The position numbers and the translations under genes are program-made. Under the pieces are notes generated by a model. The model was not told the origin of the DNA. It worked only from the letters and a program-made list of their open reading frames with translations, and ran no database searches. DNA of 34,301 bases from a bacterium (GTDB lineage Bacteria > CG2-30-53-67 > CG2-30-70-394): the NCBI GenBank assembly GCA_024278555.1, contig JAJRSX010000033.1:1-34301 (forward strand). The letters are read 5' to 3'. Numbering within the stretch: the stretch's first letter is position 1; each line of letters opens with the position of its first letter. Shown one piece after another: positions 1 to 34,301 of this stretch.

Positions 1-1
1 C

Positions 2-73
2 ACCGGCCTCGGCGCGGACAGCTACCTCCTTGCCCTCGACGGCCTGGCACACCGTCTTCGCGGCGATGCGTAA
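2..73 (+). CDS. aroQ: 3' end of type II 3-dehydroquinate dehydratase (partial)
   Basis: The first 23 codons in this frame end at a TAA at 71-73 and read TGLGADSYLLALDGLAHRL followed by a short tail. The pattern GLG-x2-SY-x-LAL resembles the C-terminal helix of type II dehydroquinate dehydratase (AroQ), the third step of the shikimate pathway. The assignment is strengthened by context: aroQ-accB-accC is a common proteobacterial gene order, and the accB start lies only 22 bases downstream. The 5' part, with the active-site residues, lies outside the window, so catalytic integrity cannot be judged. The call rests on a short tail plus synteny. Confidence 0.65.
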   Translation, partial: TGLGADSYLLALDGLAHRLRGDA

Positions 74-95
74 CCCACCCACTCCCGGGGAGACC

Positions 96-617
<522 letters not shown>

Positions 618-624
618 CGACTCG

Positions 625-1962
<1,338 letters not shown>

Positions 1963-1971
1963 CGACACTGC

Positions 1972-2171
1972 TCACCACGGGGGATACGGGGAGACGTAGG
2001 GGGCAAATCGGGGCGAGCGCTCTCCGCCGTGCAGGCGGCTCAGGAGGCTTGCCGACGCCTTCCACAGAGAGCGGCGTGGCCCCCCTCCGGGAATGGCTCG
2101 TTCGCGAACGGGTACTGGGAAGGCGCCTGGAGCCCCTTGCCCCCCCAGTCTCCCCGTGCCCCCCGTGGTGA
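1972..2171. repeat. 200-bp inverted-repeat element between convergent accC and trpC
   Basis: The 35-base arms at 1972-2006 and 2137-2171 are inverted copies with 30 of 35 positions identical by eye; both begin TCACCACGGGG on their outer sides. The interior of about 130 bp contains two smaller hairpins, CCGCC-GTGCA-GGCGG and CGTTCGCGAACG. No ORF with family resemblance is visible. The accC stop is 9 bases before the left arm and the trpC stop is 5 bases after the right arm, so it fills the convergent gap. It could act as a bidirectional transcription barrier or be a small mobile repeat. No T-tract follows either arm, so I do not call it a simple intrinsic terminator. The arm GGGGAGACGTAGGGGG resembles the G-rich ends of the repeat at 27101-27247. 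Confidence 0.7.
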
Positions 2172-2176
2172 ATCCC

Positions 2177-3004
2177 CTACCGCGCTTGCGGGAACAGCTC
2201 CCGCGCCCGGGCGCCGATGTCGGGAGCGGCCATCAGCGTTGTCCCCACGAGGAGGCAGTCGAGGCCCATCGCCGCCATGTGGGCCACCGCCGCCGGCGAG
2301 TCGATACCGCTCTCGCCCACCACCACCGCCCCGGGCGCCAGTTGCTCCCGGAAGCCGTCGGCCAGCAGCCGCTCGGTGATCCCCATATCGATCTTCAACG
2401 TGTGGAGGTCACGGTGGTTGATCCCCACCAGCTCCAGCCCCCCTACCCGCTCCACCTCCGCCGCCGACCAGATCTCCACCAGAGCCGCCATCCCCAACTC
2501 CGCCGCCAGGGCCACCATCTCCCCAAGCTGGCCACCCGGCAGGGCCGCGGCGATCAACAAGACCGCGTCCGCCCCCGCCGTCCTAGCCTCCAGTAGTTGA
2601 TAAGGGTCGATGTGAAAATCTTTGCGAAGTAAGGGCAATGAGACGGCCTCGCGTACTTCTTGAAGAAACCGCAGGCGGCCATCGAAGAAGGGCTTGTCGG
2701 TGAGGACCGAGACCGCCGCGGCGCCGGCTGCCTGGTAGGCCCGGGCCACCTCCGCCGGTGCCGCCCCCGGCCGGATTGCGCCGCGTGACGGCGACCGCCG
2801 CTTGATCTCGGCAATAAACCGGATCGGTGCCCCGGCAGGCCGCCGCACCGCCGCCACAAAGGGGCGGCACGGCGGCAGATCGACCACCCGCGCCCGCAGC
2901 TCCGCCACCGGCGTGCGGAGCTTGCACTCCGCCACCCACCCACGGGTGGAATCGAGGATGTGCGACAGGACCGACATATTTTCGCGAGCTTCAGAAGCGT
3001 TCAT
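2177..3004 (-). CDS. trpC: Indole-3-glycerol phosphate synthase
   Basis: The enzyme closes CdRP to indole-3-glycerol phosphate in tryptophan synthesis. The 275-residue protein is a stand-alone (alpha/beta)8 TrpC without a TrpF fusion. Family active-site positions are all present: EIKRRSPSRG (Glu and Lys), LLRKDF (Lys), ALVEIWS (Glu), GINHRDL (Asn) and GESGI (Glu, Ser). ATG 3004 follows the redoxin stop by 6 bases. A second Met ten codons later (2977) is possible; neither has a clear Shine-Dalgarno site, which fits translational coupling to the preceding gene. It is not next to other trp genes, so it appears to belong to a mixed operon. Confidence 0.96.
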   Translation of the reverse strand: MNASEARENMSVLSHILDSTRGWVAECKLRTPVAELRARVVDLPPCRPFVAAVRRPAGAPIRFIAEIKRRSPSRGAIRPGAAPAEVARAYQAAGAAAVSVLTDKPFFDGRLRFLQEVREAVSLPLLRKDFHIDPYQLLEARTAGADAVLLIAAALPGGQLGEMVALAAELGMAALVEIWSAAEVERVGGLELVGINHRDLHTLKIDMGITERLLADGFREQLAPGAVVVGESGIDSPAAVAHMAAMGLDCLLVGTTLMAAPDIGARARELFPQAR

Positions 3005-3010
3005 CCACAG

Positions 3011-3583
3011 TTACCCGAAGTACTCCGGCTCGTTGCCCGGCCGCCACTTGATGTTGCAGCCCATGGACGGGCGCTGCTCGGGGGCACACGGCTGGCCGGC
3101 GAGACAGGCGTCGAGGGCGGCGCGGAGGTCGGCGCCGGTGACCGGGAGGCCGTTGCCGGGGCGGGAGTCGTCGAGCTGGCCGCGGTAGATGAGCTTGTGG
3201 TCCGCATCGAAGAGGAAGAGGTCCGGGGTGCAGGCGGCGCGGTACGCCTTGGCGGTCTCCTGGGTGGCGTCGTGGAGGAGCGGGAAGGGCCAGCCCCACT
3301 CGGCGGCGCCGGCGGCGAGGGACTCGGGGCGGTCGTCGGGGTAGGCGTCGGCGTCGTTGGCGGAGATGGCGACGATGGCCACCCGGTCGCCGTAGTCGCG
3401 GCCGATGCGGGCGAGCTCGCCGGCGACGTGGACCACGAAGGGGCAGTGGCGGCAGAGGAAGATCACCAGCAGGGGGCGGCCGGTGAGGTCGGCGCGGCGC
3501 AGACGGCCGCCGGCGACGTTGGGGAGGTCGAAGTCGGGGGCGGAGGTGCCGAGGGGGAGCATGGTGGAGGCGGTGGCGGACAT
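3011..3583 (-). CDS. Thioredoxin-fold redoxin family protein (CRHC active site)
   Basis: The 190-residue protein has a thioredoxin fold of the AhpC/TSA-like redoxin type. APDFDLPNV and the motif VIFLCRHCPFVVHV place a CxxC pair (CRHC) in the position of the redox-active cysteines. The C-terminal signature MGCNIKWRPGNEPEYF is characteristic of a conserved thioredoxin family protein common in proteobacteria and adds one further Cys. No signal peptide is evident, so it is probably cytoplasmic. The physiological substrate is unknown; it may reduce disulfides or act as a peroxiredoxin-like protein. It lies between yihY and trpC with gaps of 63 and 6 bases. ATG 3583 is chosen, though Met8 (3562) is equally possible. 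Confidence 0.85.
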   Translation of the reverse strand: MSATASTMLPLGTSAPDFDLPNVAGGRLRRADLTGRPLLVIFLCRHCPFVVHVAGELARIGRDYGDRVAIVAISANDADAYPDDRPESLAAGAAEWGWPFPLLHDATQETAKAYRAACTPDLFLFDADHKLIYRGQLDDSRPGNGLPVTGADLRAALDACLAGQPCAPEQRPSMGCNIKWRPGNEPEYFG

Positions 3584-3646
3584 GGGGGGCTCGTGGAGGT
3601 GAGTGGGAGTGGGCGGGCGGTTGTCGGCGCCGATCCGATGTGCGGC

Positions 3647-4960
3647 CTACGGCTGCTTGGTGGGCGACGCCAGGAGCTCCGCGAACGGGGTGCGCAGGGC
3701 GGCCACCGTGTCGCCGCTGCCGAGGGCCTCGGTCAGGTGGGGACAGATGGCCTCGGGGAGGGCGGCGGGGAGGTGCGGAAGGAGGGCGGCCCGGACCTCG
3801 TGCAGGGAGAGGGTGTCGGCCGGCCGCGCCGGCACGTAGCCGGCAGGATCGCCGTCGTCGGAGAGGAGGAGGTTGGCGTCGGTCAGCCCTTCGAGCAGCG
3901 CCCGGCAGCCCGACTCCGGGAGGCCGGTGAGGGTGGCGACCTGGGCCGCGGAGGTGGCCCCCTCGCCCGCCTGGAACCGCTGTGCCACCAGGCGCAGGAG
4001 CTCGAGATGGAGGCACTCCAGGGGCGAGGCGGGCGGCAGCTCCACCTCACCGGCGCGCCTGCGTCCATGTTCTACCTGCACCGCCCACGCCACCTCGGCG
4101 CCGAGGAGGGTGACCACCCACGACAGGTAGATCCACACGAGGAAGACCGGGAGCTGGGCCATGGCCCCGTAGATGGCGTTGTACTTGGCGGCGCCGATCT
4201 GGAAGTGGAAGTAGAGTGCCTGGGTGACCTCCAGGATGATCCCCGCCACCACCCCGCCCGCCACCGCGGCGGTGAAGCGGACCCGGGTGTTGGGCATGAA
4301 GATGTAGAGGACGGTGAGGGCGGCGATCACAAAGAGGTGCGGTGCCCCGTGGAGGAGCATCCGGCCAACCTCGATCCACAGGTGGCGCGCCGCCCCCGCC
4401 ACCGCGCTCGGCGGCCCATGCTCGAAGAGGGCGTTGAGGGAGGAGGCGGCGAGGATCAGAAAGGGAAAGACGAGGACCACCGAGAGGAAGTCGGCAAACT
4501 TGCGTACCCAACGGCGCGGCCGGTCCACCCCCCAGATGTGGTTGAAGGCGCGCTCGATATTACCCATCACCAGGACCACGGTGACCAGCAAGCCGATCAC
4601 CCCGACGGTGCCGAGGGAGCCCACCTTGATGTTGTCGATGTAGGCGAGGATACGCTGCGCCACCTCCTCCGAGCCGGCGGAGATCCGCCCCATGATCCAC
4701 GGCTCCATCTTCCTCGGGACGCCGAGGCCGGTGAGGATGGCAAAGGCGAGGGCGAGAAAGGGGACCAGCGACAGGAGGGTGACGTAGGTCAGCGCCGAGG
4801 CATGGAGCAAGACCCGGTCGTGGTCGAAGGCGCGCACAACCCGCATCACCACCGCCGTCACCGACAAGACGCGGGGGCCGTCCAGCCACCCTCCCCTCTC
4901 CTCCCGGGAGGCCGCCGCCTCAGCCGTTTCCGCCTCCGTCATCTTCTCCACCTCGGCCAT
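3647..4960 (-). CDS. YihY/BrkB family inner-membrane protein with C-terminal winged-helix-like extension
   Basis: The protein has about 437 residues. The YihY/BrkB (formerly RNase BN-like) membrane core spans roughly residues 25-310. Landmarks are ASALTYVTLLSLVPFLALAF, a mid-protein FNHIWGV and the late WIYLSWVVTLLGAEVAWA, with about six hydrophobic helices. After this, about 110 soluble residues (LRLVAQRFQ through ATLTGLPESGCRALLEGL) look like the winged-helix tail of the longer family members. Function is unproven in the family. The ORF can be read back to 5035, but that extension lies in the MITE end, so ATG 4960 is preferred. ATG 4942, preceded by GGTGGAGAAG, is an alternative. It heads a likely yihY-redoxin-trpC unit. 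Confidence 0.88.
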   Translation of the reverse strand: MAEVEKMTEAETAEAAASREERGGWLDGPRVLSVTAVVMRVVRAFDHDRVLLHASALTYVTLLSLVPFLALAFAILTGLGVPRKMEPWIMGRISAGSEEVAQRILAYIDNIKVGSLGTVGVIGLLVTVVLVMGNIERAFNHIWGVDRPRRWVRKFADFLSVVLVFPFLILAASSLNALFEHGPPSAVAGAARHLWIEVGRMLLHGAPHLFVIAALTVLYIFMPNTRVRFTAAVAGGVVAGIILEVTQALYFHFQIGAAKYNAIYGAMAQLPVFLVWIYLSWVVTLLGAEVAWAVQVEHGRRRAGEVELPPASPLECLHLELLRLVAQRFQAGEGATSAAQVATLTGLPESGCRALLEGLTDANLLLSDDGDPAGYVPARPADTLSLHEVRAALLPHLPAALPEAICPHLTEALGSGDTVAALRTPFAELLASPTKQP

Positions 4961-5010
4961 GGGCCATTGTTGCACGGGCGCGGAGGGGACGGGAGACGGA
5001 GGAGACGGCC

Positions 5011-5179
5011 CTAGGAGCCTGTCGGGCTTATGCACGATCTACTGCTTGATTCGCGGATCTCGGCCCGGATCGCGCGCCGTTCTTCGTTACATAGGCCCGC
5101 GTAGCGCTCGAACGGGTCGCAATCCGGACTCGAGCCCGCTTTCCCTCGCAACGATCGCATAAGTCCGACAGACTCCTAG
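5011..5179. mobile_element. 169-bp MITE-like element with 23-bp terminal inverted repeats
   Basis: The arms at 5011-5033 and 5157-5179 are inverted copies with 21 of 23 matches; the shared core is GGAG(C/T)CTGTCGG(G/A)CTTATGC. Both outer ends carry CTAG, which could be a palindromic 4-bp target duplication or the terminal bases. The interior has no convincing coding frame. Size, terminal inverted repeats and lack of a transposase fit a non-autonomous miniature element. It lies directly against a truncated VapC fragment on its right. It is about 50 bases upstream of the preferred yihY start on its left, so it could supply or disrupt promoter signals for yihY. A similar 16-base end occurs alone at 22292-22307. 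Confidence 0.75.
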
Positions 5180-5181
5180 CC

Positions 5182-5376
5182 GACTTCATCTCCCTCTTCC
5201 GGGTCATCTCGGTGACCCGCGAGATCGCCCAGGCCGGTGGCCTCTACAGACGCGACTACGGCAAATCCCACGGCGTCGGCCTCGCCGCCACCGCCGTGGC
5301 CGAGGACGCCGAACTCAAGACGCTCACCACCAACCACTACCCGATGTTAGAGGGAGTCCGGCCGCCCTACCGGAAA
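5182..5376 (+). pseudogene. VapC-like PIN-domain toxin, 3' fragment
   Basis: The frame running through 5212 reads DFISLFRVISVTREIAQ, then GLYRRDYGKSHGVGLA, then ELKTLTTNHYPMLEGV and PPYRK. This is the C-terminal half of a VapC-type PIN ribonuclease. The N-terminal half, with the first catalytic acidic residues, is missing; the fragment begins at the edge of the MITE-like element. The usual ADALIAAT stretch is shortened to LAATA, losing the conserved Asp. No stop follows the natural end at PPYRK: the frame stays open into the terminator and the antisense of the next gene. These defects make a functional toxin very unlikely. No antitoxin gene lies nearby. Confidence 0.75.
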
Positions 5377-5411
5377 TATAGATACACGGGCACCGTGGCC
5401 CTCCCCGCCTC

Positions 5412-5451
5412 CAAACAAAAGGCTCCCGGGCCCGTAGGGCCCGGGAGCCTT
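5412..5451 (-). terminator. Intrinsic terminator of the cupredoxin-like gene
   Basis: The arms AAGGCTCCCGGGCCC (5419-5433) and its exact complement (5437-5451) form a perfect 15-bp stem with a 3-base loop. On the minus strand the stem is followed by TTGTTT. It lies 24 bases past the stop of the gene at 5476-6174 and so ends the respiratory cluster transcript. Confidence 0.85.
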
Positions 5452-5475
5452 GGGTGCGGGCACAGGCCGCGTCTT

Positions 5476-6174
5476 TTACTCGAAGGTGAAGGCGGTGGTG
5501 GTGGCGCCCTTGACGGTGACCTTGGCGGTCTTCTCGCCGAACTTCTCGTGCCAGGCGGCGATGGTGTACTCGCCGTCGGGGAGCCCCTTGATGGAGAAGG
5601 AGCCGTCCTTGTCCGAGACCGCGTAGTACGGGTTGTTCACCACGCAGATGTAGGCGCTCATCCAGTTGTGGACGTTGCAAGTGATGTGGATGCCGATCTC
5701 CGGCTTGCGGAAGGACTTCTTGACCTTCTGCCCCTTGAACGGCATGGCGAGGTTCCACTCGCGGTTGTTCTCGGGGACCGGGTGGACGTTGTGGAGGGTG
5801 TCGTCGCTGTTGAGGATCTCGATCTTCTGCTTGGTCATCACCCCGAGGACGTGGGGGATGTAACGACATCCCTTCTGGTCGAGCTGCACCGGGGTCTTCG
5901 GGTGCTTGAACTTCTGCCCCTCGAGCCCCTCCTTCACGTAGACAAAGACGTTCTGAAGGCCACCACCGGCACCAACGACGACCTCCTCCGAGGGGATGGC
6001 GCCGTGGGCCTTGAGGCAGACCGGGTCGGACTTGGTCTCCAACATGGTCGCCTTGGGGGGCGTCCCCTTGTAGGTGATCTTGCCGCTGAGGTCGGCGGCG
6101 AAGGCCGGCGCGACGGCGAGGCCCAGGGCCACGGTAAATCCAACGACAGTGGACACGACGGTGCGGTTGTTCAT
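5476..6174 (-). CDS. Periplasmic cupredoxin-like protein with carboxypeptidase-regulatory-like C-terminus
   Basis: The 232-residue protein has a Sec signal peptide (MNNRTVV through PAFA, cleavage about residue 25). The middle contains TLHNVHP and ITCNVHNWMSAY, giving His, Cys, His and Met spaced like type-1 copper ligands. A C-terminal beta-sandwich (DGSFSIKGLPDGEYTIAAWH) resembles carboxypeptidase regulatory domains. ATG 6174 is preferred over the ORF start at 6204 because AGGAGGAG lies 5 bases upstream. It follows the octaheme cytochrome by 120 bases on the same strand and ends at a strong terminator. A role as a soluble electron carrier or copper-binding partner of the R/b complex is inference; plain structural roles are also possible. 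Confidence 0.75.
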   Translation of the reverse strand: MNNRTVVSTVVGFTVALGLAVAPAFAADLSGKITYKGTPPKATMLETKSDPVCLKAHGAIPSEEVVVGAGGGLQNVFVYVKEGLEGQKFKHPKTPVQLDQKGCRYIPHVLGVMTKQKIEILNSDDTLHNVHPVPENNREWNLAMPFKGQKVKKSFRKPEIGIHITCNVHNWMSAYICVVNNPYYAVSDKDGSFSIKGLPDGEYTIAAWHEKFGEKTAKVTVKGATTTAFTFE

Positions 6175-6194
6175 GTTTCTCCTCCTGGGTTCAT

Positions 6195-6250
6195 GGCGCG
6201 ACACGATGTCGCGACATAGGGTTCCTATAGGTTAAAAAAGTAATGGTGGA
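6195..6250 (-). promoter_or_regulatory. Candidate promoter/operator region ahead of the cupredoxin-like gene
   Basis: The 120-base gap between the octaheme gene and the cupredoxin-like gene contains an AT-rich patch at 6224-6242, unusual for this GC-rich window. It also holds a perfect 10-bp palindrome TGTCGCGACA at 6207-6216 with a partial second copy at 6197-6203. This suggests an independent promoter with a regulator site. No confident -35/-10 pair was identified. Confidence 0.35.
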
Positions 6251-6294
6251 ACGGTCGTGATCGCAGGACAAGCGGCGGGGAGGCTCTCCCTTGA

Positions 6295-8601
6295 CTACTG
6301 GGCGCCGCCCGACAGTTTGTCCCACATACGGCGGGCCTCGGCGGCGTTGAGGGTCATCAGGTAGTCACGTATCTGGCGGATCTGGACGAAGTTTGCCTCG
6401 GCGGTCTCGTTGGTGTAGTCGAGCTTCGGGTTGCCGTTGGCGTCCAGCACCTCGTCGCCGTTCTCGTCTTCGAGTTCGTCGAAGAAGAAGAAGTTGGGCA
6501 TCCGTGTCCCCGGCTGGAACCCTTGGGGATCGGTGAGCCACTCGTCGATCCACGCCGGCCGCAGGCGTGTCTTCCCCAACGCCAGGTTGGGGGCGAGCTC
6601 GTTGGGCGACTTGTCCTTCGGAATCTCCTCGCCCAGGACGTGGCACTTGAGACACTTGAAGCTCATCAGGAGCTTCTTGCCCTTGGCCACGGAGACCGGA
6701 TCGAGGTGGCCGGGATCGACACCGTAGAACGGGTGGTCCTTGTCTTCGAGGGCAATGAAGTAGTCGGAGAGGGTCTCCACCTCGCTGTCCGAGAGGCCGA
6801 AGGTGGGCATCCGCACGGTGAGCCACGGCCTGAGGGTGATCGGCTTCTGGATGAACCCCTGGACCCAGAGGGGCTGGACTTTGCGCCCTTCGCCGTGGAG
6901 GACCGGCGGCGCCAGGGCCTTGTCCTCACCCGCGTAGTAGGCACGGAGGTGGCCGGAGGAGCGCGGTGCCCCCGGGTCGATCTCGTGGCAGCCGCGGCAG
7001 TTGTAACGGGCAAACATCTCGCGGCCACGGGAGATCGCCTGGCGCTGTTGGTCCATCTCCACATGGAAGGCGGCCGGATAGACCCGCTTCTTGAGGCTGG
7101 TGACGTAGACGGTGAGGGCCTCCACCTCCTCTTGGGAGAAGTGGAAGTCCGGCATCTTCAGGAGCGCCGGCTGGAACTGGCGCGGGTCCTCCAGCTTCAT
7201 GCGTACGAAGTTGGCTACGTACCGGTGGCTCTGGACCCCCTCCTCCTCGTCCAGCTCGATCATCTCCTCCTTCTTCTCTTCGAAGGCGAGGCGGAAATAC
7301 TGCTTGTCCCCCTCGAAGGTCAGCTCGGGACCGTAGAAGGCGCGCCCCTCGAAGCCGGCGATCGGGTGGCAGCCGGAGCAGTTGAACCATTCGATCCGCT
7401 CCTTGCCCCGCTCCACGAGGGCGGCGTTGTCGGGCTCCGGGGCGAGATCGACCTTGGTGACGGTGCCGTCGCCCTTTTGCTGAAGATAGGCGGCGATCGC
7501 CTCCGCCTCCGTCTCGGAGAGGCGGAGGTCGGGCATGGTGGTCTTGGGATCCTGTCCCTTCGGGTTGAGAACCCACTGCTGGATCCAGCGGCCGTTGAGC
7601 TTGTCGCCGACTCGCGACAGGTCGGGGCCGAAGTTGCGTTCGCGGACCGACGGATCGAGGCCCGCCTCGTCCACCACCGTGGCGTCGTCGATGTTGTGGC
7701 AGCCGAGGCAGCCCACCGAGAGGACGAGCTCCTTGCCCTTCGCTACCTTGGCGGCCGAGGTGGCGACGTCACCGGTAAGATTGTCCCCCCCCTGCTTTGC
7801 CAGGTAGTCGCGCGCCGAGGCGACGAGGTAGGAGGTGATCGCCTTTACGTCGTCGTCGGAGAGGCCGAAGTTGGGCATGTAGGTCTTTTTCAGGTAGCTG
7901 CCCGGATCCTTGAGCCAGCCGGCGAGCCAATCGAGCTGCATCTTGTTGGGGATCATCCGCAGGTCGGGGCCGGGCAAACGCTCCAACTGCTGACCCTTCA
8001 CCGGGTGGCAGCCGAGGCAGCCGACGCGGTCAAAGAGGATCTCGCCTCGAGCGTAAAGAGAGCCGCCTTCGAGAGAGGCGCCGCGCTCGTGGCACTGGAC
8101 GCAACGTGACTGGACGAGCTCCTTGTTGAGGACCGGGTTGCGCCAGTTCTCTCTGTGGCCGTGGGCGCCTTGGAGATCGACGGAGATCCCCACCCCCTCG
8201 TGGCAGACGGTGCATCCGAACTTGTCCGGCGGGTGGTTGCTGATCTCCGGATGGAAGGTGAATGGCTGGGGGGCATCCTTGAAGCGGGGATCCTCCACCG
8301 CCAGGTGGCAGGTCTCGCACCGGTCCGTGCGATCGAGGGTGGGGAGATACCGCTGGACGATCCCCGGCTTGAAGTAGACCTTCGCTGGATCGCCCCCGGC
8401 GAGCTCGATGAGCAGCTGCTTGTACGCCTCCTGGTAGGGGTTGTACGGGTGGGCCTGGTCCTTCACCACCTGCCCCCAGAAGAGGGCGAAGACCACGAGG
8501 CCGGTGAAGAGGAAGAGGGGTCGCCACGCCTTCACCTTCAACAGGACGGCGATCACCGCCAGGACTACGATCGCAAGTACGATTCCCACACTCGTGCTCA
8601 T
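6295..8601 (-). CDS. Membrane-anchored octaheme c-type cytochrome of the R/b complex cluster
   Basis: The 768-residue protein has two N-terminal hydrophobic helices (about 6-22 and 28-46) and then a large periplasmic part with eight CXXCH heme sites, at Cys 95, 130, 167, 195, 298, 408, 535 and 650. The last five heme sites head cytochrome-c-like modules, each followed by a likely Met axial ligand in MPNFGLS, MPDLRLS, MPDFHFS, MPTFGLS and MPNFFFF. The first three form a compact N-terminal multiheme segment. A GGGAGAGG Shine-Dalgarno site precedes ATG 8601. It follows the two cytochrome b genes, so it probably takes electrons from the Rieske/cytochrome b core in place of cytochrome c1 or f. Exact orthology is unknown to me. 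Confidence 0.92.
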   Translation of the reverse strand: MSTSVGIVLAIVVLAVIAVLLKVKAWRPLFLFTGLVVFALFWGQVVKDQAHPYNPYQEAYKQLLIELAGGDPAKVYFKPGIVQRYLPTLDRTDRCETCHLAVEDPRFKDAPQPFTFHPEISNHPPDKFGCTVCHEGVGISVDLQGAHGHRENWRNPVLNKELVQSRCVQCHERGASLEGGSLYARGEILFDRVGCLGCHPVKGQQLERLPGPDLRMIPNKMQLDWLAGWLKDPGSYLKKTYMPNFGLSDDDVKAITSYLVASARDYLAKQGGDNLTGDVATSAAKVAKGKELVLSVGCLGCHNIDDATVVDEAGLDPSVRERNFGPDLSRVGDKLNGRWIQQWVLNPKGQDPKTTMPDLRLSETEAEAIAAYLQQKGDGTVTKVDLAPEPDNAALVERGKERIEWFNCSGCHPIAGFEGRAFYGPELTFEGDKQYFRLAFEEKKEEMIELDEEEGVQSHRYVANFVRMKLEDPRQFQPALLKMPDFHFSQEEVEALTVYVTSLKKRVYPAAFHVEMDQQRQAISRGREMFARYNCRGCHEIDPGAPRSSGHLRAYYAGEDKALAPPVLHGEGRKVQPLWVQGFIQKPITLRPWLTVRMPTFGLSDSEVETLSDYFIALEDKDHPFYGVDPGHLDPVSVAKGKKLLMSFKCLKCHVLGEEIPKDKSPNELAPNLALGKTRLRPAWIDEWLTDPQGFQPGTRMPNFFFFDELEDENGDEVLDANGNPKLDYTNETAEANFVQIRQIRDYLMTLNAAEARRMWDKLSGGAQ

Positions 8602-8675
8602 CTGCCTCTCCCGATGGCCGTGGCCCTGCCACGGCCTCGCTGTTCACACAACGGACCCACCCCCCCCTTCCCGCT

Positions 8676-9197
8676 CTAATGGACCGGCCACGCCTCCCAG
8701 AACCAGTAGAAGTCCCAACTGGGGCCACGCAGGAAGGTCCCCACGATGATCAGGCCGAACCAGAAGGTCAGCCCCATGGCGAAGAGGATATTGACGGTCC
8801 GCCGCTTCGGGTGGAACCAGACGCCGATGCCGTCGCGCGTCCGGTCGAGGTACGGGACCGCGAGGAGCAAGACGGCGAGGAGGGTCGGAAAGACGATGCC
8901 GCCGAGGACCGGCGGTCCCCAGGAGAGGGCCTCCTGCAGGCCGAGGAAGTACCACGGCGCCTTCGCCGGGTTGGGGGTGTTCTTCGGGTCCGCCATCTCC
9001 TCTAGGGGGGCATTGAAGAGGATCGACATCCCCATGATGACCGTTAGGACGATGAGGAAGAGGACCACCTCGCGGAAGAGGAGGTGGGGCCAGCTCATCA
9101 CCATCTCGTAAGGGTCTTTCTGGATCGCGGGGGTCTTCCCCTTCACCAGGTTCATCAACCCGTACGACTTCATGTTGTCGATCTGCTTCTCCGCCAT
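8676..9197 (-). CDS. Cytochrome b, C-terminal (subunit IV-like) half of a bc-type complex
   Basis: The 173-residue protein corresponds to the C-terminal half of cytochrome b, as in subunit IV of b6f complexes. It has about three membrane helices (LLFREVVLFLIVLTVIMG; PVLGGIVFPTLLAVLLLAV; NILFAMGLTFWFGLIIVG). The quinol-oxidation (Qo) loop reads NPAKAPWYFLGLQE, so the PEWY motif of mitochondrial and b6f proteins is APWY here. Loss of the Glu is seen in some low-potential, menaquinol-type complexes. GGAG lies upstream of ATG 9197. It follows the b6-like gene by 45 bases. Confidence 0.93.
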   Translation of the reverse strand: MAEKQIDNMKSYGLMNLVKGKTPAIQKDPYEMVMSWPHLLFREVVLFLIVLTVIMGMSILFNAPLEEMADPKNTPNPAKAPWYFLGLQEALSWGPPVLGGIVFPTLLAVLLLAVPYLDRTRDGIGVWFHPKRRTVNILFAMGLTFWFGLIIVGTFLRGPSWDFYWFWEAWPVH

Positions 9198-9242
9198 GGC
9201 TCGCTCCGTCGATGACCAACCGCTACATGGTGATGGGGACCG

Positions 9243-9992
9243 CTATCGCAGCGGGATATTGCTCTCGTCCGGCCGCGCCAGGCCGCCGTCCTTCCGGATG
9301 CGCCAGAAGTGCACCACCATCAGCAACCCGCAGATGGCGGGCAGGCCGAAGACGTGCATCACATAGAAGCGGATCAGGGTGTTCTGGCCGATCTGGGTGC
9401 CGCCGAGGACCAGGTAGCTTGCCCCGGCGCCCATGATGTCCGCCGGCGGCGTCGTCCGGATCAGGTTGGAGACGATGGTGATCGCCCAGTAGGCGAGCTG
9501 GTCCCACGGTAGGAGGTAGCCGGAGAGGGAGAGGAAGAGGGTGATGATCAACAGGATGATCCCAATGACCCAGTTGAACTCCCGCGGCGCCTTGTAGGCG
9601 CCGGTAAAGAAGACCCGTGCCATGTGTAGGAAGGTGAAGAGGACCATGGCGTGGGCGGCCCACCGGTGCATGTTTCTGAGCACCACCCCAAAGCTCACCG
9701 CGAACTCCAAATCTTTCATGTCCGCGTAGGCGCGGTGCACCTCCGGGACGTAGTAGAACATCAGCAAAAAGCCGGTGAGGGTGAGGAGCAGGAAGAGGTA
9801 GGCGAGGATGAGGCCGAGGCCGAAGGTGGCGGAGACCTTCAGGCTCCGCTTGAAGACCTTCACCGACTGGATGTGGAGGAAGACGTTCTGGAACATCACC
9901 TCCGCACGGTTCCGCGGGTTACTCGGGTAACCGTGACGGAAGACGGACTTCCACACCCGGTTGGCAAACAGTAGGTCGGCTACGCGGCTCAT
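9243..9992 (-). CDS. Cytochrome b6-like subunit (heme-binding N-terminal half of cytochrome b)
   Basis: The 249-residue integral membrane protein has the four-helix, diheme cytochrome b core. The heme-ligand histidines are visible as paired sites in RNMHRWAAHAM and YVMHVFGLPAICGLLMVVHFW. The segment SGYLLPWDQLAYWA is the usual GYxLPWDQ signature near the Qi/heme region. The split from the C-terminal half resembles b6f and many bacterial menaquinol complexes. ATG 9992 is preferred to the GTG at 10007 because AGGAGGAAGAGG lies directly before it. Neighbours are the Rieske protein upstream and the subunit IV-like protein downstream. Confidence 0.95.
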   Translation of the reverse strand: MSRVADLLFANRVWKSVFRHGYPSNPRNRAEVMFQNVFLHIQSVKVFKRSLKVSATFGLGLILAYLFLLLTLTGFLLMFYYVPEVHRAYADMKDLEFAVSFGVVLRNMHRWAAHAMVLFTFLHMARVFFTGAYKAPREFNWVIGIILLIITLFLSLSGYLLPWDQLAYWAITIVSNLIRTTPPADIMGAGASYLVLGGTQIGQNTLIRFYVMHVFGLPAICGLLMVVHFWRIRKDGGLARPDESNIPLR

Positions 9993-10045
9993 CCTCTTCC
10001 TCCTCACTCCTCTGCGGCACGGCCCCCGTCGGCAGGGGCGTACCC

Positions 10046-10546
10046 TCAGATACTCAGCTTGTAGTCGGCGGTGACCACCTTGTTTTGATCCACCACCAGG
10101 CGACCGTCATTGCCCACCGTTACCTCGTACCACGGCAGCGGCCTCGGCGCCGGACCCGCCACCTTCACCCCGAGGGTGTTGAACTGGCTGCCGTGGCACG
10201 GGCATTCCCAGCGATCATCCTTCTGCACCCACTTCGGGGTGCACCCCATGTGGGTACAGATGGCGGAGACCACTCGATACTCGTTGTCCCGCAGACCGTA
10301 GACCCCGCGGACCAGGAAGATGCGCTGGTCGGCGATAAAGTTGACCCCCACCGGGTACTCGGCGGGCGGGCCGATCTTGTACCGCTTCGGCGGCTCGTAG
10401 AGGACGTTCGGCCACATGTAGCGGAACGAGCCCACCAGGGCGGCGCCAAAGGTCCCGGCCATCGCCACCCCACCCACGAGGGTGAAGAAGTCCCGGCGGG
10501 AGAACTGGTCGTAGCTGAACTCCGGCTCGACGGTGTGATCAGACAT
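10046..10546 (-). CDS. Rieske [2Fe-2S] iron-sulfur protein, Tat-type anchor
   Basis: The 166-residue protein carries the two Rieske cluster motifs, CTHMGC and CPCHGSQF, giving two Cys and two His ligands. A twin-arginine signal (SRRDFFTLVGG) precedes a hydrophobic anchor, consistent with Tat export of a folded cluster protein. The start at 10546 has GGAGGT 8 bases upstream and overlaps the end of the oxidoreductase gene by 8 bases, so translation is coupled. An in-frame reading back to 10996 lies in the oxidoreductase gene and is rejected. It passes electrons from quinol at the cytochrome b Qo site to the cytochrome c or copper acceptors encoded downstream. Confidence 0.96.
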   Translation of the reverse strand: MSDHTVEPEFSYDQFSRRDFFTLVGGVAMAGTFGAALVGSFRYMWPNVLYEPPKRYKIGPPAEYPVGVNFIADQRIFLVRGVYGLRDNEYRVVSAICTHMGCTPKWVQKDDRWECPCHGSQFNTLGVKVAGPAPRPLPWYEVTVGNDGRLVVDQNKVVTADYKLSI

Positions 10547-12392
10547 CGAGAGCCACCTCCTTTTCCTCGTACCGCTCCATGGTAATGGCGTCGGTGGGGC
10601 AGCGGCGGACACAGAGGTCGCAGCGCACGCACCGGGCGTCGTCCTTGATGATCGCCGCCCCGTCGGGCAGTGGCTCCCCGGCGTAACGCGCCGCCAGGAG
10701 CTGCTCCATGTCGGAGCCGGAGGCGGCGTTGATCTGCGCGACGTCGATGATCGACAGGCAGTTCTCCGGGCAGACATCGATACAGCCGCCGCACAGGATG
10801 CAGGTGGCCGACGAGAAGACGGTGTTGTAGTTGCACCGCAGACACCGGTTGCCCTCGGCGCGTGCGTCTGCCTCGGTGTAGACCGCCTCCACCTCTTTCC
10901 AGTCGTGGCGATCGTCCAGCGACAGGGTGAGCGGATCGACCCGCGGCGAATAGTCGTAGTCCTCCGCCATGGCGAAGGCCTCGGGGCGCTTGGCATCGAG
11001 GTCGATGATCGGGCTCATGTGGAAGTTGGGGACCTCGGTGGAGGACCACAGCTTGATGATCCGCGACCGTCCCTGGATCTGCTCGTCGATGTGGCGCGCC
11101 GCCCGGTTCCCCTCGGCCACCGCGTCGATCACCAGGCGTGCCCCGAAGGCGGCGTCGCCGCCGCAGAAGACCCGCGGGTTGGATGTCTGCATGGTCTCCG
11201 GGTTGGTCTCGATGTTGCCGCGCGGCCCGACCGTCACCCCGTCTTCCTCGGTGAGGAAGGAGGTATCGATCCCCTGGCCGATGGAGAGCACGCAGGTGTC
11301 ACACTCGAAGACCCGCTCCGACCCCTCGATGTACTGGGGGTTGAACTTGCCCTCGGCGTCGAAGATCGAGGCGACCTGCTTCATCCGCACCCCGGTCAGG
11401 TGGCCGTTTTCACCGACGAACTCCAGGGGCCCCCAGGAGTTCTCCAGGGTCGCCCCCTCCTCCAGGGCCTCCTCGAGCTCCCAGTCGAAGGCGAGCATTC
11501 CGTCGCGCGGCTCCAGACAGACGATCTTGACCTCCTTCACCTCCGGTTTCACCCGGATGGTGGTCCGCGCCACGTCCATGGCTACGTTGCCGCCGCCGAT
11601 GATCAGGACCCGTTCGCCGAGGTCCTCGATCGGTCTGTAGAGCGCCGCGTCGCGGAGGAACGGAACGGCGATATGGATCCCCTTCAGGTCGTTGCCGGGG
11701 ATCGGCAGGCCGCGGCCGATGTGCGCCCCGATGCCGAGGAAGATCGCCTCGAAGCCGTCGTCAAAGAGCGACTGGAGGGTAAAGTCCTTGCCGCACTCCC
11801 GGCCGTAGTGGATCTTCACCCCCAATAGCTCCACCGCCGCCACCTCGTTCTTGATCAGCTCGCGCGGCAGGCGGTACTCGGGGATCCCTACATAGAGCAT
11901 CCCGCCGGGGACCTCCAGCCGCTCGTAGACGTGGCACTCATAGCCGAGGCGGGCGAGGTCGTGGGCGCACGAGACCCCGGCCGGGCCGGCGCCGACAATC
12001 GCCACCTTGTGGCCGTTGGGGGTCGGATCGGTGGAGCCGGGGGCGGTGGAGAAGGAGAGAGACTTCTTCAGGTTGCGGGTGATCTCGACGCCATACTTCT
12101 CCGTCACGTACCGCTTCAGGGCGCGGATCGAGATGGGGCGATCGGAGACCACCCCCTTGCGGCACGACTGCTCGCACGGGTGGGAGCAGGTGCGGCCGCA
12201 GACCGAGGCGAAGACATTGGGGCCCCGTGCCACCGCGTAGGCTCGCTCGAAGTCACCCTCGGCGATCGCCTGGACGTACTCCCCGGCGCGGGTATTTACC
12301 GGACAACCGTCGGAGCAGGAGAAGTTCCCGAAGAGGTACTCCTGATCGACGATCTTGAGGTCGAATTTTCTGAGGTTGTAGGCCGGTGCCAC
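10539..12392 (-). CDS. GltD-like NAD(P)/FAD oxidoreductase with N-terminal Fe-S and C-terminal 2[4Fe-4S] ferredoxin domains
   Basis: The 617-residue protein resembles the glutamate synthase small subunit (GltD)/NfnB flavoprotein group. An N-terminal Cys-rich domain (Cys 26, 30, 65, 69, 73, 77) precedes the FAD motif GAGPAG (about 134-139). An NAD(P)-binding motif GGGNVAMDVA lies near 266-275, and GGDAAFG (411-417) is the second FAD contact. The C-terminus is a dicluster ferredoxin with CxxCxxCxxxCP at 531-541 and 588-598. No glutamate synthase large subunit is present. The gene overlaps the Rieske gene by 8 bases and heads the cytochrome bc cluster, so it is likely the NAD(P)-facing module of that complex. 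GTG 12392, with GAGGGGG upstream, is preferred over TTG 12455. Confidence 0.9.
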   Translation of the reverse strand: MAPAYNLRKFDLKIVDQEYLFGNFSCSDGCPVNTRAGEYVQAIAEGDFERAYAVARGPNVFASVCGRTCSHPCEQSCRKGVVSDRPISIRALKRYVTEKYGVEITRNLKKSLSFSTAPGSTDPTPNGHKVAIVGAGPAGVSCAHDLARLGYECHVYERLEVPGGMLYVGIPEYRLPRELIKNEVAAVELLGVKIHYGRECGKDFTLQSLFDDGFEAIFLGIGAHIGRGLPIPGNDLKGIHIAVPFLRDAALYRPIEDLGERVLIIGGGNVAMDVARTTIRVKPEVKEVKIVCLEPRDGMLAFDWELEEALEEGATLENSWGPLEFVGENGHLTGVRMKQVASIFDAEGKFNPQYIEGSERVFECDTCVLSIGQGIDTSFLTEEDGVTVGPRGNIETNPETMQTSNPRVFCGGDAAFGARLVIDAVAEGNRAARHIDEQIQGRSRIIKLWSSTEVPNFHMSPIIDLDAKRPEAFAMAEDYDYSPRVDPLTLSLDDRHDWKEVEAVYTEADARAEGNRCLRCNYNTVFSSATCILCGGCIDVCPENCLSIIDVAQINAASGSDMEQLLAARYAGEPLPDGAAIIKDDARCVRCDLCVRRCPTDAITMERYEEKEVALDV

Positions 12393-12540
12393 GGATTTTT
12401 CCCCCTCATGCGCCGAACGGGCGCGGACGCTACCACGGGGATAGGAGTCAATCAATGGAAAGACGACATCTTCACTAGCCTCTTGCGTCTATTCCAATTT
12501 CCGGCCGCTTTCGGCCGCTCCTCGGTGGTCTCCACGCCGG

Positions 12541-15225
12541 TCAGGTGGCGCACACACCGACCACCTCATGCATCTTGGCGCGCAGGCCGCGCGGCGTGTA
12601 CGGCTTCTGGATGAAACCGGCCAGCCCCTGGCCGGTGAACCGCTCGGTCATCTGCTGCTCGTCGTGGCCGGAGGTGAGGATCACCTTCACCGACGGGGCG
12701 ATCTCCCGCAGCGCCCGGAAGGTCTCCGCGCCGCCCATCCGCGGCATGGTCATGTCGAGGAGGACGGCGACGACCTCCTCCTGGTGGGCGCGGAAACGCT
12801 CGATTGCCTCGATGCCGTCGTCGGCGGTGACCACCTCGAAGCCGGCCTTGCGCAAGATTCGCTGCGCCACCAGGCGCACCGCAGGCTCGTCGTCCACCAC
12901 CAGCACCGTGCCGCTGCCGCTCCACTCGGAAGCGGCAGGGGGAGAGCTACCCTCCCCCTCCGCCCCCTTCGTCGATGCGGGCAAGACCATCTCGAAGGTG
13001 GTGCCGCGCCCCGGCTCGCTGTCGAGGCGGAGCGCCCCACGGTGGCCGTGGATGATCCCGACCACGGCGCACATCCCGAGGCCGCGACCGGTCGCCTTGG
13101 TGGTAAAGAAGGGGTCGAAGATGTGCCGCTGGGTCTCCTCGTCCATGCCGCAGCCGGAGTCGGTGATCTCCATGGAGACGTACGCCCCGGCCGGCAGCTC
13201 CCGATCGAAGGGGCGTCGCGCCATCTCGGTGCGGCTGATCGCCTTGGAGCGGGTGGACAGGCTGATCACCCCATTCCCCTCGCCGATCGCCTCGGCGCTG
13301 TTGATCACCAGGTTCATCACCACCTGCTGGAGTTGGGCGGCGTCGGCGTCGACCAGTGGCAGACCCGGCTCCAGGTCGACGTTGAGGGTGGTGGACTTGG
13401 CCACCGACAGATCAAGCAGGTGGACCATCTCCTGTACCAGCTCCGACAGGTCCACCGGCCGCACCACGAACCGCCCCTTGCCCGAGTAGGCGAGCATCTG
13501 GCGGCACAGATCCGCGGCCCGTCGGCTCGCCGCCTCGGCACGCATCAGGTAGTCGTCCCGCGGGGTGAGCGGCCCCACCTCCGCCCGGGCGAGGGCGAGG
13601 TTGCCCATGATGGCGGTGAGAAGATTGTTGAAGTCGTGGGCGATCCCGCCGGCGAGCACCCCGAGGGATTCGAGCCGCTGGGTGTGCTCCATCTGCTGCC
13701 GCAGGCGCCGCTGCTCCTCCTCCGACCGCTTACGCTCGGTGATGTTGGCGTAGGTCCCCACCACCCGGATCGGCTCGCCGGCGGGGTCGTGCTGGACCAC
13801 CTTGCCGCGGTCCAGGACCCACAGCCACGCCCCGGACTTGCACCGCAGGCGGTGTTCGCTCTCGTAGAAGCGGGTATGGCCGGCGAGGTGGTCGTACAGG
13901 CGGCCCATCACCGAATCGCGGTCGTCGGGGTGGATGTGTTGCTCCCACGCCTCGATCGTTCCATCCACCTCACCCGCCTGGTAGCCGAGCATCGACTCCC
14001 AGCTCGGGCTGAAGTAGACCTCGCCGGTGGCCACCGCCCAGTCCCAGAGGCCGGCGTTCGACCCCTCGATGGCGAGGTGGAGCCGCTCCTCGCTGATCCG
14101 TAGGGCATCCGCCGCCGCCTCCCGCTCGCGATCGCGCGCCGCCACCACCAACTCCTCCATCTGGCGGATGCGCGTCTCCAGGAGGTGGAGGGAGTCCATC
14201 CCCTCCGGACCGGCGATCTCCGATTCGAGGGAGGTGCGGGCAAACTGCTCCACCCGATCGGAGAGGCGGCGCACCCGCCGGATGAGCCACACCAGGGCGG
14301 CGAGGAAGACCGCCGCCATCGCCACCGTGAGGATGCCCCGCTGCACCCGCGCCTTGTGGAGGACGGTAGCGAGCCGTTGGGCGATCTCCTCGCGACCGCG
14401 CAGGGAGACAAAGTCGAGGCCGAGGTCCGAGGCGCCGTAGTCGAAGAAGGCCTTGCCCACCACCAGGTACCCCTGCTCCTTCAGGGCGGCGAGGTCGCTC
14501 CCGGAGGGGACCTGCGTCGCATCGGAGCTCACCAGAATTTGTGCGCGCCCGCCCTTATGGGTGACGACCGCCGAGATGGAGGGGTTGGCCTCATACCGCT
14601 GGACCGAGGCGAGGAAGGCGGTGTCCAGGGGGGTGCCGAGGAGCAGCGTCCCGAGGGGCCGCCCGGACCAATCCTCCACCGGCGCCGAAGAGAGGAGGTA
14701 CGGCTGGTCGTCGATGGTGGTCAGCAGCGACTGACCGTGGCTGAGGAGCAGCAGACGCAGGGTCGGCCGCGCCAGGGGGGCGGGCAGAGCCGGGAGCTGG
14801 GTGCGGTAGGTAGCCACCACCCGGCCCAGCTCGTCGAGGACCACCGCGACCCGCGGGTGGACCGCGCCGGAGGTCATCGATCGGCCGGGAAACCAGGGCG
14901 GCCGGCGATCCACCACGTGGCTCACCTCCCCGCCGCCCGATGGTCGTGCGGTGAGGAAGCGGTGCAGACCGCTGTAGGCGGCGGCAACCCGGGTGGTGTG
15001 GCGAAACTCCTTGATCTCGTGGTCGAAGCGCAGCCGCTCGGTGCGCGACTGGTTGTCGAGCTCGGTGAGGAGCTCGTTCTCGTAGAGCCGCTCCAGGGTG
15101 GCGTCGAGGACGCGATCGAGGAGCAGGCCGACAAGCGCCCCCGCCGCCACCGTCACCGCCAACACCTTGAGGGTCAGGGGCAGGTAGCGCAGGGGGTGGC
15201 GGAGTGCGGCAGAGAGGTCATCCAT
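12541..15225 (-). CDS. Hybrid sensor histidine kinase (periplasmic sensor, PAS, HisKA, HATPase, receiver)
   Basis: The 894-residue protein has a first membrane helix at about 16-36, a periplasmic sensor of about 260 residues (dCache-like by size), and a second helix near 298-318. A PAS/PAC domain follows (about 383-505, ending YANITERKR). The dimerisation domain with GIAHDFNNLL puts the phospho-acceptor at His530. The HATPase domain carries NLVINSAEAI, DSGCGM and GLGM. A C-terminal receiver (VLVVDDE) has Asp824 as its probable phosphorylation site. No DNA-binding output or separate regulator is encoded next to it. It begins 3 bases after the stop of the substrate-binding protein gene, so the two are cotranscribed and that protein may be its sensory partner. 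Confidence 0.93.
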   Translation of the reverse strand: MDDLSAALRHPLRYLPLTLKVLAVTVAAGALVGLLLDRVLDATLERLYENELLTELDNQSRTERLRFDHEIKEFRHTTRVAAAYSGLHRFLTARPSGGGEVSHVVDRRPPWFPGRSMTSGAVHPRVAVVLDELGRVVATYRTQLPALPAPLARPTLRLLLLSHGQSLLTTIDDQPYLLSSAPVEDWSGRPLGTLLLGTPLDTAFLASVQRYEANPSISAVVTHKGGRAQILVSSDATQVPSGSDLAALKEQGYLVVGKAFFDYGASDLGLDFVSLRGREEIAQRLATVLHKARVQRGILTVAMAAVFLAALVWLIRRVRRLSDRVEQFARTSLESEIAGPEGMDSLHLLETRIRQMEELVVAARDREREAAADALRISEERLHLAIEGSNAGLWDWAVATGEVYFSPSWESMLGYQAGEVDGTIEAWEQHIHPDDRDSVMGRLYDHLAGHTRFYESEHRLRCKSGAWLWVLDRGKVVQHDPAGEPIRVVGTYANITERKRSEEEQRRLRQQMEHTQRLESLGVLAGGIAHDFNNLLTAIMGNLALARAEVGPLTPRDDYLMRAEAASRRAADLCRQMLAYSGKGRFVVRPVDLSELVQEMVHLLDLSVAKSTTLNVDLEPGLPLVDADAAQLQQVVMNLVINSAEAIGEGNGVISLSTRSKAISRTEMARRPFDRELPAGAYVSMEITDSGCGMDEETQRHIFDPFFTTKATGRGLGMCAVVGIIHGHRGALRLDSEPGRGTTFEMVLPASTKGAEGEGSSPPAASEWSGSGTVLVVDDEPAVRLVAQRILRKAGFEVVTADDGIEAIERFRAHQEEVVAVLLDMTMPRMGGAETFRALREIAPSVKVILTSGHDEQQMTERFTGQGLAGFIQKPYTPRGLRAKMHEVVGVCAT

Positions 15226-15228
15226 CCC

Positions 15229-16254
15229 CTACTGCCTCCCGCTGCCCACCAGCTCGTCACCACGGAACCGCCAGCCGGCCGCGCGCAGGGCCTCCGCGCC
15301 GACCATGTGGAAGGCGGTGGCCGCCTTGCCGCTCTCTTCGAGGAGGTGGCGTACCAGGGGGGCGACCGCCGGGTTTGCGACCCCTCCCCCCCAGGAGGTG
15401 ATCGAGTAGGTGCGGTAGAGGGGGTAGCGACGGGCGGCAAGGGCGGCGCCATCGGCGGGATCGACGCCGTCGAGAGAGATCGGCACCACCCGCCCGCGCT
15501 CGCGGTTCGACTCCACCATCCACACCGTCTCGTAGCCGATCGCCAGGCGGTTGCGGGAGACCACCTCGATCATGTCCGGGATCGCCCCCACCTCCACCAG
15601 GTTGGGGCCGAAGGAGTCCTCGTCCGGGAGGAGCAGGCGCCAATGGCCGGGCCGCTGCTTGCAATGGAGCCGTCCCACCGGCTGGATCGAGCCGCGAAAG
15701 GCGGCGTGGGCCGGGTCGTCGGCGAGCTGCTCCCAGCGGTAGATGGAGCCGGCGTAGATCGCCCGAGCCTGGGCGAGGGTGAGGTTGCGGATCGGGTTGT
15801 CCGGGTGGACCACCAGGGCGATGGCGGCGATCGCCACGGTGTGAAAGCGGAGGTCGGGCAGGCGATCGACGCTGCCGGGGGGGCAGCAGTAGCCGCCCAC
15901 GTCGAGCTCCTTGCGGGCCAGCAGACCGGAGGAGATCCCGCACGTCCCCTGCCTGACGGTGATGTTCAGCTCGTGCCTGCGGCCATAGTCCCGGATCAGC
16001 GGCAGGAGGACCTCGTAGAGCTGCTGGTCGAGGGAGATCTGCAGATCGACCCCGGCCGGGCGGTCGTGGAGCGGCTCCCGGCGCCACCCCTCCACCATCG
16101 GCGTCGCCCCGTTCGGCGGCTCGAACTCCGGCGCCGCCGGTGGCTGCCCCGCGCCCAAGAGGGCCACCGCGACCACCGCCACGAGCCCACGCACGCGCCG
16201 TGTGCCCTCTCCCTTGTGCCGCCGACGGCGGCCTATGCAACACGACCCGTTCAT
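15229..16254 (-). CDS. Periplasmic substrate-binding protein (PstS-like fold), putative partner of the hybrid kinase
   Basis: The 341-residue protein has a basic N-terminus with a hydrophobic segment (LVAVVAVALLGAG), likely a signal peptide or anchor. The body resembles the PBP_like_2/PstS group of type 2 periplasmic binding proteins: LVVHPDNPIRNLTLAQARAI, IYAGSIYRWEQL and the late YPLYRTYSI are typical of phosphate- or oxyanion-binding family members. Unusually it contains several Cys (GTCGISSG, GGYCCPPG, LHCKQRPG). No ABC permease or ATPase is adjacent, and it is followed after 3 bases by a hybrid histidine kinase. A sensory role, presenting a ligand to the kinase, is therefore more likely than transport. 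The ligand is unknown. AGAGG precedes ATG 16254. Confidence 0.8.
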   Translation of the reverse strand: MNGSCCIGRRRRHKGEGTRRVRGLVAVVAVALLGAGQPPAAPEFEPPNGATPMVEGWRREPLHDRPAGVDLQISLDQQLYEVLLPLIRDYGRRHELNITVRQGTCGISSGLLARKELDVGGYCCPPGSVDRLPDLRFHTVAIAAIALVVHPDNPIRNLTLAQARAIYAGSIYRWEQLADDPAHAAFRGSIQPVGRLHCKQRPGHWRLLLPDEDSFGPNLVEVGAIPDMIEVVSRNRLAIGYETVWMVESNRERGRVVPISLDGVDPADGAALAARRYPLYRTYSITSWGGGVANPAVAPLVRHLLEESGKAATAFHMVGAEALRAAGWRFRGDELVGSGRQ

Positions 16255-16524
16255 GGACCTCTAACTATCGCCGCTGACCCAGCAGCGGGCCAGGCGCAGG
16301 ACGACACATCAATTACCTTACACTTTTAATTATGACCCTGCGTAGGGCAAGCCGCCGAGATAGACCCCACCACCGGCGACACCCGCCCGCCCCGGCCTCC
16401 CCCCTGTCTACTACCTACTACCTGCCACTCTTCCCCTCCAGCCTCCCCCTCTCCGCCGTTCTCCACATCTCTGCGCGAGAATCCAACCGACGCTTATGGG
16501 CGAGCCGCCGCGCTTGTCGCCCCG
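16255..16524. promoter_or_regulatory. Divergent intergenic region with an AT-rich island
   Basis: These 270 bases separate the minus-strand binding-protein gene from the plus-strand PEGA lipoprotein. A markedly AT-rich stretch at 16308-16335 is the likeliest promoter zone for the minus-strand operon. The rest is pyrimidine-rich on the plus strand. It includes CTACTACCTACTACCTGCC (16415-16433), which resembles a stretch near 22405. No palindrome or ORF with family resemblance was found. Confidence 0.35.
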
Positions 16525-17334
16525 GTGGCGATCTGTTTACCTGCCGTGGTGCACCGTCTGAGCCTCTCTGTCGCCCTCCTCGTTGCCGTCGGCTGTGCCC
16601 CCTCGGCGGTGGTGGTCCGCGCACCGTCGGCGCCGGTGGTCGAGCCGGCCAGCGAGGCGGTGTGGGTGACTCCGGCCGCCGACCTCCGGCCCGAGGCGCA
16701 GCCGCGGCTCCTCGGGACGCGCCGCCACAATGTCGGCAGTGGCGGTCGTCCCCTCCATCTCGACCGGCCGGTGGCTGCCTGGGTAACCGAGCGGCTGATG
16801 GCGGTCCTCGCCGATCGCGGGCTCCACCCGCGCCTCCTCCAGACCGCAAGCCACCCTGCCGTGTGGATCGAGCCTAGGATCCAGGACCTCGCCCTCACCG
16901 TCGGCGCCGACGACCGCTTCGACCTCACCCTCGCCCTCATCCTCCACCGTGGCGACCAGGAGGTGTGGAGCCATAGCCGCGAGCTCCACGAGGCGCGCTT
17001 TACCGGCGTCGGCGGCACCACCCTCGGCCACCTCATCTACCTCCTCCAGGAGGACGTCGATCAGGTGTGGGGCGACCTCCTCACCGCCATGGCGACGAAC
17101 GAGCAACCGCCGGCCACCCGCGGCCGGGTCGAGGTCGTCTCGACCCCCGCCGGCGCCCGCGTTTACCTCGACGGTGTCTACTACGGCACCACCCCGTTCA
17201 CCGCCGAGCTCCGCCCTGGGGTCCACGAGCTACGCCTCGTCCCCCCCCTGGCTCCCGAGATCCACGAGCGCCTCGCGGTGGTCGCCGGCCGCACCACCCG
17301 CTACGAGGCGGTCCTGCCCACCGGCGACGACTAG
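16525..17334 (+). CDS. PEGA-domain lipoprotein
   Basis: The 269-residue protein has a lipoprotein signal (LSVALLVAVGC, lipidation Cys24 with the chosen GTG start). If translation starts at the GTG codons at 16546 or 16549 the signal is shorter but still plausible. The middle region (about 75-190) has no motif I recognise. Near the C-terminus a PEGA domain (RGRVEVVSTPAGARVYLDG followed by GTTPFTAELRPGVHEL) forms the typical surface-layer-related beta fold. It is probably an outer-membrane or periplasmic lipoprotein. It is followed by aspS after about 90 bases. Function is unknown. Confidence 0.75.
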   Translation: MAICLPAVVHRLSLSVALLVAVGCAPSAVVVRAPSAPVVEPASEAVWVTPAADLRPEAQPRLLGTRRHNVGSGGRPLHLDRPVAAWVTERLMAVLADRGLHPRLLQTASHPAVWIEPRIQDLALTVGADDRFDLTLALILHRGDQEVWSHSRELHEARFTGVGGTTLGHLIYLLQEDVDQVWGDLLTAMATNEQPPATRGRVEVVSTPAGARVYLDGVYYGTTPFTAELRPGVHELRLVPPLAPEIHERLAVVAGRTTRYEAVLPTGDD

Positions 17335-17426
17335 GAGCGACCCCGCGGCCGCCTACTGTGCGCGCCGATCGGCTGCTACACTCGCCGACCATTTCGGCCC
17401 TGTCGGGTCGTACGGAGGGTATCAGC

Positions 17427-19202
<1,776 letters not shown>

Positions 19203-19218
19203 GAGGGGGGCCATGGCC

Positions 19219-19282
19219 CCGATCCGCGCCCTTGCGCGGCGCGCCCCTCGGGCGCGGATCGCGGGTGCAACCCGCTCCTACC
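19219..19282. repeat. REP-like palindromic element downstream of aspS
   Basis: Two adjacent hairpins are present: GATCCGCGCC (19221-19230) with its exact complement GGCGCGGATC (19251-19260), and GCGGG-TGCAA-CCCGC (19261-19275) followed by TCCTACC. Read on the minus strand the second part is GGTAGGAGCGGGTTGCACCC, the consensus style of REP elements in Pseudomonas, Xanthomonas and relatives. It sits 16 bases after the aspS stop and before the HAD gene. REP elements usually modulate 3' ends of transcripts. No RAYT transposase is in the window. Confidence 0.65.
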
Positions 19283-19332
19283 AGACCTCGCCACCATCGC
19301 TCGGTGGCCGGATTTCCCGCACACTCCCGATC

Positions 19333-20010
19333 ATGGAGCTGCCCCCGATCGACCTGGTGATCTGCGACTGCGACGGCACCCTGGTCGACAGCCACTTCGC
19401 GATCGTCGAGACCTTCAACCGCACCCTCGCAGAGATTGGGCTACCGCCGGCGGACGCGCGCCGGGTCGGCCGCTACGTGGGGCTGCCGCTGGAAACCCTG
19501 CTCGACGACCTCCTGCCCGAGCTCGACTCCGACGGACGCGAGCGGTTGCAGAGTACCTACCGCCGCCTCTATCCCACGGTCGCCGCCGGCCGGACGCCGC
19601 TCTTTCCCGGCGTGCGCGATGGCCTGGAGCGGCTCACCGGGCGTGGCCTGCGCCTGGCAATCGCCACCGGCAAGAGCCTCGCCGGGGTGCGCCGCTTCCT
19701 CGTCGAGGAGCGGCTGGAGGCGACCTTCGAGGCGGTGGGATGCGGCGACACCGCCGCCCGCCCGAAGCCGTACCCGGACATGGTGGACGACGTTCTCGCC
19801 GCCACCGGCGTCGCCCCGGAGCGCGCGGTGGTGGTGGGCGATACGCCGTACGATATCAAGATGGGGTGCGCCGCCGGGGTTGCGACCTGCGCGGTGACCA
19901 CCGGCGGCTTCACCGCCGAGGAGCTGGCGGTGAGCCGTCCCACCCTCCTCCTTTCCACCTTTGTCGAGCTGGTCGCCCTCGTCTCGCCACACCGGGTCGA
20001 TGGTCGATAA
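19333..20010 (+). CDS. HAD-superfamily (subfamily IA) phosphatase, Gph-like
   Basis: The 225-residue protein contains the four HAD motifs. Motif I is ICDCDGTLVDS (nucleophile Asp12, acid Asp14). Motif II is LAIATGKS. Motif III is the Lys in ARPKPYPDM. Motif IV is VVGDTPYDIKMG. An alpha-helical cap between motifs I and II (about residues 20-90) places it near phosphoglycolate phosphatase and related enzymes; the substrate is not determined. ATG 19333 is chosen because the domain begins right after it, and upstream in-frame sequence runs through the REP element. It is followed by the GGDEF gene with 7 bases between, so they are probably cotranscribed. Confidence 0.85.
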   Translation: MELPPIDLVICDCDGTLVDSHFAIVETFNRTLAEIGLPPADARRVGRYVGLPLETLLDDLLPELDSDGRERLQSTYRRLYPTVAAGRTPLFPGVRDGLERLTGRGLRLAIATGKSLAGVRRFLVEERLEATFEAVGCGDTAARPKPYPDMVDDVLAATGVAPERAVVVGDTPYDIKMGCAAGVATCAVTTGGFTAEELAVSRPTLLLSTFVELVALVSPHRVDGR

Positions 20011-20017
20011 GGGGAGA

Positions 20018-21607
20018 ATGGCCCAACGTCCCCCCTCCCCTGCCGACCGCACCGCCGAGCTGGCCGACCTCGCCAAGACGATCCTCGCCGACCACGCCCT
20101 GCCGGCGACCCCCCACTATTTGCAGCTCTTCGGCCGCGTCTACCGCCACTTCCTGGAGGCGGTCCCCGCCCACCAGCGCAGCCGCGACCGCCTCGCCGAC
20201 ATCTTCCGGGCGAGCGTCGGCCTGCCGCCGCCGCGTGGCGGCGGCGCGGTCCGGGCGCCGGAGCTGGAGCGGGAGGTAGAGCGTCTTACCGGCATGGTGG
20301 CCGAGCTGGAGGCACAGGCGCGCGGCTGGTCCGCGGAGCGGCTCGCCCTGGAGGCGGGCGCGGAACAGGGGCGGACCGTGGTCGCCAACCTCTACGATGA
20401 GCTTGCCGCCCAGCTCGCCGCCGAACAGCGGCGCCTGGCAGAGCGTGAGGCCGCCTTGCGCCACCGGGAGGAGGAGCTGAACCAGCGGCTCGCCAAGGTG
20501 GAGGAGGCGGAACGGAGCCTCTTGCCGCGCCTGACCGCCGCGGCCCGTCCCGAGATGGAGGCGATCCTCGCCCTCGAAGGCGACGCCCTGCGCGGCGAGC
20601 TCGCCGAGGTCTCCGAGGAGCTCGCCGAGGTGGTGGAGGAGCTGGAGAGAATCGGCACCGATGACGGCGGCAGCCCCCTGGTGGCGGCGATCCAACGGTT
20701 GAAGAGGGAGGCCGTGGCAGCGGGGATCGACGCCCTCACCGGCCTCGCAGGCCGCTCCCTCTTCGACCGCGACCTCGGCCACGCCCTCGCCGCCGATCTC
20801 CGCACCCGCCACGACAGTGAGGCGACAACGGTGGTGGTGGTCTACATCGACCTCGACGGCTTCAAGGGGGTCAACGACACCCACGGCCATCCCACCGGCG
20901 ACGCCCTCCTGCGCGCGGTGGCCGCGGTCTTCGGCGAGCGGCTGCGGAAGAGCGACCGCGTCTACCGCATCGGCGGCGATGAGTTCGTCCTCCTGCTCAC
21001 CGATACCGACATCTCCGGTGCCGCGCAGGTGGCCGAATCGGTCCGTGACGCCGTCCGCGCGGTCGAGGTCACTACCGATACCGGTGACGTCGTGCGGATC
21101 ACCGTCAGCCTAGGGGTGGCGGATGCCGCCTCCTGCGGCCTCGCGGTGGTGCGCTGCGCCGACCTCGCCCTCTACCGGGCAAAGGAGGAGGGCGGCGATC
21201 GGATCTCCACCTACCGCGACGACGCCTTCGTCAAGCCGATACCGCCGGGGGTCGCCGCGACCTTTCTCGACGAGGTCCGTGATCGTCTGGCGCGCGAAGA
21301 GACGATCACCGTGGCGGCAGTCTCTCCGGGCGGCGGTAAGGTGACCGATCTGTGGAGACAGCTCCGCGACCTCTTCCCCGACGCATACATCGAGGAGTGC
21401 GGCGGCGACGTCCTGCTCGTCATGGAGGACAACCGCGCCGAGGGGGTTGCCGACTCCATCGCCCGCGAGATCCACGGGGTCGCCGCCACCGCCGGCGCGA
21501 CCGACCTCACCGAGATCCCGCCCGCGGACGGGGCCTCCCCCGCCGCCCGCCTCGCCGCCCTCATCAACACCCCCCTCGACCTCGCCCACGAGGCGGCGGC
21601 CGCTTGA
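20018..21607 (+). CDS. Diguanylate cyclase with N-terminal coiled coil and an extra C-terminal domain
   Basis: The 529-residue protein is predicted to be soluble. Residues about 80-215 are Glu/Arg/Ala-rich and likely coiled coil. The GGDEF domain spans about 235-395, with an intact RIGGDEF signature (GGDEF at 319-323) and DLDGFKGVNDTHGH. The inhibitory site RxxD is present as RKSD at 310-313, the usual five residues before GGDEF, so product inhibition by c-di-GMP is likely. About 130 further residues follow; they include AYIEECGGDVLLVMED, which resembles a decayed second GGDEF hairpin. ATG 20018 follows GGGGAGA and lies 7 bases past the HAD stop. No EAL domain or membrane sensor is seen. Confidence 0.9.
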   Translation: MAQRPPSPADRTAELADLAKTILADHALPATPHYLQLFGRVYRHFLEAVPAHQRSRDRLADIFRASVGLPPPRGGGAVRAPELEREVERLTGMVAELEAQARGWSAERLALEAGAEQGRTVVANLYDELAAQLAAEQRRLAEREAALRHREEELNQRLAKVEEAERSLLPRLTAAARPEMEAILALEGDALRGELAEVSEELAEVVEELERIGTDDGGSPLVAAIQRLKREAVAAGIDALTGLAGRSLFDRDLGHALAADLRTRHDSEATTVVVVYIDLDGFKGVNDTHGHPTGDALLRAVAAVFGERLRKSDRVYRIGGDEFVLLLTDTDISGAAQVAESVRDAVRAVEVTTDTGDVVRITVSLGVADAASCGLAVVRCADLALYRAKEEGGDRISTYRDDAFVKPIPPGVAATFLDEVRDRLAREETITVAAVSPGGGKVTDLWRQLRDLFPDAYIEECGGDVLLVMEDNRAEGVADSIAREIHGVAATAGATDLTEIPPADGASPAARLAALINTPLDLAHEAAAA

Positions 21608-21659
21608 TGAGCCCCCACCCCTCTGTTTGAATGGCCGCCCTCTCCAACTGGGGGTGTGC

Positions 21660-21872
21660 ATGACCCTGCCGGCCTACCACTTCGACGTTGAACAACGGGG
21701 CGACCACTACCTCGCCACCGCCACCGAGCTCGATGGAGTCGAGGCGGTCGGGAGCACCTACGACGAGGCGATCGACGCCCTCCTCGCCAAGGCGACGGAG
21801 ATCGCCAACCAGCACCGCCGCTCAGGCGAGCCCCTCCCAAAGCCCCTCTACGAACACGTTCGGCCGCTGTAG
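21660..21872 (+). CDS. HicB-like small protein (solitary)
   Basis: The 70-residue protein reads YHFDVEQRGDHYLATATELDG and then EAVGSTYDEAIDALLAKATE, the short beta-beta-alpha partial RNase H-like fold of HicB antitoxins and DUF1902-type proteins. The usual HicA toxin partner is missing: only 52 bases separate it from the cyclase gene, and the next plus-strand gene is YggX-like. There is also no C-terminal DNA-binding domain. It may be an orphan antitoxin or a HicB-like protein of other function. ATG 21660 lies close after a GGGGGTG stretch. Immediately downstream is repeat copy A. Confidence 0.6.
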   Translation: MTLPAYHFDVEQRGDHYLATATELDGVEAVGSTYDEAIDALLAKATEIANQHRRSGEPLPKPLYEHVRPL

Positions 21873-21887
21873 GGAGGTCGTAGAGGA

Positions 21888-22039
21888 CGGCCCTTCGGGC
21901 AGATGAAATATGACGATGGAGGAAGAGGAGAAAGTAGAGGGTAGAAAGTAGAAAGGGGGAATCCTCACTCCAGAAGGCATTGCTGGCCGCGAAGCGGCCA
22001 ACCACCCCCTCACCCCCCACCCCTGCGAGCGAAGCGAGC
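21888..22039. repeat. Intergenic repeat family, copy A (plus orientation)
   Basis: The copy carries a small hairpin GCCCTTCGGGC, an A/G-rich tract (AGTAGAGGGTAGAAAGTAG), CTCACTCC, a perfect hairpin TGGCCGC-GAA-GCGGCCA, a C-rich block and the direct repeat GCGAGCGAAGCGAGC. Over the last 95 bases it differs from the inverted copy B (23944-24112) at only about ten positions by eye. It ends 4 bases before the ATG of the YggX-like gene, leaving no ordinary Shine-Dalgarno site between. No coding capacity is apparent. Confidence 0.8.
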
Positions 22040-22043
22040 AAAC

Positions 22044-22277
22044 ATGTCCACCATCACCTGTAGCCGTTGCGGCCGGACCACCGAGCCGATGGCCTCCACT
22101 GACTTCGGCGGTGCCCTCGGCGAGACCCTGCTGGCCCACACCTGCCCGGCCTGCTGGAAGGAGTGGGAGGGGCAGCGGGTGATCGTAATCAATGAGTACC
22201 GCCTCAACCTCTCCAACCCGGACCACTTCTCCACCCTCATGCGGTCGATGAAGGAGTTCCTCCGCCTGCCCGAGTAG
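22044..22277 (+). CDS. YggX-like Fe(II)-trafficking/oxidative damage protection family protein with a zinc-ribbon-like N-terminus
   Basis: The 77-residue protein resembles YggX over its C-terminal half: CWKEWEGQRVIVINEYRLNL, then HFSTLMRSMKEFL, parallels the WxxWxxxQxxLINExxLN pattern. YggX is implicated in Fe(II) handling and protection of Fe-S clusters. Two CxxC pairs (CSRC at residues 6-9 and CPAC about residues 34-37) are added, so a zinc-ribbon or metal site is likely, whereas E. coli YggX has a single Cys near its N-terminus. ATG 22044 directly follows repeat copy A. An Fe-S link fits the isc block about 5 kb away, but no operon connection exists. Confidence 0.65.
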   Translation: MSTITCSRCGRTTEPMASTDFGGALGETLLAHTCPACWKEWEGQRVIVINEYRLNLSNPDHFSTLMRSMKEFLRLPE

Positions 22278-22291
22278 GGTTTGGCGCCCCG

Positions 22292-22307
22292 GGAGCCTGT
22301 CGGACTT
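22292..22307. repeat. Solitary end of the 5011-5179 MITE-like element family
   Basis: GGAGCCTGTCGGACTT here matches the terminal inverted repeat of the MITE-like element (left end GGAGCCTGTCGGGCTT) with one difference. No partner inverted copy is seen in the following few hundred bases, so this is likely a remnant or solo end. Confidence 0.5.
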
Positions 22308-22358
22308 CGGCTCCAGATCAGGACCCTCCGCGCAGGGGAGTCCAAGCGGCCTCCTCCC

Positions 22359-22393
22359 GCAGGGAGAAGGAGGAGCGCCTTCACCCTCCCTGC
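22359..22393. terminator. Candidate hairpin between convergent YggX-like and TPM genes
   Basis: GCAGGGAGAAGG (22359-22370) pairs with CCTTC and TCCCTGC (22378-22393) around a 7-base loop, with a 4-base bulge. It lies in the convergent gap (22278-22425), where both transcripts must end. There is no T-run on either strand, so intrinsic termination is only possible, not shown. Confidence 0.3.
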
Positions 22394-22425
22394 CGCAGCC
22401 CCCCCTGCCTACTACCTACTGCTGT

Positions 22426-23058
22426 TCACCCCATCCGCGGCGCATCCGGGAGCTCGTTGGTGTCGTCGTCGCGCGGCGGGGCGTGGGCGGCGAGGATGGC
22501 GCCGATCTGTTCGACCGCCGCCACCGTGCCGTCGACCACGGCGCCGCGGCGCAGGGCGGCGGTGAGCTGGGCAACTATGCCGTCCCAGCTCCCGGCCGGG
22601 ACCCGCTCGTCGATCCCCCGGTCGGCGAGGAGCTCGACCCGCCGTTCCAACAACGACAGGAAGAGGAGGACGCCGGTGGCGTCTCGGGTCTGGTAGAGGC
22701 GGTGGTCGAAGAAGGCCTGGACCGCCCGCTGGCGAACCTCTGCGTTGCGGATCCACGGGGAGACAAAGGGGCGTTTGAGGAGCGGCAGACGGCGCACGAT
22801 GCCGACGCCGACCACCGTCGCCACCACCGCCACCGGGAGGAAGCGGAAGAGCGACTCGGAGCCGCTGGCGAGGGTGATCAGCAGCGCCGCAGGAATCGCC
22901 ACGGCGAGTGCGGCGAAGAGCTCGGCGCGCGGGTACGGGTCGGACTCGGGGACGACGGTGACGACGATCTCACCGGAGGTGGTCTGCTCGGCCGCCGCCA
23001 CCGCGCCGGCGATGCGCTCCTGCGCCGCGCTGTTCAAAAGCTCCGTCTCGGTCGCCAT
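22426..23058 (-). CDS. Second TPM-domain-like membrane protein of the lemA operon
   Basis: The 210-residue protein has an N-terminal segment AAEQTTSGEIVVTVVPESD, typical of the TPM (YgcG/Psb32-like) fold, then two hydrophobic helices (about 45-85: LFAALAVAIPAALLITLASG and FLPVAVVATVVGVGIV). The remaining TPM-like part contains VQAFFDHRLYQTRDATGVLLFLSLLERRVELLADRGI. This matches the short TPM proteins that accompany LemA and YgcG. ATG 23058 is used: the preceding gene's TGA is at 23062-23060 with one base between, and GGGGGTGG precedes. The ORF start at 23157 overlaps the upstream gene and is rejected. Function is unknown, probably envelope-related. Confidence 0.8.
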   Translation of the reverse strand: MATETELLNSAAQERIAGAVAAAEQTTSGEIVVTVVPESDPYPRAELFAALAVAIPAALLITLASGSESLFRFLPVAVVATVVGVGIVRRLPLLKRPFVSPWIRNAEVRQRAVQAFFDHRLYQTRDATGVLLFLSLLERRVELLADRGIDERVPAGSWDGIVAQLTAALRRGAVVDGTVAAVEQIGAILAAHAPPRDDDTNELPDAPRMG

Positions 23059-23059
23059 C

Positions 23060-23941
23060 TCACCACCCCCCTGAGGCGCCGCCACCACCGAAGCCACCGC
23101 CGCCGCCGGAGAAGCCGCCGAACCCTCCGCCGCCGAGGCCGCCCCCAAAACCGCCACCGATCCGCGGACCGCCGAGCATCATGCCGGTGTAACCGAGCCC
23201 CATCATCCCGCGCCGGCCGCCAAAGAGCCCCCCGACCATGGTCCCGAGGGCACCACACGCCGCGGCAGCGACCACCGCCTTGAAGAGGGAGAAGGGGGGG
23301 AATGCGAGGAGCACCAGGAGCGGCCCGGCGATGGCCCCGCCCACGAGGCCGAAGAGTACCCCGGCGCGACCGAGGAGGGCGGGGAGCATGAGGATGCCGA
23401 AGAGGGCGTCAGCGCTGCGCCGACCGCGCCGGGAACGGCGGGAGGCCTGCGCCTTGAACTCGCCGCGCACCGCCTGGCCGATCGCCGCCACCCCGGCGGC
23501 GATGCCTCCCTCGAAGTCACCGGTGCGAAAGCGCGGTGCCATCACATTGTCGACGATGCGGCCGGCGAGGAGGTCGGTGAGGATCCCCTCCAGGCCGTAA
23601 CCGACCTCGATGCGCATCTTGTGGTCGTCGCGCACCACCAGCAGCAGCACCCCGTTGTCTTTCCCCTTCTGGCCGAGGTGGTAGGTGTCGTGGGCGGCGC
23701 GCAGGGCGAAAGAGTCGATGTCTTCACCGTCGAGGGTCGGGATCGTGAGGACCACCACCTGGGTGGAGTCGCTCTGCTCCAGCGCCGCGAGCCGCTGGCT
23801 GATCGCCTGCTCCGCCTGTGGCGAGAGCATCTCGGCGGCGTCCACCACCCGCCCGGTGAGGGGCGGGACGTCGACGGCGGCCGCCGGATGCGGTGTGACG
23901 GCCGCGAGCAAGGTAAAGAAGAGGAGGGAGAGGAGGGGCAT
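23060..23941 (-). CDS. TPM-domain protein, YgcG family, with Gly-rich C-terminus
   Basis: The 293-residue protein has a signal peptide (LLSLLFFTLLAAVTPHPAAA), then a TPM domain (about 28-160; LTGRVVDAAEMLSP, TQVVVLTIPTLDGEDI, NGVLLLVVRDDHKMRIEVGYGLEG). One or two membrane helices follow near 190-235, and the tail is rich in GGGFGG repeats ending GGGGASGGW. This is the classic YgcG layout. It lies between lemA and the second TPM gene in a three-gene order widely seen for LemA. Translation starts at 23941, directly after repeat copy B, so no normal Shine-Dalgarno site is visible. A biochemical role is not established. Confidence 0.88.
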   Translation of the reverse strand: MPLLSLLFFTLLAAVTPHPAAAVDVPPLTGRVVDAAEMLSPQAEQAISQRLAALEQSDSTQVVVLTIPTLDGEDIDSFALRAAHDTYHLGQKGKDNGVLLLVVRDDHKMRIEVGYGLEGILTDLLAGRIVDNVMAPRFRTGDFEGGIAAGVAAIGQAVRGEFKAQASRRSRRGRRSADALFGILMLPALLGRAGVLFGLVGGAIAGPLLVLLAFPPFSLFKAVVAAAACGALGTMVGGLFGGRRGMMGLGYTGMMLGGPRIGGGFGGGLGGGGFGGFSGGGGGFGGGGASGGW

Positions 23942-23943
23942 GG

Positions 23944-24112
23944 GCTCGCTTTGCTCGCGGGGGTGGGGGGTGAGGGGATGGTTGGCCGCTACGCGGCCAG
24001 CAATGTTTTCCGGAGTGAGACTCCCCCCTTTCTACTTTCTATCTTCTAGTCTTCCTCCATCATCAGCCCGAAGGGCTGTCCTTCCCTAGCCCCTCACCCC
24101 TCACCCCCCATC
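23944..24112. repeat. Intergenic repeat family, copy B (minus orientation)
   Basis: Read on the minus strand this copy follows copy A: GCCCTTCGGGC hairpin, GATAGAAAGTAGAAAGG, CTCACTCC, TGGCCGC-GTA-GCGGCCA hairpin, C-rich block, then GCGAGCAAAGCGAGC ending 2 bases before the ATG of the TPM gene. G-rich stretches (GGGGTGGGGGGTGAGGGG type) at both ends are imperfect inverted repeats of each other. It sits inside the lemA operon between lemA and the TPM gene. Confidence 0.8.
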
Positions 24113-24135
24113 CCCGGGCGCGCCCCGCGCGCCCA

Positions 24136-24732
24136 CTAAAACTTCACCTTCGGCGCCACCTCCGCTCCGGCCTCCGCCTTGAACCCCTCTTTGGCGGAGA
24201 GGTGGAGGAGGAGGTTGTTGGTGATGTTGCTCGGGAAGGTGCGGATCGAGGTGTTGAAGGCGGCCACCGCCCGGTTGTAGCGCTGGCGCGCCACGTTGAT
24301 CCGGTTCTCGGTCCCTTCGAGCTGGTGCTGGAGGTCGCGGAAGTTCTGGTCCGCCTTGAGGTCCGGGTAGCGCTCGGCGACCACCAGCAGGCGTGACAGG
24401 GCGGCGCCGACGCCGGCCTGGGCGCGCTGGAAGGCGGCCACCTTGGCCGGGTCGGAGAGGTCCGCGGCGCTCACCTTCACCTGCCCCACCTGCGCCCGCG
24501 CCTGGGTCACCGCCTCCAGGGTCTCACGCTCGTGGGCGGCGTACCCCTTCACCGTCTCCACCAGGTTGGGGATGAGGTCGGCGCGGCGCTGGTAGGTCGC
24601 TTCCACGTCGGCCCACGCCTGCTTTACCGCCTCGTCCTCGGCGACGATGGTGTTGTAGCCGCAGCCGGGGGCGACGGCGAGGAGGGTGAGGAGGAGAAAC
24701 CAGCGGGGGATGAGATAGGAGGGCTGCGGCAT
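24136..24732 (-). CDS. LemA family lipoprotein
   Basis: The 198-residue protein has a lipoprotein-type signal (FLLLTLLAVAPGC, Cys24) and then the helical LemA domain. Landmarks are EDEAVKQAWADVEATYQRRADLIPNLVETVKGYAAHE, AERYPDLKADQNF and NRINVARQRYNRAVAAFNTSI. LemA proteins are membrane-attached and of unclear role. The lemA-TPM-TPM order on one strand is typical. GAGGT lies 5 bases before ATG 24732. The gap to the TPM gene is occupied by repeat copy B. Confidence 0.93.
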   Translation of the reverse strand: MPQPSYLIPRWFLLLTLLAVAPGCGYNTIVAEDEAVKQAWADVEATYQRRADLIPNLVETVKGYAAHERETLEAVTQARAQVGQVKVSAADLSDPAKVAAFQRAQAGVGAALSRLLVVAERYPDLKADQNFRDLQHQLEGTENRINVARQRYNRAVAAFNTSIRTFPSNITNNLLLHLSAKEGFKAEAGAEVAPKVKF

Positions 24733-24833
24733 GGGGACCTCGATGTACTTTTATCGTCGACGGGAACCTGTAAACTGCGCGCCGCACCTTCGCACACAAT
24801 CCCTCTTTCCCACCACGCCTCCGGAGATTGCCA

Positions 24834-25415
24834 GTGGCCCGTCTCGTGCTCCTCCTCATCACCGTCACCTTTGTCCTCACCACCGCTTGCGACCGTGGAG
24901 TCCCCTCCAAGGAGCAGGTCGAGGGCGGCTCCGCCCCGGCCGCGACCACCACCGACGTGGCAGCCGCCCCTGCCGCCCCGAGCGTACCGGCGCAGACAAA
25001 CACCCTGCCGAACGTGCCGGCCGCCACCGCGGGCAAGCAGATGCCCCCGGGGATGCACCCGGCCCAGGGCTCCACGCCGCCGGCGGAGACCGTCGCCCCG
25101 GGCTCCATCCAGCCCGCCGAGGGTGGTCTCACCGTCGGTGATATCTTCGCCAAGCGCAAAGAGCTCGCCGGCAAGAGCGTTACCGTACGCGGCAAGGTGG
25201 TGAAGGCGATGCAGGGTGTGATGGGGACCAACTGGTACCACCTCGAGGACGGCACCGGCGACGCCGGGAGCAACGACCTCGCGGTCACCAGCGACTCCAT
25301 TGCCAAGGTCGGCGACGTGGTGGTGGCGGTGGGCACCCTGGCGAGCGACAAAGACCTCGGGATGGGCTACCACTACGATGCCCTCCTGGAGAAGGCGAAG
25401 CTGACGGTCGAGTAG
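24834..25415 (+). CDS. OB-fold (NrfJ-like) lipoprotein
   Basis: The 193-residue protein has a lipobox near FVLTTAC (Cys19 with the GTG start), then about 75 low-complexity Ala/Pro/Thr residues. An OB-fold-like domain follows (GKSVTVRGKVVKAMQGVMG, NWYHLEDGTGD and VVVAVGTLASDKDLG). This domain occurs in small periplasmic proteins such as NrfJ and is frequently found with multiheme cytochromes, so a link to respiration is possible but unproven. GGAG at 24823-24826 favours GTG 24834 over TTG 24828. It is divergent from lemA and convergent with mutT. Confidence 0.7.
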   Translation: MARLVLLLITVTFVLTTACDRGVPSKEQVEGGSAPAATTTDVAAAPAAPSVPAQTNTLPNVPAATAGKQMPPGMHPAQGSTPPAETVAPGSIQPAEGGLTVGDIFAKRKELAGKSVTVRGKVVKAMQGVMGTNWYHLEDGTGDAGSNDLAVTSDSIAKVGDVVVAVGTLASDKDLGMGYHYDALLEKAKLTVE

Positions 25416-25462
25416 TGGTTCGTGGGGCCGGTGGGTGGCGGCTCGACCGCCACCTCCCCCGG

Positions 25463-25855
25463 TCACCACCCCCCGTCGACGGCGAGGGTGGTGATCAGCG
25501 CCCGGTTCGCCTCGGGAGTCTCCAGGCGCGCCAGCTCCTCCAGAGCGACCCAGCGGAGCCGCTGTGCCTCGCGACCCGCCGCCTCGCCGATCGCGGCACA
25601 CACGAAGGGGTGGAGGGTGACCCGGCGGTCGACGTAGTCGTGGTCAATCGGCGCCAGGGTCTGTAAGACCACCACCGCGATCCCCACCTCCTCCGCCACC
25701 TCACGGTGGAGGGCCGCTTCCACGCACTCCCCAGCCTCGACCTTGCCGCCGGGGAACTCCCACCTGCCGGCCAGGTGGCCCCCCTCACGCCGCTGTTGGA
25801 CGAGCCACCGGCCGTCACGACGGATCAGGGCGATGGCAACGTGGAGGTGCTCCAC
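25463..25855 (-). CDS. MutT-like Nudix hydrolase (8-oxo-dGTP diphosphatase family)
   Basis: The 130-residue protein carries a full Nudix box, GGKVEAGECVEAALHREVAEEVGI, matching GX5EX7REUXEEXGU. The N-terminus HVAIALIRRDGRWLVQQR and the length match MutT, which removes 8-oxo-dGTP from the nucleotide pool. Other nucleotide substrates cannot be excluded. It lies 69 bases downstream of the broken dsrE-like gene on the same strand. That gap holds a GC-rich hairpin (arms CCCCCAC and GTGGGGG) that might act as a weak transcription barrier. Confidence 0.88.
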   Translation of the reverse strand: MEHLHVAIALIRRDGRWLVQQRREGGHLAGRWEFPGGKVEAGECVEAALHREVAEEVGIAVVVLQTLAPIDHDYVDRRVTLHPFVCAAIGEAAGREAQRLRWVALEELARLETPEANRALITTLAVDGGW

Positions 25856-25924
25856 CGTTGTTCCCCCCCACGAGCCGTTTCGGGTGGGGGCGCCGCAACG
25901 CAGATGCGCCGCCCCGGACGACGT

Positions 25925-26299
25925 TCAGAAGGTGAGGACGATGTCCGCCTCGATCGCCATGTCGAGCATGGCGGCGGCACCCACCACCTCGTGCACCGCG
26001 TCGATGCAATCGTCCGGCTCCATCCCCACGAGGTCCAGGGCCTGGTGGCAGACCATCAGCTTTACCCCACCCTCGATCGCCTGCTACAGGAAGGAGGAGA
26101 TTGCCGCCCCACCCTCCTTGATCCGGGTCCGCTCGGCAGCGCCCTTGCGGACGATCGAAGCCCCCTGCATGGTGAAGACCACGGTGGCGTCCATGTCCAT
26201 GGCCGCGGCGGTGGTGGCGATGAAAAACGGAGCGGGGATTCGCTCGGGAGTCTTCAGGCCGCTGGTCTGGATGATGAGCACCTTCTTCTGATCTTCCAC
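25925..26299 (-). pseudogene. DsrE-family protein interrupted by an in-frame amber codon
   Basis: The frame starts with GTG 26299 behind a consensus AGGAGGT and reads QKKVLIIQTSGLKTPERI, ATTAAAMDMDATVVFTMQGA, AERTRIKEGG. A TAG then occurs at codon 72 (26086-26084). The same frame continues without further error as QAIEGGVKLMVCHQALDLV and VHEVVGAAAMLDMAIEADIV to a TGA at 25927-25925. Both halves match one DsrE/DsrF-like (sulfur-relay type) protein of about 123 residues, with the conserved Cys in MVCHQAL after the stop. TAG is an ordinary stop for at least five other genes here, so general recoding is unlikely. It is probably a recent nonsense mutation or a sequencing/assembly error. Confidence 0.75.
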
Positions 26300-26427
26300 C
26301 GTGGGAGACCTCCTGTGGGTGACAGACGTCGACTGCGCCGGATGCGCAGCCCGAGGAGGGTAGAGGAGCGGGGCGCCGGAATAAAGACGGCCGGTGGGGC
26401 ATGGGATCCGGTGTGGGCGGACAGGGC

Positions 26428-26673
26428 CTACGACTTCTTTACGTACCCAACGTACTCACCCGGCTCCTCCTCCTCCACCCGGATACACGAGTTGCCGGTC
26501 TGCTGGCACCAGGCCGGCAGGTCCTTGAGAAACCCCTTGTCGTCAGAGGAGACCCGCAGCACCTGCCCGGGTGCCAGCTCCTTCATCTTCGTCGCGGTGG
26601 CGTAGATGGGCATGGGGCAGCACATGCCGAAGGTGTCGAGCTCATCGTCGGCGGTGATCGCCGACCCGCTCAT
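26428..26673 (-). CDS. tusA: TusA/SirA-family sulfur carrier protein
   Basis: The 81-residue protein has the family core DTFGMCCPMPIYATATKMKEL: the CPxP motif (CPMP) supplies the persulfide-carrying Cys, and a second Cys precedes it. TusA-like proteins carry sulfur between desulfurases, rhodaneses, DsrE-type proteins and acceptors in tRNA thiolation or sulfur oxidation. Its start overlaps the iscU stop by 4 bases (ATGA type), so the two are translated together. The downstream gene is the interrupted dsrE-like one. The identity as TusA proper rather than a paralog is inferred from context. Confidence 0.88.
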   Translation of the reverse strand: MSGSAITADDELDTFGMCCPMPIYATATKMKELAPGQVLRVSSDDKGFLKDLPAWCQQTGNSCIRVEEEEPGEYVGYVKKS

Positions 26674-27083
26674 GAGGCGGCCACCTCACCCTCTTCGGCG
26701 CCGCTCGCCACCCGCTCCTTGTAACTCTTGATCGCCTCGTGGAGGGCGTCGGCGGCGAGGGTGGAGCAGTGGATCTTGTGCGGCGGGAGCCCGTCGAGGG
26801 CCTCCTCGATGTCGCGATTTTTCAGGTTCTCCGCGTCCGCCAGGCTCATCCCCTTGACCATCTCGGTCATCATCGAGCTGTTGGCGATGGCGGCGGTGCA
26901 GCCGAAGGTCTTGAAGGAGGCGTCGACGATCTCGTCGCCCTCCACCTCCAGGTAGATATCCATCATGTCGCCGCAGGCGGGGCTGCCCACGGTGCCCACG
27001 GCGTTTGCATTTTCCAACTCGCCCATGTTGCGGGGGTTCATGAAGTGGTCGATCACCTTGGCGCTGTAGTCGGTGTGCTGCAT
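26670..27083 (-). CDS. iscU: IscU/NifU-type Fe-S cluster assembly scaffold
   Basis: The 137-residue protein contains the three cluster-binding Cys in GSPACGDMM, TFGCTAAIANSS and HKIHCSTLA, with the expected Asp in ACGD. It resembles the short NifU-like scaffolds with NPRNMGE near the N-terminus. It receives sulfur and iron to build [2Fe-2S] clusters. AAAGGAGT lies 6 bases upstream of ATG 27083. The order iscR-iscS-iscU-tusA holds, but hscA, hscB, iscA and fdx are absent, so this is a minimal isc locus. A 173-bp gap with repeat copy C separates it from iscS. Confidence 0.93.
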   Translation of the reverse strand: MQHTDYSAKVIDHFMNPRNMGELENANAVGTVGSPACGDMMDIYLEVEGDEIVDASFKTFGCTAAIANSSMMTEMVKGMSLADAENLKNRDIEEALDGLPPHKIHCSTLAADALHEAIKSYKERVASGAEEGEVAAS

Positions 27084-27100
27084 GGGGGACTCCTTTTATT

Positions 27101-27247
27101 TAGGGGGCAGGGAGAGAGGGGTGAAGGGAGATGGGGAGGGTGCCGGCCTGCGGCCAGCGATGGTCTCTCTGAGTGAGGGGTTGTGTCGGCATCTTCAGCA
27201 GCCCGAAGGGCTGTCCTGCCCTATCTCCCTACGTCTCTATCTCCCTA
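27101..27247. repeat. Intergenic repeat family, copy C (diverged)
   Basis: In plus orientation this shares the layout of copy B: G-rich left end, CCGGCC-TGC-GGCC hairpin followed by AGCGATG, a GAGTGAG stretch, then CAGCCCGAAGGGCTGTCC and CCCT. The right end (CTCCCTACGTCTCTATCTCC) is an imperfect inverse of the left G-rich end. It lies within the isc operon between the iscS stop (27257) and the iscU start (27083). Similarity to A and B is patchy, about half of the length by eye. Confidence 0.6.
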
Positions 27248-27256
27248 GTGGCTGGG

Positions 27257-28468
27257 TTAACGAAAGTAGTGCTTCCTCTTGCCGTAGATGGGCGACATCT
27301 TGCGCAGGGTCTCCACGACCCTGGGGATCTCCTCCAGGGCGTCGTCGATGTCGGCGTCGGTATTGTCGATGCCGAGGGTGATGAGGATGGAGCCCTGGGC
27401 GAGGACCTCATCGACGCCGATCGCGTGCAGCACCTGCGACCCCTTCAGGGCCATGGAGGCGCACGCCGAGCCGGACGCCACGGCAATCCCGTCGAGGTCG
27501 AGCCTGACCAGGGTCCCCTCCCCCTCGATCCCCTCGATGGAGATGTCGAGGTAGCCGGGGAGACGCTCGGTGGGGTGGCCGTTGACCTGCACGTTCTCGA
27601 TCCGTTCAACGAGGCCGCGTTCGAGACGGTCGCGCAGGCCGCTGACCCGCGCCATCCGCGCCTCCATCTCGGCGGCGGCCCGCTCGGCGGCGACCCCGAG
27701 GCCGACGATCGCCGGGACGTTCTCGGTGCCGGCGCGCTTGCCGTTCTCCTGCACGCCACCGTGGATCAACGGGGTCAGGCGAACTCCCTTGCGGGCATAC
27801 AGCGCCCCGGCCCCCTTGGGACCGTAGAAGCGGTGCGCGGTGAGCGACAGCAGGTCGACGCCGAGGGCGTCGACGTCCACCGGGATCTGGCCGACCGCGT
27901 AGGTACCGTCCGCATGGACGACGATCCGCTTGTTGATCGCCTTCACCAGCCGTGCCACCTCGGCCACCGGCTGCAGGGTGCCGACCTCCTGGTTGGCGAG
28001 CTGGACGCTCACCAGGACCGTGTCGTCGCGCACCGCATCGGCCACTGCCTGCGGATCGACCCGGCCGTAACCGTCGACCCCCACGAAGGTGGTCTCGAAG
28101 CCGAGCTTCTCCAGGAACTTGACCGAGTGGTGGACCGCGTAGTGCTCCACCTCGGTGGTGACGATGTGCTTGCCGCGCCGCTGCGCCGCCAGGGCCGCCC
28201 CCTTCACCGCCAGGTTGTTCGCCTCGATGCCGCCACTGGTGAAGGTGATCTGGGTCGCCGGCGCGTGGATCAGGGCGCCGACCTGCTCCCGCGCCTGCTT
28301 GAGGGCGTGGGCCGGGCCGCTCCCCTGGGTGTGGAACGACTGGGGGCTGCCGTACTCCTCCGACAGGTAGGGAACCATCGCCTCCACCACCTCGGGCAGG
28401 GGGCGGGCGGTGGCCGCGTGGTCCATGTAGATGCGACGCGGGGCGGCAGTGGTCTGGGTCATAGCCAT
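27257..28468 (-). CDS. iscS: IscS/NifS-like protein (aminotransferase class V) with Arg in place of the PLP lysine
   Basis: The 403-residue protein has the cysteine desulfurase fold and length: IYMDHAATARPLP at the start, EVEHYAV (His109, the H104 position of E. coli IscS), and the sulfur-accepting loop ASGSACASMAL with Cys336. The lysine that forms the Schiff base (K206 in E. coli, in SGHKIYGPKG) is Arg213 here, in TAHRFYGPKG. Two other cofactor contacts differ: the DATQ segment is DGTY (Gln to Tyr190), and the Asn-Asn-Glu segment is Asn-Gln-Glu (Gln160). Classic desulfurase activity is thus doubtful. GGAGGAG precedes ATG 28468. It is cotranscribed with iscR upstream and iscU downstream. Confidence 0.9.
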   Translation of the reverse strand: MAMTQTTAAPRRIYMDHAATARPLPEVVEAMVPYLSEEYGSPQSFHTQGSGPAHALKQAREQVGALIHAPATQITFTSGGIEANNLAVKGAALAAQRRGKHIVTTEVEHYAVHHSVKFLEKLGFETTFVGVDGYGRVDPQAVADAVRDDTVLVSVQLANQEVGTLQPVAEVARLVKAINKRIVVHADGTYAVGQIPVDVDALGVDLLSLTAHRFYGPKGAGALYARKGVRLTPLIHGGVQENGKRAGTENVPAIVGLGVAAERAAAEMEARMARVSGLRDRLERGLVERIENVQVNGHPTERLPGYLDISIEGIEGEGTLVRLDLDGIAVASGSACASMALKGSQVLHAIGVDEVLAQGSILITLGIDNTDADIDDALEEIPRVVETLRKMSPIYGKRKHYFR

Positions 28469-28538
28469 GAAGGTCTCTCCTCCGAATTTCGAGTCGGGTG
28501 TGTACGTCTGGGTGGGGGGGTGACCGGGTGCGCGACGT

Positions 28539-29003
28539 TCAGCGAGGTGCCCCCAGGCTGATGGGGTGAGCCGCGGTGGCCGGCGGGGAGGGGGTCGCGG
28601 CGAGCTCGTCCATGGTCTTCTTCTCCAAGATCCCGCGGACCGCCTCCTGGACCTCCTGCCACACATCCTGGCCGCCGCAGGAGGAGGTGCATGCCATCGC
28701 CTCTCCGCCGCCGGCGTGGGGGTCGGTGCAATCGTTAAAGACGATCGGCCCCTCGACGCACTCGACCACCTCCAGGAGGGTGATCTTGGCCGGCGGTCGC
28801 GCCAGGGAGTAGCCGCCGCCGTGGCCGCGGGTGGAGCGCACCAGACCGGCACGGGCGAGGTTCTGAAAGATCTTCGCGAGGAAGCTGTCCGGCACCTCCA
28901 TGGCCGCGGCGATGTCCGCCACCAGGACCACCTCACCGCGCCGCTGGCGGGCGAGGTAGATCAGCCCGCGCATCGCATAGTCTCCAGCCTTGGTGAGTCG
29001 CAT
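28539..29003 (-). CDS. iscR: Rrf2-family transcription regulator, IscR-like
   Basis: The 154-residue protein starts MRLTKAGDYAMRGLIYLARQ and has an Rrf2 winged helix (SFLAKIFQNLARAGLVRSTRG, GGYSLARPP). Three Cys in NDCTDP, ACTSSC lie where IscR binds its [2Fe-2S] cluster, but spaced 13 and 4 residues apart rather than the six-residue steps of E. coli IscR. It likely senses Fe-S status and controls the isc genes downstream, with sat divergent. GGAG precedes ATG 29003. The tail after residue 130 is Pro/Ala-rich. Confidence 0.88.
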   Translation of the reverse strand: MRLTKAGDYAMRGLIYLARQRRGEVVLVADIAAAMEVPDSFLAKIFQNLARAGLVRSTRGHGGGYSLARPPAKITLLEVVECVEGPIVFNDCTDPHAGGGEAMACTSSCGGQDVWQEVQEAVRGILEKKTMDELAATPSPPATAAHPISLGAPR

Positions 29004-29231
29004 CGCTTATCTCCGGATAAACCGGACTTCATTCATCCGATTGGTCCGCAGACCTTAACGGCACACCGGCGGCAAGGCAAGAGCCGTGTAGGGGTGTGGG
29101 CGAAGATGGCAATAACGCCAGCAGGTTGACGCCGACACTCCCCCCATGCTTCCCTCTCGCGGCCCTTATTGTTCAATCGGTGCGGAGGTGCGTCTTCGGC
29201 GACCCACCCACCTCATCTAAGGAGAAAACAC
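29004..29231. promoter_or_regulatory. Divergent iscR/sat intergenic region with candidate Rrf2 site
   Basis: The 228-base region must hold promoters for both iscR (leftwards) and sat (rightwards). Near iscR, 29012-29045 has CCGGATAAACCGGA and an interrupted inverted motif CGGA-N9-TCCG. This is a reasonable Rrf2/IscR operator candidate, not a consensus match. Near sat, AAGGAGA lies 7 bases before its ATG. No confident -35/-10 boxes were assigned. Confidence 0.4.
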
Positions 29232-30449
29232 ATGGCCCTGGTAAAACCGCACGGTGGTGGTGATCTCAAACCCCTACTTCTGGAAGGCGATGCTCGGAAG
29301 CAGGAGCTGGAAAAGGCGAAGGGGCTCACCCAGGTGAAGATGACCTCCCGGGAGACCGGCGACCTCATCATGCTGGGGATCGGCGGCTTCACCCCGCTCG
29401 ACGGCTTCATGACCAAGGCCGACTGGCAGGGGGTGTGCGACACCTACCAGATGGCCAACGGCCTCTTTTGGCCCATCCCGATCACCCTCTCCACCACCCA
29501 GGGTAAGGCGGACTCCATCTCCGAGGGCGAGGAGATCGCCCTGGTCGACGAGGAGAGCGGCGAGATCATGGGGACCATGAAGGTCACGGAGAAGTACACC
29601 ATCGACAAGGCCCACGAGTGCCAGTGCGTCTTCAAGACCACCGACATGGAGCACCCGGGGGTCGCCAAGGTGATGGAGCAGGAGGAGGTGAACCTCGCCG
29701 GCCCGGTGAAGGTCCTCTCCGAGGGGAACTTCCCGACCGAGTTCGAGGGGATCTACATGACCCCGGCCCAGACCCGCGCCATCTTCGAGGAGAAGGGGTG
29801 GAACACGGTGGCGGCCTTCCAGACCCGCAACCCGATGCACCGCTCCCACGAGTACCTCGCGAAGATCGCCATCGAGATCACCGACGGGGTGCTGATCCAC
29901 CAGCTCCTCGGCAAGCTCAAGCCGGGCGACATCCCGGCGGACGTGCGCCGCGACGCGATCAACTCGCTCACCGAGAACTACTTCGTCAAGGACACCTACG
30001 TCCAGGCGGGCTATCCCCTCGACATGCGCTACGCCGGCCCCCGCGAGGCGCTCCTGCACGCCCTCTTCCGCCAGAACTTCGGCTGCTCGCACCTCCTGGT
30101 GGGGCGTGATCACGCCGGCGTCGGCGACTACTACGGCCCCTTCGACGCCCACAAGATCTTCGACGAGATCCCCAAGGGCGCCCTGGAGACCCAGGCCCTG
30201 AAGATCGACTGGACCTTCTACTGCATCAAGTGCGACGGCATGGCGTCGATGAAGACCTGCCCGCACGGCAAGGAGGACCGGATGCTCCTCTCCGGCACGA
30301 AGATGCGGAAGATGCTCTCCGAGGGCGAGGACGTCCCGCCCCAGTTCTCCCGTCCCGAGGTCGTCGAGATCCTCAAGGCGTACTACGCCTCCATGAAGGA
30401 CGAGGACAAGGTGGAGATCAAGCTCCACAAGGCGGCCACGGGCGCGTAA
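29232..30449 (+). CDS. sat: ATP sulfurylase (sulfate adenylyltransferase), dissimilatory homo-oligomeric type
   Basis: The 405-residue enzyme interconverts ATP plus sulfate and APS plus pyrophosphate. Family motifs are present: the substrate-binding [13 protein letters not shown] (QxRN, HxxH), [14 protein letters not shown], and a Cys/His zinc cluster [18 protein letters not shown]. The single-polypeptide Sat form, not CysDN, is used in dissimilatory sulfate reduction and, in reverse, in sulfur oxidation. No apr or dsrAB genes are in the window, so the direction is undetermined. ATG 29232 has AAGGAGA upstream, and the upstream in-frame start at 29169 is rejected. A strong terminator follows. 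It is divergent from iscR. Confidence 0.96.
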
Positions 30450-30474
30450 TCCAGGCGCCATGAAGTAGCAACGC

Positions 30475-30507
30475 AGGGCGGTCCGGGCAACCGGGCCGCC
30501 CTTTTTG
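30475..30507 (+). terminator. Intrinsic terminator of sat
   Basis: GGGCGGTCCGG (30476-30486) pairs with CCGGGCCGCCC (30491-30501) around GCAA, one position being a wobble pair, followed by TTTTTG. It lies 26 bases after the sat stop. This is a textbook Rho-independent terminator on the plus strand. Confidence 0.9.
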
Positions 30508-30538
30508 TTGGTCCTTGATCCCCACGCCGAGCGTGGCT

Positions 30539-30567
30539 ATGTTTTGTTGATATCTTCAACAAAACAT
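30539..30567. promoter_or_regulatory. Palindromic operator upstream of the RHH/PIN toxin-antitoxin pair
   Basis: ATGTTTTGTTGA (30539-30550), a 5-base spacer, and TCAACAAAACAT (30556-30567) form perfect 12-bp arms, AT-rich in a GC-rich region. It ends 23 bases before the antitoxin ATG. Ribbon-helix-helix antitoxins bind such palindromes to autorepress, so it is the expected operator, overlapping the promoter. Confidence 0.75.
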
Positions 30568-30590
30568 CCTTCTTCACGGCGAGGTGGCCC

Positions 30591-30824
30591 ATGGCGACGA
30601 TGAACTTCAGCGTGCCGGAGACGGTCAAAAAGGCGTTCAATGAAACCTTCGACAAGCAGAACAAGAGCGCCATCATCGTCCGGCTCATGATCGAGGCGAT
30701 CGAGGCGGAACGACAGAAGGCGCGTCGTGCCGCCCTCATCGACCGGCTCCTCGCCCTTCGCGGCAGCGTCCAACCGGTGAAGCCGGCGGAGGTCAAGGCT
30801 GCCCGACGCGCGGTGCGTCCTTGA
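30591..30824 (+). CDS. Ribbon-helix-helix antitoxin of a PIN toxin pair
   Basis: The 77-residue basic protein begins MATMNFSVPETVKKAFNET, then SAIIVRLMIEAIEAER, the beta-strand/helix/helix pattern of CopG/Arc-type ribbon-helix-helix proteins. The C-terminal part (about 45-77) is rich in Arg, Lys and Ala and probably wraps the toxin. A palindrome lies 23 bases upstream, and its stop overlaps the toxin start by 4 bases. Function as the DNA-binding antitoxin is inferred from fold and arrangement. ATG 30600 is an alternative start. Confidence 0.85.
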   Translation: MATMNFSVPETVKKAFNETFDKQNKSAIIVRLMIEAIEAERQKARRAALIDRLLALRGSVQPVKPAEVKAARRAVRP

Positions 30825-31261
30825 GCCCTCTCGTGGTGGACGCCAGCGTCGCGGTGAAGTGGGTGCTGCCGGAGATGGATGGGGAGGCCGATATCGACCA
30901 GGCCATGGCGCTTCTCACCGCCTTCCAGCGGGGTGAGGTGGGGCTCCTCCAGCCGCCCCACTGGCTCGCCGAGGTCGCCGCCGTGATCGCCCGCCTGCGC
31001 CCCACCCTCGCGGCGGAAGCGACCACCCTCTTTCACGCCCTCGACCTTCCGGTGGTCGATGACCTCGACGTCTATCTGCGCGGCTGCGCCCTCGCCACCG
31101 AGCTTCACCGCCACCTCTTCGACACCCTCTACCACGCCGTGGCCCTCGAAAGGGGGGCCACGTTTATCACCGCCGACGCCTGCTACTGGCGCAAGGCAAG
31201 CTCCCAGGGGGCGATCCAACTCCTCCGGGAGCTGGATCTCGATGGCGCGGGCGCCCCGTGA
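30821..31261 (+). CDS. VapC-like PIN-domain ribonuclease toxin
   Basis: The 146-residue protein has the PIN acidic residues in order: Asp in PLVVDASVAVKW, Glu in HWLAEVAAV, Asp in HLFDTLYHAVA and Asp in FITADACYW. VapC toxins cleave RNA, commonly tRNA or rRNA, when the antitoxin is lost. TTG 30821 overlaps the antitoxin stop (TTGA), which gives translational coupling; a GTG at 30833 is a possible alternative. It is intact, unlike the unrelated PIN fragment near 5182. The target is unknown. Confidence 0.87.
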   Translation: MSPLVVDASVAVKWVLPEMDGEADIDQAMALLTAFQRGEVGLLQPPHWLAEVAAVIARLRPTLAAEATTLFHALDLPVVDDLDVYLRGCALATELHRHLFDTLYHAVALERGATFITADACYWRKASSQGAIQLLRELDLDGAGAP

Positions 31262-31432
31262 CCACCGGCAACCTTTTCACCTTCGCGCCGACCCCCTAGA
31301 GTGGCGCGTCGCGGCCCTGGGTCGGGGGGAGGATTCCCCCAAACGCGAGGCCTTCGGGAGACACGGATTGCCGCGGCGAGCCCACCGCGATCTCCCCTCT
31401 CCATACCTCTGTCTTTCACCTCCCGAGCTTCC

Positions 31433-32970
<1,538 letters not shown>

Positions 32971-32974
<4 letters not shown>

Positions 32975-33016
32975 TTTTTCGACCTTCTTATAGGGAGTGA
33001 TGGATCGAAAAATCAT
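32971..33016. terminator. Shared hairpin between convergent guaA and P-type ATPase
   Basis: ATGATTTTTCGA (32971-32982) and TCGAAAAATCAT (33005-33016) are perfect 12-bp inverted arms with a 22-base loop. The left arm contains the guaA stop, and the right arm ends 3 bases before the ATPase stop. T-runs lie in the stems on both strands, so bidirectional termination is plausible. Confidence 0.6.
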
Positions 33017-33019
33017 GAT

Positions 33020-34301
33020 TCATACACGGTCTTCATCCCGTGGTACCTCGGTATCCATGCCAGGGAGGAAATCTCGCATCTCCGCCTGTGGCGGCCTCCA
33101 CCGGTTCAGCCGTAGGGAGTTGGCGATCACCAGCAGCGACGAGATGAACATCGCCGAGGCGGCGAAGACCGGCGACAGGCGGCCCGAGACCGCCAGGGCG
33201 AGGCCGACGACGTTGTAGGCAAAGGCCCAGACGAGGTTGGTGATCAGGGTCCGGTGGACCCGGCGGCCGAGGTCGAGGAGGCGGGGGATGGCGCGCAGGT
33301 CGTCGCCCAGGGCGACCACGTCGGCGGCGAGGCGCGACAGGTCGCTGCCGCCCCCCATGGCGACCCCCACCGGGGCGGCGGCGAGGACCGGGGCGTCGTT
33401 GATCCCGTCCCCGACCATCAACGGCCGGCGACCCGCGGCCACGAGGGCCGCCACCGCGCCGATCTTCTCGTCGGGGAGGAGGGGGGCGCGGTGGTCCACG
33501 GCCACCGGGAGGCGTCCGGCCACCTCCGCCACCGACGCCGCCTCATCACCCGAAAGGAGGGTGATGGGAGGGCCCATGGCCGACAACGCCATGACCGCCT
33601 CGGCGCCGCCCGGCGCCAGGTCCTCCGCGAGGCGCACCGCCGCCACCGCCGCCTCGCCGCGGGCCAGGTAGACCCAGCGGCCCGCGGGGAGGTGGGCGAG
33701 GGGGTCGGGGAGTGCCACCCCCTCTTCGGCGAGCCAGCGGCGGCTGCCCGCCCGCCATCGCACCCCGTCGAGCTCGCCGCTTACACCGCACCCGGCCACG
33801 GTGCGCAGCGCCTCGGCGACCGTCTCCTCCCCCGCCCAGGCGGCCAGGGCGCGGCCCGCCGGGTGCTCGCTCCGCGCCTCCAGGCGGCTGATCGCAAGGC
33901 GTACCTCCGCCTCGCCGACCCCCGGGGCCAGGCGCACCTCCACCACCTCGAGCGCGGCGGCGGTGAGGGTGCCGGTCTTGTCGAGGCAGACCGTGTCGAC
34001 CGTGCCGACCGCCTCCAGGGCGGCGGCGGTGCGGATGAGGAGGCCGTGGCGGGCCGCCACCCCGAGCCCCACCCAGAGGGCCATGGGGGTGGCGATGCCG
34101 AGGGCGCAGGGGCAGGCGATCACCCACACCGCCAGGGTCCTGAGCAGCGCCGCCTCCACCCCGAGGCGTGGCTGCCAGTACAGGAAGGTCGCCACCCCGA
34201 TCCCCACCACCACCGGCGCCACCCAAGCGGCGACCGCGTCGGCGAGGCGCTGGCGCGGGCCGCGCGCCCTCCTGGCCTCCTCCATGAGGCGGGCGATGCG
34301 G
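33020..34301 (-). CDS. Cu(+)-type P1B ATPase, C-terminal part (5' end beyond window)
   Basis: The visible 427 residues cover the catalytic half of a heavy-metal P-type ATPase. They include the intramembrane VIACPCALGIATP (CPC metal site), the phosphorylation site CLDKTGTLT, the nucleotide-domain SEHPAGRAL (HP motif), and GDGINDAPVLAAAPVGVAMG. The last two helices hold AYNVVGLALAVSG and AMFISSLLVIANSLRLNR, as in Cu(I) pumps. The C-terminal style is compatible with CcoI/FixI (copper delivery to cbb3 oxidase) or CopA; no ccoS follows, so the subtype is open. The reading frame continues to the right edge (IARL before the first Met), so the N-terminal metal-binding domains are missing. Confidence 0.93.
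   Translation of the reverse strand, partial: RIARLMEEARRARGPRQRLADAVAAWVAPVVVGIGVATFLYWQPRLGVEAALLRTLAVWVIACPCALGIATPMALWVGLGVAARHGLLIRTAAALEAVGTVDTVCLDKTGTLTAAALEVVEVRLAPGVGEAEVRLAISRLEARSEHPAGRALAAWAGEETVAEALRTVAGCGVSGELDGVRWRAGSRRWLAEEGVALPDPLAHLPAGRWVYLARGEAAVAAVRLAEDLAPGGAEAVMALSAMGPPITLLSGDEAASVAEVAGRLPVAVDHRAPLLPDEKIGAVAALVAAGRRPLMVGDGINDAPVLAAAPVGVAMGGGSDLSRLAADVVALGDDLRAIPRLLDLGRRVHRTLITNLVWAFAYNVVGLALAVSGRLSPVFAASAMFISSLLVIANSLRLNRWRPPQAEMRDFLPGMDTEVPRDEDRV

Follow-up and report, generated by a model that had tools for sequence, protein, structure and literature searches.

An IscS-like protein that lacks the PLP-binding lysine is encoded in an isc operon of the window (the whole stretch of 34,301 nucleotides analyzed here), its gene is maintained by purifying selection, and Lys-less proteins of this kind recur across genomes with tusA repeatedly next to their genes. 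The gene is called iscS* in what follows and its product IscS*. On balance, we favor the reading that IscS* is a pseudo-desulfurase, which would receive sulfane sulfur from TusA onto its loop cysteine and pass it on to IscU. What had been a single odd protein, the IscS of Archaeoglobus fulgidus, thereby becomes a recurrent and phylogenetically broad module with TusA as a candidate sulfur donor.

IscS* has lost the catalytic lysine and further pocket residues

The gene and the codons that distinguish it, with residues numbered as in E. coli IscS for the replaced positions, are as follows.

27257..28468, minus strand: iscS*, putative IscS-like pseudo-desulfurase of 403 aa without Lys206 and Arg354 (translation, residue table, dN/dS, AF2 model)
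28226..28228, minus strand: codon 81, ATC; Ile replaces Thr76, motif SGGIEA (residue table, codon comparison with a congener)
27989..27991, minus strand: codon 160, CAG; Gln replaces Asn155, motif ANQE (translation, codon comparison with the congener)
27899..27901, minus strand: codon 190, TAC; Tyr replaces Gln183, motif DGTY (translation, codon comparison with the congener)
27830..27832, minus strand: codon 213, CGC; Arg replaces the PLP Schiff-base Lys206 (translation; same codon in the congener, L117)
27461..27463, minus strand: codon 336; sulfur-accepting loop Cys kept, equivalent to Cys328 (invariant in 251 of 251 distinct relatives; loop 335-339 disordered in the model)
27383..27385, minus strand: codon 362, CTC; Leu replaces the substrate-binding Arg354, motif GSILITLG (residue table, codon comparison with the congener)

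The replacements of Lys206 (CGC at 27832-27830), Gln183 and Asn155, together with the retention of His109 and Cys336, had been proposed in a sequence-only reading of this DNA, and all are borne out by the translation; the arginine codon recurs in the congener. The changes at Thr76 and Arg354, as well as a DsrE-like frame downstream of tusA, go beyond that reading. Arg213 sits in the motif TAHRFYGPKG, where the adjacent His205 is kept, and the protein also retains the catalytic cysteine of the mobile loop (Cys336, motif SGSAC), His109 (equivalent to His104) and Asp187 (equivalent to Asp180). The AF2 model (pLDDT 89.1) has the class V aminotransferase fold of a class I desulfurase and can be overlaid on NFS1 and on the IscS proteins of E. 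coli and A. fulgidus with a TM score of about 0.9 by query length, reaching 0.97 by target length against 4EB7; its Cys loop (335-339) is disordered, like that of class I desulfurases. IscS* nevertheless scores below both NCBIfam equivalog cut-offs (NifS, 462.9 versus 530.75; IscS, 351.8 versus 643.2). Close relatives in the PDB (9wep to 9wfy, named 'cysteine desulfurase') show few differences from one another and, among the matches listed, keep the lysine.

In E. coli IscS, Arg354 binds the substrate carboxylate, and the K206A and Q183E variants have no desulfurase activity (PMC9978102). With Lys206, Gln183, Asn155, Thr76 and Arg354 replaced together, and K206A inactive by itself, IscS* is nearly certain to lack desulfurase activity. 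The absence of PLP is a softer prediction, because E. coli K206A is inactive and yet still holds some PLP (PMC9978102). That retention, and the presence of Asp180 and His104 in IscS*, would be compatible with PLP held non-covalently and with a slow or different PLP reaction; given that Thr76, Asn155, Gln183 and Arg354 are also changed, and that K206A and Q183E are without desulfurase activity, we regard this as very improbable.

iscS* is conserved in an operon with iscU and tusA

The genes surrounding iscS* are listed below.

28539..29003, minus strand: iscR-like Rrf2 regulator gene, upstream of iscS* (PF02082, 129.9 bits)
26670..27083, minus strand: iscU scaffold gene, with Cys37, Asp39, Cys63, His105 and Cys106 all present (PF01592, site table, dN/dS 0.14)
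26428..26673, minus strand: tusA sulfur carrier gene, motif GMCCPMP, sharing 4 bases with the end of iscU (PF01206, 74.5 bits; search of the organism's own genome)
25925..26299, minus strand: frame of the DsrE family, located downstream of tusA and interrupted by an in-frame TAG at 26086-26084 (frame reading; copy in the congener intact)
29169..30449, plus strand: sat, ATP sulfurylase gene, divergent neighbor beside iscR and outside the operon (NCBIfam NF003166, above cut-off)

Pfam matches for its members support the previously noted iscR-iscS-iscU-tusA block, which runs in the order Rrf2/IscR, IscS*, IscU, TusA and is followed by the DsrE-family frame. An IscS* with 91% identity is encoded in a congener, Nitrospirae bacterium CG2_30_70_394 (record MNYW01000026.1; genome G001, L007, same contig as L117), in which the codons for Arg213, Tyr190, Leu362 and Ile81 are identical and that for Gln160 carries only a silent change (CAG to CAA). 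Between the window and this congener, dN/dS is 0.15 for iscS*, 0.14 for iscU and 0.34 for tusA. The gene is therefore under purifying selection, in agreement with the earlier supposition that it is maintained. The window comes from a draft assembly and the neighboring DsrE frame carries an in-frame stop, features that would suit an assembly error or a decaying gene; however, an independently assembled genome has the identical Arg codon, the gene is full length with a dN/dS of 0.15, and the same losses occur in class-level relatives. The congener and the dN/dS value rule out a sequencing error or a pseudogene, and we attach a negligible probability to either.

The TAG at 26086-26084 in the DsrE frame corresponds to GAC (Asp) in the congener, whose DsrE copy is intact and matches PF13686/PF02635. 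Because the rest of the window frame is intact and, with a dN/dS of 0.08, strongly conserved, the TAG is either a nonsense mutation of very recent date, a mistake in the assembly or a site of read-through.

A search of the organism's own genome (completeness given as 100) for a second canonical IscS, NifS or SufS, as the sequence-only reading had suggested, found SufS on contig C40 as the sole other cysteine desulfurase; a second IscS was rejected, the match on C190 being SerC. A second tusA lies on C139. On C162 (L297, G000), dsrA, dsrB, a DsrL-like oxidoreductase gene, a second dsrA and dsrEFH occur together in one region, which indicates that the organism has a dissimilatory sulfur metabolism. 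The second dsrA has no adjacent dsrB, and a duplicate dsrA is unusual.

Two further observations concern the window outside the operon. Downstream of sat lies an ORF for a PIN-domain (VapC-like) protein (30591-31261, plus strand), preceded by a small overlapping ORF, with which it likely forms a toxin-antitoxin pair. At 6295-12455 (minus strand), genes for a cytochrome b, a multi-domain cytochrome c and a GltD-like pyridine-nucleotide oxidoreductase with ferredoxin domains follow one another, constituting an unusual bc-type respiratory cluster.

Lys-less IscS proteins occur in several types

The comparison set comprised 251 distinct IscS-type proteins, 63 Lys-less and 188 Lys-containing, with the Lys-less cases representing a sample rather than a census. 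Gln183, His205, His104, Asp180, Cys328 and Arg354 are present in all 188 Lys-containing relatives and Asn155 in 187 of them, so that the replacement of Gln183, Asn155 and Arg354 in IscS* exceeds chance variation. Arg354, in particular, is replaced in 54 of the 63 Lys-less proteins. In class-level relatives of the window organism (G002, G003, G004, G006), His replaces the lysine, Met replaces Gln183, and Asn155 is likewise changed to His.

Two archaeal types were named after the characterized protein that each resembles. The Archaeoglobus type, represented by ten Lys-less genes found on searching 295 genomes from the archaeal phylum that includes Methanothrix, has the lysine replaced by Asp, Gln183 by Ala and His205 by Asn, and its members are 64-77% identical to the crystallized A. 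fulgidus IscS. In the Methanosarcina type, from large Methanosarcina-like genomes, Thr takes the place of the lysine, His that of Gln183 and Asp that of His104, and Arg354 is kept. The partner IscU of this type is a protein of 211 aa with an extra C-terminal FeS_assembly_P domain, and these loci agree with the published description of M. acetivorans IscS1/IscU1, in which the lysine is missing (PMC7585200). The idea that the 24-kDa IscU1 of Methanosarcina is an IscU-TusA fusion was rejected, given that the extra domain is FeS_assembly_P and that TusA is encoded by a separate gene.

A verrucomicrobial type (L072, L075, L081, L083) replaces Lys by Arg and Arg354 by Ile and has the order iscU-iscS* without tusA; a gene for an Mrp/ApbC-like P-loop ATPase was read by eye downstream in L072, L075 and L081, and the genomes concerned also carry Lys-containing copies. 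In a separate case (L150, G069:C186), Lys is replaced by Ala, His205 by Pro and Arg354 by Val; an upstream TusA-like ORF has a degenerate CP motif, and neighboring genes resemble those for a NIL-domain ferredoxin and an HdrC-like protein.

tusA is linked to most Lys-less and almost no Lys-containing iscS genes

Linkage was defined as the presence of tusA within 1.5 kb of the iscS gene. Across the 251 distinct proteins, tusA lies near 55 of 63 Lys-less genes versus 1 of 188 Lys-containing genes, and this sole exception lies at a locus (L206/L222) that also contains a Lys-less copy. By type, linkage was found for 37/40 bacterial, 9/10 Archaeoglobus, 9/9 Methanosarcina and 0/4 verrucomicrobial Lys-less genes, so that the Lys-less genes with no tusA within this distance include the whole verrucomicrobial branch, and also L047. 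The tenth Archaeoglobus-type gene sits on a 4.2-kb contig; in the other nine, tusA is upstream. In all 55 linked cases tusA and iscS* are on the same strand, 54 of the 55 TusA proteins have the CPxP motif, and the partner IscU proteins at these loci keep their active site. The TusA of the Methanosarcina type shows weaker similarity to the TusA model, yet it matches PF01206 at 79 bits, and DsrE is encoded nearby, like tusA, in all nine of its loci. DsrE genes are often found near other Lys-less loci too; because many flanks extend over only 1.5 kb, both DsrE and tusA may be undercounted.

The association was first spotted on eight Lys-less loci with flanks, where tusA always adjoined iscS*/iscU and never canonical iscSU, and it recurred in later samples used as tests; nearly all Lys-less genes from two phyla, that of G049 (4 genomes) and that of G018 (30 genomes), adjoin tusA. 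Of the genomes that carry both kinds of gene, 15 have tusA beside the Lys-less copy only, the sixteenth (G281) being that of the shared locus. A bias of the TusA model towards Lys-less loci was rejected, as a plain motif scan gave the same result: in this independent scan, none of the 44 canonical loci flanked by 4 kb or more in both directions carried tusA. The raw Fisher p (1.7e-45) was set aside as evidence, since the sequences are related and relatedness inflates raw counts. No report of TusA next to a Lys-less IscS was found in the open-access literature, which is the part of the literature that was searched.

In two class-level relatives, a gene for a Pyr_redox_2 flavoprotein with weak similarity to the central domain of sulfide dehydrogenase (FCSD) lies just upstream of iscR-iscS*-iscU-dsrE-tusA (L120:7329-8585, L121:6886-8142); its product is a candidate sulfide-oxidizing source of sulfane sulfur.

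The lysine was lost more than once

In a tree inferred with IQ-TREE (LG+C20+F+G4), the bacterial Lys-less clade that includes the window IscS* (support 100/99) and the Archaeoglobus Lys-less clade (100/100) are both nested among Lys-containing proteins, and well-supported branches force two losses. IscS* and A. fulgidus IscS thus fall in two separately supported clades rather than in one, and the tree rejects the grouping of all Lys-less IscS as a single family. When the Methanosarcina type is added, the best tree shows three Lys-less clades, the third split not being forced by well-supported branches. The phylogeny therefore suggests that disabled IscS arose about three separate times, with two independent losses firmly forced. 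Gene order, with tusA upstream in archaea and mostly downstream in bacteria, also argues against a single transferred operon. The independent-pairs test has 2-3 pairs only, and a phylogenetic sign test would need more independent origins than these two or three to become significant.

A proposed relay from TusA to IscU

In the scheme that we favor, TusA would receive sulfane sulfur from sulfurtransferases of the DsrE type or from dissimilatory sulfur metabolism, TusA would persulfidate the loop cysteine (Cys336) of IscS*, and the persulfidated IscS* would dock on IscU and deliver the sulfur for [2Fe-2S] assembly, its loop cysteine perhaps also being lent as a ligand. The flow from TusA to IscS* would reverse the E. 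coli direction, in which sulfur passes from IscS to TusA, and would provide an ISC route that does without cysteine. E. coli TusA docks at Cys328 of IscS with the two cysteines about 4 Å apart (PMC2854127), and sulfide alone persulfidates a DsrE protein, while DsrEFH hands sulfur to DsrC (PMC3397948); put together, these precedents make a path from DsrE or another donor through TusA and IscS* to IscU the likeliest scheme. Feeding by TusA, as surmised in the sequence-only reading, is strongly, if circumstantially, supported by the gene linkage seen in three Lys-less clades, although linkage is not chemistry. Against such a relay stand the verrucomicrobial branch and L047, which are without tusA, the Arg354 kept by the Methanosarcina type, the interrupted DsrE frame of the window, and the finding that E. 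coli TusA and IscU, whose sites around Cys328 are different but mutually exclusive, never bind IscS together (PMC2854127).

The main rival is the published view of A. fulgidus IscS, in which the loop cysteine would only ligate the nascent [2Fe-2S] cluster on IscU, free sulfide would be the sulfur source and TusA would do other work, such as sulfur trafficking for tRNA or cofactors. That protein, in which Lys is replaced by Asp, is reported to be inactive as a desulfurase and, in the crystal, to ligate the cluster on IscU (PMC7585200, citing Pagnier et al.); the Lys-less Archaeoglobus IscS named in the sequence-only reading is thus real. Its relatives share the loss of Lys, Gln183 and Arg354, and the dissimilatory sulfite reductase genes in the window organism's own genome mean that sulfide may be abundant. 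Ligation alone, however, does not predict the strong and repeated linkage to TusA, which is present in the Archaeoglobus-type clade itself, and we consider this view possible though unlikely for IscS*; the verrucomicrobial branch, without tusA, may work in this manner.

A lesser chance is given to IscS* as a docking platform fed by SufS or another donor, or as a mere regulator, with sulfur running to TusA for tRNA thiolation or Moco. The direction from IscS to TusA is that of E. coli (PMC2854127), and the genome does encode a desulfurase in SufS. Yet iscU directly adjoins and, at these loci, keeps all its active-site residues, an unlinked donor would still be required for the first sulfur step, and desulfurase-competent IscS copies never adjoin tusA, except at the shared locus L206/L222.

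Returning to the relay from TusA, its generalization would be that a cysteine-independent ISC machinery evolved about three times by conversion of a desulfurase into a persulfide relay from TusA (and DsrE) to IscU, drawing on environmental or respiratory sulfur; we judge the odds of this to be even. If true, the Fe-S clusters of some microbes are built from a sulfur relay and not from cysteine. How anaerobes of sulfide-rich settings that do not use cysteine desulfurases obtain the sulfur of their Fe-S clusters is a question that has been raised for methanogens (PMC7585200), and the module makes it testable with three small purified proteins in vitro and in the genetically tractable Methanosarcina in vivo.

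Comparison with known systems

The IscS of A. fulgidus (PDB 4EB5, 4EB7 and 4HVK; 4R5F is the D199K mutant) resembles IscS* in combining an IscS fold with loss of the Schiff-base lysine, replacement of Gln183 and Arg354, a kept loop cysteine and an iscU partner, and close relatives of it have tusA adjacent, as does the window iscS*. It differs in belonging to a separate clade of independent origin, in its changes at the lysine and the neighboring histidine (Lys to Asp and His205 to Asn in Archaeoglobus, Lys to Arg with His205 kept in the window) and in the order tusA-iscS*-iscU of the Archaeoglobus type versus iscS*-iscU-tusA. M. acetivorans IscS1 (of the pair IscS1/IscU1, MA0808/MA0807) is likewise reported to miss the catalytic lysine (PMC7585200), and Methanosarcina-like loci have tusA and DsrE nearby, like the window; unlike IscS*, the Methanosarcina type keeps Arg354, has lost His104 and is paired with an IscU bearing the additional C-terminal domain. 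PMC7585200 says of the four clustered genes only that their function is unknown, and TusA is not mentioned there.

The IscS, TusA and IscU of E. coli belong to the same three protein families as those of the window and interact physically through Cys328; in that species IscS works as an active PLP desulfurase, with TusA as a sulfur acceptor, whereas the opposite flow is proposed for the window. The DsrE-TusA sulfane-sulfur relay of sulfur oxidizers shares with the window its DsrE- and TusA-type carriers, and differs from the proposed scheme in having no known link to IscU through an inactive IscS.
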